Of a stretch of 64,000 bases of DNA, positions 1-64,000 are shown in pieces. The translations under genes and the position numbers were made by a program. The notes below the pieces were generated by a model. The model worked only from the letters and a program-made list of their open reading frames with translations, searched no databases and had not been told where the DNA came from. Each line of letters opens with the position of its first letter. The stretch's first letter is position 1. Origin of the DNA: Oxalobacter formigenes (GTDB taxonomy: Bacteria > Pseudomonadota > Gammaproteobacteria > Burkholderiales > Burkholderiaceae_D); NCBI RefSeq assembly GCF_002127965.1, contig NZ_CP018787.1, forward strand, positions 310,001-374,000, in the 5' to 3' direction.

Positions 1-1
1 T

Positions 2-88
2 GCTATAGCTTGGTTAGAAAAGCACAAACATAAAGACAAAAGACAGAATATGGTTGTTAGATATTTTTTCATTTTTGATCTCTTATAA
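2..88 (+). CDS. Possible 3' end of a gene cut by the window edge
   Basis: One frame is open from the first bases to a TAA at 86-88 and gives 28 residues that are lysine-rich and then end in an aromatic stretch. It could be the C-terminus of a gene starting left of the window, but an AT-rich stretch this short can stay open by chance. No family can be recognised. Confidence 0.2.
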   Translation, partial: AIAWLEKHKHKDKRQNMVVRYFFIFDLL

Positions 89-192
89 AATAAGTTAGGT
101 CTAAGAAGTCCAAATAACGAATTTAGAACGATTAGGTACAGCCAATTCGTTGTTAGTAGGAAGTGCAAAAATTTGATTGCACGATAAATGGT

Positions 193-654
193 TTAAATAA
201 CGATATTGCCCTCAGCGTCACTTGATTTAAACAGAGCGAATAGGAACTCAAAAAAAGCTATAAGGGCAGGAATACATGTCCAGCAAAATATGAGATAAAC
301 AAATCCTGCTCCTGCTTGACCTGAGTAGAATTTATGGGCTCCAAACCAACCAAAGAAAAAAGCAAGGAGGCAGTAGACCACTTTATTGACGACTCTCCCT
401 CTATGTATGGGGGCGGAATTGTCTTCATTTTTGTTTTCATTCACGATATTGATGTGAATTTTGTCATCTATCGACTCAACAGGTTTAGCTGATTCAATTT
501 TGGTAACAATCACCTTAGAACCATTGGTGAACACATTGACACAGTCTCCAGCATTTGGCGTGAAGTTGCAGTCAGTTAGTCGCACCTCTTGAAAACTGCC
601 ATCTTCATTTCCTATGTAAACAACCTCATTGCTTATATCTATTATTTTTTTCAT
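193..654 (-). CDS. TM2-domain membrane protein
   Basis: This 153-residue protein has a polar, beta-rich N-terminal part (about residues 1-75) and a C-terminal TM2 domain: two hydrophobic helices (about 88-110 and 115-142) joined by a short turn. The GWFGAHKFYSGQ stretch matches the G-x-H-(R/K)-F-Y signature of TM2 proteins. These are small two-helix inner-membrane proteins with no settled biochemical role. The ATG at 654 has an AAGGA-type ribosome site about 8 bases upstream. The gene is divergent from the HTH regulator at 752 and shares its control region. It lies in the AT-rich accessory block, so it may be cargo of that element. The domain call is firm; the function is unknown. Confidence 0.7.
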   Translation of the reverse strand: MKKIIDISNEVVYIGNEDGSFQEVRLTDCNFTPNAGDCVNVFTNGSKVIVTKIESAKPVESIDDKIHINIVNENKNEDNSAPIHRGRVVNKVVYCLLAFFFGWFGAHKFYSGQAGAGFVYLIFCWTCIPALIAFFEFLFALFKSSDAEGNIVI

Positions 655-734
655 ACACTTATCCTTGCGTAGTTGATGTTTTTAAAAGACGCAGTTTTTG
701 CAAGAAATATTATAACTAAATGGTTGTAGATATC

Positions 735-746
735 AACCGTACGGTT
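735..746. promoter_or_regulatory. Perfect 12-bp palindrome, candidate repressor operator
   Basis: AACCGTACGGTT is a perfect palindrome ending 5 bases before the ATG of the HTH gene at 752. It lies between two divergent genes. A palindrome in this place fits an autoregulatory operator for the adjacent HTH protein. The assignment to that protein is inference. Confidence 0.45.
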
Positions 747-751
747 ATAAA

Positions 752-1144
752 ATGGATAAAGCAAGATCGGATAATGTGTTCATGCATACAGAGTCCGACA
801 AAGTCGAGTTTAGTAAGAGGCTAAATTTGGCATTGAAATCATTGCCAAATCAACCGCTAAACGCGGCACAAATTGCCACACAATTTAATTTGCGTTACAG
901 CAAAGAGCCCATCTCGCCTCAAGCTGTCCACAAGTGGTTAACAGGACAGTCATTTCCGACTGTTGACAAGGTTCGTACCTTATCCGAATGGTTAAATGTA
1001 TCTTACGAATGGCTAAGATATGGTGTGAAGCAAGAACTTCGGATGAGCGATATTGATAAGCTCATGCTGGAGTATTTTCAGAAACTGAATCCGACTCAAA
1101 AACAAGCTTTTTTGAATTTGATAATCGAAGTCACAAAAAAATGA
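752..1144 (+). CDS. Helix-turn-helix transcriptional regulator, phage repressor-like
   Basis: This 130-residue protein carries an XRE/CI-type HTH at about residues 20-75. The segment with QAVHKWLTGQSFPTVDKVRTLSEWLNVSYEWL has the usual pattern of recognition helix, then a small Leu/Trp-rich helix ending in a WL motif, as in phage-type and defence-island repressors. The C-terminal 45 residues are helical and probably dimerise. A second in-frame ATG lies at 782; neither start has a good ribosome site, so the N-terminus is uncertain. A perfect 12-bp palindrome lies right upstream, which suggests autoregulation. The gene sits in the accessory block and could control the neighbouring TM2 gene or more distant cargo. 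Confidence 0.65.
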   Translation: MDKARSDNVFMHTESDKVEFSKRLNLALKSLPNQPLNAAQIATQFNLRYSKEPISPQAVHKWLTGQSFPTVDKVRTLSEWLNVSYEWLRYGVKQELRMSDIDKLMLEYFQKLNPTQKQAFLNLIIEVTKK

Positions 1145-1357
1145 TTATTTAAAAGGATCAGACAGAGTACGCTCGCTTGAGCCAGTCTCAGCAATTTCTT
1201 AGAAATCTAGGTGGAAGTGTTCATAATATATTCTGCCCTGATATGTTCAATTGTTTTTGACTCGGGCTTCAAAGGCACTTTTCCTTCGCAAACAATCACA
1301 CAATATTCAGGACAGATGCATTCTGAAAGTTGAATCTTACTTAACTGAATGCCAATA

Positions 1358-2233
1358 CTATTTCAGGTAATCCTGTTCTTCGTTGCCGGGAGGAGCAGAT
1401 TTCATCTTTGCAGAATTCTGCTTCAGTTTGTCAAAGATATTTTTTAAAGGTGATAAATTTCTTTCATTTGAAGGTGATGCTTTGGGAAGTGGCTGATGAG
1501 ATGATGCCTGGGGAGGTGATTGTTGTACCGTATTTAAATTATAGTTACTCATTTCTTTACTTTTTTCTTGAATCATCTTTAAACTTTTTTGCGCTTGTAT
1601 GTCACCTTGATTTGCCGCTTTTTGATACCAATAAGTTGCTGTAGCGTCATCTTGCGGAACACCCTTTCCATTGAGATACATAAACGCTAAATTCCTCTGC
1701 CCTCCTGCGAATCCCTGCTCAGCGGCTTTTTGATACCAAGAAGCTGCTTTGGCGTCATCTTGCTGTACACCTTCTCCGATCATATACATAAACCCTAGAA
1801 TATTCTGTCCTCTAGGATTTCCATGTTCAGCAGCCTTCTGAGCCCAGTAAATAACCTTCGCATTATCACGTGGGACAACTAATGAATTTCTATATAGGGC
1901 GGCTAGGTTAGCCTGTGCTTCAGCGTTTTCTAATTCAGCTGCTTTTTGGAACCTGTCAGCAGCCAAGTTCTCGTTTCTCGGGATGCCTTTGCCATCGGCA
2001 TATATAACCCCAAGTCTATTCTGGGCATTCGCATCATTTTGCTCGGCTGCTTCTTGCAATCGTTTTAAAGCATCGAGATCGCCTTGCCTTGCTTTGAAAG
2101 CTAATTCATTGATAGAGAGTTCAGGTTGCTTCTTAAAGAAATTAAGTTTTTCCAAAAAGGCTGGCTTTTTACATGCAGTAAGCGTAATGCACAGTAGTAA
2201 ACATACAGAGGTAGTGGCTATTGTTTTAAGCAC
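1358..2233 (-). CDS. Sel1-repeat lipoprotein
   Basis: The 291-residue product starts with a lipoprotein signal (hydrophobic stretch then LTAC, lipidated Cys at residue 21). The body (about 45-215) is four to five Sel1-like repeats of 36 residues, each with the G-x-x-Y-x-x-G-x-G-V core, followed by a Pro/Ser/Gln-rich tail. Sel1 repeats form alpha-solenoids that bind partner proteins, so the likely role is a membrane-anchored scaffold. The start is a GTG at 2233, six bases after an AAAGGAG ribosome site. The minus-strand gene has no close operon partner. A second, unrelated Sel1 protein lacking a lipobox is encoded at 21122-22657. The partner is unknown. Confidence 0.75.
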   Translation of the reverse strand: MLKTIATTSVCLLLCITLTACKKPAFLEKLNFFKKQPELSINELAFKARQGDLDALKRLQEAAEQNDANAQNRLGVIYADGKGIPRNENLAADRFQKAAELENAEAQANLAALYRNSLVVPRDNAKVIYWAQKAAEHGNPRGQNILGFMYMIGEGVQQDDAKAASWYQKAAEQGFAGGQRNLAFMYLNGKGVPQDDATATYWYQKAANQGDIQAQKSLKMIQEKSKEMSNYNLNTVQQSPPQASSHQPLPKASPSNERNLSPLKNIFDKLKQNSAKMKSAPPGNEEQDYLK

Positions 2234-2386
2234 AATTGCTCCTTTGGCAAATATTTTTAATCATATAGCCCATTGTTTTTTATGGATAAATATAGGATTG
2301 CCAAGGTTTTAATGTTATCAACAATGGACTGAGCGCAATTTCTTAAGCTTTAGAGAAGTAAGATGCTTCAATGTTAAACCAATTGG

Positions 2387-2420
2387 TTTGCGATATCAAT
2401 TATTCAGTTGATATCGCAAA
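2387..2420. repeat. 13-bp perfect inverted repeat with 8-base spacer
   Basis: TTTGCGATATCAA (2387-2399) and its exact complement (2408-2420) flank 8 bases. No T-run follows, so it does not look like a terminator. It is the only clear structure in the gene-free stretch 2234-2684. It could be a protein-binding site or a recombination site of the accessory element. Confidence 0.6.
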
Positions 2421-2684
2421 GGAAGTCTTGACCCTAATCTATGTATGCGGAAGCAGAAGAAATGAAGGTGGCGGGAAGAATGACACTGAAATTGCTAAAT
2501 AATCTGTGTTGAAAAGGAAATAGTTGGCGTGATAGTAAGATTTATTCAGGTAAGCCACCCCATCGTAATTGCTGACAGGGAGAAAAGTAAAAAGTTTTAA
2601 AGATTGTAAAGAAATAAATTTAGATCAGCAAAGAGTTTGCGACAACAAATTAAATGTTATGAATAATAATTGGCAGTAAAATTA

Positions 2685-3548
2685 TTAAGAGGCAGCCGGA
2701 AATATTGATACTTCATTAGACGGAGGTATTATATTATTTGAGAAAAACATGACTTCAGAACCAATATAACTTTTCTGTGCTGTGTAATTGAGTTTATAAC
2801 TAAGTTGCTTAGTTAATCCATATATTTCTTGAATTTCAGAAACATTGTCATATGAAACAACCCAAGAAATATCAAAAGTAATATGAAAAAGTTGTTGAGC
2901 TATTTGTTTATGGTCATCATGTTCATAGAAGTTGCGATATAGTCCTTTACCTTTAATATAATAAGGCGGATCTAAATAAATAAGCGACTTCTCTTTTAAA
3001 AATGTTGGGCAATTTTTTAATAGTTGAAGAGCATCTTCGTTATATACAGAAATTTTGTGAGAGAGTTTTGCAATTTCTTCGATTCGCTTTTTTAGAACGT
3101 CTTTTTTATATCGTGCATCAATCGCGTAATTTCCGTTTTGCTTTTGACCACCGATAACACCACCTTTGAGAATACCTGAGCGATTTGTTCGGTTCATAAA
3201 AAGTGTTGCAAAACCTCTTTCAACTTGAGATGTTTTGATTTCTCCTCTAAGAATATTACGCCAGTAGTACCATTGCTCCATGTTTACAGGAGTGTCGTGT
3301 ATTAGTCTCAGAAGCTCATCTGGATACTGTGTTACACACATCCAAAAGTCATAGATGGCAGGATCGAAGTCATTAATGTGTATGTGGGGAACGATATCGT
3401 TGAAGAGAAGATAAAGGGCTACGCCTGCACCGCCTGCATAAGGTTCCAAATAGTCTCCAGATAACTCATTACTCTCCATTATGGAAGCAATGAAGGGCGC
3501 GAATTTTGCTTTACCACCAGGGTATCTGAGAGGAGTGTAGAATTTCAT
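2685..3548 (-). CDS. D12-class (Dam-type) DNA adenine-N6 methyltransferase
   Basis: The 287-residue protein has the order of motifs of the Dam/D12 family: an N-terminal YPGGK segment (residues 9-13), the SAM-binding motif I LEPYAGGAGVAL (about 34-45) and the catalytic DPPYY (193-197). This length is usual for the family. The product methylates adenine N6 in a short DNA site that cannot be read from the sequence. It is on the minus strand, 80 bases downstream of and parallel to the OLD-like ATPase gene, so the two probably form a unit. The low G+C and position at an island end fit a horizontally acquired modification or defence module. No restriction endonuclease with a recognisable fold lies beside it. 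Family call is firm; partner role is inferred. Confidence 0.85.
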   Translation of the reverse strand: MKFYTPLRYPGGKAKFAPFIASIMESNELSGDYLEPYAGGAGVALYLLFNDIVPHIHINDFDPAIYDFWMCVTQYPDELLRLIHDTPVNMEQWYYWRNILRGEIKTSQVERGFATLFMNRTNRSGILKGGVIGGQKQNGNYAIDARYKKDVLKKRIEEIAKLSHKISVYNEDALQLLKNCPTFLKEKSLIYLDPPYYIKGKGLYRNFYEHDDHKQIAQQLFHITFDISWVVSYDNVSEIQEIYGLTKQLSYKLNYTAQKSYIGSEVMFFSNNIIPPSNEVSIFPAAS

Positions 3549-3628
3549 AGAAAAATTTTAACATCTATTTAGCTGATCTGTCAGCTGTGGCAATCAATGT
3601 ATGAAATATCTATTTTATAAATACAAGA

Positions 3629-5206
3629 TTATAGAGTATCTATGCCTAGTTCAAATGCAAATTTATTATACATTTCTGTAAATTCAGATATAAAATTACG
3701 AAATTCATCCGGGTATTCTTTTTTCCAGCGTTTAATTGTCTTCGTGCACCACCTATCCTTCAGTTGACTTTTTTGTTGTATAAACCATTTTTTTGCATCG
3801 TATCGGTCTCTACAAATTCTTTCATATTTATATTCTGAGAAGCATAATTGTTTTGAATAGTCTCGATGTATATCTTTCCATAGTTCATCAGCTTCACTAA
3901 GATTATATAATAATTCGGCAATAGCTCTTTCTGGCGATTTGATGCCGGGTAATAATAAAATGTTTTTTGTTTTTTTTATTTTATTTTTATTTTGATTATC
4001 GTTACGTACATCTCCATCAATAATAATAAGAGATTCTGGAAATGAAAAAGATGGGACTTTTCTATAGGAAAGATCTATTAAAGAGGAACAAGGCATTGTT
4101 ATGTTTATAAATTTCAGTTTATTCGATTTTGTGCCTAGTAATTTTTTTGTAAAGAGAATGGCTTCTTTGTCTTCAGTAAACACATTCAATTTAATATTTC
4201 TCTCTTCTCGTAAAGAAACATTAAGCCGATTTTTGATTGTTTCGTATGATGTATTGCTATTAATTATAATATTCTTGTCTATTTTCTCTAAAAAAAGAAC
4301 ATTGACTTGATTTTTTGTGGCTTCATTTATTGATAGCTCTTTTTGTAAATTACAAGCTTTTTCAAGTAGAGAAAGAGAGTGTGTTGTAAAAACTATTTGT
4401 ATAGATAATCTTGACGCATATTTTCTCAAAACTACTAGAAGTTTGTTTTGAGAAGCCGGATACATAGTAGCATCAATTTCATCTATTACAAGTAATCCAC
4501 CTTTATAATAATCTTTATATTCTTCTTTAAGTCGTTTAAAAGAAAGAAGAGCAAGGATAATTTTGCCAGCATTATCTTGACCTGCAGAGTTCTGCATCCA
4601 GTCATAATAATCTGTATTAACACCTAAAGTAGCTTTATCTGGACTTTCAAGATAATCAGCATGATCAATTTTGTCTAATGAAATTAGGATTTCGTTATGT
4701 AATTCTTGATATAATTTTTTCTCGTCAAGAGTTAATTGTACATTTTCACTTTCTTGAAGTTTGGTATCTTCTCCAATAGGTACAAGTCTTTTTAGACTAA
4801 GATAAATTACGGGTAAATGTATATACCCTGAACCCTGCCTTCTATCTCCCTTTTTCCAAAATCTTATTTGTCCTGTCGATCTATCTCTTGCAATACTTTC
4901 GAGAACGAAAGGTTCTGACTCATCGTGTAAGTAAAGAGACCATTCGTGGCTGTTAGGTGTATCATAATTCGTTGAAAGTTTAAATTTCTCGGCAAAACTT
5001 GATCTGTAATTACCACCACATAAAGGTTTTGCATCCTTCATTTTTTCATGATTTGTCAAACTAAAGGGCTGGCTCAGTAAACCAAGTAGAGTTGTTTTTT
5101 GAGTTCCATTTTGCCCAGCTATTACTGTTATTTGATTTCCCATCTCAAATTCAGCATTTGAGAACCCCCGAAATTTTGAAATAACAACTTTTTGTATTAT
5201 TGCCAT
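3629..5206 (-). CDS. OLD-like AAA ATPase with a possible Toprim nuclease domain
   Basis: This 525-residue protein begins like SMC/OLD ATPases: Walker A GQNGTQKTT at residues 31-39, an SAGQ signature-like segment near 207-210, Walker B LLVIDEID at 238-245 and an H-loop TTHS at 274-277. After about residue 340 comes a Toprim-like pattern, an acidic E345 and a D-G-D at 397-399 preceded by hydrophobic residues. This would make it an ATP-dependent nuclease of the OLD/GajA kind, although the Toprim part is weak by eye. The C-terminal 90 residues are basic and aromatic with no family I recognise. It is encoded directly upstream of the D12 methylase and next to the island boundary. AT-rich codon use differs from the chromosomal genes to the right. 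Defence function is inference. Confidence 0.65.
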   Translation of the reverse strand: MAIIQKVVISKFRGFSNAEFEMGNQITVIAGQNGTQKTTLLGLLSQPFSLTNHEKMKDAKPLCGGNYRSSFAEKFKLSTNYDTPNSHEWSLYLHDESEPFVLESIARDRSTGQIRFWKKGDRRQGSGYIHLPVIYLSLKRLVPIGEDTKLQESENVQLTLDEKKLYQELHNEILISLDKIDHADYLESPDKATLGVNTDYYDWMQNSAGQDNAGKIILALLSFKRLKEEYKDYYKGGLLVIDEIDATMYPASQNKLLVVLRKYASRLSIQIVFTTHSLSLLEKACNLQKELSINEATKNQVNVLFLEKIDKNIIINSNTSYETIKNRLNVSLREERNIKLNVFTEDKEAILFTKKLLGTKSNKLKFINITMPCSSLIDLSYRKVPSFSFPESLIIIDGDVRNDNQNKNKIKKTKNILLLPGIKSPERAIAELLYNLSEADELWKDIHRDYSKQLCFSEYKYERICRDRYDAKKWFIQQKSQLKDRWCTKTIKRWKKEYPDEFRNFISEFTEMYNKFAFELGIDTL

Positions 5207-5586
5207 GATCTTTTTCGTAAGAAAATATTATTAAGTGGAATGCGATACAAAAAACAGTAAAAAGCACATCAAGAGTGTTACTTAGCTTACAATTTTGATT
5301 CAACTGAGAGCTTGCTCCCATGAGAATTTCATAAGGATTCGTTGCTGAGTTGTCCTTTTTTCAATATTTTGGCAATATTGCTAAAAGTTATTAGAACATT
5401 GTAACAATATTTTTTTCTGTAATTAAGAACACACTCATAAAATTGTTAACTAAAAAAATTTGAGGCTCATCTATCTTTTGAAAAAATATATCCATTCTTA
5501 TTCTTGTGTGCTATAGAGATTTTTAGGGGCAAGAATAGGGGCAAGTTTATTGCGAAGTCATTTAAACTGTTGTTTTATTTGCACAA

Positions 5587-5609
5587 TTCGACTCCTCTCA
5601 TCAGCACCA
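5587..5609 (+). other. tRNA-Thr 3'-end fragment, probable attR of an integrated element
   Basis: These 23 bases match a tRNA 3' end read from the T-loop: TTCGACT loop, CCTCT T-stem strand, CATCAGC acceptor strand, A, CCA. The acceptor strand fits tRNA-Thr, whose 5' strand would be GCTGATG. The bases to the left do not form the rest of a tRNA. Such a truncated 3' copy is what site-specific integration into a tRNA gene leaves at the far end. The gap 5207-5760 otherwise holds only AT-rich sequence and the terminator that follows. No integrase gene is visible, so the intact tRNA and integrase should lie left of the window. Confidence 0.65.
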
Positions 5610-5643
5610 AAAGATTATTTCAAGCCGTCCCAAGAAGTACATT

Positions 5644-5679
5644 AACCCGCATAAATTCAATGAGTTATGCGGGTTTTTT
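5644..5679 (+). terminator. Intrinsic terminator after the tRNA-Thr fragment
   Basis: An 11-bp perfect stem (5644-5654 with 5665-5675) is followed by a run of T. It lies 35 bases after the tRNA-Thr 3' fragment and is probably the original terminator of that tRNA gene, now separated from it. Confidence 0.8.
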
Positions 5680-5760
5680 GTATCTATCGTCCGGGTAAGT
5701 CCGAGTCCGTCCGTTGATGTCAGATGTCGAAATGTTGTCTGACAGGAAATTAATTAGCTG

Positions 5761-6180
5761 TTAAGGATTCAGCTGCCGGATGAGCGTAGGGTTGAGCATG
5801 TCGGCGAGGGTATATTGATCGAAGGTTTTCAGGAAGGCGTCGGTTGCTTCGAAGAAAACGTGTTTCAGTTTGCAGTTGGGGGTAATGACGCAGCTTCTGG
5901 TTTTTGACATGCAATCGACTATGGCCAATGGTTCGAAACGGCGGATGATTTCTCCAATGTTGATTTCGCTGGCTGGTTTGTTGAGCCGGATTCCGCCTTT
6001 GTTACCGCGGATGCTTTCAAGGTATTGGCTACTGGCGAGGTTGGCGACGATTTTTGTCAGATGGCTTCTGGAAATGCCATACAACTCGGCTATTTCGGTG
6101 ATGTTGACCAGCCGCTCAGGGTGTGCCGCCGCATACATTAAGATGCGTAACGCGTAATCGGTTTGTTGGGTTAATTGCAT
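5761..6180 (-). CDS. nsrR: NsrR, nitric-oxide-sensing Rrf2-family repressor
   Basis: The 139-residue protein has the Rrf2 winged HTH (MQLTQQTDYALRILMY start, recognition region near residues 28-50) and three conserved cysteines at positions 90, 97 and 103. That is the spacing of the [2Fe-2S]/[4Fe-4S] ligands of NsrR rather than IscR. NsrR binds nitric oxide through its cluster and then releases DNA. It is the last gene of the minus-strand run hcp-hcr-nsrR, 105 bases after hcr, and a site resembling the NsrR consensus lies in the hcp promoter. Autoregulated control of nitrosative-stress defence is therefore likely. The start fits the family exactly. Confidence 0.9.
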   Translation of the reverse strand: MQLTQQTDYALRILMYAAAHPERLVNITEIAELYGISRSHLTKIVANLASSQYLESIRGNKGGIRLNKPASEINIGEIIRRFEPLAIVDCMSKTRSCVITPNCKLKHVFFEATDAFLKTFDQYTLADMLNPTLIRQLNP

Positions 6181-6285
6181 ATGTCGATCGGATAGCGTGC
6201 ACTTTTGGAATTTTGTTCGATTATACCGTTATTGGTGCCCTCCATAATATTGCTTAAGTTTGCCGGAATTTTTTCAGGCAAGACA

Positions 6286-7341
6286 TCATTTGAGTGTGAC
6301 AGTGATGTCGTCGATAATCCTGCTCGAACACGCCAATGTGTAACCTTCTTCAATTTCTTCCAAGGTAAGTGTGCCGTTGGCAATGGCATCGACTGTCAGT
6401 TCTATTTTTCCGGTTTCGACCTTGCATTTGCATGAGCTGCAAATGCCGGCGCGGCATGCAGCGACAACAGGGATGCTGTTTTCCTGCAATATATCCAGCA
6501 GAATAGTTCCGTCAGGTACTTCTTTTTCAAAAGCGAAATCAAGTACGGATACCTTGTGGTTTTTCCCTTCATGACCGGAAGCATTATATGTTTCAGGGAT
6601 TTCACACGAAATGGCGAAGCTTTCCATGTGGAAGTGATTCATCTCGAAACTGGACGCTTCGAGTTCCGTTTTGACCATGTCCATAAATTCGTCTGGGCCG
6701 CACAGGTAAATCGAGCTGTCGTTGAAGCAGTCCTTCATGTGTATCATGAGCGAATCCATATTCAATCTGTCTTTGTGGATCAGGCTGTCAGATTTTTTTG
6801 TGGAGCGGCTGCAATAAAAGGCAAGCTTGAATTTATTGTATTCATTGCTTAATTTGCAGAGTTCCTTGAAATAGATAATGTTGTCTTCGTCTCGGGCGCA
6901 GTGAATGAACTGAATGGATTTGATGCGCTCGTCAGAGAGTGAAAGAAGATGGCGCGCCATGGACATGACGGGTGTGATGCCACATCCGGCGCTGATCAGA
7001 ACGATATTTTCCCTGTAAGGAGAATCGATGATATTGAACGTGCCGGCAATACCATGCAGCCTGAGCTGCTCGCCGATGTTCAGGTGATCAATCATCCAGT
7101 TCGATACGGTTCCTCCCGGTACGCGCTTGATTGTCAGCTGGATCAGCTTATCAGATGGGAGAGAGCTGATGGAATAAGCGCGATAGTACGTTGTGCCATC
7201 GATTGTCACGCCGATATTGATGAATTGTCCGGGTTTGAAATCCGGTGTTCCGGTTGGGTGGTGGAGAAAAAAGCTTTTCGTGTCGGTCGTTTCAAATGCC
7301 GATTCAACCAGAGTCAATAAGCCGTTTTCGTTATTAGTCAT
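6286..7341 (-). CDS. hcr: NADH oxidoreductase Hcr, partner of hybrid cluster protein
   Basis: This 351-residue flavoprotein has an FAD-binding ferredoxin-reductase domain (RAYSISS motif near residue 55), an NAD-binding domain (GCGITPVMSMARHL near 119) and a C-terminal plant-type [2Fe-2S] ferredoxin domain with CRAGICSSC and a later Cys near 340. This is the Hcr layout. It passes electrons from NADH to Hcp, which reduces nitric oxide or hydroxylamine in the cytoplasm. It follows hcp by 73 bases on the same strand and precedes nsrR, so the three probably share one transcript controlled from the hcp promoter. Confidence 0.92.
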   Translation of the reverse strand: MTNNENGLLTLVESAFETTDTKSFFLHHPTGTPDFKPGQFINIGVTIDGTTYYRAYSISSLPSDKLIQLTIKRVPGGTVSNWMIDHLNIGEQLRLHGIAGTFNIIDSPYRENIVLISAGCGITPVMSMARHLLSLSDERIKSIQFIHCARDEDNIIYFKELCKLSNEYNKFKLAFYCSRSTKKSDSLIHKDRLNMDSLMIHMKDCFNDSSIYLCGPDEFMDMVKTELEASSFEMNHFHMESFAISCEIPETYNASGHEGKNHKVSVLDFAFEKEVPDGTILLDILQENSIPVVAACRAGICSSCKCKVETGKIELTVDAIANGTLTLEEIEEGYTLACSSRIIDDITVTLK

Positions 7342-7414
7342 ATGATTGTTCCCCGATTTTTGAACGTCCCGTAGCGTTCACGGAACGTTTTGATGAGCCG
7401 GATTGATGAATCCT

Positions 7415-9073
7415 TCAGGCGTTCAGCATGTTTTTCAAGTCCGTATCGGGATCTGAAATCGGGTGGATATCAAAGCTATCAACCAGCACCTTGACCAGAT
7501 TCGGTGTCAGAAAAACCGGTATTGATGGGCCGAGATAGATTCCCTTGACCCCCAGTGAGAGCAAAGTCAGGAGAACGGCAATGGCTTTTTGTTCAAACCA
7601 GGATACAACCAGCGTGAGGGGCAAATCGTTGACGCCGCAATTGAATTCTTTTGCCAGTGATAATGCCAGCTGGATGGCAGAGTAGGAATCATTGCATTGA
7701 CCGACGTCGAGCAAGCGGGGAATGCCATTGATGTCGCCGAAATCAAGACTGTTGAAACGGTATTTACCGCATGCCAGTGTCAGCATCAGGGTATCTGCCG
7801 GTGTTTTCTGTGCAAATTCGGTGAAGTAGTTTCTTTCTTTTTTGTCACCATCGCATCCGCCTACCAGAAAGACATGTTTGATGTTGCCTGACTTGATTTC
7901 CTGTATGACAGCGGGTGCAGCATTTGCCAGAGCGGCCCTGCCGAATCCAACGGTAATATTATGCGGCTCATCTGTTTCAGTAAATCCAGCTTGTGACAGG
8001 GCGCAATTAACGACTTCGCTGAAGTCATTCCCGATAATGTGTTTTGCACCGGGCCAGCCGACAATACTGCGTGTGAAGATGCGGTCTTTATATCGGCCGA
8101 TGTCGGGATTGATGATGCAGTTTGAGGTCATCACGATGGCACCCGGAAATTGGGCAAATTCTTTCTGCTGGTTTTGCCATGCTGTACCGTAGTTGCCGAT
8201 CAGATGGCTGAACGCTTTCAGTTTGGGATATCCATGCGCAGGCAACATCTCGCCATGGGTATAGACATTGATTCCCTTGCCTTCCGTTTGTACGAGAATA
8301 TCGTACAGGTCTTCCAGGTCATGACCGGAAACCAGAATGCATTTTCCTTTGGTTTTGGCAATATTGACCGTTGTCGGTACAGGATCTCCGAACCGGCTTG
8401 TTTCACCATGATCGAGCATGGTCATGACGCGGTAGTTCAATTCGCCGATTTTGAGGGCAGTGCCAAGAAGTTCTTCCAAATCGTCCGGCTTGTCGCCCAG
8501 AAAACTCATGATTTCGTGAAAGGTTTTATAGACGACATCGTCTGTCTGTCCCAGCACGGCGGCGTGTTCCATATAGGCAGCCACACCTTTCAATCCGTAG
8601 AGGCAAAGCAAATAAGCGCCCAGAACGTCGTCGACTTTTTCCTTATTGTGATTCAATGCAATGCTTGGCGCGAACTGAATGACCGCTTCGGTACCGGTCG
8701 GGATGGCAAGGGAAGCCGCTACAGTTAATGGGGGTATGGCTCCCTGCTTTTGGGCCACAATGTCCCTGACTTGTTTTTCAAGCGAGTCCTTGTTCCTTTT
8801 TGCCTCGTTGATGAATTCATAAATCCGTGCAGGGTCGAAATTCACATTGGTTAATGTTGAAAAGAAGGCCTGTGCACACCAGCGGTTGATTTCATTATCG
8901 TTATAGCCGTAATCTGCGCCAAGTTTTGCCCAGAATGAAACACCTTGAAGATATCTGACAAGGATGTCCTGCAAGTCTGAGACTTCTGCCGTTTTTCCGC
9001 ACATTCCCTGTGCAAAGACGCAGCCCTTGACAGCAGGGGTAGATATGGTTTGTTCACATTGCATGCAAAACAT
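7415..9073 (-). CDS. hcp: Hydroxylamine reductase / NO reductase, hybrid cluster protein
   Basis: The 552-residue protein is full length for Hcp. The N-terminal cysteines C3, C6, C18 and C25 give the C-x2-C-x11-C-x6-C spacing of class II enzymes (enterobacterial type), which bind a [2Fe-2S] cluster. The later Cys/His/Glu residues for the hybrid Fe-S-O cluster lie in segments such as [25 protein letters not shown] and LACGKYRFN. The enzyme reduces nitric oxide to nitrous oxide (hydroxylamine in vitro) and protects anaerobes under nitrosative stress. The ATG at 9073 has a GAGGAA ribosome site. It heads the hcp-hcr-nsrR run and lies just downstream of a very long palindrome. Confidence 0.95.
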
Positions 9074-9092
9074 AATGTATTCCTCAACGAGT

Positions 9093-9147
9093 ATTAATCA
9101 CAATCATAAACATTCATTTGATATGAATGTTTATGATTGTGATTAAT
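9093..9147. promoter_or_regulatory. 24-bp perfect inverted repeat with NsrR-like core upstream of hcp
   Basis: The arms 9093-9116 and 9124-9147 are exact complements, separated by 7 bases. The inner 23 bases (9109-9131) resemble the NsrR consensus of two 11-base halves: the left half AACATTCATTT agrees with AAGATGCATTT at 9 of 11 positions. This sits 20 bases before the hcp start, where a repressor would block transcription. The outer arms are longer than NsrR needs, so a second factor or a cruciform is possible. The rest of the gap to 9470 shows no gene. Confidence 0.7.
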
Positions 9148-9470
9148 CTCCAGTTTGTTGTCAAGCAGTACCCGAGCGAATTTTTAAAAGATCAGCTTGA
9201 GCCGGATAAAGGGCACTTTGGCAGGATTGTCGGGATATTCAGGAAGAGTTCTCCGGTAAAAACAGATTCTCGAAAAATCTTTTGCCGGGAAAGATGCATG
9301 AAATTATTTTTGCGTTTATGGCGATTATTTTTGAAAACAGATGCCCGAATCTCCTGTTTGCCATTTGGTTGCCGCATTTCAAAGTATAATTTGTACTTTG
9401 GCCGTTCTATTTCCTCTTTATTGTCAGAAGTAGTTGCTGCCGATCTTAACTATCAATTATCGAGTTTCGT

Positions 9471-9968
9471 ATGGCGAAAGAGTCACAAGAAAAAGTATGC
9501 CTTGATTGTGGAGATGCCTTTACTGGGAATCCGCGAGCACGGTATTGTCCAAGATGTCGCGAACTGAGAAAGGCGGGAACGACTTTTCATGAGGCGAAGA
9601 CTACAAGACCTGGCCCATTCAAGCGTCTGGGCGCCAAAATCGAACCGATTAAAAAATATCTCTCGTTCTGGCGTCTTGTCACGATTAATATCATTCTTCT
9701 GGTAGTCGGTTTCATATGCGTATGGTATTTGAAAAACGAGCCTTACAGTTATGAAACACAGCAAAGGCTGGAAGCATTTGCACCATCCAATCTGGCCTTG
9801 ACGGTTATGTTGGTTTGGGGAACGCTGATGCGTGTCTTTTACTGGTGGAGAGAGAACAAGTCGGATAATTCGACTTTCTGGAAAGAAGGTTACTGGAAAC
9901 AACTGGCAGCGTGGCTTTTCGGCATTATTTTCACTGAATTCTGGGGTTTGTTCTTTTTATTGACCTGA
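9471..9968 (+). CDS. Zinc-ribbon membrane protein of unknown function
   Basis: The 165-residue product starts with a short zinc ribbon (C-x2-C near residues 9-12 and C-x2-C near 26-29). A basic linker follows, then three hydrophobic segments (about 66-86, 103-120 and 144-164). The N-terminus should be cytoplasmic with the ribbon facing the cytosol. I do not recognise the family. A TATAAT at 9385-9390 inside a small inverted repeat (CAAAGTA...TACTTTG, 9380-9400) may be the promoter. The gene stands alone: hcp is divergent on the left and a strong terminator follows. Confidence 0.6.
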   Translation: MAKESQEKVCLDCGDAFTGNPRARYCPRCRELRKAGTTFHEAKTTRPGPFKRLGAKIEPIKKYLSFWRLVTINIILLVVGFICVWYLKNEPYSYETQQRLEAFAPSNLALTVMLVWGTLMRVFYWWRENKSDNSTFWKEGYWKQLAAWLFGIIFTEFWGLFFLLT

Positions 9969-9983
9969 TCACGTATTCAACAA

Positions 9984-10016
9984 AAAAATGGCTGACAAAT
10001 ACTGTCAGCCATTTTT
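9984..10016 (+). terminator. Intrinsic terminator
   Basis: A 14-bp stem (9984-9997 with 10003-10016) with a 5-base loop, rich in A on the left and T on the right, follows the zinc-ribbon gene and separates it from the ptx operon. Confidence 0.85.
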
Positions 10017-10026
10017 TTATTCTTTT

Positions 10027-10059
10027 CGTCACGGAAACGTCATACAGTTTTTCTAACAT
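10027..10059 (+). promoter_or_regulatory. Candidate Pho box and -10 element of the ptx operon
   Basis: Two direct CGTCA repeats (10027-10031, 10038-10042) are spaced by 11 bp, as in PhoB-binding Pho boxes (CTGTCAT repeats). A TAACAT -10-like hexamer follows at 10054-10059, the usual distance for PhoB-activated promoters, which lack a -35 element. An 8-bp inverted repeat (10074-10081 with 10087-10094) then lies in the leader before the ribosome site. Phosphate-starvation control is inferred. Confidence 0.4.
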
Positions 10060-10115
10060 GGTTTTATCGACTGGATTCGCTTATATAGCGAATCGGAAAA
10101 AGGAGAGGTCAAACC

Positions 10116-10907
10116 ATGATTCAATTGGAAAATATTTCAGTCAAGTATGGAAAAACAGTTGCGCTGCATCCGGTTTCACTTGATATCAAGGATAGCCAGT
10201 TCACTGTTTTACTGGGCTCGTCCGGTGCAGGAAAATCCACTTTTTTAAGATGCCTTAATCTGATGAATCCGCTTGAAAGCGGAAATATCCGTGTAAGTGG
10301 ATTCGAGGGAAGCTGGGAGAAAAGAGCCTTGCAAATACTTCGGCGTGAAACGGGCATGATTTTTCAGCAGCATCAGCTTATTGAGCGGCAAACAGCACTT
10401 CAGAATGTCTTGATGGGTAGGCTCGGATATCACTCGTTTTTCCGGACGCTTTTTCCATTGTCCAAAGCTGAGCAGGAATTGGGGCTTCAATGTCTGAAGC
10501 GGGTTGGTCTGCTCGACAAGGCTTTGTGCCGGGTCGATGAATTAAGCGGTGGACAGCAACAACGTGTCGGGATTGCCCGGGTATTGGCACAGAAGCCCAA
10601 AACGATTCTGGCGGATGAACCAGTAGCCAGCCTTGATCCGGCAACGGCAGACAAAGTCCTGAATCTGATTCATACCATTTGCAAGGAAGATGGCATTTCT
10701 GCCGTCGTCAGTCTTCATCAGGTCGATTTGGCCAAGAAATATGGTGATCGCATTATCGGTCTTGCTGCTGGGCGCGTTGTTTTCGATGGCCAACCGGATG
10801 AGTTGAGCGAAAGACAGGTCGAGGCGCTCTATCAGAACCGTCTTGTTGATTCCGAATTTGCAAGGTCTGGTCAATTAATGAATATTCCCGTTCCATTTGT
10901 CAGTTAA
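10116..10907 (+). CDS. ptxA: Phosphite/phosphonate ABC transporter ATPase
   Basis: The 263-residue protein is a complete ABC ATPase of the PhnC family: Walker [10 protein letters not shown] near residue 35, signature [17 protein letters not shown] near 146, Walker [12 protein letters not shown] near 168 and the switch His in SLHQVD near 201. It powers import by the permease and binding protein encoded next. PhnC-type ATPases serve phosphonate, phosphite or phosphate importers. Since the fourth gene is a phosphite dehydrogenase, phosphite is the likely substrate and the ptxA name fits better than phnC. An AGGAGAGG ribosome site precedes the ATG. The operon has a candidate Pho box. Confidence 0.88.
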
Positions 10908-11774
<867 letters not shown>

Positions 11775-11786
11775 TCGGGTACCGTC

Positions 11787-12590
11787 ATGTCTTTATCTGC
11801 TGAATTTTCTCCCTTTTTACGTGCACGTCGGCTCGCATGGAACAAGGCCTTGGTAACGATTGTAATCCTTGCGGTCGTTGTTGCCGGATGCTGTTATTAC
11901 GCAGGATTGTTCGATGTGGAACGTTTGACCGAAGGGTTCCCGAGTCTGGTCAGCCTGATCGGGGAAATGTTCCCGCCGGATTTTGAACAATGGAAATCCT
12001 GGGTCAAACCGCTTGTCGATACACTGGCGATGAGTGTGGGCGGAACAGCCATTGCCGTCATCGTCTCCATTCCACTGGCTGTTCTGGCAGCAAGGAACAC
12101 CAGCCCGCACCCACTGGTTTTTTATGTTTTCAGAGGTTTGCTGAATGGCCTGCGTTCCATTCCCGAGCTGATTATGGGCATTGTATTTGTGGCAGCAGTC
12201 GGTTTCGGCGCATTGCCGGGGGTTCTTGCTCTGGCTTTCCATTCGATCGGCATGGTCGCCAAGTTTTTTGCCGAGTCCATTGAACATGTCGATCCTGCGC
12301 CGGTTGAAGCGGCGCGGGCCTCGGGCTGTAGTTCATTACAGGTTATTGTTCACGGAATTTTCCCGCAGGTTTTTTCGCAAATGGCCGATACCGCTATTTA
12401 TCGCTGGGAATATAACTTCCGCGCTTCAACCGTTATGGGAATGGTCGGTGCCGGTGGCATCGGATTTGAATTGATCGGTTCGTTACGGATCATGCAGTAT
12501 CAGGAAGTGTCTGCCATTCTGATCGTGATTCTGGCGATGGTGACGCTGGTCGATGCCTTCAGTTCGTATTTGCGTAAAAAAACACAATAG
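11787..12590 (+). CDS. ptxC: Phosphite/phosphonate ABC transporter permease
   Basis: This 267-residue inner-membrane protein has six or so hydrophobic segments and the PhnE-type cytoplasmic coupling loop, with [21 protein letters not shown] at about residues 173-193, just before a helix. It forms the channel of the importer with the ATPase and binding protein encoded upstream. It begins 12 bases after the binding-protein stop, and the dehydrogenase gene begins 13 bases after its stop, so all four genes look co-transcribed. The permease alone does not reveal the ligand. Confidence 0.87.
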
Positions 12591-12603
12591 TATTGAGTTC
12601 GAA

Positions 12604-13599
12604 ATGAATAAACAGAAAGTCGTGCTGACCCATTGGGTTCATCCTGAGATTGTTGAAATGCTTCAGGAAAAAACGGATGTTGTCGCCAATTTATCCAGAA
12701 AAACCTTTACAAGGGATGAGCTGCTCGAACGAGCAGCTGCTGCGGATGCATTGATGGCGTTTATGCCGGATTGTATCGATGAGGATTTTCTAAAGGCTTG
12801 CCCGAAGCTGAAAGTGATCGGAGCTGCGTTGAAAGGCTACGACAATTTCGATGTGAAAGCCTGTACCGAACGTGGCGTATGGCTGACAATAGCGCCGGAT
12901 CTGTTGACGATCCCGACAGCTGAACTGACAGTAGGTCTTGTTCTGGCAATAACGCGCAATATGCTTGAAGGGGATCGCCATATCCGCAGTGGGCAGTTCA
13001 ATGGATGGCGGCCTGAACTTTATGGCTTGGGGCTTCACAAACGAACTGCGGGTATTATCGGAATGGGTTTTGTCGGGAAAGCCGTTGCCGAGCGGTTAAA
13101 AGGTTTCGGTATGGATATCCTTTATGCGGATCAATCCCCTTTATCGCAGGAAGAAGAGAGGGAACTGGGCCTGACCCGAACAGGTTTGCCGCAGCTGATG
13201 CACTCGAGCGACGTTGTCATTCCTTTATTGCCGCTGACTGAACAGACCTTTCATTTGTTCGATAAGGATATTCTGGGGCAAATGAAACAGGGCAGTTATC
13301 TGGTCAACGCCTGCAGGGGGTCGGTTGTTGACGAGAAAGCAGTTGTACATTCTCTTAAAACAGGCCAACTGGCAGGATATGCCGCCGATGTTTTTGAAAT
13401 GGAAGACTGGATACGCTCCGATCGTCCGAGGGAAATCCCACAAGAATTGCTGGATAATACGGCGCAAACTTTCTTTACTCCTCATCTCGGTTCCGCTGTT
13501 GATGAAATCAGGATCGAAATCGAACGATATTGTGCCACAAGCATTTTGCAGGCACTTGCCGGAGACATTCCGGATGGGCGGGTGAACGATATTCGTTGA
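12604..13599 (+). CDS. ptxD: NAD-dependent phosphite dehydrogenase
   Basis: From the ATG at 12604 the product has 331 residues, against 336 in the known Pseudomonas enzyme. A longer reading from 12553 would overlap the permease gene and is not favoured. Residues that characterise PtxD are all visible: K77 in [10 protein letters not shown], the NAD motif GMGFVG near 153, an acidic residue (D176) at the end of the second Rossmann strand favouring NAD, R238 in CRGSVVDE, E267 in VFEMEDW and H294 in FTPHLGSA. The FEMEDW-RPR stretch is a hallmark that separates PtxD from other D-2-hydroxyacid dehydrogenases. It oxidises phosphite to phosphate with NAD in the cytoplasm. Linkage to the importer supports the call. 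Confidence 0.88.
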
Positions 13600-13608
13600 A
13601 ACAGAAAT

Positions 13609-13638
13609 AAAAAAGGACAGCTTTGCTGTCCTTTTTTT
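13609..13638. terminator. Bidirectional intrinsic terminator
   Basis: A GGACAGC/GCTGTCC stem with a TTT loop is flanked by A and T runs. It ends the ptx operon and, read the other way, the YecA-family gene. Confidence 0.85.
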
Positions 13639-13640
13639 GA

Positions 13641-14303
13641 TTAATGCAGAGGAGAGGATTTCCTGTTTTTTTCGCGCTGTTCCTCAAAGTGGTCATAAAT
13701 TTTGGGAAGGTTCGAAACGATCGTTGTAACGATTTCTTCCCGCTCTTCTGCCGGGATTTGCTGGCATCCGGACACTTCGGGAATGTATTCGGAATACAGT
13801 TTCAGAATCGGGGTCAATAACCCTTCTTGTTTGCTTGTTTCGACCATTTCCTTCCAGGCATCCCGACGCAGATCCATACCCAGAATGAAGCCGTATGCCC
13901 ATTCATTGGCGCTGCATTTTCCATCAGGATCGGCATAAAGGAACGGGTAATATTCATTATTGCGTTTCAGAACAGATTCAATGTATTCCCAATGCTGTTT
14001 TAACGCCCCCATGATCTCATCAGCCTCTTCCTGATTTTTGAATTCCGGCATTTTGCCGCCGAAGATATATGGCAGATATTCTTCAGGAGAGACAGGGGAT
14101 GGGCTTGTGATCAACGCGCAGAGAAAACCATCCAGCACTTCCAGATGCATGGCATTTTGAGCGGCATGGGCATCAAGATAGCGTTCCAGTGCATCCATCT
14201 GTTTGTCTGTCAGTTTGGCAGACTGGTCGTTGAAATTCAAAAAATCGTCGAGATCGCTCAGGATCGACTCATTATCTTTTTCGTTTTGATTGTTTTCAGA
14301 CAT
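13641..14303 (-). CDS. YecA/YgfB (UPF0149) family protein
   Basis: The 220-residue protein matches the UPF0149 family: an acidic N-terminal lead, the LDGFLCALITSPSPVSPEEYLPYIFG segment (about residues 58-84) and the EWAYGFILGMDLRRDAW segment (about 133-149). There is no C-terminal SEC-C zinc motif, which some relatives have. Function in the family is not settled. The gene is single and convergent with ptxD. The 223 bases upstream to the OsmC gene show no further gene. Confidence 0.75.
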   Translation of the reverse strand: MSENNQNEKDNESILSDLDDFLNFNDQSAKLTDKQMDALERYLDAHAAQNAMHLEVLDGFLCALITSPSPVSPEEYLPYIFGGKMPEFKNQEEADEIMGALKQHWEYIESVLKRNNEYYPFLYADPDGKCSANEWAYGFILGMDLRRDAWKEMVETSKQEGLLTPILKLYSEYIPEVSGCQQIPAEEREEIVTTIVSNLPKIYDHFEEQREKNRKSSPLH

Positions 14304-14526
14304 AAGCAGGCCGTGGTGGTGGGATTAAAGGAAAAGAGTTCAGGAAATAGTATAACAATAGTTTTTGGACACTTGAACAATTCCACATGACGATTGTTAT
14401 CTGTTTTAATTAAATAGCCGTCCTCTGCTATAAATCAAAAAGATTTCGGTAGCTGCCCATATTATTTTCCTTAATGAAACGATTTTTCATTTGTATTACC
14501 TAAATTGAATATTACCGGGAGAAATT

Positions 14527-14952
14527 ATGAATCGCACAGGAACAGCCCGCTGGTATGGCGGTATCAAAGATGGCAAAGGCACACTCACGACGGAGAGCAA
14601 TACGCTGTCAAATACACCTTATTCCTTTTCGGCACGTTTTAAAGATGGAAGCGGAACCAATCCGGAAGAACTGATTGCAGCCGCTCATGCAGGATGTTTT
14701 ACCATGGATCTTTCCGGAAGGTTAGGTGCGGCCAATATGGTGGCAGATGAAATCGACACAACGGCAACGCTGACGATGGAAAAAACGGACAAGGGCTTTA
14801 CCATTACGAAAATCCATCTGGACGTTAAAGCGAAAATTCCTGGAGGGGATGTCTACGAATTCCAGACTGCTGTGGGAAGGGCAAAGGAAGGATGCCCGGT
14901 GTCAAGATTGCTGAATGCCGAGATAACGGTTGATGCACAGCTGGTCAGCTGA
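14527..14952 (+). CDS. osmC: OsmC-family peroxiredoxin
   Basis: The 141-residue protein has the OsmC/Ohr fold with two redox cysteines, one in AAAHAGCFTMDLS (near residue 58) and one in EGCPVSRLL (near 123). The second-motif sequence and the start MNRTGTARWYGGIKDGKG fit the OsmC branch rather than Ohr. It reduces organic and hydrogen peroxides through a Cys pair in the cytoplasm, useful to an anaerobe exposed to air. A GAGAAA ribosome site precedes the ATG. The gene is alone and ends in a strong terminator. Confidence 0.88.
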   Translation: MNRTGTARWYGGIKDGKGTLTTESNTLSNTPYSFSARFKDGSGTNPEELIAAAHAGCFTMDLSGRLGAANMVADEIDTTATLTMEKTDKGFTITKIHLDVKAKIPGGDVYEFQTAVGRAKEGCPVSRLLNAEITVDAQLVS

Positions 14953-14974
14953 ACAGGTCAGACTGAAAGCAAAT

Positions 14975-15005
14975 AAAAAGACGGCTGAAAAACAGCCGTC
15001 TTTTT
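14975..15005 (+). terminator. Intrinsic terminator after osmC
   Basis: A 13-bp stem (14975-14987 with 14993-15005) with an A5 loop and T-run. The A-rich left flank lets it also serve the minus-strand gene ending at 15013. Confidence 0.85.
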
Positions 15006-15012
15006 TGTCGTA

Positions 15013-15594
15013 TTATTGGCCCGGAACGATATATCGGGCTGGGGGTGGTGTCTGCGTATTGGGAGGTGGTCCATAATCCGGCTGTCGCTGGGGAGCATTC
15101 TGTGTATTTCCGCTTGAGTAATTCGTCGTAACGGGAATGCTGTTGCCCCTTGAATACATACATTGCTGGTAGGCATTGTCGTAGCGTAGCTGTGCCTGAT
15201 AACTGCTGGTCGTACCGGAACCGGCGCCCGTCAATCCCCCGAATACCAGACCCACTCCGGCTCCGACTGCCGCGCCATGACCACCGTCGATCAGTGCGCC
15301 TCCTGCAGCGCCCAGAGCCGTTCCTACCGCCGCGCTTTTGACACCGCTGTTGATGGCCGCGTCATTTGAATTGGTGCCTGTCTGGGATGCTGCGTATTGG
15401 CGGCACAATAAATCATCAGCACGGAACTGTTCGAAACTGACCCCTTTCCCCGGAAGTACCATAACGTTCGGGCCGGAAGGCATTGACGAACAGGCTGCCA
15501 GTGCAAGCGGGAGGAGAAACAGAAAATATCGGGATTGACGTGGCTTTTTCAACTCTCCCGGATTGCAGAGTTTGGATTTTGTCGGTGTCATCAT
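15013..15594 (-). CDS. Glycine-zipper lipoprotein
   Basis: The chosen start overlaps the stop of the upstream gene as ATGA, giving 193 residues and implying translational coupling. An upstream reading inside the previous gene is less likely. A basic N-terminus and hydrophobic stretch end in LALAAC, a lipobox. The middle is a glycine-zipper region with repeated AxxGxxxG patterns (two membrane-inserting hairpins), as in outer-membrane or surface proteins of the YMGG/OmpA-zipper type. The C-terminus is rich in Pro, Gln and Thr. It is probably anchored to the outer membrane. Exact role is unknown. Confidence 0.7.
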   Translation of the reverse strand: MMTPTKSKLCNPGELKKPRQSRYFLFLLPLALAACSSMPSGPNVMVLPGKGVSFEQFRADDLLCRQYAASQTGTNSNDAAINSGVKSAAVGTALGAAGGALIDGGHGAAVGAGVGLVFGGLTGAGSGTTSSYQAQLRYDNAYQQCMYSRGNSIPVTTNYSSGNTQNAPQRQPDYGPPPNTQTPPPARYIVPGQ

Positions 15595-15965
15595 TGGGTT
15601 CCTTCTGGGAATGGAATGACTCGTTGCCAATTGGCGTTGCATTTCAGGACATACGGATAATATCCCTTCGGGTCAGAACAGTAGTACCAGTAATGTTGGG
15701 TATTGTTTTCAGGCGCTTTTTCGATGTAAGTGGTGGGCGTCGACTGGATAACGACCGTTTGCGGATAAGGGTAATAGGGCGCATAAGGATAGTACGGATA
15801 ATAGGGAGCATATGCCGGAGAAGGCCAGATCGGGCCGCCGAACATGATTCCGATGGACGTCCTTGAACGTCCATGATAATGGCCGTGATACCTGTCTGCG
15901 AATGCGTTACTGGAAACGAGACTCCCGGAAAGAATAAAAACCAGAAAAAACAGGGTACGTTTCAT
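15591..15965 (-). CDS. Secreted Tyr/Pro-rich protein
   Basis: From the ATG at 15965, preceded by an AAAGG ribosome site, the product has 124 residues with a signal peptide (cleavage near NAFAD). A Tyr/Pro-rich low-complexity segment of repeated YYPYAP units follows, then a C-terminal domain with YYCSDPKGYYPYVLKCNANWQRV. That last domain, with two cysteines that probably pair, recurs in small exported proteobacterial proteins of unknown function. The gene is translationally coupled to the glycine-zipper lipoprotein downstream, so both may act at the outer membrane. A longer start at 16007 would put residues in front of the signal peptide and is disfavoured. Confidence 0.7.
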   Translation of the reverse strand: MKRTLFFLVFILSGSLVSSNAFADRYHGHYHGRSRTSIGIMFGGPIWPSPAYAPYYPYYPYAPYYPYPQTVVIQSTPTTYIEKAPENNTQHYWYYCSDPKGYYPYVLKCNANWQRVIPFPEGTQ

Positions 15966-16178
15966 CTTTGTGCCTTTGTACAAAAAAATAAAACGGTTGT
16001 TCGTCAATTTGAAACAGGACTAGAATTCACATCATTATCCATGTCTGGACCGAGTTTTTTTATAACTGAAAAACTTTGTAACAATAAGAGATGAATATTT
16101 GATCGCAAATCATGTTCTCAAGTTCCTTCCTCTTTTACAATTGATCTGTGCAATATCTTTTATTAAATTCATCCAACC

Positions 16179-17441
16179 ATGGATAACGCTCACTGGTTTG
16201 TCCTGACAGGTGGTCTTTTACTGTTTATCGGTGTCACCTCATCGGTACTGCGTCGCTTGCCTGTCACGACAGCCATTCTCTATCTGGCTATCGGTATTCT
16301 TGTCGGACCGACCGGCCTGAATCTGTTTCATTTCAATCCATTGAAACAATCCCAGTTTCTGGAGGCGCTGACGGAAGTGGCTGTGCTGATTTCCCTGTTT
16401 TCGGCGGGGGTCAAAATGCCTGTTCCGGTCAAAATCTGGCGATGGCGTGCACCGATTCTGCTGGCTTCCGGTTCCATGGTGGTAAGCGTCGGCCTGATGA
16501 CAGCGTTTGGCTGGTTTGTGCTTGGCTTGCCGATAGGCGCAGCCATTCTGCTTGCCGCGCTTCTCGCTCCGACCGATCCGGTTCTGGCGACAGATGTCCA
16601 GAGCCGTCATCCCGGAGATTCCGATAAATTGCGGTTTACCCTGACATGCGAAGCAGGCATGAATGACGGGAGTGCTTTTCCTTTTGTCGTATTGGGCATG
16701 GGTCTATTGGGTTTGCACAAAATAGGTTTTATGGGATGGAGATGGCTGTTTCTGGATGTTGTCTGGGCAACCGCAGCCGGTGTCGTCATCGGCTGGCTGG
16801 CAGGATATGGGCTGGGGCGTGTGATCAGCAAGGTTCATCAGAAATACCGGCATGGATTGCTGGATGATTTTCTGGGGCTTGGCCTGATCGGGGTGGTGTA
16901 TGGTGTTTCCGAGATGTGCAATGCATGGGGATTTCTGGCCGTTTTCTTTGCAGCGGTTGCCTTGCGACAGGCTGAATATCGTGCAGCTGTAGCATCCGGA
17001 GAGCGCATTGAAGTGAAAGACACGACATCAGCAGAGACGGAACCCGCTCCATTTGTCAGTTCCAGTTCGCTGGTCTTCAACGAATACCTTGAACGTCTTT
17101 CCGAGCTGGTTCTGATCTTGCTGGTGGGGGGAACACTTTTTGTCAATTCATGGAGCTGGCGTGCGGTAGGGCTGGCGCTCTTCCTTTTCTTTGTGGCCCG
17201 TCCGGTCAGTGTTTATATCGGATTGTTGCCGTTAAGAGGACTGAAACGGGTAAAGGGATTGTCCGCATGGTTCGGCGTTCGCGGAATCGGTTCGCTTTAT
17301 TATCTGATGTATGCAATCGACAAAGGGTTGTCGGAATCGCTGGCTCTGGAGCTTATTCATTTGACGCTGATCGTCATTACGCTATCCATTCTGTTTCATG
17401 GCGTCACCGTCAGGCCTTTACTACACCGTTTCTGGAAATAA
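16179..17441 (+). CDS. CPA1-family cation:proton antiporter (NhaP type)
   Basis: The 420-residue protein has about twelve hydrophobic segments and the CPA1 signatures APTDPVLATDV (near residue 129) and NDGSAFPFVVLG (near 162), where Asp residues form the ion-binding site. A hydrophilic cytoplasmic loop lies near 270-290. It exchanges Na+ or K+ for H+ across the inner membrane. Ion preference cannot be read from sequence. It stands alone between divergent and convergent neighbours. The match to NhaP-type exchangers is good at motif level. Confidence 0.85.
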   Translation: MDNAHWFVLTGGLLLFIGVTSSVLRRLPVTTAILYLAIGILVGPTGLNLFHFNPLKQSQFLEALTEVAVLISLFSAGVKMPVPVKIWRWRAPILLASGSMVVSVGLMTAFGWFVLGLPIGAAILLAALLAPTDPVLATDVQSRHPGDSDKLRFTLTCEAGMNDGSAFPFVVLGMGLLGLHKIGFMGWRWLFLDVVWATAAGVVIGWLAGYGLGRVISKVHQKYRHGLLDDFLGLGLIGVVYGVSEMCNAWGFLAVFFAAVALRQAEYRAAVASGERIEVKDTTSAETEPAPFVSSSSLVFNEYLERLSELVLILLVGGTLFVNSWSWRAVGLALFLFFVARPVSVYIGLLPLRGLKRVKGLSAWFGVRGIGSLYYLMYAIDKGLSESLALELIHLTLIVITLSILFHGVTVRPLLHRFWK

Positions 17442-17492
17442 ACCTGTAAAAGGTTTCATGGCCTGACTGCCATGAAACCGCATAAGACATAA

Positions 17493-17675
17493 TCAGTCAC
17501 TCCAGAGCTTGCCGCCGGTGGCCCAGTTTTCCTTCTTGACGTCCTGAATAATGATGTCGACCGCACCTTCACTGCATTGCAGGGTTTTGACAGTCGCTTC
17601 GGTAATGGCTTTGACGAGTTCACGCTTTTGTTCGACAGTACGGCCTTCGAAAATTTGAATGTTGATGGTTGGCAT
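17493..17675 (-). CDS. 4-oxalocrotonate tautomerase-family protein
   Basis: The start at 17675 (AAAGGAATG ribosome site) gives 60 residues beginning Met-Pro-Thr-Ile-Asn-Ile. After Met removal Pro-1 is the catalytic base of the tautomerase superfamily. A longer reading from 17705 would bury that Pro. The size and helix pattern match 4-OT subunits, which form hexamers. The typical Arg-11 equivalent is present (GRT, near residue 11). The substrate is unknown; small 4-OT proteins often isomerise enol acids. Convergent with the antiporter gene. Confidence 0.8.
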   Translation of the reverse strand: MPTINIQIFEGRTVEQKRELVKAITEATVKTLQCSEGAVDIIIQDVKKENWATGGKLWSD

Positions 17676-17863
17676 ATCATTCCTTTTCAATAATAAATCA
17701 TACAAAATTGACCGGACAGATTATACGATGAGCGTCCTGAAATGAGTGAGCACTTGCAAAACGAAGCTTTACAGGCAAAGATGATTGAAGATCATTGCCT
17801 TGCTGAAACCGGGGGCATCTTGTAAAATTCTTCTCTATTTTTGTTGCGCTTTATCTTTCGGCT

Positions 17864-17953
17864 CTTTTCAGTTTTTTCAAGTGAAAAGGCTCATTGTGTG
17901 AACCTTTTCAGGCCGTTTATCAGATTCCATCTTTTCCTTTTAATGTGGAAAAG
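17864..17953 (+). promoter_or_regulatory. glyA leader with overlapping hairpins
   Basis: TGAAAAGG at 17882-17889 can pair with CTTTTCA upstream (17864-17870) or with CCTTTTCA downstream (17903-17910). A third CTTTTCC/GGAAAAG pair sits at 17931-17937 and 17947-17953. These are mutually exclusive stems in the 5' leader of glyA. It does not match the glycine riboswitch. A regulatory role is inferred. Confidence 0.35.
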
Positions 17954-17979
17954 GTCACTTTCAATCATTGGAGTAGGAC

Positions 17980-19227
17980 ATGTTTGCTAAAGATTATTCC
18001 CTCGCTCAGGTGGATTCCGAGTTGTGGGACGCTATTTTGCGTGAGAATACCCGTCAGGAAGAACATATTGAACTGATCGCTTCCGAAAACTATTGCTCAC
18101 CTGCCGTCATGCAGGCTCAGGGTTCTCAGCTGACCAATAAATATGCGGAAGGTTATCCCGGCAAACGTTATTACGGTGGTTGTGAGTACGTCGACATTGC
18201 CGAACAACTGGCTCTGGATCGTGTAAAAAAACTGTTCGGTGCCGAAGCGGCCAACGTTCAGCCCAATTCCGGTTCGCAGGCCAATCAGGCTATTTTCCTG
18301 GCAATGTTGAATCCCGGTGATACCATCATGGGGATGTCCCTTGCCGAAGGTGGTCATCTGACCCACGGTATGGCCCTGAACATGTCCGGCAAATGGTTCA
18401 ACGTCGTTTCCTATGGTCTGAATGAAAAGGAAGAGATTGATTACGACAGGATGGAACAGCTGGCTCACGAACACAAGCCGAAGCTGATCATTGCCGGTGC
18501 ATCCGCTTATTCCCTGCGTATTGATTTCGAACGCTTTGCCAAAGTCGCCAGGGATGTCGGCGCTTTCTTCATGGTCGATATGGCACACTATGCCGGTCTG
18601 ATCGCGGCAGGAGTGTATCCAAGCCCGGTTCCTTACGCTGACTTTGTGACGTCCACCACTCACAAATCCCTGCGTGGCCCACGTGGCGGTTTCATTCTGA
18701 TGAAACCGGAATTCGAACGCAAGATCAATTCCGCTGTTTTCCCTGGCTTGCAGGGCGGTCCATTGATGCACGTCATCGCTGGCAAGGCAGTGGCTTTCAA
18801 GGAAGCCTTGCAGCCTGAATTCAAAACGTATCAGGAACAGGTTCTCAAAAATGCAAGCGTACTGGCCAAAACGTTGGTTGACCGTGGTTTCCGCATTATT
18901 TCCGGACGTACCGAATCCCACGTCATGCTGGTCGATCTGCAAAGCAAGAATATCACTGGCCGTCAGGCAGAAACGATTTTGAACAGCGGTCATATCACCT
19001 GTAACAAGAATGCGATTCCAAACGATCCGCAAACGCCATTTGTCACTTCCGGCGTCCGTCTGGGCAGCCCTGCCATGACGACTCGCGGGTTCAAGGAAAC
19101 CGAATCGGCAATCGTCGGTAACCTGCTGGCTGATGTGATCGAAAATCCAAACGATCAGGCTACAATTGAACGGGTACGCGCCGAAGTCAAGAAACTGACG
19201 ACGGCTTTCCCGGTTTATCAGCACTGA
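17980..19227 (+). CDS. glyA: Serine hydroxymethyltransferase
   Basis: The 415-residue protein is full length and shows the family hallmarks: [21 protein letters not shown] near residue 28, the PLP-lysine segment in [14 protein letters not shown] (near 226-239) and [13 protein letters not shown]. It interconverts serine and glycine while moving a one-carbon unit on tetrahydrofolate. It is a PLP dimer/tetramer in the cytoplasm. A GGAGTAGG ribosome site precedes the ATG. The gene has its own leader with possible alternative hairpins and ends in a terminator before ribD. In this organism it would join glycine from glyoxylate to one-carbon metabolism. Confidence 0.97.
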
Positions 19228-19241
19228 TCCGGTTTTTTCTC

Positions 19242-19271
19242 AAAAAGCCACCTGAATACAGGTGGCTTTTT
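19242..19271 (+). terminator. Intrinsic terminator after glyA
   Basis: A 13-bp stem (19242-19254 with 19259-19271) with a 4-base loop and T-run. Confidence 0.9.
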
Positions 19272-19325
19272 TTATAGGGTAAAATTCCGGTTTGTCTTCG
19301 ATACATTTTTTTCTTCAAAGCGAAT

Positions 19326-20447
19326 ATGGGCGAACTGAAAAAAGCTAATGATTCACTGGCCGATCATGAAAAATTCATGCGACGTGCGCTGGAACTGGCC
19401 AGGAAGTGTTCTGTCCTGACATCCCCCAATCCAAGGGTGGGGTGTGTGATCGTCAGGGATGGGGAAATTATCGGGGAAGGATTTACTCAACCCGTCGGGG
19501 GCAATCATGCCGAAGTCGAGGCATTGAACGATGTGGCGAAACGCGGACAAGATTGCCGGGGAGCAACGGTTTACGTCACTCTGGAACCATGCAGCCATCG
19601 GGGGCGTACACCTCCCTGTGCAGATGCATTGATCAGGGCAAACGTGAAACGGGTTGTTGCCGCAATTGAAGATCCAAACGTGCAGGTTGCGGGAAAAGGT
19701 CTGGCAAAGCTTAAGGCTGCTGGTATCGAGGTGCTCTGCGGCGTATTGCCAGATGAAGCAAGGGAATTGAACCGCGGATTTTTGTCCCGTTTCGAGCATG
19801 GGCGCCCCTGGGTGAGGATGAAAGTCGCTGCCAGTCTGGATGGAAAGACTGCCCTCACCAATGGCGAAAGCCAGTGGATAACGTCTGAAGCGGCCAGAAG
19901 AGATGGTCACGAATGGAGAATGCGTGCCGATGCCATCATGACCGGCATCGGGACCGTAATCAAGGATAACCCCCGGTTAAATGTACGTTTGCCGGATACG
20001 ATCAGACAGCCGAAACGAATAGTGGTCGATAGCCAGCTGAAAACACCGATAGATGCACGTGTTCTGGAAAACGGGGGGGATACATGGATTTTTTCAGCCA
20101 ATGCCTCGCCTTATAAAATTGAAGCGATGCAGGAAAAGGGTGTGCAAGTATTTTCTGCCATCAATGATACCGGCCGTGTCGATCTGGCTGACATGATGAA
20201 AGTCCTTGCGGAAAAGGAAATCAATGAAGTCCATGTCGAAGCCGGTGCTACTTTGAATGGCGCGCTGATTCAGGCCGGTTTTGTTGATGAAATGCTGATA
20301 TATCTGGCGCCGTGTTTTCTGGGAAGCGGCAAGAACATGGTGAGCCTGAACGATATTGCCAATCTGGCCGATAAAATATCGTTCGAATTTCATGAAATCC
20401 GTACGATAGAAAACGATATAAGAATCATAGCGAGATTAACCAAATAA
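19326..20447 (+). CDS. ribD: Bifunctional deaminase/reductase of riboflavin synthesis
   Basis: The 373-residue protein has the N-terminal deaminase domain with the zinc motif HAEVEAL and PCSHRGRTPPC, and a C-terminal reductase domain (about 155-373) with WVRMKVAASLDGKTAL and EAGATLNGALI. It deaminates and then reduces the pyrimidine intermediate of riboflavin synthesis using NADPH. The ATG at 19326 has a poor ribosome site; the family usually begins closer to the FMRRALELA segment, so the first 17 residues are uncertain. ribE follows 12 bases later. Confidence 0.95.
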   Translation: MGELKKANDSLADHEKFMRRALELARKCSVLTSPNPRVGCVIVRDGEIIGEGFTQPVGGNHAEVEALNDVAKRGQDCRGATVYVTLEPCSHRGRTPPCADALIRANVKRVVAAIEDPNVQVAGKGLAKLKAAGIEVLCGVLPDEARELNRGFLSRFEHGRPWVRMKVAASLDGKTALTNGESQWITSEAARRDGHEWRMRADAIMTGIGTVIKDNPRLNVRLPDTIRQPKRIVVDSQLKTPIDARVLENGGDTWIFSANASPYKIEAMQEKGVQVFSAINDTGRVDLADMMKVLAEKEINEVHVEAGATLNGALIQAGFVDEMLIYLAPCFLGSGKNMVSLNDIANLADKISFEFHEIRTIENDIRIIARLTK

Positions 20448-20459
20448 TCGGGGAAACAC

Positions 20460-21074
20460 ATGTTTACGGGAATTATTCAGGCAGTGGGGAAAATTGAATC
20501 GGTAACACCGCAGGGTAAGGATGAAAATGCCGGTGTCCGTTTGCAAATCGATGCAGGGACGTTGCCCATGGACGATGTCAAAACGGGCGATTCGATTGCC
20601 TTGAACGGAGCCTGTATGACCGTTGTTGAAAAAACGGAAAATGGTTTCAAGATAGATGTGTCTCATGAAAGTCTGGATAAAACAACCGGATTGGACGGCA
20701 CGAATGAAGTCAATCTGGAAAAGGCGATGGCATTGGGCGATATGCTGGGCGGCCATCTGGTTTCCGGTCATGTGGATGGGGTCGGTATCGTTCGCCAGTT
20801 TTCGCCTGTCGCTGAATCATGGGAGCTGGTCATTGAAGCGCCTCTTCATCTTGCAAAATTTCTCGCCTACAAGGGATCGGTGGCTGTAAACGGCGTTTCC
20901 CTGACGATCAACAACGTGACTGATATCGAAACGGGGTGCCTGTTTTCGATCAATCTGATTCCCCATACCATTGAGGTAACGACACTGAAGAATCTGAAGG
21001 CAGGTTCCCGAGTCAATCTGGAAATCGACCTGATTGCCCGTTATGTGGAACGCATGCTCACCGTCAGTAAGTAA
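20460..21074 (+). CDS. ribE: Riboflavin synthase alpha chain
   Basis: The 204-residue protein shows the internal duplication of lumazine-binding domains: MFTGIIQAVGKI at the start and HLVSGHVDGVG...VNGVSLTINNV in the second half. It converts two 6,7-dimethyl-8-ribityllumazine molecules to riboflavin. It sits 12 bases after ribD. The partner genes ribH and ribB are on the other strand at 59-61 kb, so the usual compact riboflavin cluster is split here. Confidence 0.95.
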   Translation: MFTGIIQAVGKIESVTPQGKDENAGVRLQIDAGTLPMDDVKTGDSIALNGACMTVVEKTENGFKIDVSHESLDKTTGLDGTNEVNLEKAMALGDMLGGHLVSGHVDGVGIVRQFSPVAESWELVIEAPLHLAKFLAYKGSVAVNGVSLTINNVTDIETGCLFSINLIPHTIEVTTLKNLKAGSRVNLEIDLIARYVERMLTVSK

Positions 21075-21121
21075 TGCGAAAAATACAGATGTTATCGATG
21101 TTCTGGGAAATCAGGAATAAA

Positions 21122-22657
21122 CTAGGCTTCGGCTGTTTCCCGATATTCTTCATCATCTGAATTTTCCTGATAAGCGGCCGGGAGCATCGTTTTGAGGCGA
21201 TATTGACGTTGTCTGTAATTACCCTCGGGACCATTCAGGCCGCAATCCACTTTTTCAAAAAGACGTCCGATTCGGGAGAGAATCTGGCGTTCCTGGCCAG
21301 TTTGAATCAGGATGAGCTTGCGCTTGCTGCGTCTGTAAAATTCACGAATATCGACCAGAAGGCAATGGCCTTTGTCGGCATTGTGGATATCGAGCAAGAG
21401 CGCTTCCGGACGTGTCAGTCCGAATACGGCAGCCAGTTCGATACGGGCGGCCAGAAATGGATGGCTGCTGAAAATTTCGTGAGTCAGGCATTCCCGTGCG
21501 CTTACCGCCCATGATGCAGGATTCGCCTTGAAAGCAATTTTATCAAGGACAGCTGCCGCGTCCGCTTTTCCGTTTCCGTTTGCTTTCTGCAGCCAGTAAA
21601 CAGCCTGAATGTCATTTGATTCATCATCCCGGCGTGCCCGCCACGCATGCATGCCTCTTTCATACTGGGCTGTTGCATGTCCAAGATCTGCTGCCAATTC
21701 CAGATAACGTTGGGCATCATTCATATTTCTCTGTGAGAATTCCGCCTTCTGGTAAATAAGTGAAAGTGCGTACCATGCTTTGGCCAGACCCTGTTCACCG
21801 GCCTGAGTCAGCCATCGAATCGCTTTTTTGAAACTGGTCGCGGCCGCGCCAATACTGACGCGGATACCGTCTTCATTCATGCGCGCGTACCACAGGCCTA
21901 ATGAAAAAGCGGCTTCGGCATTTTTCTGTCTGGCGGCCAATTCCCACATGGACTGAATCTCTTCTGATGCATGACCGTCCTGTTTCAGGAGCAGTTGCCC
22001 GCACCGAAACAGTAAACGGGAAGATTGTTCGTCAATATTAATGACATCACCCTGCTGGACTGCCTGAGTAATCGATCGGGCAATCGGCAAGGCATGCTGC
22101 AGAAAAACGGGGTAGTCCCTGTTTTCCCAGGCATGTTCAATCAGGGCGATCTGTGCATCGACAATGCCGGCATCGGCGGCTCTCGCTGTCCATTTAAGGG
22201 CATTGTTAATAATGGATGGCCGGGCATTCGGATCTTTGGCCAATTCAGCCAGTAACCATTGTGCTTCGGCAATATCATGATCTGCAATTGTTTCGAGAAT
22301 GCGAATCGCTTCGGCATACTTTTTGTCATCGATCTGATTGGGATCTGAAAGAATCAGCCGGGCCAATACCAGACCAGCCTCATAATGCCCTTCTGTCAGG
22401 GCTGTTCTGTACCAGGACTGGATCGCCACCTGATCCGGAAAATTTCTGGCAATTTCATAAGGAATATGGTCGCCAATCAGAAGGCACGCTTCCTTATTGG
22501 ATTGTGTCGCCGCACGGCTTAACCAGTGCAGGGCGGTCGTCAGACTTTGCGGCAGGCTTTTTGTTCCGAACAAATACAGTTTGCCCAACTGGAGCTGGGC
22601 TTCGTGATGGTTGGATCGTGCTTCACGCAACAGTTGTAATTCTTCTCGATTAGCCAT
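21122..22657 (-). CDS. Sel1-like repeat protein, cytoplasmic
   Basis: The 511-residue protein has no signal peptide or lipobox. From about residue 14 to 365 it consists of Sel1-like repeats (HHEAQLQLGKLYLFG, DAQIALIEHAWE, NAEAAFSLGLWYA, LAKAWYALSLIYQ, HATAQYERGMHA), an alpha-solenoid for protein binding. The C-terminal 140 residues form a separate charged domain with a VDIREFYRRSKRKLILIQTGQERQIL segment that I do not recognise. The gene stands alone. A scaffold or regulatory role is likely for the repeats, but the partner is unknown. Confidence 0.75.
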   Translation of the reverse strand: MANREELQLLREARSNHHEAQLQLGKLYLFGTKSLPQSLTTALHWLSRAATQSNKEACLLIGDHIPYEIARNFPDQVAIQSWYRTALTEGHYEAGLVLARLILSDPNQIDDKKYAEAIRILETIADHDIAEAQWLLAELAKDPNARPSIINNALKWTARAADAGIVDAQIALIEHAWENRDYPVFLQHALPIARSITQAVQQGDVINIDEQSSRLLFRCGQLLLKQDGHASEEIQSMWELAARQKNAEAAFSLGLWYARMNEDGIRVSIGAAATSFKKAIRWLTQAGEQGLAKAWYALSLIYQKAEFSQRNMNDAQRYLELAADLGHATAQYERGMHAWRARRDDESNDIQAVYWLQKANGNGKADAAAVLDKIAFKANPASWAVSARECLTHEIFSSHPFLAARIELAAVFGLTRPEALLLDIHNADKGHCLLVDIREFYRRSKRKLILIQTGQERQILSRIGRLFEKVDCGLNGPEGNYRQRQYRLKTMLPAAYQENSDDEEYRETAEA

Positions 22658-23168
22658 TTAACGATGAGAAACCAAATCGACCGGTTCCATTCCTCTCAAA
22701 CAAGGTTTATGGGCGATAAATTTTTTCTCCGGTTTTGGAAAGAGAAATTTTCAAATTAACAAATTTGTGTTTGTCAGACAGATATATAACCCTATTTCGT
22801 ATATTAGGAAACTTTTTTGCGACATAAACGCAACATTTTGGAAGGCTGAATGTTACGGGTTGAGTCTTGAATAAAAATGTATGGATAGTGTGATCGCCGC
22901 CTTTTTATAAAGGAAATGTCAGGAAGATGACATGACGGAATGGTTTGGTAACAGAAATAGTCTTTTGCCTGGTATTGTCTGATTGCATACTTCAATAAAA
23001 TTTCCTGAAAAAAGAAATAATGTTGAATTACAGCAAGTTGAATGATTCTCTTCATTTTATTTATTTGTCGCGGATAAAATGCTTTGAGTGTGATGAAAAT
23101 ACAACATTTTTGATTTTGAACGGTCGTAAGAACAACATCTCTGCCGTTTTTGTAACGAAATTGTGGCA
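22658..23168. other. Gene-free AT-rich stretch before the first porin
   Basis: No supported gene is seen. A minus-strand open frame at 22804-23169 lacks a ribosome site, has no family resemblance and an unusual composition, so it was not called. The stretch ends at an FNR-type box. Confidence 0.5.
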
Positions 23169-23182
23169 TTGATTTTCATCAA
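23169..23182 (+). promoter_or_regulatory. Canonical FNR box upstream of porin copy 1
   Basis: TTGAT-TTTC-ATCAA matches the FNR consensus exactly, about 90 bases before the porin ATG. A CTTAAT hexamer (23208-23213) could be the -10 element, which puts the box near -44. The second porin copy keeps only the left half (TTGATTTTCACAGA, 24719-24732). Confidence 0.5.
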
Positions 23183-23270
23183 ACGGTATCTTTCACATAT
23201 CCGAGTGCTTAATTGAGCTTGGCATCAATTGAATCGACAGATTTAAGAAACCTCTAAAAGGGAAGGCAAA

Positions 23271-24365
23271 ATGAAAAAAACTCTAATCGCATTGGCTGTG
23301 TTGGGTGCTGCTGCAGGCGTAGCCCATGCACAATCCAACGTAACCATCTACGGTATCGTTGACACCGGTTTCATCAAGGAATCCGGTTCCGACATCAAGA
23401 TGGGTGAAAACGTCAACAACCGTATCGGATTCCGTGGTGTAGAAGACTTGGGTTCTGGTCAGAAAGCCACTTTCGAACTGGAAAAACGTTTCGAACTGGC
23501 TGACGGTACGCTGAAAGAAAGCAATGGTTACAAGGCTGATGGCAAGACCACTGACTGGGATGGTGCAGCCAACGTTGGTTTGAAAGGCGACAACTGGGGT
23601 GCTGTTCGTTTGGGTCGTGTTAACGAACTGACCACCGAATCCATCCGTAAATTCGATCCATTCTATCAGTACGGTGTTGCTTCCATGTTCCTGAGCAAAC
23701 AGCGTTCTGCCCGTATTTCGAATACCGTTCGTTACGACAGCCTGAACTGGAGCGGTTTCCACTTTGGCGCATCTTATTCGCTGGGTGGCAACACCAATAA
23801 AGACAGCATTAAAGGCGCAATGATAGCGGTAGATCAGGCAGGTGCTGATAACGACGGTTATGCAATTTCCCTGGGTTACGACAATGGCCCTCTGTCTTTG
23901 GCAGGTAACTGGAGCCGTCTGGCAGATTCCAACAAGTCCTACACCTGGAACCTGGGTGCAGCGTACAAATTCGGCCCAGCCCGTGTTTCTCTGGCTTATG
24001 AAAATACCAAAAACAAAGGCTGGAAACTGGGTGATGAAAGCGCCGCAAATGCCGCTGCTGGCATGGCTCTGGGTGAACAATCCAAACAGCAGAACTGGTT
24101 GCTGGGTCTGGAATGGACTCTTGGCCCAGGCCGTCTGAATGCTTCCGTCAACTACAACCAGATTAAAGACGTTGCTAGCTGGAATGACAATAAAGACAAC
24201 CTGAAATACGCTATTGGCTATACCTACAACCTGTCCAAACGTACATCGATTTACGGTAACGTTGCTTATACCGATTACGATGATGAACAGGCTGCTGGAT
24301 ATTACGGTTACAAAGGCCGTGACAGCGTCACCGGTGTACAGGTCGGTATCACCCACAAGTTCTAA
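23271..24365 (+). CDS. Gram-negative trimeric porin, copy 1
   Basis: The 364-residue protein has a signal peptide (cleavage after VAHA, residues 17-20) and the neisserial/burkholderial general porin pattern: mature start QSNVTIYGIVDTGF, NRIGFRGVEDLGSGQKATFELEKRFEL and a C-terminal beta-strand ending in Phe (GVQVGITHKF) for outer-membrane insertion. It forms a 16-stranded diffusion channel in the outer membrane. Given the species it is a plausible entry route for oxalate, but this is inference. The product is identical to that of copy 2 at 24765. GGGAAGG is the ribosome site. A terminator follows at 24422-24453. Confidence 0.93.
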   Translation: MKKTLIALAVLGAAAGVAHAQSNVTIYGIVDTGFIKESGSDIKMGENVNNRIGFRGVEDLGSGQKATFELEKRFELADGTLKESNGYKADGKTTDWDGAANVGLKGDNWGAVRLGRVNELTTESIRKFDPFYQYGVASMFLSKQRSARISNTVRYDSLNWSGFHFGASYSLGGNTNKDSIKGAMIAVDQAGADNDGYAISLGYDNGPLSLAGNWSRLADSNKSYTWNLGAAYKFGPARVSLAYENTKNKGWKLGDESAANAAAGMALGEQSKQQNWLLGLEWTLGPGRLNASVNYNQIKDVASWNDNKDNLKYAIGYTYNLSKRTSIYGNVAYTDYDDEQAAGYYGYKGRDSVTGVQVGITHKF

Positions 24366-24421
24366 TTGTTTGGGATGTGATTCCAATCTGATTGGAATGG
24401 CAGCCTGATAAGAAAGAACGG

Positions 24422-24453
24422 AAGGCACACATGCGAGCATGTGTGCCTTTTTT
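24422..24453 (+). terminator. Intrinsic terminator of porin copy 1
   Basis: A 13-bp stem (24422-24434 with 24437-24449) centred on GA, then a T-run. The stem is identical to that after copy 2 but the two central bases are the reverse complement. Confidence 0.9.
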
Positions 24454-24764
24454 TGTGTCGTAATGATCGGGAAATTTGGACAACATACCGCAAAAGGATT
24501 TGAAAAGATTAAGGGAAAACCTTTATTCGGGGTATGGAAAATTTGATATGTGGATTAATTAAAAAATATCGAAACAAGCTTATGTGTGTTTTGTAAATAC
24601 AACATTTTATTGGCTAATTTAAAAAAATCAGCCATAAAAAAGTATGCCAGATACTAATTTCCCAGCTTTTTCCATCAGAACATAGTATTTTTACCCTGTC
24701 TGGATAAATCAGGTGGGATTGATTTTCACAGATTTTACACATACCTATTAAAAGGGAAGGCAAA

Positions 24765-25859
24765 ATGAAAAAAACTCTAATCGCATTGGCTGTGTTGGGT
24801 GCTGCTGCAGGCGTAGCCCATGCACAATCCAACGTAACCATCTACGGTATCGTTGACACCGGTTTCATCAAGGAATCCGGTTCCGACATCAAGATGGGTG
24901 AAAACGTCAACAACCGTATCGGATTCCGTGGTGTAGAAGACTTGGGTTCTGGTCAGAAAGCCACTTTCGAACTGGAAAAACGTTTCGAACTGGCTGACGG
25001 TACGCTGAAAGAAAGCAATGGTTACAAGGCTGATGGCAAGACCACTGACTGGGATGGTGCAGCCAACGTTGGTTTGAAAGGCGACAACTGGGGTGCTGTT
25101 CGTTTGGGTCGTGTTAACGAACTGACCACCGAATCCATCCGTAAATTCGATCCGTTCTATCAGTACGGTGTTGCTTCCATGTTCCTGAGCAAACAGCGTT
25201 CTGCCCGTATTTCGAACACCGTTCGTTACGACAGCCTGAACTGGAGCGGTTTCCACTTTGGCGCATCTTATTCGCTGGGTGGCAACACCAATAAAGACAG
25301 CATTAAAGGCGCAATGATAGCGGTAGATCAGGCAGGTGCTGATAACGACGGTTATGCAATTTCCTTGGGTTACGACAATGGCCCTCTGTCTTTGGCAGGT
25401 AACTGGAGCCGTCTGGCAGATTCCAACAAGTCCTACACCTGGAACCTGGGTGCAGCGTACAAATTCGGCCCAGCCCGTGTTTCTCTGGCTTATGAAAATA
25501 CCAAAAACAAAGGCTGGAAACTGGGTGATGAAAGCGCCGCAAATGCCGCTGCTGGCATGGCTCTGGGTGAACAATCCAAACAGCAGAACTGGTTGCTGGG
25601 TCTGGAATGGACTCTTGGCCCAGGCCGTCTGAATGCTTCCGTCAACTACAACCAGATTAAAGACGTTGCTAGCTGGAATGACAATAAAGACAACCTGAAA
25701 TACGCTATTGGCTATACCTACAACCTGTCCAAACGTACATCGATTTACGGTAACGTTGCTTATACCGATTACGATGATGAACAGGCTGCTGGATATTACG
25801 GTTACAAAGGCCGTGACAGCGTCACCGGTGTACAGGTCGGTATCACCCACAAGTTCTAA
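24765..25859 (+). CDS. Gram-negative trimeric porin, copy 2
   Basis: This gene encodes the same 364 residues as copy 1, including signal peptide and C-terminal Phe. The coding sequences differ at three silent positions that I could find. The ribosome site GGGAAGG and the 16 bases before the ATG are shared, but further upstream the sequences diverge and only a half FNR box remains (24719-24732). Identity at synonymous sites means a recent duplication or ongoing gene conversion. The two copies may give dose or condition-specific expression of one porin. Confidence 0.93.
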   Translation: MKKTLIALAVLGAAAGVAHAQSNVTIYGIVDTGFIKESGSDIKMGENVNNRIGFRGVEDLGSGQKATFELEKRFELADGTLKESNGYKADGKTTDWDGAANVGLKGDNWGAVRLGRVNELTTESIRKFDPFYQYGVASMFLSKQRSARISNTVRYDSLNWSGFHFGASYSLGGNTNKDSIKGAMIAVDQAGADNDGYAISLGYDNGPLSLAGNWSRLADSNKSYTWNLGAAYKFGPARVSLAYENTKNKGWKLGDESAANAAAGMALGEQSKQQNWLLGLEWTLGPGRLNASVNYNQIKDVASWNDNKDNLKYAIGYTYNLSKRTSIYGNVAYTDYDDEQAAGYYGYKGRDSVTGVQVGITHKF

Positions 25860-25915
25860 TTGTTTGGGATGTGATTCCAATCTGATTGGAATGGCAGCCT
25901 GATAAGAAAGAACGA

Positions 25916-25947
25916 AAGGCACACATGCTCGCATGTGTGCCTTTTTT
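25916..25947 (+). terminator. Intrinsic terminator of porin copy 2
   Basis: Same 13-bp stem as after copy 1 (25916-25928 with 25931-25943), here centred on TC, then a T-run. Confidence 0.9.
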
Positions 25948-26153
25948 ATTATTTCTTTTCCGGGAAAATATTTTGCCTGTAGGATCAGGTGGATTTTTAG
26001 CTGTTGATTTTGAAATGTGAATTTTGAGCATATAAGGCAAGCTTGTGATAGTCTATTGAACCGTGAATCGGGTGTTTGTCGCTTCTCAAACGATAGAGCG
26101 CGATATAATCAATCTTTTGTATTTGTGTATGAATTCTGAATGAGGTTTTTTAC

Positions 26154-27971
26154 ATGTGTGGGATTGTAGGGGTTGTTGCCAGACGAAATGTGGTTCCGGT
26201 CATGCTGGAAGGGTTGAAGAGGCTGGAATACAGGGGATACGATTCCTGTGGCATTGCCTTGTTTACGAACGGACATCTTGAACGCTCACGCAGTACGTCA
26301 CGTGTCGCGGAACTGGAAAAGCAGGTCGATCACCAGAACCTTTCGGGTTTTCTGGGAATCGCCCATACCCGCTGGGCGACGCATGGCGCTCCTACGACGG
26401 ATAATGCCCATCCCCATTTTTCACGCAAACGGATTGCACTGGTTCATAACGGGATTATTGAAAATCATGCAGAGCTGCGCGAAGAACTGTCTTCACAAGG
26501 TTATGTTTTTTCAAGCCAGACCGATACGGAAGTGATTGCCCATTTGATCGATCGGCTGTATCAGGGCGATCTTTTAAAGGCAGTACAGGGAGCAGTCAGA
26601 CGTTTGCGAGGAGCTTTTGCGATTGCCGTTATCTGCAAGGACGAACCGGACAGGCTGGTCGGTGCAAGAAAAGGATCACCGCTGGTTGTCGGTGTCGGTG
26701 AAAATGAGCATTTTCTGGCGTCGGATGCGATGGCGCTGGCCGGGACGACGGATAGGATCGTTTATCTTGAAGAAGGCGATATCGTCGATATCCATTTGAA
26801 TAATTGCCAGATCTATTCTGAAAATGGTGAGGCAGTATCGCGTGAAGTACGGACTGTCAGCATTTTTTCAGGCGCTGCTGAATTGGGACCTTATCGCCAT
26901 TTCATGCAGAAAGAAATTTTCGAGCAGCCACGCGCGATTGCGGATACCTTGCAAGGGGTTGAAGGAATCAGTTCGGAACTGTTTGGAGAAGAAGCAGCTT
27001 CCGTTCTCGGTAAAATCGATTCTTTACTGATTCTGGCGTGCGGGACCAGTTACTATGCCGGATTGACAGCCAAGTACTGGCTCGAGTCGATAGCGAAAAT
27101 TCAGGTTGAAGTCGAGATCGCCAGCGAATACCGGTATCGCGATAGCGTTCCGGATGAAAACAAGCTGGTTGTAACGATCAGCCAGAGTGGGGAAACGGCG
27201 GATACGCTGGCGGGATTACGCCATGCCAACGAACTGGGTATGTTGAATTCATTGACCATTTGCAATGTGTCGACGAGTGCCATGGTGCGCGAATGCATGC
27301 TTTCTTATATTACGCGAGCCGGTGTTGAAATCGGGGTGGCATCGACCAAGGCGTTTACTACCCAGTTGACGGCGCTTTTCCTTCTGTCGTTAACGATTGC
27401 CAAAATTCGTGGAAAACTTTCTGAAAAACAGGAAGCGGCACATCTGAAATCCTTGCGCCATTTGCCAGTGGCTATTTCTGCCGTGCTGGCTTTGGAGCCG
27501 CAGATCATTGCCTGGGCCGAAGAGTTTTCCAAATATGACAATGCGCTTTTCCTCGGGCGTGGTATTCATTATCCGATTGCTCTTGAAGGAGCCTTGAAGC
27601 TGAAGGAAATTTCCTATATTCATGCGGAAGCCTATCCGGCCGGTGAATTGAAGCATGGTCCTCTGGCTTTGGTGACCGACAAGATGCCGGTGGTGACGAT
27701 TGCTCCGAAAGATGATTTGCTGGAAAAACTGAAGTCCAATATGCAGGAGGTTCGTGCTCGTGGCGGCCAGCTTTATGTTTTTGCCGATTCGGACACGCAG
27801 ATGATTTCGGAAGAAGGTATTCACGTTATACGCATGCCGGAGAATTATGGTTTGCTTTCGCCGATCCTGCATGTGATTCCATTGCAGTTACTGGCTTACC
27901 ATACGGCACTTGTTCGCGGAACGGATGTCGACAAGCCCCGTAATCTGGCAAAATCTGTTACGGTAGAATAA
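26154..27971 (+). CDS. glmS: Glutamine-fructose-6-phosphate aminotransferase (isomerizing)
   Basis: The 605-residue protein starts Met-Cys-Gly-Ile; Cys becomes the N-terminal nucleophile of the glutaminase domain (residues 2 to about 220). Two SIS domains follow, with CGTSYYAG near 300, SQSGETADT near 347 and the C-terminal KSVTVE. It makes glucosamine-6-phosphate from fructose-6-phosphate and glutamine for peptidoglycan and LPS. A GAGG ribosome site precedes the ATG, and a TATAAT lies at 26104-26109. No glmS ribozyme is present, as expected outside Firmicutes. Confidence 0.97.
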
Positions 27972-28036
27972 AAACAGGTAGCTGATCGGCGCCAGTCTGG
28001 CCGGTTCGCTTGCCTGAATTGAAGCAAGGAGTATCT

Positions 28037-28306
28037 ATGGATGCTTTTTGGGAATTTGTGAACAAGAGAAGTGTCCGTTTTGTCCTGGCGGCATTTTGTA
28101 TCTTGCTGGCGATACAGGGCGTTTACGGTATTGTCATCGCCCGGAACGGATGGGATCTCTTCAGGGGAGCGGGAGAAATCGTGTTATGGGGGGCATGGGG
28201 ACTGGTCAATCTCCTTCGGGCCCGGGGCAGGGTCATGCCAAAACTGAATATTGTCGTCAATATCGGTATTGTCATGTTATTGATCAGCTGGTTTGCCGCC
28301 CGTTGA
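28037..28306 (+). CDS. Small membrane protein of unknown function
   Basis: The ATG at 28037 follows an AAGGAG ribosome site and gives 89 residues. An earlier in-frame start at 28010 lacks one. Three hydrophobic segments (about 13-35, 44-60 and 68-86) with a basic loop RARGRVMPK suggest a small inner-membrane protein. I do not recognise a family. It lies between glmS and a radical SAM gene on the same strand. Confidence 0.6.
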   Translation: MDAFWEFVNKRSVRFVLAAFCILLAIQGVYGIVIARNGWDLFRGAGEIVLWGAWGLVNLLRARGRVMPKLNIVVNIGIVMLLISWFAAR

Positions 28307-28376
28307 GTTATCATGGAAATACCGGGATGTCCCCCGGCTCACTTTCTTTGAATAGACAGAATCGAGGTTATTTCTT

Positions 28377-29000
28377 ATGGCAGAAGAAAAAAGCCAATTC
28401 GAGGATACGATAGGTTATACCCTGCACGGCAGCCGGTATCTGAACGTGACGAACCGTTGTGGGATTTTGCGGTGCGCATTTTGTCCGAAATTCAATGGTG
28501 CATGGTCTGTCAAGGAATACGATATGCGGCTTCACCATAATCCATCTGTCGAGGAACTGGTGGAGGCGGCCGGTAATCCTGCGGATTATAAAGAAATCGT
28601 TTTCTGCGGTATGGGTGAATCCACAATGCGTCTCGACGTCATGCTGGAAGTGGGCAGAAAGCTGAAGGAAAAGGGGGCGAAGTTGCGCTTAAATACCAAT
28701 GGAACAGGCAGCATGCTCAATGGTCGGGATATCGCTGCGGAACTGGTCGCTGTCATACCGACGCTTTCCGTTTCATTGAATGCGCAGGATGAAGAAACCT
28801 ACGATCGTCATTGCCGTCCAAAAAATGCCGGAACTTATGCGGCTGTGATTGATTTTATCAAAAGCGCGAAAAAGGCCGGTGGCGATGTAACGGTGACGGC
28901 TATCGACGGTTTACCGGGTGTCGACATTGCGAAATGTGAGGCGATTGCCAACGATCTGGGCGTCAAGTTCAGGCGCCGTGTTCTGGATGATCTGGTTTGA
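28377..29000 (+). CDS. TatD-associated-type radical SAM protein
   Basis: The 207-residue protein has a compact radical SAM core like the TatD-linked family: YLNVTNRCGILRC near residues 21-33, GMGEST (SAM-binding) near 78 and LNTNGTGS near 104. The cluster cysteines are C28, C33 and C36, a C-x4-C-x2-C pattern, instead of the usual C-x3-C-x2-C. The codons are clear and the frame is unbroken, so this is not a sequencing artefact visible at this level. The reaction is unknown. A GAGG ribosome site is 12 bases upstream of the ATG. Confidence 0.7.
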   Translation: MAEEKSQFEDTIGYTLHGSRYLNVTNRCGILRCAFCPKFNGAWSVKEYDMRLHHNPSVEELVEAAGNPADYKEIVFCGMGESTMRLDVMLEVGRKLKEKGAKLRLNTNGTGSMLNGRDIAAELVAVIPTLSVSLNAQDEETYDRHCRPKNAGTYAAVIDFIKSAKKAGGDVTVTAIDGLPGVDIAKCEAIANDLGVKFRRRVLDDLV

Positions 29001-29017
29001 CATTGACCGGACATGGC

Positions 29018-29833
29018 CTAACTTTTGAGTATTCCATGATCAGTATATTTGCTGAACATTGATTTTGTCTCATTCTGGATAAGGCGCGTTGCTTCGGTTA
29101 TGACGCTATCGTCAAATCCAAATATATGGGACAAATGTACGCAGACCGCAGAATAGCGTATTCGTTTTACCCTGACACCTGAATTTTTCAGGCGATCTCC
29201 TATTTCCTTATCCTCGCCGCCGTCCAGAATCCGCTCGTCAAAACCGTTCACGCTGATAATGTCACTTTTCCAGCCCGAGGCATTGTGTCCATTCCATCTG
29301 TTTTCGGTTGGGATAAGATTGAGCAGTGCGTTGAATGGCCAGCGTGCGATCAGCCGAAGTTTTTTGGCATAGGTAGGATATCCGTGTGACTGGAGCCACA
29401 TAATGTCGAATGCATCATTTGACAGAATTTCTTCCTGACCTATCTGCAAGCTGCAACACATCGGCAATTTGCTGTGGCCACCTGACAGAAAATGATTCGG
29501 GGTCGCCTTGTTTTTGTGGTTCTTCACAAAATCAAATCGTGGAATGCAATTGTCTTCCGTAAAAATAAGATAATCACCTTCGGCATGCATGACAGCCCGA
29601 TTGAGCATGCGACTTTTCTGGCAGCCATTTTGAGGATGCCATAAATGCTCAACTTCCATGCCTGAGGTTTTGCGAAAGTTGTCAATCAGGGTCCTGGTCT
29701 GGTGAGTCGAGCCGTCGTCTGCAATGATCAGCTGGAATTGTTTATAGTTCTGGTTTTCATAACCCCACAATACCTTCTCAAGCCATTCGGGTGAGTTACG
29801 AGTGCTGATAATCACGGAGATGGGGTGTGTCAT
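29018..29833 (-). CDS. Family 2 glycosyltransferase
   Basis: The 271-residue protein shows the GT-A pattern: ISVIISTRNSPEWLEKVL at the start, the DDG metal/nucleotide motif in LIIADDGSTHQT near residue 40, FTEDNCIPRFDF near 93-104, and the acceptor-side GGEDKEIGDRL near 212. It transfers a sugar from a nucleotide donor, probably for surface polysaccharide or LPS; donor and acceptor cannot be told. It is convergent with the radical SAM gene and stands alone. Confidence 0.8.
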   Translation of the reverse strand: MTHPISVIISTRNSPEWLEKVLWGYENQNYKQFQLIIADDGSTHQTRTLIDNFRKTSGMEVEHLWHPQNGCQKSRMLNRAVMHAEGDYLIFTEDNCIPRFDFVKNHKNKATPNHFLSGGHSKLPMCCSLQIGQEEILSNDAFDIMWLQSHGYPTYAKKLRLIARWPFNALLNLIPTENRWNGHNASGWKSDIISVNGFDERILDGGEDKEIGDRLKNSGVRVKRIRYSAVCVHLSHIFGFDDSVITEATRLIQNETKSMFSKYTDHGILKS

Positions 29834-30035
29834 TAAATGCCTTGTCGGAAAAAGAAAATGGAGAGCGTCTGCTAAATAGTACCCTAATAAGTTATTGAAA
29901 AATATTTTTTTCAGGATTATTACAATTTAGATCCTTGTGAGGTTTGAACATATGTGGCATATCCATTTATGACGAAATCCGGCCAACTGAATTAATGAAA
30001 AAGAAGGGTGAAAAAGTGAAAATTAAACTCATCGC

Positions 30036-30078
30036 TTGACCTTTGCCAACAGCACGATCTTTAAAGTTAAGCTATACT
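30036..30078 (+). promoter_or_regulatory. Candidate Crp/Fnr-type promoter of the nrdD locus
   Basis: TTGAC-CTTT-GCCAA (30036-30049) is a degenerate copy of the TTGAC-N4-GTCAA motif at oxlT and frc. A TATACT -10 (30073-30078) predicts a start near 30085, which puts the motif centre about 42 bases upstream, right for a class II activator. No good -35 element is present. The rest of the gap from 29834 shows nothing else. Confidence 0.45.
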
Positions 30079-30087
30079 TCATCCGTA

Positions 30088-30255
30088 ATGGTTCCCCAAA
30101 AAAGGGGATAAAAGGGAATTCGGTTCCGTCCACACGGGCTATTCCGAAGCTGCCCCCGCAACTGTATGCGGTAGTGATGCATCTGTAAACCACTGGGAAA
30201 CCGGGAAGGAAGATGTAGTGCGTTAATCCGCAAGCCAGGAGACCTGCCATTGCAT
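30088..30255 (+). promoter_or_regulatory. Cobalamin riboswitch
   Basis: The segment has the conserved cobalamin aptamer parts in order: AAAAGGGAATTCGGTTCC, the GAAGCTGCCCCCGCAACTGTA core, CCACTG, GGGAAGGAAG, and the B12 box GCCAGGAGACCTGCC (30234-30248). The leader continues to the nrdD ATG at 30400 and includes a GGGC...GCCC hairpin near 30270-30285 that could be the expression platform. B12 is expected to lower expression of the downstream reductase. Confidence 0.93.
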
Positions 30256-30399
30256 GAATTTCCCGAAACCAGGGCGGGGTGCCCTGAAGGAAAACTGTCT
30301 TTGCCGGAATGTTTGTACACTTTTTTTGTGGTCGAATTCTGTGGCTCTCCGGATCTGTTTTCTTTGCGTGCCCTGTCCAGAACGAACAGAGGTTATTGA

Positions 30400-32463
30400 A
30401 TGAAAGCGGAAGAAAGCGCCGTTATCGACAGGGATCCCGTATCGCCCACACCATCCGTATTGCCGCCCTTGCCGCAACGTATTATCAAACGTGACGGGGC
30501 CGATGTTCCTTTCGATGCCAACCGGATTACTGTCGCGCTGACCAAAGCCGGAAGAGCTACCGGAGATTTTGGTGAAGATGAAGCCCAGTTGCTCACGCAA
30601 AGAACGCTTAAGGTTTTGCGCCATCGGTTTGTCGGAGCACCCCCGACAGTTGAACAGGTTCAGGATGTCGTCGAGCAGATGCTTGTCGATGCCAATCACA
30701 CCAAGACTTTCCGTGCCTATGCCACGTATCGTGACCAGCGCCATCGTTTGCGTCAGGACAGAAGGACGCTGGTCGATGTCGCTTCTTCGGTTGAAGAATA
30801 TGTCGATCGTGCCGACTGGCGCGTACAGGCCAATGCCAATCAGGGATATTCGCTTGGTGGCCTGATTCTGAATGTTTCCGGCAAGGTAACAGCCAATTAC
30901 TGGCTGAGCCACGTTTACTCCCCTGAAATAGGACAGGCTCACCGGGATGCCGATTATCATATTCACGATCTGGACATGCTGTGCGGTTATTGTGCCGGGT
31001 GGTCTTTGAGACAGCTTCTGTATGAAGGCTTTAATGGCATTGCCGGTAAACCTGAAGCGGACCCTCCCAAACACTTCTCGACCGCGTTGGGCCAGATGGT
31101 CAATTTTCTGGGTACGCTTCAAAACGAATGGGCCGGTGCACAGGCATTCAGTTCCTTTGATACGTATCTGGCTCCTTATGTCAGAAATGACAAGCTCTCC
31201 TATGACAATGTTCGCCAGAGCATGCAGGAATTCATTTACAACCTGAATGTGCCATCACGCTGGGGAACGCAGACACCGTTTACCAACCTGACTTTCGACT
31301 GGGTTTGCCCGGAAGATTTGCGCGAACAGGTGCCGGTGATTGCCGGTCAGGAGATGCCGTTCAGGTATGGTGAATTGCAGGAAGAAATGGATATGTTGAA
31401 CCGTGCCTACATCGAGGTGATGACGGCAGGTGACCGGCGTGGCAGGGTATTCACTTTCCCGATCCCGACATACAACATCACGTCCGATTTTCCCTGGGAA
31501 TCTGAAAATGCCGAGCGCCTGTTTGCGATGACGGCGAAATACGGTTTGCCGTATTTCCAGAATTTTCTGAATTCGGACCTTTCACCGAATATGGTCCGTT
31601 CTATGTGCTGTCGTTTGCAGCTGGATTTGAGGGAACTGCTAAAACGCGGTAACGGCCTGTTCGGTTCAGCGGAACAGACTGGCTCGATTGGTGTGGTGAC
31701 GATCAATTGTGCGCGTCTCGGCTATCTGTTCAAAGGGAATGAAAAAGGACTTCTGGCCCGTCTGGATTATCTGGCGGACATGGCAAAGGACAGTCTGGAA
31801 ATCAAACGGAAAGTGGTGCAGCGTTTGATGGATGATGGGCTTTTCCCTTATACACGCCGTTATCTGGGCAAGCTGCGCAATCACTTTTCGACAATTGGCG
31901 TTAACGGTATCAATGAAATGGTCCGTAATTTCACCGATGACAAAGACGATATTACGACCGAGTTCGGTCATGCGCTGGCCTTGCGCCTGCTGGATCATTT
32001 GCGTGAACGGATGAAGGGATATCAGGAAGAAACGGGCAGTCTTTACAATCTGGAAGCCACACCGGCTGAAGGAACGACATACCGGTTCGCCCGAGAAGAC
32101 AAGAAACGGTATCCGGGTATTTTGCAGGCTGGTACAAAAGAGCATCCTTATTACACCAATTCTTCCCAGTTGCCTGTCGGTTATACCGATGATCCGTTTG
32201 AAGCCCTGAATTGTCAGGATGATTTGCAGATCCGTTATACCGGCGGTACGGTGCTTCACCTGTATATGCAGGAACAGATTTCGTCGCCGGAAGCCTGCAG
32301 GAAACTGGTGAAAACGGCATTGACGAATTATCGCCTGCCTTATCTGACAGTGACCCCAACGTTCTCGATTTGTCCGAAGCATGGTTATCTGGCAGGAGAA
32401 CACGAATTTTGTCCGGTTTGCGACGAAGAGCTTATGGCTGAAATGTCGAAAACCCCGCAATGA
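30400..32463 (+). CDS. nrdD: Anaerobic ribonucleoside-triphosphate reductase without its glycyl-radical end
   Basis: The 687-residue protein has an N-terminal ATP-cone (about residues 25-120, with IIKRDGADVPFDANRI), the NrdD barrel with active-site segments SMCCRLQ and VVTINCARLGYLF (near 406 and 435), and a C-terminal zinc motif CPKHGYL...CPVC. It stops at TGA 32461-32463 right after the zinc site. The conserved glycyl-radical segment (RVxGY) is missing from this product and is found in the next ORF, in the same frame, two codons after the stop. NrdD reduces NTPs to dNTPs without oxygen, with formate as usual reductant, which suits a formate-producing anaerobe. It is behind a cobalamin riboswitch and a weak Crp/Fnr-type site. 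Confidence 0.9.
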   Translation: MKAEESAVIDRDPVSPTPSVLPPLPQRIIKRDGADVPFDANRITVALTKAGRATGDFGEDEAQLLTQRTLKVLRHRFVGAPPTVEQVQDVVEQMLVDANHTKTFRAYATYRDQRHRLRQDRRTLVDVASSVEEYVDRADWRVQANANQGYSLGGLILNVSGKVTANYWLSHVYSPEIGQAHRDADYHIHDLDMLCGYCAGWSLRQLLYEGFNGIAGKPEADPPKHFSTALGQMVNFLGTLQNEWAGAQAFSSFDTYLAPYVRNDKLSYDNVRQSMQEFIYNLNVPSRWGTQTPFTNLTFDWVCPEDLREQVPVIAGQEMPFRYGELQEEMDMLNRAYIEVMTAGDRRGRVFTFPIPTYNITSDFPWESENAERLFAMTAKYGLPYFQNFLNSDLSPNMVRSMCCRLQLDLRELLKRGNGLFGSAEQTGSIGVVTINCARLGYLFKGNEKGLLARLDYLADMAKDSLEIKRKVVQRLMDDGLFPYTRRYLGKLRNHFSTIGVNGINEMVRNFTDDKDDITTEFGHALALRLLDHLRERMKGYQEETGSLYNLEATPAEGTTYRFAREDKKRYPGILQAGTKEHPYYTNSSQLPVGYTDDPFEALNCQDDLQIRYTGGTVLHLYMQEQISSPEACRKLVKTALTNYRLPYLTVTPTFSICPKHGYLAGEHEFCPVCDEELMAEMSKTPQ

Positions 32464-32484
32464 TTTTTAATGAAAGGAATGAAA

Positions 32485-32667
32485 ATGGATAAATCACAAT
32501 TGCCACAGGAAAAAAGACAGCGCTGTGAAGTCTGGACACGCGTAATGGGTTATCACAGACCAGTTTCCGAATTCAATCCGGGAAAGCAAAGCGAACATCA
32601 CGACCGTGTTCATTTTGCTGAAACCCCCGTTGCCGAGCTGGATAAGATTTGTGGTTGCGGTCGATAA
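32485..32667 (+). CDS. Separate glycyl-radical domain of the anaerobic reductase
   Basis: This 60-residue ORF carries the C-terminal NrdD signature: RCEVWTRVMGYHRPVSEFNPGKQ, where the Gly in RVMGY is the radical site. It ends with a Cys-x-Cys (ICGCGR). It has its own AAAGGA ribosome site 6 bases before the ATG at 32485 and lies in frame with nrdD, separated by one TGA and a few codons. It is therefore either a genuinely split subunit that joins NrdD in trans, like the spare-part protein GrcA for pyruvate formate-lyase, or part of a read-through product. The adjacent activase gene supports function. I treat it as a real gene. Confidence 0.8.
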   Translation: MDKSQLPQEKRQRCEVWTRVMGYHRPVSEFNPGKQSEHHDRVHFAETPVAELDKICGCGR

Positions 32668-33334
32668 TATCGATATTCACGTGGGGGGAATCACGCCGTT
32701 TACGACGATCGATTTCCCCGGCAGACTGGCAGCCGTTATTTTCTGTCAGGGTTGTCCCTGGCGTTGTCGTTACTGCCATAACCGGCATTTGCTCGAGTCA
32801 GGAGAAGCCGGACAGTATTCCTGGAACGATACCTTCCGATGGCTTGAAACCCGACGGGGGCTGCTTGATGGAGTGGTTTTCAGTGGTGGTGAGCCTTTGT
32901 TGCAAAAGCAATTGCCTGAAGCGATCGGGCAAATTCATCAAAACGGTTTTGAGGTTGCCTTGCATACTTCAGGAGTTTATCCGGAAAGATTGTCAAAGGT
33001 CCTTCCTTTGATTGAATGGGTCGGACTGGATATCAAGGCTCCTTTCGATGAGTATGAACTCATTACCGGCGGTGGTAATGGACAGCGTGCAAAAGACTCC
33101 CTTATCCGGATTCTGGATTCGGGAAAGGATTTTGAATTGCGCTGTACCGTCGATCCTCTTTTCTTCAATCCCGACAATGCCGGAAAAATGGCGAGACAAT
33201 TGATGGAGTTGGGTGTCAGCCATCTGGTTTTGCAACCATACCGGGATCTTGTCAACAGACGCACTCAGGCCGTCTCGAAAGAAATCATCGCATCCATAGA
33301 GCAATTTCTTCCGGTCGTGAAACAACGCCATTGA
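32651..33334 (+). CDS. nrdG: Anaerobic reductase-activating radical SAM enzyme
   Basis: From the GTG at 32651 the product has 227 residues. It begins with the NrdG2-type VGGITPFTTIDFPGRLAAVIFCQGCPWRCRYCHN, whose C-x3-C-x2-C binds the [4Fe-4S] cluster, and has GGEP at about residue 84. It uses SAM to generate the glycyl radical on its partner. A longer GTG start at 32606 is possible; both starts overlap the glycyl-domain ORF (by 17 or 62 bases), which implies coupled translation. Confidence 0.88.
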   Translation: MVAVDNIDIHVGGITPFTTIDFPGRLAAVIFCQGCPWRCRYCHNRHLLESGEAGQYSWNDTFRWLETRRGLLDGVVFSGGEPLLQKQLPEAIGQIHQNGFEVALHTSGVYPERLSKVLPLIEWVGLDIKAPFDEYELITGGGNGQRAKDSLIRILDSGKDFELRCTVDPLFFNPDNAGKMARQLMELGVSHLVLQPYRDLVNRRTQAVSKEIIASIEQFLPVVKQRH

Positions 33335-33442
33335 ATATTTCTCAGCATATGGCTTAAGTTTTATCAAACAAATCAATATCCTGAACATGCCGGATGATTG
33401 ACTGCGTTACCATGATTTTGTTGGTTTTGACTGGTGACGGAT

Positions 33443-34786
33443 ATGGACGGTTTTCTGACGGATGTGTTGCTGCTGGTCGCATTGACCTTGGTAAATGGCC
33501 TTTTCGCCATGTCGGAAATCGCGCTCGTTTCTTCCAGAAAGGTTCGTTTGCAGAACCTGTCGGATAAAGGTAACTCAGGCGCCAGAAAAGCGCTTGAACT
33601 GGTTCGTTTTCCTTCCCGTTTTCTGTCGACCATTCAGGTCGGGATTACATCCATCGGCATATTGAGCGGTGCTATCGGTGAAAAGGTTTTGTCTGCGCCA
33701 TTGGCCAAATGGATTGCGGAAGTTCCGTTTTTTCAGCCATATGCACACGGTATCGCTTTGACCTTGACCGTCATTGCATTGACGTATTTTACAGTGGTTA
33801 TCGGTGAACTCGTCCCCAAAAGTCTGGCGCTGCTGGCGCCGGAAAGGTGGGCTTCGCTGATGGCAAGACCTTTGAGCTGGGTTGCTTTTGTTTCCCGTCC
33901 TCTGGTGCTGTTACTGGCGAGATCGAGTGAGTGGCTCCTGGAAGCATTTGGAGTGAAGAAGGACAATGAGCCTCCTGTCAGCGATAACGAGATCAAAGCA
34001 TTGATGGTACAGGGAACCCGGGCCGGAGTTTTTCATGAGAGCGAAGAGGAGATTGTTTCCAATGTCCTCAGGCTGGACCAGCAACCGGTTATGGAAATCA
34101 TGACGCCCAGACACGATATGGCGATAATCGATTTGAACGATTCGATCGAGAAAGTCAGGAACCGGATTGTCGAATCGGATCATACGCGCCTGGTGGTCTG
34201 CAAAAACGGTCTTCAACATGTTCTCGGAATTCTCCGGACAGGGGATTTATTGAAAAAGACGGTGAACGGAAATGCCGTTACTTTTGAAGATATCCGGCAT
34301 GTCTTGCGTAGTCCGGCCTATGTTCCCGAGGCCGTCAGTACGATCCAGTTGATGGAAAACTTCCGCCGCTCGAACAATTCGTTTGCCCTGATTGTCGACG
34401 AGTATGGTGAAGTACAAGGGATGGTAACCCTGACGGATGTCCTTGCGGCGATTGTCGGGGACTATTCCAGTCCGGAAATCACGGCTGAAAACGATCTTGT
34501 CCGGCGTGGCGACGGTTCCTGGCTGGCGGATGGTGAAATGAGTATGGAGCGGCTGACGGACGAGTTGGGCATAAAAGGAACTTTGCCGGGGGAGGAGACC
34601 CATCGTTTTCACACAGTTGGCGGATTCGTCATGTATATGCTGGGCAAAATTCCTGCACCGGCGGATAGTTTTGAAATCGATGGCTGGCGGTTTGAAGTGA
34701 TGGATATGGATAAGAACCGGGTCGATAAAGTGCTGGTTTCCAAAGTCAAGGTTCCGGAAGATGGTTTTGAGGATGAGTTGTCATGA
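33443..34786 (+). CDS. CNNM/CorC-family membrane protein with CBS pair
   Basis: The 447-residue protein (ATG at 33443 after GGTGA; a GTG 9 bases earlier is possible) has the DUF21/CNNM membrane domain with three to four helices (about 5-25, 60-80, 98-125, 140-160). Two CBS domains follow (MTPRHDM near 215 and FALIVDEYGEVQGMVTLTDVL near 312-332), then a C-terminal CorC_HlyC domain. Relatives take part in Mg2+ efflux or Co2+ resistance; older names call them hemolysins. Stands alone. Confidence 0.85.
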   Translation: MDGFLTDVLLLVALTLVNGLFAMSEIALVSSRKVRLQNLSDKGNSGARKALELVRFPSRFLSTIQVGITSIGILSGAIGEKVLSAPLAKWIAEVPFFQPYAHGIALTLTVIALTYFTVVIGELVPKSLALLAPERWASLMARPLSWVAFVSRPLVLLLARSSEWLLEAFGVKKDNEPPVSDNEIKALMVQGTRAGVFHESEEEIVSNVLRLDQQPVMEIMTPRHDMAIIDLNDSIEKVRNRIVESDHTRLVVCKNGLQHVLGILRTGDLLKKTVNGNAVTFEDIRHVLRSPAYVPEAVSTIQLMENFRRSNNSFALIVDEYGEVQGMVTLTDVLAAIVGDYSSPEITAENDLVRRGDGSWLADGEMSMERLTDELGIKGTLPGEETHRFHTVGGFVMYMLGKIPAPADSFEIDGWRFEVMDMDKNRVDKVLVSKVKVPEDGFEDELS

Positions 34787-34898
34787 TACTGCGCTGTTGC
34801 ATGATGCCTGATCTTTTGCAAAGATGAGTTAGCCTCACCAGACATCTCATCGTATAATCGCAGCGAGTCCATAAAAACAAAACTGAACGGATTTTCCC

Positions 34899-35888
34899 TT
34901 GAATCAACATCAAAGCACCGATTCCCACGATTCGTTTTTGAGTACGATTGCGCCCGACATGGAAGGCGTCAACCGGATTATCCGGGAACAGTTGCATTCA
35001 AATGTTCCTTTTATCAGCCAGATTGCGGAATATCTCATCAATGCAGGCGGCAAACGGATTCGTCCGGCTTTGGTGTTATTGATGGCAAGGGCTTTCGGTT
35101 ATCAGGGAACGCAGCATCAGATGCTTGCCGCCATGATCGAATTTATTCATACCGCGACGCTCTTGCATGACGATGTAGTGGATGAAGCCGATTTGCGCAG
35201 GGGGAAATCAAGCGCCAACGCCCTTTTCGGGAATGCCGCTTCCGTTCTTGTCGGCGATTTTCTTTACACCCGCGCATTCCAGATGATTGTTGCCGTCAAC
35301 GATATGCGTATTCTGCCGGTTTTGTCCGATGCAACGAATCTTATTGCCGAAGGCGAGGTGATGCAGCTTGTGAATGTGCGCAATCCCGCTATCGATGAAA
35401 AACGGTATATGGAGGTCATCTACGCGAAGACAGCCAGGTTGTTTGAAGTTTCCGCTGTTTTGGGCGCCTTGATTGCACATGCTTCTGAGAAAGAGATTGA
35501 AGCTGCGGCTGCGTATGGTCGTTCTCTCGGGATCGCTTTTCAGCTGGTCGATGATTTGCTCGATTACGCCGGTGAAACGGATGTTCTGGGGAAAACGGTG
35601 GGAAATGATTTGCGTGAAGGAAAAATGACCTTGCCGCTTATTTTCCTGATGTCGCATTGTGACGAGAGTATCAGGAAAACGATTCGGGAGTGTATTGAAA
35701 ACCATGACGAGGCTTCCCTTCCTTTCATCCTTGAGGCGGTCAAGGCCAGCGATGCGCTCGACTATACCGCCCGGAAGGCTCAGGATGCGGCAAATGATGC
35801 AGCACAGGCCTTGTCCTGTTTGCGGGATAGTCAATACAAGGAAACTCTGATAAAATTATCGACCTTCTCAGCGGAAAGAAATTATTGA
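34899..35888 (+). CDS. ispB: Octaprenyl diphosphate synthase-type polyprenyl synthase
   Basis: The 329-residue protein has both Asp-rich motifs of trans-prenyltransferases: LLHDDVVDEADLRRG (first, DDxxD) and FQLVDDLLDYAGE (second), plus GGKRIRPAL near residue 50. It lengthens farnesyl diphosphate to the side chain of ubiquinone or menaquinone. The start is a TTG at 34899, chosen because the family extends about 20 residues before the DMEGVN segment; the only nearby ATG (34959) would remove these. The start is uncertain. Confidence 0.9.
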   Translation: MNQHQSTDSHDSFLSTIAPDMEGVNRIIREQLHSNVPFISQIAEYLINAGGKRIRPALVLLMARAFGYQGTQHQMLAAMIEFIHTATLLHDDVVDEADLRRGKSSANALFGNAASVLVGDFLYTRAFQMIVAVNDMRILPVLSDATNLIAEGEVMQLVNVRNPAIDEKRYMEVIYAKTARLFEVSAVLGALIAHASEKEIEAAAAYGRSLGIAFQLVDDLLDYAGETDVLGKTVGNDLREGKMTLPLIFLMSHCDESIRKTIRECIENHDEASLPFILEAVKASDALDYTARKAQDAANDAAQALSCLRDSQYKETLIKLSTFSAERNY

Positions 35889-35905
35889 TTTCCGCTTTTT
35901 CAATT

Positions 35906-35982
35906 CGGGGTGTAGCTTAGCCTGGTAGAGCGCTACGTTCGGGACGTAGAGGCCGGAGGTTCAAATCCTCTCACCCCGACCA
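35906..35982 (+). tRNA. tRNA-Pro (anticodon CGG)
   Basis: The 77 bases fold as a complete tRNA: acceptor CGGGGTG/CACCCCG, anticodon stem CTACG/CGTAG with loop TTCGGGA (CGG at 35940-35942), T-arm GGAGG-TTCAAAT-CCTCT and encoded CCA. It lies 17 bases after ispB. Confidence 0.97.
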
Positions 35983-36311
35983 GTTCAAATTTATTTTCCC
36001 TTCCTTGTTTTTCATGCCTTTTGTTCCTTCCCGGTCAAGGCGTTTTTCATTTTCGTTTGCAATTTTCCATTTTTATGGTCTGTACGGCTGAAGAAAAGGG
36101 AGTTTGGGTAATTGTCCTTTATGAAGACCTTGCATACGGCTGCCGTGATAAAAGATTTCTTTGGAATTATCCGTGCGAATAATTTGTTTTTTTGCTGCAA
36201 ATAAAACAGGTTTTTCTTATATCGAATTGCGTTTTTGATATAAAAATGGAATAAAATCGACGTATTTGTCATGCAACAGAGGCAATGAAGTATTGATTTT
36301 TCAGATAAGCC
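35983..36311. other. AT-rich stretch between tRNA-Pro and the lyase gene
   Basis: No supported gene. A minus-strand frame here (36012-36401) overlaps the next gene's start, has no ribosome site and low-complexity composition. Confidence 0.5.
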
Positions 36312-36357
36312 GACTTCCTGCTGTTTAGCTGTCCAGACGGGAAGTCTTTTATTTTTT
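36312..36357 (+). terminator. Terminator-like hairpin in the lyase leader
   Basis: GACTTCC (36312-36318) pairs with GGAAGTC (36340-36346) and is followed by TTTTATTTTTT, ending 25 bases before the lyase ATG at 36382. In this place it may act as an attenuator. Confidence 0.4.
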
Positions 36358-36381
36358 ACGATCCAACCTACTGAGATTTTT

Positions 36382-37836
36382 ATGTCCAACGAAACAATCA
36401 AGATGACCAGCGGTGAGTACGTTCCTATTGAAATGCATAAGGTGCGTGTTGTTCAGAAACTTAATCTTTTGCCGATTGAGCAACGACTGAAAGCGATGGA
36501 AGACGCCGGTTTCAATACATTCCTGCTCCAGAACCGCGATGTGTTTATGGACATGCTGACAGACAGCGGTACGAATGCCATGTCCGATCAGCAGATCGCT
36601 TCGATGATGGTTGCCGATGATGCTTATGCCGGTTCCGAATCGTTTAACCGTTTGCAGGAAGTTGTTGAAGAAGTGCTGGGCACGGAATATTTCCTGCCAG
36701 CTCATCAGGGGCGTGCTGCCGAACATATCATTTCGCAGGTCTTCGTCAAAAAGGGCGATATCGTTCCGATGAACTTCCATTTTACGACGACGAAAGCACA
36801 TATCGAACTGGCTGGCGGCAAAGTGGCTGAACTGTTTACGGATGACGCGCTTGAAATCAAATCCGACAAGCCTTTCAAGGGCAATATGGATATCGGCAAG
36901 CTGAAAGACCTGATCAAAACTCACGGCAAGGAACATATCCCGTACATCCGTATGGAAGCCGGCACCAACCTGATTGGTGGCCAACCTTTCTCGGTTGAAA
37001 ACATGCGTGCCGTCCGCAAGGTCGCTGACGAAAACGGTATCATGATTGTTCTGGATATCAGTCTGGTTTGCGAAAACATGTATTTCATCAAGATGCGTGA
37101 ACCGGAATTCATGGACAAGAGCCCTGCAGAGATCCTGCGTACGCTCTGCGATTTGTCTGATGTTATTTACTTCTCGGCCCGCAAGATCAGCTGTTCCCGT
37201 GGGGGTGGCATTGCTACGAAGAACAAGGAACTGTATCTGAAAATGCGCGACATGATTCCTCTGTTCGAAGGCTTTCTTACTTATGGTGGTATTTCCGTTC
37301 GTGAAATCGAATCGATGGCAGTTGGCATGCGTGAAGCAGTTGACTGGAACGTTATCCGTCATTCGCCAGAATTCATCAAATATCTGGTCGACAGTCTGGA
37401 CAAAAAAGGCATTCCTGTCATTACGCCAGCCGGTGGCCTCGGTTGCCATCTGGATGCCAGAGGATTCCTGCCTCATCTGAGTTCTTTCGATTATCCTGCC
37501 GGTGCCTTGGCTGCTGCCTTGTATATCGTTTCCGGTGTCCGTGGTATGGAACGTGGTACGATTTCGATGGACCGTGACGAACAGGGTAATGACGTACCGT
37601 CTGAAGTTGAATTGCTGCGTCTCGCTTTCCCACGCCGTGTGTTTACTCTGTCTCAGGTCAAGTATGCGGAAGACCGTATTGAATGGCTGTGGAAAAACCG
37701 TGAGTTGATCGGTGGTCTGAGATTCACCGAAGAACCGAAAGTGCTGCGTTTCTTTGTCGGTCGTCTGGAAGCGTCTTCCGACTGGCCACAGAAATTGCTT
37801 GCCAAGTTCAGAGAAGATTTCGGCGACAGTCTGTAA
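36382..37836 (+). CDS. Tyrosine phenol-lyase-like PLP enzyme with altered active site
   Basis: The 484-residue protein aligns by eye along its whole length with tyrosine phenol-lyase and tryptophanase: LTDSGTNAMSDQQ (59-71), AHQGRAAE (107-114), FHFTTTKAH, GGQPFS (199-204), the PLP lysine K268 and a C-terminal EPKVLRFF. Several catalytic positions differ. The segment DATRCVEN of TPL reads DISLVCEN (Arg to Leu at 228), and GKKDCLVNIGG reads ARKISCSRGGG (Lys-Lys-Asp to Arg-Lys-Ile). The Asp that holds the PLP nitrogen (D225) is kept. It is a PLP beta-eliminating lyase or a derived activity; tyrosine as substrate is doubtful. Good codon bias suggests strong expression. A hairpin with T-run lies just upstream. 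Confidence 0.75.
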   Translation: MSNETIKMTSGEYVPIEMHKVRVVQKLNLLPIEQRLKAMEDAGFNTFLLQNRDVFMDMLTDSGTNAMSDQQIASMMVADDAYAGSESFNRLQEVVEEVLGTEYFLPAHQGRAAEHIISQVFVKKGDIVPMNFHFTTTKAHIELAGGKVAELFTDDALEIKSDKPFKGNMDIGKLKDLIKTHGKEHIPYIRMEAGTNLIGGQPFSVENMRAVRKVADENGIMIVLDISLVCENMYFIKMREPEFMDKSPAEILRTLCDLSDVIYFSARKISCSRGGGIATKNKELYLKMRDMIPLFEGFLTYGGISVREIESMAVGMREAVDWNVIRHSPEFIKYLVDSLDKKGIPVITPAGGLGCHLDARGFLPHLSSFDYPAGALAAALYIVSGVRGMERGTISMDRDEQGNDVPSEVELLRLAFPRRVFTLSQVKYAEDRIEWLWKNRELIGGLRFTEEPKVLRFFVGRLEASSDWPQKLLAKFREDFGDSL

Positions 37837-37856
37837 TCCGTTTGCTGACGCAGTTT

Positions 37857-37885
37857 GAAAAGCGACCCGAAACGGTCGCTTTTTT
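37857..37885 (+). terminator. Intrinsic terminator
   Basis: AAAGCGACC/GGTCGCTTT stem with a 6-base loop and T-run after the lyase gene. Confidence 0.85.
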
Positions 37886-37969
37886 CGACTGTCATTAATC
37901 AGAAATCTGAAATCCCTTTTTCTCAAAAGGTGAAAGATGGTGAAAAAAATGCTATTCAATTTGTAAATT

Positions 37970-38686
37970 ATGCTTACTGTACTTGAAAGTACCGATTCGG
38001 TTTTGAATGCGGCCTGGAAAATGGTGGCGGATTCCCGTTTTTCCGTTTTTGATGCGCTTATTTCTTATGAACAGACTGCCGGCCGCGGTCAATATGGCCG
38101 TTCATGGATCAGTCCTCAAGGGAATGTTTACGCCGCTATCCGGCTTCCCTATACGGCTCCTTTTAATAATACGGAAGCGGCTTTGGCATTGTCTTGTTGC
38201 ATTGCTGCAACACTTGCGGATTTCGGCTTCGACATCAAAATCAAGTGGTTAAATGATCTGGTGATTGAAGGAGGTAAAGTCGCGGGCATCCTCCTTGAGC
38301 AAAAAGGCGAGAAACTGGTCGCCGGTATTGGCATCAATCTGGTTTCTTCTCCGGATTCACTTTCTCTTCGCGAAAATGCGGCACTTCCAGCTACCAGCCT
38401 GTATGGCGTCGATCCTGTGGTAGCGAGAAATCTGACTCCGGAAATTATTGTTGAAAATCTGGCTGATCGACTGGCGAAGCTTGATCTTGGCAGCTTTTCG
38501 ACATCCTGGCGAAACGAGGCGTTTTCCCGGCTATTGTGGCTGAATGAGAAGGTATGTCTTGACGTAGATGGATCACTTGTCACTGGCGTACTGGTGGGTA
38601 TTGATGAGCGCGGCGGTTTGTTGCTGGCAACCGGGGAGGGCATCCAGACATTCATGCGAGGCGCGATAAGAAAAGTGTCTGAGTGA
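37970..38686 (+). CDS. birA: Biotin-protein ligase (no DNA-binding domain)
   Basis: The 238-residue protein has the ligase core: EQTAGRGQYGRSW (biotinyl-AMP loop, residues 28-40), KWLNDLVIEGGKVAGILLE (near 88-106) and GIGINL, plus a C-terminal SH3-like domain. The N-terminal HTH repressor domain of enterobacterial BirA is absent, so it only attaches biotin. It lies just upstream of the biotin-dependent carboxylase gene, its likely main client. Confidence 0.92.
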   Translation: MLTVLESTDSVLNAAWKMVADSRFSVFDALISYEQTAGRGQYGRSWISPQGNVYAAIRLPYTAPFNNTEAALALSCCIAATLADFGFDIKIKWLNDLVIEGGKVAGILLEQKGEKLVAGIGINLVSSPDSLSLRENAALPATSLYGVDPVVARNLTPEIIVENLADRLAKLDLGSFSTSWRNEAFSRLLWLNEKVCLDVDGSLVTGVLVGIDERGGLLLATGEGIQTFMRGAIRKVSE

Positions 38687-39108
38687 CAGACGTTTTCGTT
38701 TTTATGGAATCAGAGCATGTTTCTGGTCATTCCGGGAGCAATTACATTATTTGTGATCTGGTTGCCAGATGGCACAATCCCGTTTTCCACATTATGAATC
38801 TCCGTTTTAAAGCATGTTGGGTACATTCATCGGGAGTTTTAAGTGATGAAACTGTGCAGAAATGGAAATTTCTTTGTTTTCAGAGTTTTTCATGGGAAAC
38901 AACGTCATTACATATTTTATAATTTGCTTTAAAATTAACATATTTGGCTTTTGAAGCCGGGTTTGGCTGAATTTGGTGAAACAATGCCACGTTTGCCGAC
39001 CCTGCTTCAGGCGGTTTTGCCATCCGTTTTTTATCTTGGCCAGAAACGGCGGAGTTTTTGGTGTATTTCCAATAACAGATTGAATCAGCGACTGTGCTGA
39101 GAAGAGAA
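38687..39108. other. Gene-free stretch between birA and the carboxylase gene
   Basis: No supported gene or clear promoter motif. An open frame at 38683-38922 has neither ribosome site nor family resemblance. Confidence 0.5.
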
Positions 39109-42100
39109 ATGAATCTTAAAAAAAGAACCTTTGAGGAAGTCCGGGAGTCTCTCCGCGGCAAAGTCATTCTGGTTGTAAACCGCGGTATCCCGGCACGTCG
39201 TATTTGCCGATCCATTGGAGAACGGTTCGAAGCTGTTTCTGCAATGACCGTTACCGATGTCGACAAGACGCAACCTGCGGCCGCTTCCGCTCAGGAATTG
39301 ATTCTTCTGGGTTCTGATCCACGTGCCTACCTCCATCTTGAGAGGATCATGGAACTGGCCAAGCAACGCAATGTTGTGGCCATGCATCCGGGCTGGGGTT
39401 TTGCCAGCGAAGACATGCTTTTCCCGAAACTGGCTGAAGAAGCCGGTATCACCTTCATTGGCGCTTCTGCCGATGCCATGTACAAACTGGGCAACAAGGT
39501 TCAGGCTCGTATTATCGCCCGTCAGGTAGGCGTTCCTGTTGTTCCGGGGTCGGATGATTCGGTTGACGTTGAACAGGCAAGGGCCATCATCGAGGAAATC
39601 GGTTTGCCGATCATGCTGAAAGCTGAAGGCGGTGGTGGCGGACGAGGTATTTTCCGTGTGACCAATCAGGAAGAACTGGAAGATGCCTTTATGAAAGCGT
39701 CGGCCATGGCTCAGGCTTCTTTCGGCAATCCACGCCTGTTTGTCGAAAAATATCTGCCCAATGTCCATCACATTGAAATTCAGGTGATTGCTGACCGTTG
39801 GGGCAATGTGTTTGCCTTTGACGAACGCGACTGTACCGTACAGCGTAATAACCAGAAGCTGATTGAAATCACGCCTTCGCCATGGAAGGGCATCACGCCG
39901 GAACTGCGTGAGCAACTCAAGGAATATGCCCGCCGGATGGTTCTGGCAGTCGGTTACCACTCGGTTGCCACGGTCGAGTTTCTGGTGACCGAAGACTCGA
40001 CGCCATACATGATTGAAGTCAATACCCGTTTGCAGGTTGAACACGGTATTACCGAAAGCCGTTACGGGGTTGACCTTGTGGAAGAACAGATTGCTATCGC
40101 TTTCGGTTCGGAACTGCGTTTCAACGAAGAAAATACCCGCCCGATCTTCACCTCCATGCAGGTACGGGTGAATCTGGAAGACCCTCAGGATGGATTTACA
40201 CCAAATTCGGGACTGATTACCCGTTACGTGTCGACTGGCGGTCCCGGTGTCCGTCTCGATTCGAATCTGTCGGCCGGTTACGAATTCCCGTCCAATTATG
40301 ATTCGGCTGGTGCCCTGTTGATTACCTATTCGCACGACTGGCAGAAAACGATGGGTATCATGGAGCGTGCGCTTTCCGAATATGTGATCGGTGGGCTGAA
40401 AACAACCATTCCGTTTATGGAAAAAATCATCAGCGATGAAAATTTCCGTAACGGCAATATCACGACGACCTATATTCACGATCATCCGGAACTGCTCAAC
40501 TACACGGATCTTGCACCTGAAAAAGAACGTCTGGCCAAACTCGTGGCTGAAATTTCCGCGCGTGGATACAACCCTTATGTCTCGCTGGGAACGTATCGCA
40601 ATCGCAATACACCATCACTGGGCAGTTTCAAGGCAATCCTGCCGGAAATCACCCAGAAAGCAAAACGGACTCCATCGCCGTATCCACGTGGTGACCGCCG
40701 CGCTCTGCTTGATTTTGTACGCGATAGCGGCAAAATCCACTTTACGGATACCACGACTCGCGACATGACCCAGTCCAATAATGGCAATCGCATGCGTTTG
40801 GCGGAAGACAGGCTCGTGGGACCTTATCTGGACAATCTCGGCCTGTTTTCCATCGAAAACGGTGGTGGTGCCCATTTCCATGTGGCCATGCTTGCCAACA
40901 TGACGTATCCGTTCAGGGAAGCGCGTGAATGGAACAGTTTTGCGCCGAAGACCCTGAAACAGCTGCTGATCCGTTCGACCAATGTACTGGGTTACAGCCC
41001 GCAGCCAAGAAATTTGATGAGGCTGACTGGCGAAATGATCTGTGATCACTATGACGTGGTTCGCTGCTTTGACTTCCTGAATGAACCGGCCAATATGTTG
41101 CCGATTACGGAAGTGGTCATGGACCGCAAGGACAAGGTATTTGAACCGGCACTGTCGCTGTCTTATGCCAAGGGCTTCGATATCAACCACTATCTCGGAG
41201 TCACTGAATCCATCATCGCCATGATGTCCAGGGTTTCAGGCTTGTCGGAAAAAGCGGTTACCCGTGAATTTATTCTGGGCTTGAAGGATATGGCTGGCGT
41301 TTGTCCGCCGAAATTCATGCGTGAACTGGTCACGGCACTCAGAAAACGCTGGCCTGAACTGGTTCTGCATTACCATCGCCATGTCACCGATGGCCTGTTC
41401 CTGCCTGCTTGTGCAGCTGCTGCGGAAGCAGGTTGCCAGATCGTCGATGCCGGTCTCGGCGCTTCGGTTCGCAGCTATGGTCAGGGCGATATCGGTTCGC
41501 TGGCCGCTTATATGGAAGATGAACTGGGTCTTCAAACCAGCCTCAACCGGGAAGCGCTGCGCGATGCCAATTTCGTTTGCAAGCAGTTCATGCCATATTT
41601 CGACCGTTACTGCTCGCCTTATTTCCAGGGCGTTGACCATGACGTTATCCGTTACGCCATGCCGGGTGGTGCAACTTCTTCTTCGCAGGAAGGTGCTGTC
41701 AAGCAGGGTTATATCCAGTTGCTTCCTTATATGCTCGACTTTCTGGCCTATACGCGCCAGATCGTTCGCTACCACGATGTGACACCGGGTTCGCAAACGA
41801 CATGGAATACCGCTTTTCTGGCCGTGACCGGGGCATACAAGCGTGGTGGCCTGCCAGCCGTCCAGCAGCTTCTTTCCGTGCTCAAAACGGTTACTGAAAC
41901 CAAAGAAGAAGACCTTACGGAAGAAATCAAGCAGAAGCGCCTTGATACCTATCGTGATTGTAACGAAGCCTTCCAGAATCTTCTGTTGGGCAAGTTCGGA
42001 CGTTTGCCGCTCGGTTTCCCGGATGACTGGGTTTACCAGAGTGCCTTCGGCGCCGACTGGAAAAATGCCATCGCTTCCCGTACGGAAGTATCTCCTCTGG

Positions 42101-42825
42101 AAAATCTGGCACCAGTCGACATGGAAGTCGAAAGGGCTGAATTGGCAAGACTTCTGAAACGCGATCCGACCGATGAAGAATTTGTCATGTACCTGAACCA
42201 TCCGGCAGATGCGATCAAGACCATCGAATTCCAGAAAAAATTCGGTAACCCGAACCATTTGCCGCTGGATGTGTGGTTTGAAGGTATCAAACCGGGCCAG
42301 ACGCTCAATTTCAATACGACCAGCGGCAAGCCGCACCAGATGCTTCTTTTAAGTATCGATCCGGTTAATGATGACGGCGTTGCCACAGTACGGTACGTTC
42401 TGGATTCCGAAATTCTCACAAGCGAAGTCCAGATCGACGCTCCCGTAACGGCTGCCGGTGGCGGCAGTGGTTCGGTTATTGCGGAAAGCGGTAACCAGTA
42501 TCATGTCGCCAGCCCGCGCAAGGCCGATCTCTGGATTGTCCACGTCAAGGAAGGCGATATCGTCAAGCAGGGTCAGGAACTCTTCAATGTCTCCATCATG
42601 AAGCAGGAAAGATCGGTTCTGGCTCCTGTTAACGGGATCGTCAAGCGGGTCGTCAAGACGGCCGACTTCAAGAAAGACCATCGTATGGTGCCGGTACTCG
42701 AAGGAGAGCTTATTGTCGAACTGTCGCCTGTACCGAAACTTTGCCCGAAATGTTCCTATCCGATTACGGATGAACATGCCAAATTCTGTCCATTCTGTGG
42801 AACGGAAGTTTCGAGCGAATCCTAA
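39109..42825 (+). CDS. Pyruvate carboxylase-like biotin enzyme with C-terminal zinc ribbon
   Basis: From the ATG at 39109 (AGAAGAGAA upstream) the product has 1238 residues. The order is: biotin carboxylase (about 1-450; HPGWGFASED, EGGGGGRGI, RDCTVQRNNQ, EVNTRLQVEH), carboxyltransferase (about 545-860; DTTTRDMTQS, GLKDMAGV with the carbamate Lys, HYHRH), a linking domain, and a biotinyl domain with the lysine at residue 1165 (codon 42601) in SIMKQE instead of the usual AMKME. A zinc ribbon (CPKC...CPFC) ends the protein, which I do not know from pyruvate carboxylases. Several carboxyltransferase motifs are altered (DTT-RDMTQS for RDAHQS, HYHRHVTDG for HTHDTSG, MPGGATSS for MPGGQYTN), so the acceptor may not be pyruvate. 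Proximity to birA and the glyoxylate operon suggests making oxaloacetate. Confidence 0.8.
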   Translation: MNLKKRTFEEVRESLRGKVILVVNRGIPARRICRSIGERFEAVSAMTVTDVDKTQPAAASAQELILLGSDPRAYLHLERIMELAKQRNVVAMHPGWGFASEDMLFPKLAEEAGITFIGASADAMYKLGNKVQARIIARQVGVPVVPGSDDSVDVEQARAIIEEIGLPIMLKAEGGGGGRGIFRVTNQEELEDAFMKASAMAQASFGNPRLFVEKYLPNVHHIEIQVIADRWGNVFAFDERDCTVQRNNQKLIEITPSPWKGITPELREQLKEYARRMVLAVGYHSVATVEFLVTEDSTPYMIEVNTRLQVEHGITESRYGVDLVEEQIAIAFGSELRFNEENTRPIFTSMQVRVNLEDPQDGFTPNSGLITRYVSTGGPGVRLDSNLSAGYEFPSNYDSAGALLITYSHDWQKTMGIMERALSEYVIGGLKTTIPFMEKIISDENFRNGNITTTYIHDHPELLNYTDLAPEKERLAKLVAEISARGYNPYVSLGTYRNRNTPSLGSFKAILPEITQKAKRTPSPYPRGDRRALLDFVRDSGKIHFTDTTTRDMTQSNNGNRMRLAEDRLVGPYLDNLGLFSIENGGGAHFHVAMLANMTYPFREAREWNSFAPKTLKQLLIRSTNVLGYSPQPRNLMRLTGEMICDHYDVVRCFDFLNEPANMLPITEVVMDRKDKVFEPALSLSYAKGFDINHYLGVTESIIAMMSRVSGLSEKAVTREFILGLKDMAGVCPPKFMRELVTALRKRWPELVLHYHRHVTDGLFLPACAAAAEAGCQIVDAGLGASVRSYGQGDIGSLAAYMEDELGLQTSLNREALRDANFVCKQFMPYFDRYCSPYFQGVDHDVIRYAMPGGATSSSQEGAVKQGYIQLLPYMLDFLAYTRQIVRYHDVTPGSQTTWNTAFLAVTGAYKRGGLPAVQQLLSVLKTVTETKEEDLTEEIKQKRLDTYRDCNEAFQNLLLGKFGRLPLGFPDDWVYQSAFGADWKNAIASRTEVSPLENLAPVDMEVERAELARLLKRDPTDEEFVMYLNHPADAIKTIEFQKKFGNPNHLPLDVWFEGIKPGQTLNFNTTSGKPHQMLLLSIDPVNDDGVATVRYVLDSEILTSEVQIDAPVTAAGGGSGSVIAESGNQYHVASPRKADLWIVHVKEGDIVKQGQELFNVSIMKQERSVLAPVNGIVKRVVKTADFKKDHRMVPVLEGELIVELSPVPKLCPKCSYPITDEHAKFCPFCGTEVSSES

Positions 42826-42871
42826 GCAGGAATGCCTGAAACAGCTTTATAAGCATTTCGGTTCGTCAAAT

Positions 42872-42900
42872 AAAAACCGCCGGTTGATCCGGCGGTTTTT
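42872..42900 (+). terminator. Intrinsic terminator after the carboxylase gene
   Basis: A 12-bp stem (AAAAACCGCCGG with its complement) with a 5-base loop and T-run. Confidence 0.9.
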
Positions 42901-42983
42901 ATTTTGTACGACAATCGCTGCTGATAGCACACGCTTCTTGTAAGAAAACTCCATTTTCTTGCAGAAATGAAGGCCGGGATGCT

Positions 42984-43895
42984 TTAGTGTGGTTGTGTCC
43001 AGTAATCCGTTTGCATGTACGTTGTTTTCAGATGATCAATGAACAGGCGGGTTTTCAAGGGGAGGTATCTTTGCTGGGGGTAAACTGCCATGATGTCGTA
43101 GTTGGGAAGGGCGTAATCGTCCAGTACGGTGACCAGTTTGCCGGAAGCGAGTTCGGATTGTATTTCCCATGTCGAACGCCAGGCCAGCCCATATCCTTCC
43201 AGACACCAGCGGTGCAGGAGTTCTCCGTCGTTGCAGTCGAGATTGCCGGCAGTCCGGATAATGACGGTTTTGTTGTTTTCATTGAAATGCCAGCCACGTT
43301 GCTGGCCTCCCTGCAGGTTGAATGTCAGGCAATTATGCTGGCTCAAATCCTTTAGATTTTTCGGAACGCCATGTTTTTCAAGGTAATCCGGTGCGGCGCA
43401 AACGACACGATGGTTTGAATACAGGTTTACGGCGATAAGACTGGGATCGATTGTCCCGCCAATGCGAATGCTGAGATCGTAGCCTTCACGGACAAGGTCG
43501 ACGACTTGATCGCTCAGGTTGAATGATATCTTGACATCGGGATTGGCAGCCAGAAAAGCCGGGGCATGCGGCGCTACATGCTTTCTTCCGAACGCAGCCG
43601 GAGCGGAGACGATGAGGTGGCCGGTTGCTTTGTTCAGGCCTTCGCCGATCATTTTTTCCGCCTGATCCAGTTCGTCGAGTATTTTTTTACATTGATCGAA
43701 AAATACCGTACCACGCTCAGTTAGTGTAAGATGTCGAGTTGTACGATGCATCAGTTTAATGCCGAGACGTCGTTCGAGCGCATCTATACGCCGCCCCAGC
43801 ATAACCGGAGTCACTCCCTGCCCAAGCGCAGCTTTGGCAAGGCTTCCCTTTTCTGTTGCATTAACGAATGCTTCAATTTGTTTGATTTTATCCAT
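42984..43895 (-). CDS. LysR-family regulator, likely of the glyoxylate operon
   Basis: The 303-residue protein has the LysR N-terminal winged HTH (MDKIKQIEAFVNATEKGSLAKAA...RRIDALERRLGIKL) and a substrate-binding domain (about 90-295). The HTH has the sub-type in which the usual Ser/Gln-rich recognition helix reads GVTPVMLGRRI. The start at 43895 has AAGGA 9 bases upstream; a start at 43904 would touch that site. It is divergent from gcl across 129 bases, the usual arrangement for a LysR regulator and its target. The effector is unknown; glyoxylate or a derivative is an inference. Confidence 0.85.
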   Translation of the reverse strand: MDKIKQIEAFVNATEKGSLAKAALGQGVTPVMLGRRIDALERRLGIKLMHRTTRHLTLTERGTVFFDQCKKILDELDQAEKMIGEGLNKATGHLIVSAPAAFGRKHVAPHAPAFLAANPDVKISFNLSDQVVDLVREGYDLSIRIGGTIDPSLIAVNLYSNHRVVCAAPDYLEKHGVPKNLKDLSQHNCLTFNLQGGQQRGWHFNENNKTVIIRTAGNLDCNDGELLHRWCLEGYGLAWRSTWEIQSELASGKLVTVLDDYALPNYDIMAVYPQQRYLPLKTRLFIDHLKTTYMQTDYWTQPH

Positions 43896-43944
43896 ATGTG
43901 GCATTCCTTACAAAAAGTATGGAATCAAGCGATATTTTATTATC

Positions 43945-43973
43945 TTATCAAACAAAAAAATCATCTATATAAT
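43945..43973 (+). promoter_or_regulatory. Sigma70-type promoter of the gcl operon
   Basis: TTATCA (43945-43950) and TATAAT (43968-43973) are spaced by 17 bases. Right after the -10, an AATGC...GCATT inverted repeat (43971-43989) covers the predicted start site and could be the LysR-protein or repressor site. Confidence 0.55.
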
Positions 43974-44024
43974 GCGAATTAATTGCATTTAATAAATTTG
44001 AATTGTTGAACCTGGAGGTGCTTC

Positions 44025-45773
44025 ATGGCAAAAATGACCGCAGCCGAAGCGGCTGTCTGTGTATTGGAAAAAGAAGGCGTAACCCAGCTGTTCGGTATTC
44101 CCGGCGCTGGTATCAATCCGTTTTATGCGGCGATGAAAAAACGTGGCACCATGAAACATATCCTGGCTCGTCATGGTGAAGGTATCGCTCACATGGCGGA
44201 AGGTTATACCCGTGCCAAACAGGGTAATATCGGTGTCGGTGTGTGTACGTCCGGCCCCGCTGCGACCGATATGATTACCGGTCTGTATTCTGCACAGGCT
44301 GACTCTACCCCGATTCTGGCCATTACCGGTCAGGCTCCTCGCGCCAAGCTTTTCAAGGAAGATTTCCAGGCCGTAGACATTGAAAAAATCGCCGCTCCAG
44401 TCACCAAAATGGCTGTTACCGTCCGTGAACCTGCTCTGGTTCCGTGGACTTTGCAAAAGGCTTTCTATCTGATGCGTTCCGGTCGTCAGGGTCCTGTATT
44501 GATCGATCTTCCTCTGGATGTCCAGATGGGTGAAATCGAATTCGATCCCGATACCTACACTCCGCTGGAAGTCCATCCACCAAAAGCAACCCGCGCCCAG
44601 ATCGAAAAAGCGCTGACCATGTTGAACGACGCTGAAAAACCGCTGCTGATCGCTGGTGGTGGTGTCATTCTGGCTGACGCTTCCCCATTGCTGGTTGAAC
44701 TGGCCGAGCTTCTCGGAACGCCGGTTGTTCCAACCCTGATGGGGTGGGGTTCCATTCCTGACGATCACGATCTGATGGCCGGTATGGTCGGTCTCCAGAC
44801 CCACCATCGTTATGGCAATGCCAATTTCCTGGCATCGGATTTCGTCATGGGTATCGGTAACCGCTGGGCAAACCGTCATACCGGCGGCATGGATACCTAT
44901 ACCAAGGGCCGCAAGTTTGTTCACATCGATATCGAACCGACCCAGCTGGGCAAGGTTTTCTGTCCTGATTATGCCGTTGTTTCCGATGCAAAAGCCGCTC
45001 TGGAACTGCTCGTTGAAGTTGCGAAGGAATGGAAAGCTGCCGGCAAGCTGAAAGATCGGTCCGCATGGGGTGCTGAATGTCTGAAGCGCAAACGTACCAT
45101 GTTGCGTCGTACCGATTATGATGACGTTCCGATGAAACCACAGCGCGTTTATCAGGAAATGAACAATTTCTTCGGTAAGGACGTTCACTACGTTACCGCT
45201 ATCGGTCTGTCCCAGATCGGCGCTGCACAGCACCTGAAAGTCCAGCAGCCACGCGGCTGGATCAACTGCGGTCAGGCAGGTCCTCTTGGCTGGACAATTC
45301 CGGCTGCGCTGGGTGTTCGTGCCGCTTTGCCGGATGCAGACATCGTGGCCTTGTCCGGTGACTTTGACTTCCAGTTCATGATTGAAGAGCTGGCCGTGGG
45401 CGCTCACTTCAACCTGCCTTACATCCATGTTCTGGTTAACAACTCTTACCTTGGCCTGATTCGTCAGGGACAGCTGGGATTCAATAATCTGGATTACTGT
45501 GTCCAGCTTTCTTTCGACAATATCAATTCGCCAGAAGTGGATGGCTACGGTATTGACTTCGTCAAGGTTGCTGAAGGCCTGGGCTGCAAGGCAATCCGTG
45601 TTCACAAGCCGGACGAACTGATTCCCGCATTCAAGAAAGCTCGCGAATTGATGAAAGAATTCAAGGTTCCTGTGGTTGTGGAAGCAATTCTTGAAAGAGT
45701 AACCAATATCCCGATGGGCGGTAATCTCGACCAGATCAATGAATTTGGCGGTGCCCTGGACGTTAACGAATAA
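44025..45773 (+). CDS. gcl: Glyoxylate carboligase (tartronate-semialdehyde synthase)
   Basis: The 582-residue protein matches Gcl over its full length. It has the ThDP-binding pattern [29 protein letters not shown] (near 446-474) and the FAD-binding region. It joins two glyoxylates, with loss of CO2, to tartronate semialdehyde. Known Gcl has Val at position 51 in place of the catalytic Glu of other ThDP enzymes; here the segment reads [14 protein letters not shown], with Gly at 51. GGAGG is the ribosome site. It heads the operon gcl-hyi-glxR, with hyi starting 17 bases after its stop. Confidence 0.95.
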
Positions 45774-45790
45774 TAAAAAGGAGAATGACA

Positions 45791-46573
45791 ATGCCAAAGA
45801 TGGCTGCCAATTTGTCCATGTTGTTTAATGAAGTTCCTTTCATGGACCGTTTTGACGCTGCTGCCAAAGCAGGTTTCAAAGGTGTGGAATTCCTGTTCCC
45901 GTATGCATTCAATCTGGATGAAATCGCGGAAAAACTGCAAAAGAATAATCTGGAACTGGTTCTCCACAATTTGCCTGCCGGTAACTGGGAAGCGGGTGAA
46001 CGCGGTATCGCCTGTCATCCTGATCGTGTAGGCGAATTCCAGGACGGCGTTGGCAAGGCAATCAATGCTGCCAAGAAACTGGGCGTCAAACAGGTCAACT
46101 GTCTGTCCGGCCCGGTTCTGCCAGACGTTTCCGAAGACAAATTGCGCGCCACCTTTGTCGATAACCTGAAATTCGCCGCCGGCAAGCTGAAAGCCGAAGG
46201 CATTCGTCTGGTTACCGAACCGGTCAATACCTTCGACATGAAAAATGCGTTCTTAAACCGTACGCAACAGGCTGTCGATATCATTCGCGATGTCGGGTCG
46301 GACAACCTGTTCATCCAGTACGATATCTATCATATGCAGCGTATGGAAGGTGAACTGGCCAATACCATCAAGGCCAACCTGCCGTTGATCAAGCACATGC
46401 AGCTGGCTGACAATCCTGTCCGCAATGAACCGGGCACTGGTGAAATCAACTATCACTTCCTGTTCAAGTTCATCGACGATATCGGTTACGATGGCTGGAT
46501 CGGTTGCGAATACAAGCCAAAGACAACCACTGTTGAAGGTCTGGGCTGGCTGAAAGAATACGGCGTTAAGTAA
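45791..46573 (+). CDS. hyi: Hydroxypyruvate isomerase
   Basis: The start at 45791 is 7 bases after AAGGAG (an earlier ATG at 45785 is too close), giving 260 residues against 258 in E. coli Hyi. The TIM-barrel motifs are the same: ANLSMLFNEVPF, HNLPAGNWEAGERGIAC, QYDIYHMQRMEGEL and GCEYKPKTTT, with metal-binding Glu/Asp/His/Glu. It interconverts hydroxypyruvate and tartronate semialdehyde. It is translated from the gcl transcript. Confidence 0.93.
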   Translation: MPKMAANLSMLFNEVPFMDRFDAAAKAGFKGVEFLFPYAFNLDEIAEKLQKNNLELVLHNLPAGNWEAGERGIACHPDRVGEFQDGVGKAINAAKKLGVKQVNCLSGPVLPDVSEDKLRATFVDNLKFAAGKLKAEGIRLVTEPVNTFDMKNAFLNRTQQAVDIIRDVGSDNLFIQYDIYHMQRMEGELANTIKANLPLIKHMQLADNPVRNEPGTGEINYHFLFKFIDDIGYDGWIGCEYKPKTTTVEGLGWLKEYGVK

Positions 46574-46609
46574 TTGACAATAACGATAACGAAATAATTG
46601 GAGAAAAAT

Positions 46610-47497
46610 ATGGCAAATCTGGGTTTTATCGGTCTGGGTATCATGGGCGTGCCAATGGCAGTCAATCTGCAAAATGGCGGAAACAAACTGTTCGTTAACG
46701 ATAAAAAAGCTCCTCCTGCAGCTTTGACGGACGGTGGTGCAAAAGCATGTGCAACCGGCGCCGAAGTGGCTAAAAATGCCGACATCATCTTCATCATGGT
46801 TCCTGATACACCGGATGTGGAAGCTGTCCTGTTCGGTGAAAATGGTGTTGCACAGGGTCTGTCCGCTGGCAAGATCGTTGTCGACATGAGTTCGATTTCC
46901 CCAATCGCTACCAAGGAATTTGCCAAGAAGATCAATGATCTCGGCTGCGAATATCTGGATGCGCCTGTATCCGGTGGTGAAGTCGGTGCCAAGGCCGGTT
47001 CCCTGACCATCATGGTCGGCGGCAAGGAAGAAACCTTCAATAAGGTCAAACCCCTGTTTGAACTGATGGGCAAGAACATCACTCTGGTAGGCGGTAACGG
47101 CGACGGCCAGACCACCAAGGTAGCCAACCAGATTATCGTTGCCCTGAACATTCAGGCTGTTGCTGAAGCCCTGTTGTTCGCTTCCAAGGCCGGCGCCGAT
47201 CCTGCCAAGGTTCGTCAGGCCCTGATGGGCGGTTTCGCTTCTTCCCGTATTCTGGAAGTTCATGGCGAACGCATGATCAATCGTACTTTCAACCCTGGTT
47301 TCAGAATCAATCTGCATCAGAAAGATCTGAACCTGGCTTTGCAAGGTGCGAAAGCTTTGGGCATTTCCCTGCCTAACACTGCAACTGCACAGGAATTGAT
47401 GAATGCCTGCGCTGCCAACGGTCTTTCCGGAATGGACCATTCCGCATTGTGCCGTGCAGTAGAAATCATGTCAGCACACGAAATTGCCAAAGCATAA
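46610..47497 (+). CDS. glxR: Tartronate semialdehyde reductase
   Basis: The ATG at 46610 (ribosome site GGAGAAA) gives 295 residues. A TTG start 12 bases earlier is not needed. The NAD(P)-binding GFIGLGIMGVPMAVNL at residue 5, substrate-binding DAPVSGGEVGAKAGSLTIMVGG and the catalytic Lys in GNGDGQTTKVANQI (Lys in TTKVANQ) are those of beta-hydroxyacid dehydrogenases. It reduces tartronate semialdehyde to D-glycerate. It is the third gene of the operon; a hairpin follows before the kinase gene. Confidence 0.93.
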   Translation: MANLGFIGLGIMGVPMAVNLQNGGNKLFVNDKKAPPAALTDGGAKACATGAEVAKNADIIFIMVPDTPDVEAVLFGENGVAQGLSAGKIVVDMSSISPIATKEFAKKINDLGCEYLDAPVSGGEVGAKAGSLTIMVGGKEETFNKVKPLFELMGKNITLVGGNGDGQTTKVANQIIVALNIQAVAEALLFASKAGADPAKVRQALMGGFASSRILEVHGERMINRTFNPGFRINLHQKDLNLALQGAKALGISLPNTATAQELMNACAANGLSGMDHSALCRAVEIMSAHEIAKA

Positions 47498-47515
47498 ATC
47501 TGACATTTCTGTATT

Positions 47516-47628
47516 AACCGGTGAAAGCGTTGCTTTCACCGGGCTAATTCAACTAAGGCCATCAAATCGAATGCGGAATGGAGTCGCTTGAAGCGAGTTT
47601 TTGCGTTTATCGTTTGATGGTTTTTTTA
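47516..47628 (+). promoter_or_regulatory. Hairpin leader between glxR and the glycerate kinase gene
   Basis: CCGGTGAAAGC pairs with GCTTTCACCGG (47518-47542, GTT loop) without a T-run. Further on, CCATCAAA (47560-47567) pairs with TTTGATGG (47613-47620) around an inner TCGCTTGAAGCGA hairpin followed by G and T5. The first stem may be a stability element and the second an attenuator that lowers kinase and pyk expression. Confidence 0.35.
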
Positions 47629-47644
47629 TTCAGGGTTGATTGTG

Positions 47645-48916
47645 ATGATGCCTATCGATAATCCCAAACAGTTTTTGCTGGATCTGTATTCCAGCGCTAT
47701 CTCGGCAGTGAGTGCCGAAAAGTGCCTGCCGCAATATTTGCCAAAACCGGTGCCAGGTGGCAGAACAATTGTTATTGGCGCAGGCAAGGGCGCTGCTGCA
47801 ATGGCCAAGGCTGTGGAAGATCACTGGGATGGCGAGCTGTCCGGATTGGTGGTCACACGCTATGAACATGGCCTCCCATGCAAGCATATTGAAGTGGTCG
47901 AGGCATCTCATCCTGTGCCGGATGCAGCCGGTCGGGACGCAGCCAAACGTATGCTGGAAATGGTTAAGGGGCTGACTGAAAAAGATCTGGTTATCTGTCT
48001 TGTTTCCGGTGGTGGTTCAGCTCTTCTGGCGTTGCCTGCCAAAAATATTACACTGGAAGAGAAACAGCAAATCAATCGTAAATTGCTTAGAAGCGGTGCC
48101 AGCATTTCGGAAATGAATTGCGTAAGAAAGCATCTTTCCGACATTAAAGGCGGCCGTCTGGCATTGGCTTGTGCACCGGCGAAGGTCGTTACTTTGCTGA
48201 TTTCCGATATTCCCGGGGACGATCCCGGCATTATCGCCAGCGGCCCGACATTGCCGGACCCGACGACTTGCGAAGATGCATTGGCAATTCTGAAGAAATA
48301 CCAGATCGATGTCCCGGCTAACGTGGTCAAGCATCTGGAATCGGGTGAAGGGGAAACGCCGAAGCCAGGTGATCCCCGTTTTGCACGTAATGAAAACCAC
48401 ATTATTGCAACGGCTCAGGAAGCGTTGGAAGCCGCTGCCGAAATGGCTCGTGCACAAGGTATTACCCCATATATTCTGTCCGACCGGATCGAAGGTGAAT
48501 CAAGGGATATCGCCCTGATGCATGCCGCTATGGCAAAACAGGTTATCGACCGCAACCAGCCGTTTGAAAAACCGTGTGTGATCATTTCCGGCGGCGAAAC
48601 CACCGTGACAGTAAAAGGCAATGGTCGTGGTGGTCGCAACGCGGAATTCCTGTTGAGTCTGGCGATTGCGCTGGACAAGGAGCCTGGTGTGTACGCGATT
48701 GCCTGTGACACAGACGGTATCGATGGTTCGGAAGACAATGCCGGAGCGGTATATGCTCCGGATTCAGTCGCACGTGCGGAAGAAAAAGGAATACGCCCAC
48801 GCAAATTGCTGGAGAATAACGATGGTTACGGTTTCTTCGATGCTTTGGATGACCTGATTGTAACCGGGCCGTCGAGAACCAACGTCAATGATTTTCGTGC
48901 GATTTTGATCATTTAA
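47645..48916 (+). CDS. Glycerate 2-kinase (MOFRL/GckA family)
   Basis: The 423-residue protein (ATG at 47645; a TTG at 47636 is an alternative) is of the TtuD/GckA type: VIGAGKGAAAMAKAVEDHW near 43, LVSGGGSALLALPA near 121, SDIPGDDPGIIASGPT near 187 and GGETTVTVKGNGRGGRNAEFLL near 317. This family is sometimes labelled hydroxypyruvate reductase, but its established activity is ATP-dependent glycerate 2-phosphorylation. Product 2-phosphoglycerate feeds enolase and pyk, the next gene. The context settles the label. Confidence 0.88.
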   Translation: MMPIDNPKQFLLDLYSSAISAVSAEKCLPQYLPKPVPGGRTIVIGAGKGAAAMAKAVEDHWDGELSGLVVTRYEHGLPCKHIEVVEASHPVPDAAGRDAAKRMLEMVKGLTEKDLVICLVSGGGSALLALPAKNITLEEKQQINRKLLRSGASISEMNCVRKHLSDIKGGRLALACAPAKVVTLLISDIPGDDPGIIASGPTLPDPTTCEDALAILKKYQIDVPANVVKHLESGEGETPKPGDPRFARNENHIIATAQEALEAAAEMARAQGITPYILSDRIEGESRDIALMHAAMAKQVIDRNQPFEKPCVIISGGETTVTVKGNGRGGRNAEFLLSLAIALDKEPGVYAIACDTDGIDGSEDNAGAVYAPDSVARAEEKGIRPRKLLENNDGYGFFDALDDLIVTGPSRTNVNDFRAILII

Positions 48917-48944
48917 GATTCAAGGAATTCGAAAGAGTTTAATT

Positions 48945-50366
48945 ATGCGTCGTCAACGTAAAGCAAAAGTGGTAGCGACACTGGGACCCGCCAGTTCTAC
49001 CAAGGAAATGATATTGTCCCTGTTTGAAGCAGGCGTGGATATGTTCCGCTTTAACTTCAGTCATGGCACTCAGGACGATCACCGTGCGCGTCATGAAGCC
49101 GTTCGTGAAGTCGAACGGCTTGTCGGCAGGCCTATTGCCATTCTGGCAGACCTTCAGGGGCCAAAATTGCGTATCGGCAAATTTGCAGAAGGCAAGGTCA
49201 ATCTGAAAACCGGCGATGAATTCATTTTCGACCGCAATACGGCTGATGGCGATGAAAAACGCGTGAACCTGCCTCACCCGGAACTGTTTGGGGTAATGTC
49301 TGCTGGCCATTCCATTTCGATGGATGACGGCAAGATCAGAATGAAAGTGATTGACAGCAATCCCGACCAGATTCGCGCATCCATTATTACGGGTGGCCCA
49401 TTGTCCGACAGGAAAGGGGTCAATGTCCCGGATGTTGTCCTGCCGATTCCCATTTTGACTGAAAAAGATCGTCGCGATCTTGAATTCGCTCTGTCTCTTG
49501 GTGTTGACTGGGTTGCCCTGTCTTTTGTACAGCGTCCTGAAGATCTGGTCGAAGCACGCAATCTGATTGCCGGTCGTGCCGGATTGATGACCAAGCTGGA
49601 AAAACCGGCGGCACTGGACCATCTCGATGAAATCGTCATGGCATCCGATTCAGTCATGGTTGCCCGTGGAGACCTTGGTGTTGAATTGCCGCCGGAAAAA
49701 GTGCCCGGTGCACAGAAGAGGATATTGCGTGCCTGCCGCCATTATGGAAAGCCGAGCATTGTCGCTACCCAGATGCTCGAATCGATGATTTACGCGCCAA
49801 CACCGACCCGCGCCGAGGCTTCTGACGTGGCCAGTGCTGTTTACGATGGTGCAGATGCCGTGATGCTTTCGGCGGAATCGGCCAGTGGCGCTTACCCGGT
49901 GCAGGCAGTTTCCATCATGGACAGAATCATCGGTGAAGTTGAAAACGATCCGATTTATCCGATGATGATCAATGCCCAGCACGAAGAATCTTTGCCATCG
50001 AAGAGCGACGCTATTTGTTCGGCTCTGAGATCGGTTTCCCAGATGATCGGGGCTGTCGTCAATGTCACTTATACCGATTCCGGTAATACAAGCTTGCGAG
50101 CAGCCCGGGAGCGGCCTATGGCACCGATTCTCAGCATAACGCCCCATTTGTCTACGGCTCGTCGGCTGGCGCTTGTCTGGGGTGTTCATTCAACGGTCAT
50201 CGATCATGATGTCAAGGATGTGGATGAAATGGTCGATGCAGCCTGCCGAACGGCCTTTACCGAGGGATTTGCCCGGCCGGGCGACCAGCTGGCCATTGCA
50301 GCGGGCATGCCGTTTGGACAACCGGGTACGACCAATTTGTTGCGTATAGCCGAAATTGAGAAATAA
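48945..50366 (+). CDS. pyk: Pyruvate kinase
   Basis: The 473-residue protein is a complete pyruvate kinase: ATLGPASSTKEMI near residue 8, FRFNFSHG near 33, LADLQGPKLRIGKF near 66, MVARGDLGVELPPEKVPGAQK (metal site Glu/Asp) near 238 and MLESMIYAPTPTRAEASDVA near 274. It makes pyruvate and ATP from PEP and ADP. It is 28 bases after the glycerate kinase gene and ends the operon before a strong terminator. It would complete glycerate to pyruvate in this operon apart from enolase. Confidence 0.95.
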   Translation: MRRQRKAKVVATLGPASSTKEMILSLFEAGVDMFRFNFSHGTQDDHRARHEAVREVERLVGRPIAILADLQGPKLRIGKFAEGKVNLKTGDEFIFDRNTADGDEKRVNLPHPELFGVMSAGHSISMDDGKIRMKVIDSNPDQIRASIITGGPLSDRKGVNVPDVVLPIPILTEKDRRDLEFALSLGVDWVALSFVQRPEDLVEARNLIAGRAGLMTKLEKPAALDHLDEIVMASDSVMVARGDLGVELPPEKVPGAQKRILRACRHYGKPSIVATQMLESMIYAPTPTRAEASDVASAVYDGADAVMLSAESASGAYPVQAVSIMDRIIGEVENDPIYPMMINAQHEESLPSKSDAICSALRSVSQMIGAVVNVTYTDSGNTSLRAARERPMAPILSITPHLSTARRLALVWGVHSTVIDHDVKDVDEMVDAACRTAFTEGFARPGDQLAIAAGMPFGQPGTTNLLRIAEIEK

Positions 50367-50379
50367 ATTTTCATTTTGA

Positions 50380-50411
50380 AAAAACAGGGCCGTACAGGCC
50401 CTGTTTTTTTA
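50380..50411 (+). terminator. Intrinsic terminator after pyk
   Basis: A 12-13 bp stem (AAAAACAGGGCC with its complement) with a short loop and T7. Confidence 0.9.
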
Positions 50412-50478
50412 TGAAGCAGCAAGCTTGTAATGATGAAAACAAGGCCATCTTTTACTACGTCAGCAGAAAGGAGTTGTC

Positions 50479-50883
50479 ATGAAACCGTTTGAAGTAACGC
50501 TTGAAAAAGGCCTTTCGGCAAAAATGGAATTTACTGTTGGTGAAAAAGATACTGCAAAGTATTATGGCAGTGGCAAAAGCGAAATTCTGGCGACGCCTGC
50601 ACTGGTGCGATACATGGAAGCCACGGCACAGAAAATCGTTGATACCGGTATTCCTCACGACTGGCAGTCGATCGGTACTTTTTTCAGTGTGGAGCATAAT
50701 TCTGCTACACCGGCAGGCCTTGATGTCGAAATCCATGCCATTCTTGTCAGTATTGACGACAAGGATTTAACGTTTGAAATCAGTGCATTCGACAATTCCG
50801 GCCGGATTGCCACAGGAATTCACAAACGCATTGTGACAAAAACTGCCACACTCGAAAGACTTCTCAAAAAGAAAAGCAGATGA
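50479..50883 (+). CDS. FlK-like hotdog acyl-CoA thioesterase
   Basis: The 134-residue hotdog-fold protein resembles fluoroacetyl-CoA thioesterase FlK: ATPALVRYMEATAQ, SIGTFFSVEHNSATPAGL, FEISAFDNSGRIATGIHKR. The FlK catalytic residues Thr42, Glu50 and His76 have matches T39, E47 and H73 with the same spacing. It hydrolyses a short acyl-CoA. In this setting (between pyk and oxlT, near frc) formyl-CoA, oxalyl-CoA or a toxic analogue are possible substrates, which is inference. AAAGGAG is the ribosome site. Confidence 0.75.
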   Translation: MKPFEVTLEKGLSAKMEFTVGEKDTAKYYGSGKSEILATPALVRYMEATAQKIVDTGIPHDWQSIGTFFSVEHNSATPAGLDVEIHAILVSIDDKDLTFEISAFDNSGRIATGIHKRIVTKTATLERLLKKKSR

Positions 50884-50977
50884 TTCTTCAAATGTTTTCA
50901 GGGCATTACAACTGATAATTCCAGTCAAATCTCTTCATTTTTTCCTGTGTCGTAAAGTGGATATAAAAAATCTAATC

Positions 50978-51019
50978 TTGACCGAGGTCATGGTCAGCAG
51001 AAAATTGTTCTCGCACAAT
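50978..51019 (+). promoter_or_regulatory. Crp/Fnr-type site and -10 upstream of oxlT
   Basis: CTTGAC-CGAG-GTCATG (core 50978-50991) matches the sites at the frc promoter. A CACAAT -10-like hexamer at 51014-51019 predicts a start near 51026, about 42 bases from the site centre, as for class II activation. The 5' leader to the ATG at 51162 would be about 136 bases. Confidence 0.5.
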
Positions 51020-51161
51020 AACAGAGCAATCAGGCAAATAGGTTATGAATCTCATAATTTCTTTGCTGCTAAATTGGTAAGAGTGCATAGTCCAAAATAA
51101 GCGGAGGCAATAACATCCGCAGTGACCATGTTTGTAGTAATCATTAAAGGAGAGTAGATAT

Positions 51162-52445
51162 ATGGCTACACAAGAAAAGTACCCTAATCGGTGGGTGCAG
51201 CTGGTGCTGGGTATCGTCTGTATGGCTACAGTGGCTAACTGTCAATACGGTTGGACGCTGTTCGTTGCCCCAATTGAAGATAAATATCATTGGGCTCGTA
51301 CCGCAATTCAATTGTCCTTCACGATCTTTATTTTCTTCGAAACATGGCTGGTGCCTATTGAAGGTTGGGCGGTTGATAAATTTGGTCCACGTCCGGTTAT
51401 TATGTTCGGTGCCATCATGGCAACCATTGGTTGGGTGATGTACTCCTGGGCAAGCAGCCTGGCATTTTTGTACGCTGCTGCTGTTATTACAGGTATGGGC
51501 GCTGGTGCTGTTTACGGTACCTGTTCCGGTAACTCTTTGAAATGGTTCCCGGACAAACGTGGTCTGGCTGCTGGTGCAACCGCTGCAGGTTTCGGTGCCG
51601 GTGCTGCATTTACCGTTGTTCCTGTCGCTAACATGATCAACTCTTCCGGCTACGAACAAGCTTTCTTCGTATTCGGTATTCTGCAGGGTATCGTCATTTT
51701 CTGTTGCGCAATCTTCATGCCACGTGCAAAACTGCCACCAGGAACGAAAGCTGTTCCACGTGTTATTTCCAGTAAAAAAGACTTCACCCCGACCCAGATC
51801 GTCAGACAACCGATTTTCTGGCTGATCTATGTTTGCTTCGTTGGTGTTGCTTCTGGCGGTATTATGGCAACGGCTTCTTTCGGCCCTGTTTCCCGCGACT
51901 ACGGTCTCGACAAGATTCCTGTTACGGTACTGGGTGTTACCCTGCCTCTGTTGACCATGGCTATGTCCATCGATAACATCTGTAACGGTGCCAGCCGTCC
52001 AATCATGGGCTTCCTGTCCGATCGCTTCGGTCGTGAAAACATTATGTTTGTCGTGTTTATGGGTGAAGCAGCCGCTCTGCTGGGCCTGATGCAATTCGGT
52101 CGTACGCCAATCGGCTTCATGTTCTTCGCAGGTATGACCTTCGCATGCTGGGGTGAAATCTTCTCGCTGTTCCCATCCATGTGTGCTGATACCTTCGGTA
52201 GCAAGAACGCTGCGGGTAATGCTGGTACGCTGTATACGGCAAAAGGTACTTCTTCCCTGTTGGTTCCGCTGGCTGCTGGTCTGGCTAAAGGCGGTAACTG
52301 GAACCGTACCTTCATTCTGTCTGCATGTATTGCAGCAACCTGCTCCATACTGGCTCTGTTCGTTCTCAAGCCATGGCGCCGGAAATTCATCGAAAACAAC
52401 AACAAGGAAATGGAAGCTCTGGCTGCTGCACAGCAACAGGCTTGA
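51162..52445 (+). CDS. Oxalate:formate antiporter-family MFS transporter (OxlT paralogue)
   Basis: The 427-residue protein has twelve hydrophobic segments and the major facilitator loop motif (DKFGPRP, residues 72-78). The two charged residues that bind oxalate in OxlT are kept: R279 in NGASRPIMGF (OxlT R272) and K361 in LYTAKGTSS (OxlT K355). It differs considerably from the classical OxlT, so it is a paralogue. It should exchange oxalate for formate or a related dicarboxylate, which with decarboxylation yields proton-motive force. Good ribosome site (AAGGAG). High codon bias. Confidence 0.85.
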   Translation: MATQEKYPNRWVQLVLGIVCMATVANCQYGWTLFVAPIEDKYHWARTAIQLSFTIFIFFETWLVPIEGWAVDKFGPRPVIMFGAIMATIGWVMYSWASSLAFLYAAAVITGMGAGAVYGTCSGNSLKWFPDKRGLAAGATAAGFGAGAAFTVVPVANMINSSGYEQAFFVFGILQGIVIFCCAIFMPRAKLPPGTKAVPRVISSKKDFTPTQIVRQPIFWLIYVCFVGVASGGIMATASFGPVSRDYGLDKIPVTVLGVTLPLLTMAMSIDNICNGASRPIMGFLSDRFGRENIMFVVFMGEAAALLGLMQFGRTPIGFMFFAGMTFACWGEIFSLFPSMCADTFGSKNAAGNAGTLYTAKGTSSLLVPLAAGLAKGGNWNRTFILSACIAATCSILALFVLKPWRRKFIENNNKEMEALAAAQQQA

Positions 52446-52507
52446 TTTCCCGAACCAACTGGAGAGTTTCGGCTCTCCAGTGTTGAAGTTTCGGTGAATC
52501 TGAAACA

Positions 52508-52541
52508 AAAAAGCGGTAACTCTTATGAGTTACCGCTTTTT
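52508..52541 (+). terminator. Intrinsic terminator after the oxlT paralogue
   Basis: A 15-bp perfect stem (52508-52522 with 52527-52541) and T-run. A second hairpin (52458-52466 with 52473-52481) comes before it. Confidence 0.9.
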
Positions 52542-52645
52542 GTATTAATTCTGTTCTGTTTATTGGTGAGGCGTAATTTGTGTTGAATAAATCAAGAAAA
52601 CGGATGTGTTTGACCAGGAGATCCGGCTGGCTTGATTGTTTTCGT

Positions 52646-53254
52646 TCAGATCTTGCCCTGATTTTTCAGGCGGCTCAGTGTTTCGGGAGAAAGGTTCAGG
52701 TAGGAAGCCAGTTCTTTTTTTGGCATACGGTCGAAAAGGTCGGGGTGTTTTCTCAGGAAGCGGTGTACCCGACCCGGCGCATCCAACAGGTGTAATGAAA
52801 TGGTATGGGACATAATGCTGCTCATAATGCGCATGACTTCCATTTCAAATTTCTGCTTTAAGGCAGGATGCTCTTCAATGAATGCAACCCACTGGGGCAT
52901 CGCTATTCGGGCTATACGGGCTTTTGTAACAGTAATGACGCTGAATGGGGCTGCCTTGTCGAATTTCCATGAGGCGTAAGTGGCTTCCATGTAGCGTTCG
53001 CTTGTAAAGCGGAGAATCATTTCCTTGGCGTGCTGGTTCGCAACCGATCTTTTTAAAATACCATCCAGAACGAAGATGACTTCCAGATCACGATCTCCCT
53101 GATGGGTCAGACAATCGCCCTTGGAGTGATCGGATACGTCAAGATGAGGCTCCAGCTCCGCCAGTTCATTTTGCGCCAATTCTTTCAATATACAATTTTG
53201 AGAAAGCTGCACACGAATGATGTTTTTCTCAGGATGATTTGCTATTAATGCCAT
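52646..53254 (-). CDS. Crp/Fnr-family transcriptional regulator
   Basis: From the ATG at 53254 the product has 202 residues. A cyclic-nucleotide-binding-like domain is followed by a C-terminal winged HTH (KKELASYLNLSPETLSRLKNQGKI); the E-x-x-S-R of the recognition helix is that of FNR-type proteins reading TTGA half sites. No N-terminal Fe-S cysteine cluster is present, so it is not an oxygen-sensing FNR. A longer reading to 53356 would run through two operator-like sites and is rejected. It lies between oxlT (convergent) and frc (divergent), and two TTGAC-N4-GTCAA sites lie upstream. It probably controls both genes and itself. The signal is unknown. Confidence 0.8.
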   Translation of the reverse strand: MALIANHPEKNIIRVQLSQNCILKELAQNELAELEPHLDVSDHSKGDCLTHQGDRDLEVIFVLDGILKRSVANQHAKEMILRFTSERYMEATYASWKFDKAAPFSVITVTKARIARIAMPQWVAFIEEHPALKQKFEMEVMRIMSSIMSHTISLHLLDAPGRVHRFLRKHPDLFDRMPKKELASYLNLSPETLSRLKNQGKI

Positions 53255-53303
53255 GAGTTTTTCAGCTTTAGTTGACGTAACGTTAAAAAACGCTTGAAAA
53301 AAA

Positions 53304-53317
53304 TTGACGAAGGTCAA
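53304..53317 (-). promoter_or_regulatory. Crp/Fnr-type site, regulator side
   Basis: TTGAC-GAAG-GTCAA, 50 bases upstream of the regulator start. Its centre is 39 bases from that of the second site. On the minus strand a TAACGT (53285-53280) could be a -10. Confidence 0.55.
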
Positions 53318-53342
53318 GAAGTCCCAGTTTGAGTCTGGAAAC

Positions 53343-53385
53343 TTGACTGTGGTCAAGAATATATCAGGAGTTGAGAAGCTATGAT
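53343..53385 (+). promoter_or_regulatory. Crp/Fnr-type site and -10 of the frc promoter
   Basis: CTTGAC-TGTG-GTCAAG is a perfect palindrome (core 53343-53356). A TATGAT hexamer (53380-53385) predicts a start near 53391, 42 bases from the site centre. The leader to the ATG at 53571 is about 180 bases and contains CCAATATATTGG (53547-53558), which overlaps the ribosome site. Confidence 0.6.
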
Positions 53386-53570
53386 AGACATTAGCTTAAA
53401 TATTTGGCGGATAACTGGATGTTTTTGTGAAAGTATTGTTTTTCCGTCAAATGTTCTAGGTCATTTGGTTTAATTCTCCTGGTGGTTAACGCTTTGTAAA
53501 AAGTTGATTGTTAGGAGAAAGTTGTAGATTAACAGCGAAAAATTAACCAATATATTGGAGGAAGATAAAT

Positions 53571-54845
53571 ATGGGTAGCAAAGCATTATCCGGAGTAAGA
53601 ATCCTGGACATGACCCACGTACAGGCAGGTCCAACCTCATCGCAGCTGCTGGCATGGATGGGTGCAGACGTTATCAAATTCGAAAACCCGACCGGCGACA
53701 TCACGCGTAAGCAATTGCGCCATGATCCGGAAAAAGACAGCTTGTACTTCACCATGTTGAACAGCAACAAGCGTTCCATCATTGCCAACATGAAGAGCAA
53801 GGCAGGCTGTGAAGTATTCGAAGCCCTGCTGAAAAAATGCGACGTCATCATGGAAAACTTTGGACCGGGCGTTCTGGAAAGATTCGGATATTCCTGGGAA
53901 AAAATCCATGAAATCAACCCATCCATCATCTACGCCACCATCAAAGGCTTCGGTTCATCCGGTCCATACAGTGACTACAAAGCCTACGAACCGATCGCCC
54001 AGGCAATGGGTGGTTCCATGTCCACAACCGGTTTCCCTGAAAACCCCCCGACCATTACCGGCGCCCAGATTGGTGACACCGGTACCGGTCTGCATCTGGC
54101 CATCGGTATCTGCGCAGCCCTGTACCACAGAACCCACAATGGCAACGTAGGCCAGCAGGTCGAAGCTGCCATGCAGGAATCCGTCATGAACCTGTGCCGC
54201 GTCAAATTCCGTGACCAGGGTCGTCTGATGGGTGGAAAAGGTGCCTTGCCAGAATACAGCCGTCCGACCCTGGGTCTGACAGCCGTGCCACGTGCCGGTA
54301 ACGACTCCGGTGGTGGTCAGCTGGGTAACTGTATTCCATGTAAACCATTCGGTGCCAACGACTACTGCTATCTGGTTGTACAGGAAGCGAACTGGCCAAT
54401 CGTCGCAAGAGCGATCGGAGACGAATCCCTGGTAACAGACGAACGCTTTGCCACGTTGGCAGAACGTCGTAAAAACCAGACCGAACTGTGGAAAATGATT
54501 GCGGACGTAGCGAAGAACTACACCAAAACCGAATTCACAGCCTTCTGTAACGAAAAGAACATCCCATGCGGCCCTGTTCTGTCGACAGAAGAACTGATGA
54601 CGGATCCACACGTTCTGCATCGTGAAATGATCGTCAAGGTAGAAGGTCACCCACAAGGAGACTACTACACAGTTGGTATGCCAGTGAAACTGTCAGACGG
54701 TAACGTCGACAAGATCACGCCGGCTCCAATGCTGGGCGAACACACCGAAGAAGTGCTGAGAGACGTTTGCGGCATGTCTGACGCGAAAATTGCAGAACTG
54801 AGAGAAGGCGGTGCTTTCTCCCTGCCACCGAAAAAAGCGAAATAA
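53571..54845 (+). CDS. Formyl-CoA:oxalate CoA-transferase paralogue (CaiB/BaiF family)
   Basis: The 424-residue protein aligns along its length with Frc (428 residues). The catalytic Asp is at exactly 169 (QIGDTGTGLH), and LDMTHVQAGP near residue 12 and LGEHTEEVL near the end match. Differences at functional places: Trp48 of Frc is Gln here (ITRKQLR), and the glycine loop GNAGGGGQ reads GNDSGGGQ. It is a class III CoA-transferase forming interlocked dimers. With oxlT nearby, oxalate is the likely acceptor; donor CoA may be formyl-CoA or another. It is not the classical frc. GGAGGAAG is the ribosome site. Confidence 0.82.
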   Translation: MGSKALSGVRILDMTHVQAGPTSSQLLAWMGADVIKFENPTGDITRKQLRHDPEKDSLYFTMLNSNKRSIIANMKSKAGCEVFEALLKKCDVIMENFGPGVLERFGYSWEKIHEINPSIIYATIKGFGSSGPYSDYKAYEPIAQAMGGSMSTTGFPENPPTITGAQIGDTGTGLHLAIGICAALYHRTHNGNVGQQVEAAMQESVMNLCRVKFRDQGRLMGGKGALPEYSRPTLGLTAVPRAGNDSGGGQLGNCIPCKPFGANDYCYLVVQEANWPIVARAIGDESLVTDERFATLAERRKNQTELWKMIADVAKNYTKTEFTAFCNEKNIPCGPVLSTEELMTDPHVLHREMIVKVEGHPQGDYYTVGMPVKLSDGNVDKITPAPMLGEHTEEVLRDVCGMSDAKIAELREGGAFSLPPKKAK

Positions 54846-54890
54846 TTGGTGGTATTGCTTTAATGAAGTGATTCATTAAACTTTCTGCAG

Positions 54891-54920
54891 GATGGGTGGC
54901 TTGTCCACCCATCTTTTTTT
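54891..54920 (+). terminator. Intrinsic terminator after the frc paralogue
   Basis: GATGGGTGG pairs with CCACCCATC across a 5-base loop, followed by T7. Confidence 0.9.
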
Positions 54921-54937
54921 ATGCATAAGGGGTTTCC

Positions 54938-55870
54938 ATGCGTATTGTCATTGTCGGGCAACGTAGATTCGGAAAAGCGGTTTTTGAGGCTTTTCAGTCT
55001 CGTGGGCATGAGATTGTCGGAGTATTTGTCGCGCCTGATAAAAAAGGGGCTGAGCCGGATACCCTGAAACTTTATGCAATGGATAAAGGTATTCCCTTAT
55101 TCCAGTTTAGCGATCTGGGAAGTCCCGAGGCTCTGTCGGCGATTGCCGATTTGAAATCCGACATGGCTGTCATGGCTTATGTGCTCCAGTTTGTTCCGGA
55201 AGAGTTCACGAAAATCCCGAAGTACGGCACGATTCAGTTTCATCCTTCGCTGTTACCGAAATATCGCGGGCCAAGTGCCATTAACTGGGCGATTGTGTGT
55301 GGTGAAAAAGAAACGGGCATTACCGTTTTTCGTCCTACAGATGGAATGGATGAAGGGCCGATTCTTCTGCAAAAAAGGGTTTCGATAGATCCGGATGAGA
55401 CCTTGGGCGCTTTGTATCACCGGCGTTTATTTCCTTTGGGCATTGACGCTTTGCTGGAGACGGCAGACCGTATTGCTTCTGGCGATTATGAAGAAAAGGA
55501 ACAGGATAATACTGTAGCCAGTTACGAAGGCTGGTTCAGAACCATAGATGCGAGGATTAACTGGAATAATCATGTCAATCAGGTTTATAACCTCATCAGG
55601 GGATGCAATCCGAAGCCGGGAGCATGGAGTACGGTAAACGGTCTGAAATTTATCGTCCTGGATGCGAGAAAACATCTTCATGCAGCAGCTGATAGCGTTC
55701 GGGGAAGACCGGGTTCGATCGTTGAAGTGGATGAAAAGAGCGTTTTTGTCGGAGGGCAAGGTGGTGAAATCCGGATTTTCCAGATCCAGCTTGAATCAGG
55801 AGAAAAAATACCGGCACCGGATTTTGCAAGACAAAATGGCTTGCAAGCCGGTTCACCTCTGGGCAACTGA
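54938..55870 (+). CDS. Formyltransferase-family protein like 10-formyl-THF hydrolase domain
   Basis: The 310-residue protein resembles the N-terminal hydrolase domain of 10-formyltetrahydrofolate dehydrogenase more than methionyl-tRNA formyltransferase: FHPSLLPKYRGPSAINWAI, MDEGPILLQKRVSIDPDETLGALYHRRLFPLGI and IRGCNPKPGAWS. Catalytic His102 and Asp138 keep the 36-residue spacing of H106 and D142 in that enzyme. The position that is Asn in Fmt is Gln here (TIQFHPS). No aldehyde dehydrogenase or carrier domain follows. It may hydrolyse or transfer formyl groups from formyl-tetrahydrofolate. It lies 17 bases past the frc terminator, so has its own transcription or read-through. Confidence 0.72.
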   Translation: MRIVIVGQRRFGKAVFEAFQSRGHEIVGVFVAPDKKGAEPDTLKLYAMDKGIPLFQFSDLGSPEALSAIADLKSDMAVMAYVLQFVPEEFTKIPKYGTIQFHPSLLPKYRGPSAINWAIVCGEKETGITVFRPTDGMDEGPILLQKRVSIDPDETLGALYHRRLFPLGIDALLETADRIASGDYEEKEQDNTVASYEGWFRTIDARINWNNHVNQVYNLIRGCNPKPGAWSTVNGLKFIVLDARKHLHAAADSVRGRPGSIVEVDEKSVFVGGQGGEIRIFQIQLESGEKIPAPDFARQNGLQAGSPLGN

Positions 55871-55950
55871 AGCGGTTTTATTGTCGATACTTATCGTAGT
55901 GACTGCGAAAATTTAACAAGTTGCCTTTTTTCATGTAATATTGCCGCACG

Positions 55951-56056
55951 TCCGAGGAGCGTTGCAACAAAATGATTCCGTCATTTCTGCCATATAGTTG
56001 AAAAATACGGAAATATTTTAGCCAGGCTCGGATTCTTCAAAACGGCGCTCACGTTA
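55951..56056 (+). promoter_or_regulatory. S-adenosylhomocysteine riboswitch
   Basis: The conserved SAH aptamer elements are present: CCGAGGAGCGTTGCAAC (55952-55968), GCCAGGCTCGG (56021-56031), whose CTCGG pairs with CCGAG, and AACGGCGCTCACG (56041-56053), whose CGCTC pairs with GAGCG. It is directly upstream of ahcY, its usual target, and SAH should raise expression. Confidence 0.95.
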
Positions 56057-56089
56057 CTTTTTTCTCATTATTTTAGAAAGGAGAGCGTG

Positions 56090-57502
56090 ATGAACGCTGT
56101 ATCCAAAACCGAACAGGATTTTTACATTGCCGACCCCGATTTAACTGCATGGGGTAATAAGGAAATCAGGATTGCAGAAACCGAAATGCCGGGTTTGATG
56201 GCTATTCGGGAAGAATATGCTGCTTCCAAGCCCTTGTCGGGCGCACGTATCAGCGGTTCGCTGCATATGACTATTCAAACCGCTGTATTGATCCAGACGC
56301 TGGAAGCGCTTGGCGCAAAAGTGCGCTGGGCTTCCTGTAATATTTACTCTACGCAGGATCACGCTGCCGCAGCGATCGCATCCAATGGCACGCCTGTGTT
56401 CGCATTCAAGGGTGAATCGCTGGATGACTACTGGGAATTCACTCATCGCATTTTTGAATGGCCTGACGGTGGTTATTCGAACATGATTCTAGATGATGGT
56501 GGTGATGCAACCCTTTTGCTTCATTTGGGAAGCCGTGCTGAAAAAGATGCCACGGTTCTGGATAATCCGGGTTCGGAAGAAGAGGTTTGTCTTTTCAATG
56601 CCATCAAACGTCATTTGAAAACCGATCCGAACTGGTATTCCAAACGTATCAAGGAAATCAAGGGCGTTACTGAAGAAACCACAACGGGTGTTCATCGTCT
56701 GTACCAGATGCATGAAGAAGGAAAACTGAAGTTCCCCGCCATTAATGTGAACGACTCCGTTACCAAGTCCAAATTCGACAATCTGTATGGTTGCCGTGAA
56801 TCGCTGGTAGACGGTATCAAACGGGCGACAGACGTGATGATCGCAGGCAAGGTGGCTGTGGTTTGCGGTTATGGTGACGTCGGCAAGGGTTGTGCCCAGG
56901 CTTTGAAAGCACTCTCGGCACAGGTCTGGGTAACTGAAGTGGATCCGATTTGTGCGCTTCAGGCTGCGATGGAAGGTTATCGGGTCGTTACGATGGACTA
57001 TGCGGCAGAAATGGCTGATATCTTCGTTACCTGTACCGGCAATTACCATGTCATTACCCATGACCATATGGTGAAGATGAAAGATCAGGCTATCGTTTGC
57101 AATATCGGTCACTTTGATAATGAAATCGATGTCGCCTCGATGAAAAAATACACCTGGGACAATATCAAACCTCAGGTCGATCATATTATTCTCCCGAACG
57201 GCAACAGAATCATTCTTCTGGCAGAAGGCCGTCTGGTCAATCTGGGTTGTGGTACAGGCCATCCTTCTTATGTCATGAGTTCGTCTTTTGCCAATCAGAC
57301 GATTGCACAGATCGAACTGTTTACCAATACCGAAGCATATCCAGTCGGCGTTTATACCCTGCCGAAACATCTTGATGAGAAAGTCGCCCGCTTGCAATTG
57401 AAGAAATTGAATGCGGTGTTGACCGAACTGTCGGATGAACAGGCCGCTTATATCGGTGTCAAAAAGGAAGGTCCGTACAAACCGAACCACTACCGATATT
57501 AA
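56090..57502 (+). CDS. ahcY: S-adenosylhomocysteinase
   Basis: The ATG at 56090 is 6 bases after AAGGAG and gives 470 residues, typical of proteobacterial enzymes. Motifs seen: [38 protein letters not shown], and the NAD-binding [13 protein letters not shown] with catalytic Lys and Asp in [18 protein letters not shown]. The C-terminus [10 protein letters not shown] is diagnostic. It splits SAH to adenosine and homocysteine in the methyl cycle. It is preceded by an SAH riboswitch and followed by a holin-like gene and metF. Confidence 0.97.
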
Positions 57503-57634
57503 TCGATATCAAAAAGTGAACGGAATTCATTTTCCGTCACTTTAGCCAGACGAATTTTGGATATGATGCTCATACGGTATCAAATACCATCTGAAGTCTG
57601 AACAAGTGTTCCACCATTTTTTTGGAGGGGAATC

Positions 57635-57976
57635 ATGCGTATTCTCATCGTCTGGCTGATTAATACGGTTGCTTTGCTCGTCTTACCTTATCTGATGACG
57701 TCGATCAGGATTTCCGGCTTCTGGACTGCGTTGATAGCGGCGCTGGTACTTGGGCTGGTCAATGCGCTGATCCGGCCGATTCTCGTTGTGTTGACATTGC
57801 CTGTAACGCTGGTGACACTGGGTCTTTTCATTTTTGTCATCAACGGTTTGCTTTTCTGGCTGGTTTCCAGAATGGTGGACGGTTTTTATGTCAGCGGCTT
57901 CTGGGCTGCGATAGGGGGAGCACTGCTTTACAGTATCATTTCGTGGGCATTGTCCACTTTGCTATTGAAAAATTAA
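57635..57976 (+). CDS. Small four-helix membrane protein (phage holin superfamily IV, DUF360-like)
   Basis: The 113-residue protein has four hydrophobic segments (about 3-20, 30-48, 52-75 and 85-108) with the ALVLGLVNALIRPILVVLTLPVTLVTLGLF pattern of family PF04020. Such proteins often sit between ahcY and metF in betaproteobacteria, and there is no phage context here, so a holin role is doubtful. GGAGGGG ribosome site; its stop abuts the metF ATG directly. Confidence 0.75.
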   Translation: MRILIVWLINTVALLVLPYLMTSIRISGFWTALIAALVLGLVNALIRPILVVLTLPVTLVTLGLFIFVINGLLFWLVSRMVDGFYVSGFWAAIGGALLYSIISWALSTLLLKN

Positions 57977-58861
57977 ATGCCAACACAAAAAAGTTTCAGT
58001 ATTGAAGTTTTTCCTCCCAAGACGCCGGAAGGGATCGAAGCACTGCGAAAGACACGTGCAGAACTGGCCGAGTTATCGCCAAAATACTTTTCGATCACTT
58101 ACGGTGCGGGTGGCTCGACACAACAGGGAACGCACAATATCGCTCTGGAAATCCAGAAGGAAGGATTTGAGGCGGCTCCTCATGTAACCTGTATCGGAAC
58201 GACGCGGGAGTCTGTCAGGGAACGACTGAATGAGTGTCGTGCAAACGGTATCAGACATATTGTTGCCCTTCGTGGCGATTTGCCGAGTTCTTATGGTGTT
58301 TTGGGAGAATTCCGTTATGCCAATGAACTGGTTGAATTTATCCGAGCCGAAACGGGCGACTGGTTTCGCATCGATGTAGCTGCTTATCCGGAAATGCATC
58401 CTCAGGCAAAGTCCTTGCAGGATGATGTAGACAATTTTGTTCGTAAGGCGCAGGCGGGAGCTGATGCTGCAATCACGCAGTATTTCTACAATGCTTCCTC
58501 TTATTTTCGTTTTATGGAAAATGTGCAGAAAGCGGGTGTCGATATTCCTGTTATTGCCGGTATTATGCCGATTACCAATTTCAAACAACTGGCGCAATTT
58601 TCCGATATGTGTGGAGCGGAAATTCCACGCTGGATTCGCCTGAGGCTGGAAAGTTATGGCGACGATCTGGCTTCGATTCGCGCATTCGGTCTGGATGTCG
58701 TCACGGAACTGTGTGAACAGTTACTGGCAGGTGGTGCGCCGGGTCTTCATTTCTATAGCCTGAACAAGGCTGCAACGACCCGGGAAATCTGGCATCGCCT
58801 GAAGCTGGATGAAAGAAAAGAAATCGGCTCCGACAAAAAAGCCGAAGCCGTTCAGGTCTGA
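57977..58861 (+). CDS. metF: Methylenetetrahydrofolate reductase
   Basis: The 294-residue TIM-barrel flavoprotein shows SIEVFPPKTPEG at the start (catalytic Glu), SITYGAGGST near 37, ALRGDLP near 95, DAAITQYFYNASSYFRFM near 162 and GIMPITNFKQL near 196. It reduces methylene-THF to methyl-THF for methionine synthesis. The ATG follows the previous stop with no gap, so translation is coupled. A bidirectional terminator follows. Confidence 0.96.
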   Translation: MPTQKSFSIEVFPPKTPEGIEALRKTRAELAELSPKYFSITYGAGGSTQQGTHNIALEIQKEGFEAAPHVTCIGTTRESVRERLNECRANGIRHIVALRGDLPSSYGVLGEFRYANELVEFIRAETGDWFRIDVAAYPEMHPQAKSLQDDVDNFVRKAQAGADAAITQYFYNASSYFRFMENVQKAGVDIPVIAGIMPITNFKQLAQFSDMCGAEIPRWIRLRLESYGDDLASIRAFGLDVVTELCEQLLAGGAPGLHFYSLNKAATTREIWHRLKLDERKEIGSDKKAEAVQV

Positions 58862-58866
58862 AAATG

Positions 58867-58896
58867 TGGCGCCGTTCAGTTTACTGAACGGCGCCA
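58867..58896. terminator. Bidirectional terminator between metF and nusB
   Basis: A 14-bp near-perfect palindrome (TGGCGCCGTTCAGT and its complement) with T-rich flanks lies between two convergent genes. Confidence 0.8.
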
Positions 58897-58901
58897 TTGT
58901 T

Positions 58902-59372
58902 TTATGCCTTGCGATCGGCTTCCACTTCGACGGGCCGCAATTTCGCTGCCAGCTTGTCCAGAACGCCATTCACGAATTTGTGGCCGTCAATCCCACCGAA
59001 CGATTTGGTCAGTTCGACAGCTTCGTTGATGACGACCCGATACGGTATTTCAATGTGATTGCTTAGCTCAAATGCACCCAGAAGCAGAATGGCATGTTCG
59101 ACAGGGGACAATTCTTCAAGCGGACGGTCTATATGTGGTGCGAGTTCTTCGCGTAATTTGTCTGCCTGATGAATGCTGCCTGACAAAAGCGTGACGAAGT
59201 GGCCCGTATCTGCCTTGTCGAATCCGTGTGCCTGCCGGATATGCTCAATGATGACAGGTGCGTCATCACGGTTCAATAACCATTCATACAAGCCTTGCAA
59301 TGCAAATTCCCTCGACCGGTGCCGGGGTGAACGGTTTTTGGATGGATTGGCATGGACTGATGTAGTTTTCAT
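58902..59372 (-). CDS. nusB: Transcription antitermination factor NusB
   Basis: The 156-residue all-alpha protein has [16 protein letters not shown] near residue 19, [16 protein letters not shown] near 91 and [17 protein letters not shown] near 112, the NusB pattern. It binds boxA RNA with NusE in rRNA antitermination. It follows ribH on the same strand with a 47-base gap, the common ribH-nusB order. Confidence 0.95.
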
Positions 59373-59419
59373 TTTAATAATGCAGGAAATGTCACAAACA
59401 AAAATGCTTTGTGAAAATG

Positions 59420-59908
59420 TTATTCGTCTTCTTCAGGTGGTTCCAGCTCATCGATTGCCATGACAAGATTGGCCATCTCGACAGCGACGCGGGCGGCTTC
59501 GGTTCCTTTTTCAACCATGCGCGCTTCAGCCTGCTCATCCGTATAAGTCGTTAAAATGGCATTCGCAATTGGCATGTCGAAGTCGAGGGCGACACGTGAA
59601 ATACCGGCGGCGGACTCATTGGAAACCAGTTCGAAATGATAGGTTTCTCCCTTGATGATCCCACCGACGGCGATCAGGGCGTCGAATTGTTGCGATTCAG
59701 CCATTTTCTGGAGCGCTGTCGGGATTTCCAGTGCTCCCGGAACAGTGGCGACAAGAATGTCTTCATCGGCGACGCCAAGCCGTTTGAGTTCTTCCAGACA
59801 GGCGCCTAAAAGACCGCGGCAGATTTCTTCGTTAAAGCGGGACTGGACAATACCGATTCTCAGATCCTGGCCTTGAAGATCAATTTCAAAAGTGTTGACG
59901 GTCATCAT
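59420..59908 (-). CDS. ribH: 6,7-dimethyl-8-ribityllumazine synthase
   Basis: The 162-residue protein contains [14 protein letters not shown] near 16, [14 protein letters not shown] near 55, [12 protein letters not shown] near 84 and [12 protein letters not shown], with the active His in YHFE. It condenses the butanone phosphate from RibB with the pyrimidine from RibD into lumazine. It forms capsid-like assemblies. It is 25 bases after ribB. The acidic tail [10 protein letters not shown] is a small extension. Confidence 0.96.
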
Positions 59909-59933
59909 CGTTCTCCTTGGTCGTGGATGAATG

Positions 59934-61052
59934 TTAAATGTCTTTACTGTCCAGATAACCGGTTATGTCCAGATTGAAGCCGGTTGTCATAGAAGGCATT
60001 TTCTTGGGATTGGCCAACAGTTTCATTTTGCCGACACCGATATCCCGAAGAATTTGCGCGCCGATTCCGTGATTTCGAATGATTTCACTTTTTGCTGACG
60101 CCGAATCGTTTGTTTTTTGTTTGCCCAGAGCGTTGAAATTGTCGACAAATGATTCTGCCGATTCTTCGCTACAGTTCAATAATACAAGTATTCCACGTTC
60201 GGATGCATGTATTTTTTTCATGGAATCCAGAAGGTTCCATGAATGGGATGTGAAACGGGTTTCGATGAGATCAACCATAGAGAGAGGCTGGTGGACTCTG
60301 ACGAGTGTTTCTTCATCCGGTGTGATGTCGCCTTTGACAAGGGCCAGATGGACGGACAGGCTGGGTTTGTCGCGATAAACGATGCCATGAAATGCCCCAG
60401 CTGCCGTATTCAGTTCGTTTTCGGCAATGCGTTCTATGATGCTTTCGTGCTGGTTACGATAGCTGATCAGATCGGCAATCGTACCGATTTTGAGATGGTG
60501 TTTATCTGCAAATTCAAGCAATTCCGGCAGTCGTGCCATCGAACCGTCTTCATTCATGATTTCACAAATGACGCTCGCCGGGGTCAGACCTGCCAATGCC
60601 GTCAGATCGCATCCGGCTTCGGTATGGCCTGCCCTCATCAATACACCACCTTCTTTTGCCGTGATCGGAAAGATATGTCCGGGCTGCACGATGTCTTGCG
60701 GTTTTGCATTTTTTGCCACGGCAACCTGTACGGTGCGGGCACGGTCGTAGGCCGAAATGCCGGTGGTCACTCCTTCAGCAGCCTCGATCGAAGTAGTGAA
60801 TGCCGTGTTATATGAGCTGCGGTTGTCACGAGCCATCGGGGCAAGGCCCAATTGATCACACCGCTCCCTGTTTAGTGTCAGGCAAACCAGACCACGCGCG
60901 TATTTGGCCATGAAGTTGATGGCTTCCGGGGTGACGAAATCAGCGGCAATCATCAGGTCACCCTCGTTTTCACGATCTTCATCGTCAACCAGAATAACCA
61001 TGCGACCGGCGCGCAGCTCGTCAATAATTTCTTGTGTAGGGGAAATGGACAT
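59934..61052 (-). CDS. ribB: 3,4-dihydroxy-2-butanone-4-phosphate synthase with degenerate GCHII domain
   Basis: The 372-residue protein has a complete N-terminal RibB domain (about 1-200: [55 protein letters not shown]). The C-terminal half looks like GTP cyclohydrolase II, but its zinc cysteines (C-x10-C-x-C) and catalytic residues are absent, so only RibB should be active. Such RibBX-type fusions occur in betaproteobacteria. It converts ribulose-5-phosphate into butanone phosphate and formate. A separate RibA must exist elsewhere. It heads ribB-ribH-nusB. Confidence 0.92.
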
Positions 61053-61193
61053 AAGTAGTTCCTTTGGAACCCTCTATTTTAAATGAATATCTTCCAAACA
61101 GACATATTTACTTGTTTGAATGAAATGAATCAGTTTTTTGCCGGAGAAGGTTGCGGTTGTGTAAAGGACAGAACAGAACGGCGCAGAAAACAA

Positions 61194-61225
61194 ACTCCAT
61201 GAAATCCGGGCGAATTTCATGGAGT
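61194..61225 (-). terminator. Intrinsic terminator of mnmE
   Basis: A 12-bp stem (61194-61205 with 61214-61225) is followed, in minus-strand reading, by a T-rich stretch (TTGTTTT). It lies 17 bases after the mnmE stop. Confidence 0.8.
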
Positions 61226-61241
61226 GCTCAAAGCGGGAGAA

Positions 61242-62630
61242 TTATTTGCCGATACAGAAACGGGAAAATATCAGGCCGAGCAGGTCGTCAGACGTGAATT
61301 CGCCGGTAATGCTGTTCAAGGCATCCTGAGCCAGCCTCAATTCTTCAGCCAGCAGGTCGATAGATGGATTTGCCGCTGTTGCGTGTTCTGAGGCGATTGC
61401 CAGATGCTGTTCGGCTACTTTCATGGCGGTCAGATGACGTTCACGGGCGAGATAGGTCGATTCACCCGTTTGTGTCCATCCTGCGATCTTCAGCAATTCA
61501 TCCCTTAACAGGTCGATGCCCTGTTCTGTCTGGGTCGACAGGTAGACCTGCGTGATGCCGAACATGGAATCGACGGAAGGCCTGTGTCCGGAAATATCGA
61601 TTTTGTTCCAGATCTGGATGACAGGAATGTTTTCCGGGAAGTCTGCAGCGATTTTTTCGTCTGCGCGGGTTGGCCCGAGGCTGGCGTCGAGCAAATGCAG
61701 GATAACATCTGCCTTGCCGATTTCTGTCCATGTCCGTTCAATACCGATGCGTTCGACTTCATCTTCGGCGCTGTTGGCACGAATGCCTGCCGTATCGATC
61801 AGGGTGACGGGAACGCCTTCAATCTGGATGGTTTCGGTAATTTTGTCCCGTGTCGTTCCGGCTATCGGGGTGACGATGGCGACATTGGAACCGGCCAGGG
61901 TATTCAATAAGGACGATTTGCCGACATTGGTCTGGCCAGCCAGTACGACGTGGATACCTTCTCTTAACAATGCGCCCTGAGCGGACTGGGCAATGATGGC
62001 TGAAAGCGCTTCCTGAATGTTGGCGATCTGTCCTTCGACATTTTCCTTTTTCAGAAAATCGATGTCTTCTTCCGGGAAGTCGAGTGATGATTCAACCATC
62101 ATTCTCAGTTGAATGATATTGGCAACCAGTTCGTGAATTTCTTTTGAAAAGACACCCGACAGGGAGCGGGAAGCAGAACGGACGGCTTCTTCTGTCGTCG
62201 CATCGATCAGGTCAGCGATCGCTTCGGCCTGAGCAAGGTCGATTCTGTCATTCAAAAAGGCGCGGCGGGTGAATTCACCGGGTTCAGCCATTCTGAGATC
62301 GATTTTTTCACCAGCTAGAAGGCATCTTTTCAGTACCATCTGCAGTACCGTTGTACCGCCATGACCCTGCAATTCGAGAACATCTTCCCCGGTAAAAGAA
62401 TTCGGTGCCTTGAAATAAATGGCAAGACCTTCATCAATGATGGATTTATCGGCATCCAGAAAAGGCAGAAAATGAGCGTAACGAGGGGTCAATGGCAAAT
62501 CGGCCATTGTGTCCTTGAAAAGCTCGTTGATAAGTGGGTCCAGATTTTTGCCTGAAACACGAACAATGCCGACACCTCCGCGTCCCGGTGGGGTGGCAAT
62601 TGCAACGATAGGAGAAGAATCAGTTTTCAT
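61242..62630 (-). CDS. mnmE: tRNA uridine-5-carboxymethylaminomethyl modification GTPase
   Basis: The 462-residue protein has the N-terminal folate-binding domain ([20 protein letters not shown]), a helical domain carrying an embedded G domain ([12 protein letters not shown] near 227, GTTRDKI near 260, DTAG near 278, NKID near 345) and the terminal FCIGK with the essential Cys. It works with MnmG to modify wobble uridine. The P-loop reads GQTN rather than the common GRPN, a mild difference. Stands alone between argD and ribB. Confidence 0.96.
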
Positions 62631-62823
62631 TGTAGATTATCTATCAAAACAGGTTGTCATAACTGATGGTTATTTTTCTAATGCATTATCCTTGCTGTGA
62701 CGGAAAATGAAAAGTCTTAGAGTGAATTGTCGGGTGTGAACGTGTTATTTTTTACAAAGATTCAGGATGTTTCGGCTAATGTTGCCTGCCGACAAATTTG
62801 TATTGATACAAAAATGGTGAATT
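62631..62823. other. Gap between mnmE and argD, left part
   Basis: Nothing recognised apart from AT-rich sequence between two divergent genes. Confidence 0.4.
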
Positions 62824-62853
62824 TGTCTCTCATGAAGGCGAGATAAGTATAAA
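62824..62853 (+). promoter_or_regulatory. Possible argD promoter
   Basis: TTGTCT (62824-62829) and TATAAA (62848-62853) are separated by 18 bases, about 110 bases upstream of argD. The -35 is weak. Confidence 0.35.
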
Positions 62854-62965
62854 ATTCCTTTTTACACTGTATTTCCTTGCAAGGATTCCGGGCTTTATCG
62901 TTTTGCCTGAAACCGGGAATTGCAGTTTTGTTTTCTGATTTGAATTTTTAAAGTGGAGTCATGGA

Positions 62966-64000
62966 ATGAATGCCCCGGCAAATACTTCGGTCGACAATAA
63001 TGAAAAGATAGTGAATCGCCAGACTTTTGATGAAGTGATGGTGCCTGTATTTGCACCAAATGCATTCATTCCGGTTCGAGGATCGGGCCTTGATCTCTGG
63101 GATCAGGATGGCAAACATTACCTTGATCTGACGGGCGGTATCGCTGTTTCCGGTTTGGGACATGCGCCTGCCGAGCTGGTTGAAGCATTGACCGATCAGG
63201 CAAAGAAGCTGTGGCATGTCAGTAATTACTTTACCAACGAGCCTGTTCTGAAATTGGCGAAAGCCTTGACTGAAGCCACTTTTGCCGAGAAGGTATTTTT
63301 CTGTAATTCGGGTGGCGAAGCGAATGAAGCGGCTTTCAAACTGGCGCGTAAATGGGCTCACAACCACTTTGGCGCAAAGAAGAGCCGCATCGTTTCCTGT
63401 CTGCATTCCTTTCATGGAAGAACCCTGTTTACCGTTACTGTAGGTGGACAGTCGAAATATACGGAAGGTTTCGAACCCTTGCCGCAACAAATCGATCATA
63501 TTCCGTTCAATGATATTGAGGCCGCTCGTGCTGCAATAGGTGACGATGTCTGTGCCGTTGTAGTTGAACCCGTTCAGGGAGAAGGGGGAATTCTCCCGGC
63601 AAGTCCCGAGTATCTGAAAGCATTGCGCCAGATTTGCGATGATAAAAATGCATTGCTGATTTTCGACGAAATCCAGTGTGGTATGGGACGGACAGGGGAT
63701 CTTTTTGCCTATATGGGATACGGCGTTACGCCGGACATCATGACCTCTGCCAAAGCGCTTGGAAACGGTTTTCCTATTGCGGCGATGTTGACGACGACAG
63801 AGATTGCCAACGCCTTTTCGGTCGGTTCCCATGGAACGACATACGGCGGTAATCCTTTGGCCGCAGCCGTTGCATACAAGGCTCTTGAAATTATCAATAA
63901 GCCGGAATTTTTGTCCCGCATTACCGAGGCAGGCAATAAACTGAAGGCAAGTCTTGAAAGGGTTGTCGCTGATTATCCGGGTGTGTTTGCCGGTGTTCGC
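62966..64000 (+). CDS. argD: Acetylornithine aminotransferase-type class III aminotransferase (partial)
   Basis: The frame is open from the ATG at 62966 to the window end, giving 345 residues without the C-terminus. Class III aminotransferase features: LDLTGGIAVSGLGHAP near 52, FFCNSGGEANEAAFKLAR near 111, FHGRTLFTVTVGGQ near 150, EPVQGEGGI near 201, DEIQCGMGRTG near 232 and the PLP Lys in SAKALGNGFPI near 262. It fits acetylornithine/succinyldiaminopimelate aminotransferase of arginine and lysine synthesis. Related omega-aminotransferases cannot be wholly excluded. The ATG at 62961 is out of frame and closes at once. Confidence 0.85.
   Translation, partial: MNAPANTSVDNNEKIVNRQTFDEVMVPVFAPNAFIPVRGSGLDLWDQDGKHYLDLTGGIAVSGLGHAPAELVEALTDQAKKLWHVSNYFTNEPVLKLAKALTEATFAEKVFFCNSGGEANEAAFKLARKWAHNHFGAKKSRIVSCLHSFHGRTLFTVTVGGQSKYTEGFEPLPQQIDHIPFNDIEAARAAIGDDVCAVVVEPVQGEGGILPASPEYLKALRQICDDKNALLIFDEIQCGMGRTGDLFAYMGYGVTPDIMTSAKALGNGFPIAAMLTTTEIANAFSVGSHGTTYGGNPLAAAVAYKALEIINKPEFLSRITEAGNKLKASLERVVADYPGVFAGVR

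Follow-up and report, generated by a model that had tools for sequence, protein, structure and literature searches.

A probable two-gene class III ribonucleotide reductase with a separately encoded glycyl radical subunit in Oxalobacter formigenes, and stand-alone copies of the small gene in viral contigs

How can a class III ribonucleotide reductase be complete when its NrdD chain stops short of the glycyl radical loop? This question is raised by a locus of the gut bacterium Oxalobacter formigenes (GCF_002127965.1), located in a stretch of 64,000 nt (NZ_CP018787.1, positions 310,001–374,000, forward strand), which was analysed as a whole and is called here the window. The genome holding it is a single contig of 2.47 Mb, and the nearest named match is Oxalobacter paraformigenes, whose NrdD is 95% identical (among the best 80 of 514 relatives). 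In our reading, to which we assign a probability of about 0.9, the window would encode a two-gene class III enzyme with a separately translated radical subunit (Table 1).

Table 1. Features of the nrdD locus, in window positions
Feature	Position	Strand	Basis
nrdD, class III ribonucleotide reductase core, 687 aa, without glycyl radical loop	30400..32463	+	ORF and family matches
Presumed zinc site Cys3His (C658, H661, C671, C674)	32371..32421	+	Invariant in alignment A4; metal binding inferred
TGA stop of nrdD	32461..32463	+	
AAAGGA ribosome-binding site of the small gene	32473..32478	+	Sequence; fits ATG start 32485
Glycyl radical subunit encoded separately, 60 aa (65 aa with start at 32470)	32485..32667	+	ORF, family match, relatives
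Codon of predicted radical glycine, Gly22 of the 60-aa protein, in RVMGY	32548..32550	+	
nrdG2-type radical SAM activase, longest ORF	32606..33334	+	TIGR02495, 183 bits

The first gene encodes an NrdD of the PRK08270 type (NCBIfam NF006126, 1133 bits), with an ATP-cone at residues 27–115 and an NRDD-type catalytic core containing the conserved cysteine motif SMCCRL (residues 401–406), which is invariant in alignment A4, including C403 and C404. Its match to Pfam NRDD (588 bits) covers model positions 2–533 of 562, and the chain itself lacks the glycyl radical loop, as the first-pass annotation of this DNA had claimed when it placed the end of nrdD past the zinc site. The same annotation assigned the missing segment to the next ORF, and this is borne out: the small ORF, which lies in the nrdD frame, matches NRDD at positions 531–562 (37.2 bits, cut-off 26.2), and since this completes the NrdD match, the second ORF supplies the part missing from the first. 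Candidate ATG codons are present at 32470, 32479, and 32485. In the class III enzyme of P. copri, the glycyl radical domain is described as a zinc site followed by a buried radical loop (PMC11226230); in the window, the split point is located 3' of the Cys3His site, inside this domain, with the site staying on NrdD and the loop and tail carried by the small protein, so that a radical loop is present only when both chains are counted. A dedicated radical SAM activase stands next to NrdD, and its ORF overlaps the small gene, as had also been noted. The true activase start is probably a later GTG at 32651 (judged by eye), since the family match begins only at residue 26. No FNR-like site was found just upstream of nrdD, and the window total of 53 such sites compares with a chance mean of 55. 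A thiol pair from the C-terminal CGC of the small protein was considered and rejected, as this CGC, again judged by eye, is not conserved in relatives.

Whether the second ORF is a gene in its own right was judged from 80 named loci, the best 80 of 514 relatives. The split layout is present in 78 of them, with an NrdD frame ending beyond the Cys3His site and RVMGY carried by a separate ORF; one locus is fused (L048), and one runs off its contig (L062). With a pattern leaving the radical position free, glycine is found there in 79 of the 80, the remaining locus running off its contig. Stops and frames were counted in 78 named relatives and the window (n = 79, L062 left out). The nrdD frame is closed by TGA 51 times, by TAA 16 times, and by TAG 12 times. 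Relative to nrdD, 26 of the small ORFs are in frame 0, 23 in +1, and 30 in +2, which makes the same-frame placement in the window a matter of chance expectation. A ribosome-site word precedes the nearest ATG before the motif in 66 of 77 cases, compared with 125 of 1189 (10.5%) internal NrdD ATGs. In a 30-codon core, the median dN/dS of the small subunit is 0.171 and the largest value 1.11 (2177 usable pairs with pS between 0.15 and 0.7, from 80 sequences that include the window and the fused L048).

These data bear on the read-through of the UGA that had been offered in the first-pass annotation as an alternative. A UGA or selenocysteine-like read-through would yield a fused NrdD and leave no separate gene, and the window, with its small ORF in frame downstream of a TGA, would suit such a mechanism. 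However, 28 of the 79 stops are TAA or TAG, 53 of the 79 small ORFs are out of frame with nrdD, most are equipped with their own ribosome site, and in several frame-0 relatives the small ORF is preceded by two to six in-frame stops; this makes read-through highly improbable. Even less credible is a sequencing error or a decaying pseudogene, for although decay typically looks like this, with a stop dividing a known enzyme in two, 78 of 80 named loci share the junction, those Oxalobacter relatives that carry this type of NrdD agree with the window, and the small piece is under purifying selection. Given the mixed stop codons, the use of all three frames, the separate ribosome sites, and this selection, the sequence evidence indicates that the small ORF is a real gene and not a read-through product. 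The proposal of a two-piece reductase is thereby upheld at the level of sequence comparison, with two adjacent, separately translated genes corresponding to one gene in some relatives.

The layout also occurs in many other bacteria. A family survey gave an NRDD match in 92 of 294 genomes and, among the matches listed, most NrdD matches end at approximately model position 530, with the remainder present as a second match nearby. The small domain was found in 36 of 370 genomes in a class survey, from which 30 loci were fetched, window included; the NrdD core occurs in the same stretch in 29 of these and an activase match in 25. Named bacteria with the split layout belong to Pseudomonadota and other groups; it was seen in Acidovorax, Thiobacillus, Magnetospirillum, and Geobacter relatives, in metagenome-assembled genomes (MAGs) labelled Acidobacteria and Verrucomicrobia, on Cupriavidus necator pHG1, and on a plasmid of Sulfuricurvum (Campylobacterota). 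The C. necator and Sulfuricurvum records name the small CDS “nrdD, anaerobic ribonucleoside-triphosphate reductase”, while some Paracoccus and C. metallidurans records have no feature at the small gene, in a gene table that is incomplete; the P. denitrificans record has four features only. According to a passage of PMC2864759 that cites Siedow et al., NrdDG is essential for complete denitrification in eutrophus H16 (= C. necator), which, together with the layout on pHG1, suggests that the split operon works in this organism. For strain CH34, the same paper lists Rmet_5137 and Rmet_5139 and makes no mention there of 5138, which is presumably the small gene.

Uninterrupted frames, which the first-pass annotation had named as the observation that would speak against a split, do occur in a minority of relatives: L048 and, with a one-piece NrdD bearing the CEVWTRVMGY signature, Acidiphilium and Actinomyces. 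The split is thus not required for this reductase. (Other Oxalobacter genomes carry a one-piece NrdD of a different subtype.) The uninterrupted forms are nested inside the split clade, however, and because the tree places them there, we read them as re-fusions. This tree comprises 55 hand-picked NrdD cores, 33 labelled split and 22 fused, where “split” denotes no loop in the NrdD frame; in three viral rows so labelled (L312, L313, and L337), a small gene was not seen in the vicinity. Near copies (L323 and L338), a cut sequence (L339), and L341, from the same contig as L236, were left out, as were L002, L004, L010, L012, and L318, and L235, whose motif ends in GF, was moved by hand from split to fused. 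The labels need a minimum of 3 changes, compared with a mean of 17.6 after shuffling, and 0 of 500 shuffles gave a value as low. A supported clade (99/90) contains 32 split and 4 fused rows. Provided that the root lies outside, the simplest reading would be one old split, after which re-fusion took place twice (L048; Acidiphilium/Actinomyces). Long branches (the very divergent L337, L235, and L340) and the three viral rows without a small gene make details of the tree unsure.

A working scheme for such an enzyme may be outlined as follows. NrdD would provide the ATP-cone, the catalytic core with its cysteine motif, and the Cys3His site, while the separately translated 60-residue subunit would provide the glycyl radical loop and tail, docking at the place that the C-terminus takes in a one-piece NrdD. 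NrdG would place the radical on Gly22 of the small subunit, from which it would pass to the core, so that catalysis would occur in trans. The most likely benefit would be that, after oxygen cleaves the loop, only the small part needs replacing, and the replacement could also come from elsewhere, phages included. AlphaFold models of the read-through frame, built with 18 and then 70 aligned sequences, were both poor, with a mean pLDDT of 62 and 74 and a pTM of 0.55 and 0.66, respectively; in the second run, residues 716–721, 723–725, and 727–755, with the radical glycine among them, were below 50 pLDDT.

Copies apart from an NrdD core are found in bacterial genomes as well. The small gene of the window is the only copy in its genome, but five extra small genes besides the operon copy occur across 3 of the 13 Oxalobacter genomes, with no NrdD core within the 3 kb fetched round each; wrong binning may account for some of these. 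One of the copies (L111), in an Oxalobacter MAG, is located between an endolysin gene and a gene for an Rz-like spanin, in a prophage lysis cassette, and shares its strand with tail sheath, tape-measure, head-closure, and baseplate genes, by which the host element is identified as a contractile-tail prophage. A further copy from the class survey (L200) has no core nearby, and its genome contains another match elsewhere.

On the strength of these stand-alone copies in Oxalobacter and its prophage, IMG/VR was scanned for further ones. The scan with alignment A1 confirmed 65 loci, which form 57 groups (at least 1 kb of DNA similarity). Alignment A2 gave 186 stretches, of which 176 were confirmed and 80 retained; this pattern required MGY, so that these loci stand outside the glycine count, and many of the 80 are contigs of the A1 scan. 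Flanks of the 65 loci contain an NrdD core in one case (L195) and an NrdG2 match in none. At least 600 bases are available upstream in 58 of the 65, and as the longest stop-to-motif distance among the 79 operons is 488, an operon-type core would have been visible in those 58. Searches of the whole viral records found the radical piece in 65/65 and an NrdD core in 1/65 (the L195 record); the records reach 108 kb but may be fragments, none is rated 90% complete, and a core may lie elsewhere in the virus.

Nine of 16 hand-picked neighbours of these loci match a named phage family and seven match nothing; the matches are to a portal (L178), terminase (L180 and, more weakly, L163), head proteins (L168 and L133), a tape measure (L187), a DNA polymerase (L191), a resolvase (L190), and an endolysin (L177). 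A broader scan covered 52 of the 65 loci (13 near copies or contig ends skipped) and 150 of 175 proteins of at least 85 aa on the + strand. These 150 neighbours matched 259 PHROGs, none of which was hit by more than 4 proteins; the commonest included terminase, portal, tape measure, and endolysin. Annotated phage records yielded no convincing stand-alone copy: the matches were to ANMV-1 virus (E 1e-3 to 0.09), at a place annotated as a reductase, and to one faecal phage without annotation (E 0.03 to 0.07). The viral evidence therefore rests on the IMG/VR contigs, which have no host assigned, and on one MAG prophage.

All 65 viral copies retain the radical glycine, at a position left free in the pattern and not demanded by the first-scan patterns. 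The loop reads RVMGY in 64 and RVVGY in one, while the CEVWTRV of these copies was built into the search pattern. A control scan with NrdD cores alone (A6) returned 30 viral loci, namely 20 one-piece genes, 5 with a separate loop ORF, 4 in which no loop was found, and 1 cut. Loops of the one-piece genes follow the pattern YSR(I/V)(T/V)GYYR, with F replacing Y in a single case, and all five separate loop ORFs (L314, on the contig of L195, L316, L327, L336, and L340) read RVMGY. Since the stand-alone copies read RVMGY like these, they resemble the split clade.

Taken with the copies in the prophage and elsewhere in Oxalobacter genomes, the viral genes strengthen the first-pass suggestion of a spare part comparable to GrcA, and they look like such a part for class III reductase, as YfiD and T4 Y06I are for pyruvate formate-lyase. 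In a wider proposal, the radical subunit of the split clade would be a mobile component open to exchange: phages from many lineages would encode it without the rest of the enzyme and provide it to the NrdD core and NrdG of the host, keeping or restoring anaerobic dNTP synthesis, for example after oxygen damage, and this would be a second enzyme with a spare-part system, here spread by phages. We consider this proposal evenly balanced and weigh the supply by phages lower because no tested viral record was rated 90% complete. It is also possible, though on the whole unlikely, that the split is a neutral relic, in which the subunit serves only its own NrdD without exchange and the viral copies are host genes picked up to no effect. 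Such a view would accommodate the persistence of both fused and split forms and the 29 of 30 class-survey copies that sit with an NrdD core; it fits less well with viral copies that fall into 57 DNA groups and look selected, their median dN/dS being 0.18 (320 usable pairs from 63 sequences, without L196, which has a TGA inside the stretch, and L197, which reads RVVGY) and the nearest ATG having a ribosome site in 40 of 58, compared with 12% when all ATGs are counted. That the viral proteins are inhibitors or decoys of the host reductase or activase, as small phage proteins often inhibit host enzymes, is improbable, since a radical glycine kept in 65/65 loci would be needless for a blocker. The nearest phage precedent, T4 Y06I, restores its enzyme (PMC8683613).

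The spare-part proposal has its closest known counterpart in YfiD (GrcA) and phage T4 Y06I, likewise small free-standing glycyl radical proteins with a phage version, which replace the oxygen-cleaved radical domain of pyruvate formate-lyase; the source passage describes only these two as validated spare parts and allows that others may exist (PMC8683613). In contrast to YfiD, the small ORF is NrdD-type, matching only NRDD in Pfam (E up to 0.1) with no pyruvate formate-lyase homology found, its operon copy is the sole radical loop and not a back-up, and its size is approximately half of the 14 kDa of YfiD. One-piece class III NrdD/NrdG enzymes share with the window the core, ATP-cone, presumed zinc site, radical loop, and activase type, whereas here the radical loop and tail are encoded by a second gene. 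The class II reductase NrdJa/NrdJb of Pseudomonas is similarly split into two operon genes, but its small part serves disulfide exchange, while the small part described here carries the radical glycine (PMC4520616). Phage nrdD genes are likewise found in pieces, with six cases of splitting by introns or homing endonucleases reported in a source that also speaks of split ribonucleotide reductase genes in some organisms (PMC3653736); those are single interrupted genes that include the core, unlike the radical piece considered here, which is a gene of its own and also occurs coreless. Additionally, a paper from 2006 describes an ORF of T4-like phages, vs.6, with an nrdD-like glycyl radical domain that may act in nucleotide metabolism (PMC1524935).

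Already known, then, are interrupted phage nrdD genes, split ribonucleotide reductase genes, a suggested nucleotide role for vs.6, and the label “nrdD” on the small CDS. Neither a genomically split NrdD nor an NrdD radical subunit encoded alone is described in the passages retrieved from open-licence full-text literature; subscription literature lies outside this search and may hold an earlier mention. The two-gene layout would account for NrdD genes that seemingly lack a radical glycine. As the radical subunit can be mixed, labelled, and swapped, radical activation and transfer in trans become testable, and a natural candidate for a two-piece system occurs in laboratory-tractable denitrifiers. 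The family phrog_4132, which has no function in the PHROG library, also gains a testable one: all 10 small proteins compared with it gave a match (E 8e-11 to 1.5e-3), covering only the later part of its 179 model positions.

Stand-alone genes for the small radical subunit, which carries the glycyl radical loop and is 60 aa long in the window, are found in other Oxalobacter genomes at four loci (L112, L113, L114 and L115), where they adjoin unrelated genes, judged by eye to encode an iron alcohol dehydrogenase, a citrate-lyase-like protein and a lipoprotein. They have AAAGGA-like ribosome sites. In five genomes of the same genus (G006, G073, G093, G158 and G191), NrdD is one-piece and belongs to a different subtype, with 22-23% identity and the loop RITGYLVGTL in the four sequences covered, L006 being left out; the small radical subunit had no match in these five genomes. 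The genome of the window itself contains, besides NrdD, two family matches to the class I/II ribonucleotide reductase large chain, and NrdD is therefore not its sole reductase.

The small radical subunit also occurs on viral contigs from IMG/VR. One of them, which holds both L195 and L314, encodes a split-type NrdD core and, approximately 2 kb downstream, its own small radical subunit, preceded by a gene that is lysozyme-like by eye. Two phage contigs that carry the subunit, L194 and L196, read well over the whole loci when TGA is taken as glycine (code 25); this code gives long frames in L194, while in L196 the number of ORFs of at least 100 aa is 11, versus 0 with code 11. In the L196 subunit, the position expected for a later conserved glycine (NxGK) is occupied by TGA.

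Cys14 of the small subunit is a possible metal or redox residue. The cores read, 80 from chromosomes and 63 from viral loci, have a cysteine immediately ahead of EVWTRVMGY, counts that hold by construction because the search and script patterns demanded it. Among viral loops, all but one of the five split ones bear on its role, and none of the one-piece loops do. In some viral stand-alone proteins (L138, L149, L154, L156, L170, L178, L179 and L193) additional cysteines precede the loop, and for four records the match to NRDD already begins at position 513-522. These proteins may possess a metal site of their own.

Also in the window, a 207-aa ORF contains the cysteine cluster CGILRCAFC and, by eye, looks like a radical SAM protein.

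Coordinates of the features discussed
Feature	Location	Strand	Remark
PF02867 match, class I/II RNR large chain	G000:C1:2438052-2439578	-	family match
PF02867 match, class I/II RNR large chain	G000:C1:1010289-1011767	+	family match
Cys14 of small subunit	window 32524-32526		directly before EVWTRVMGY
207-aa ORF	window 28377-29000	+
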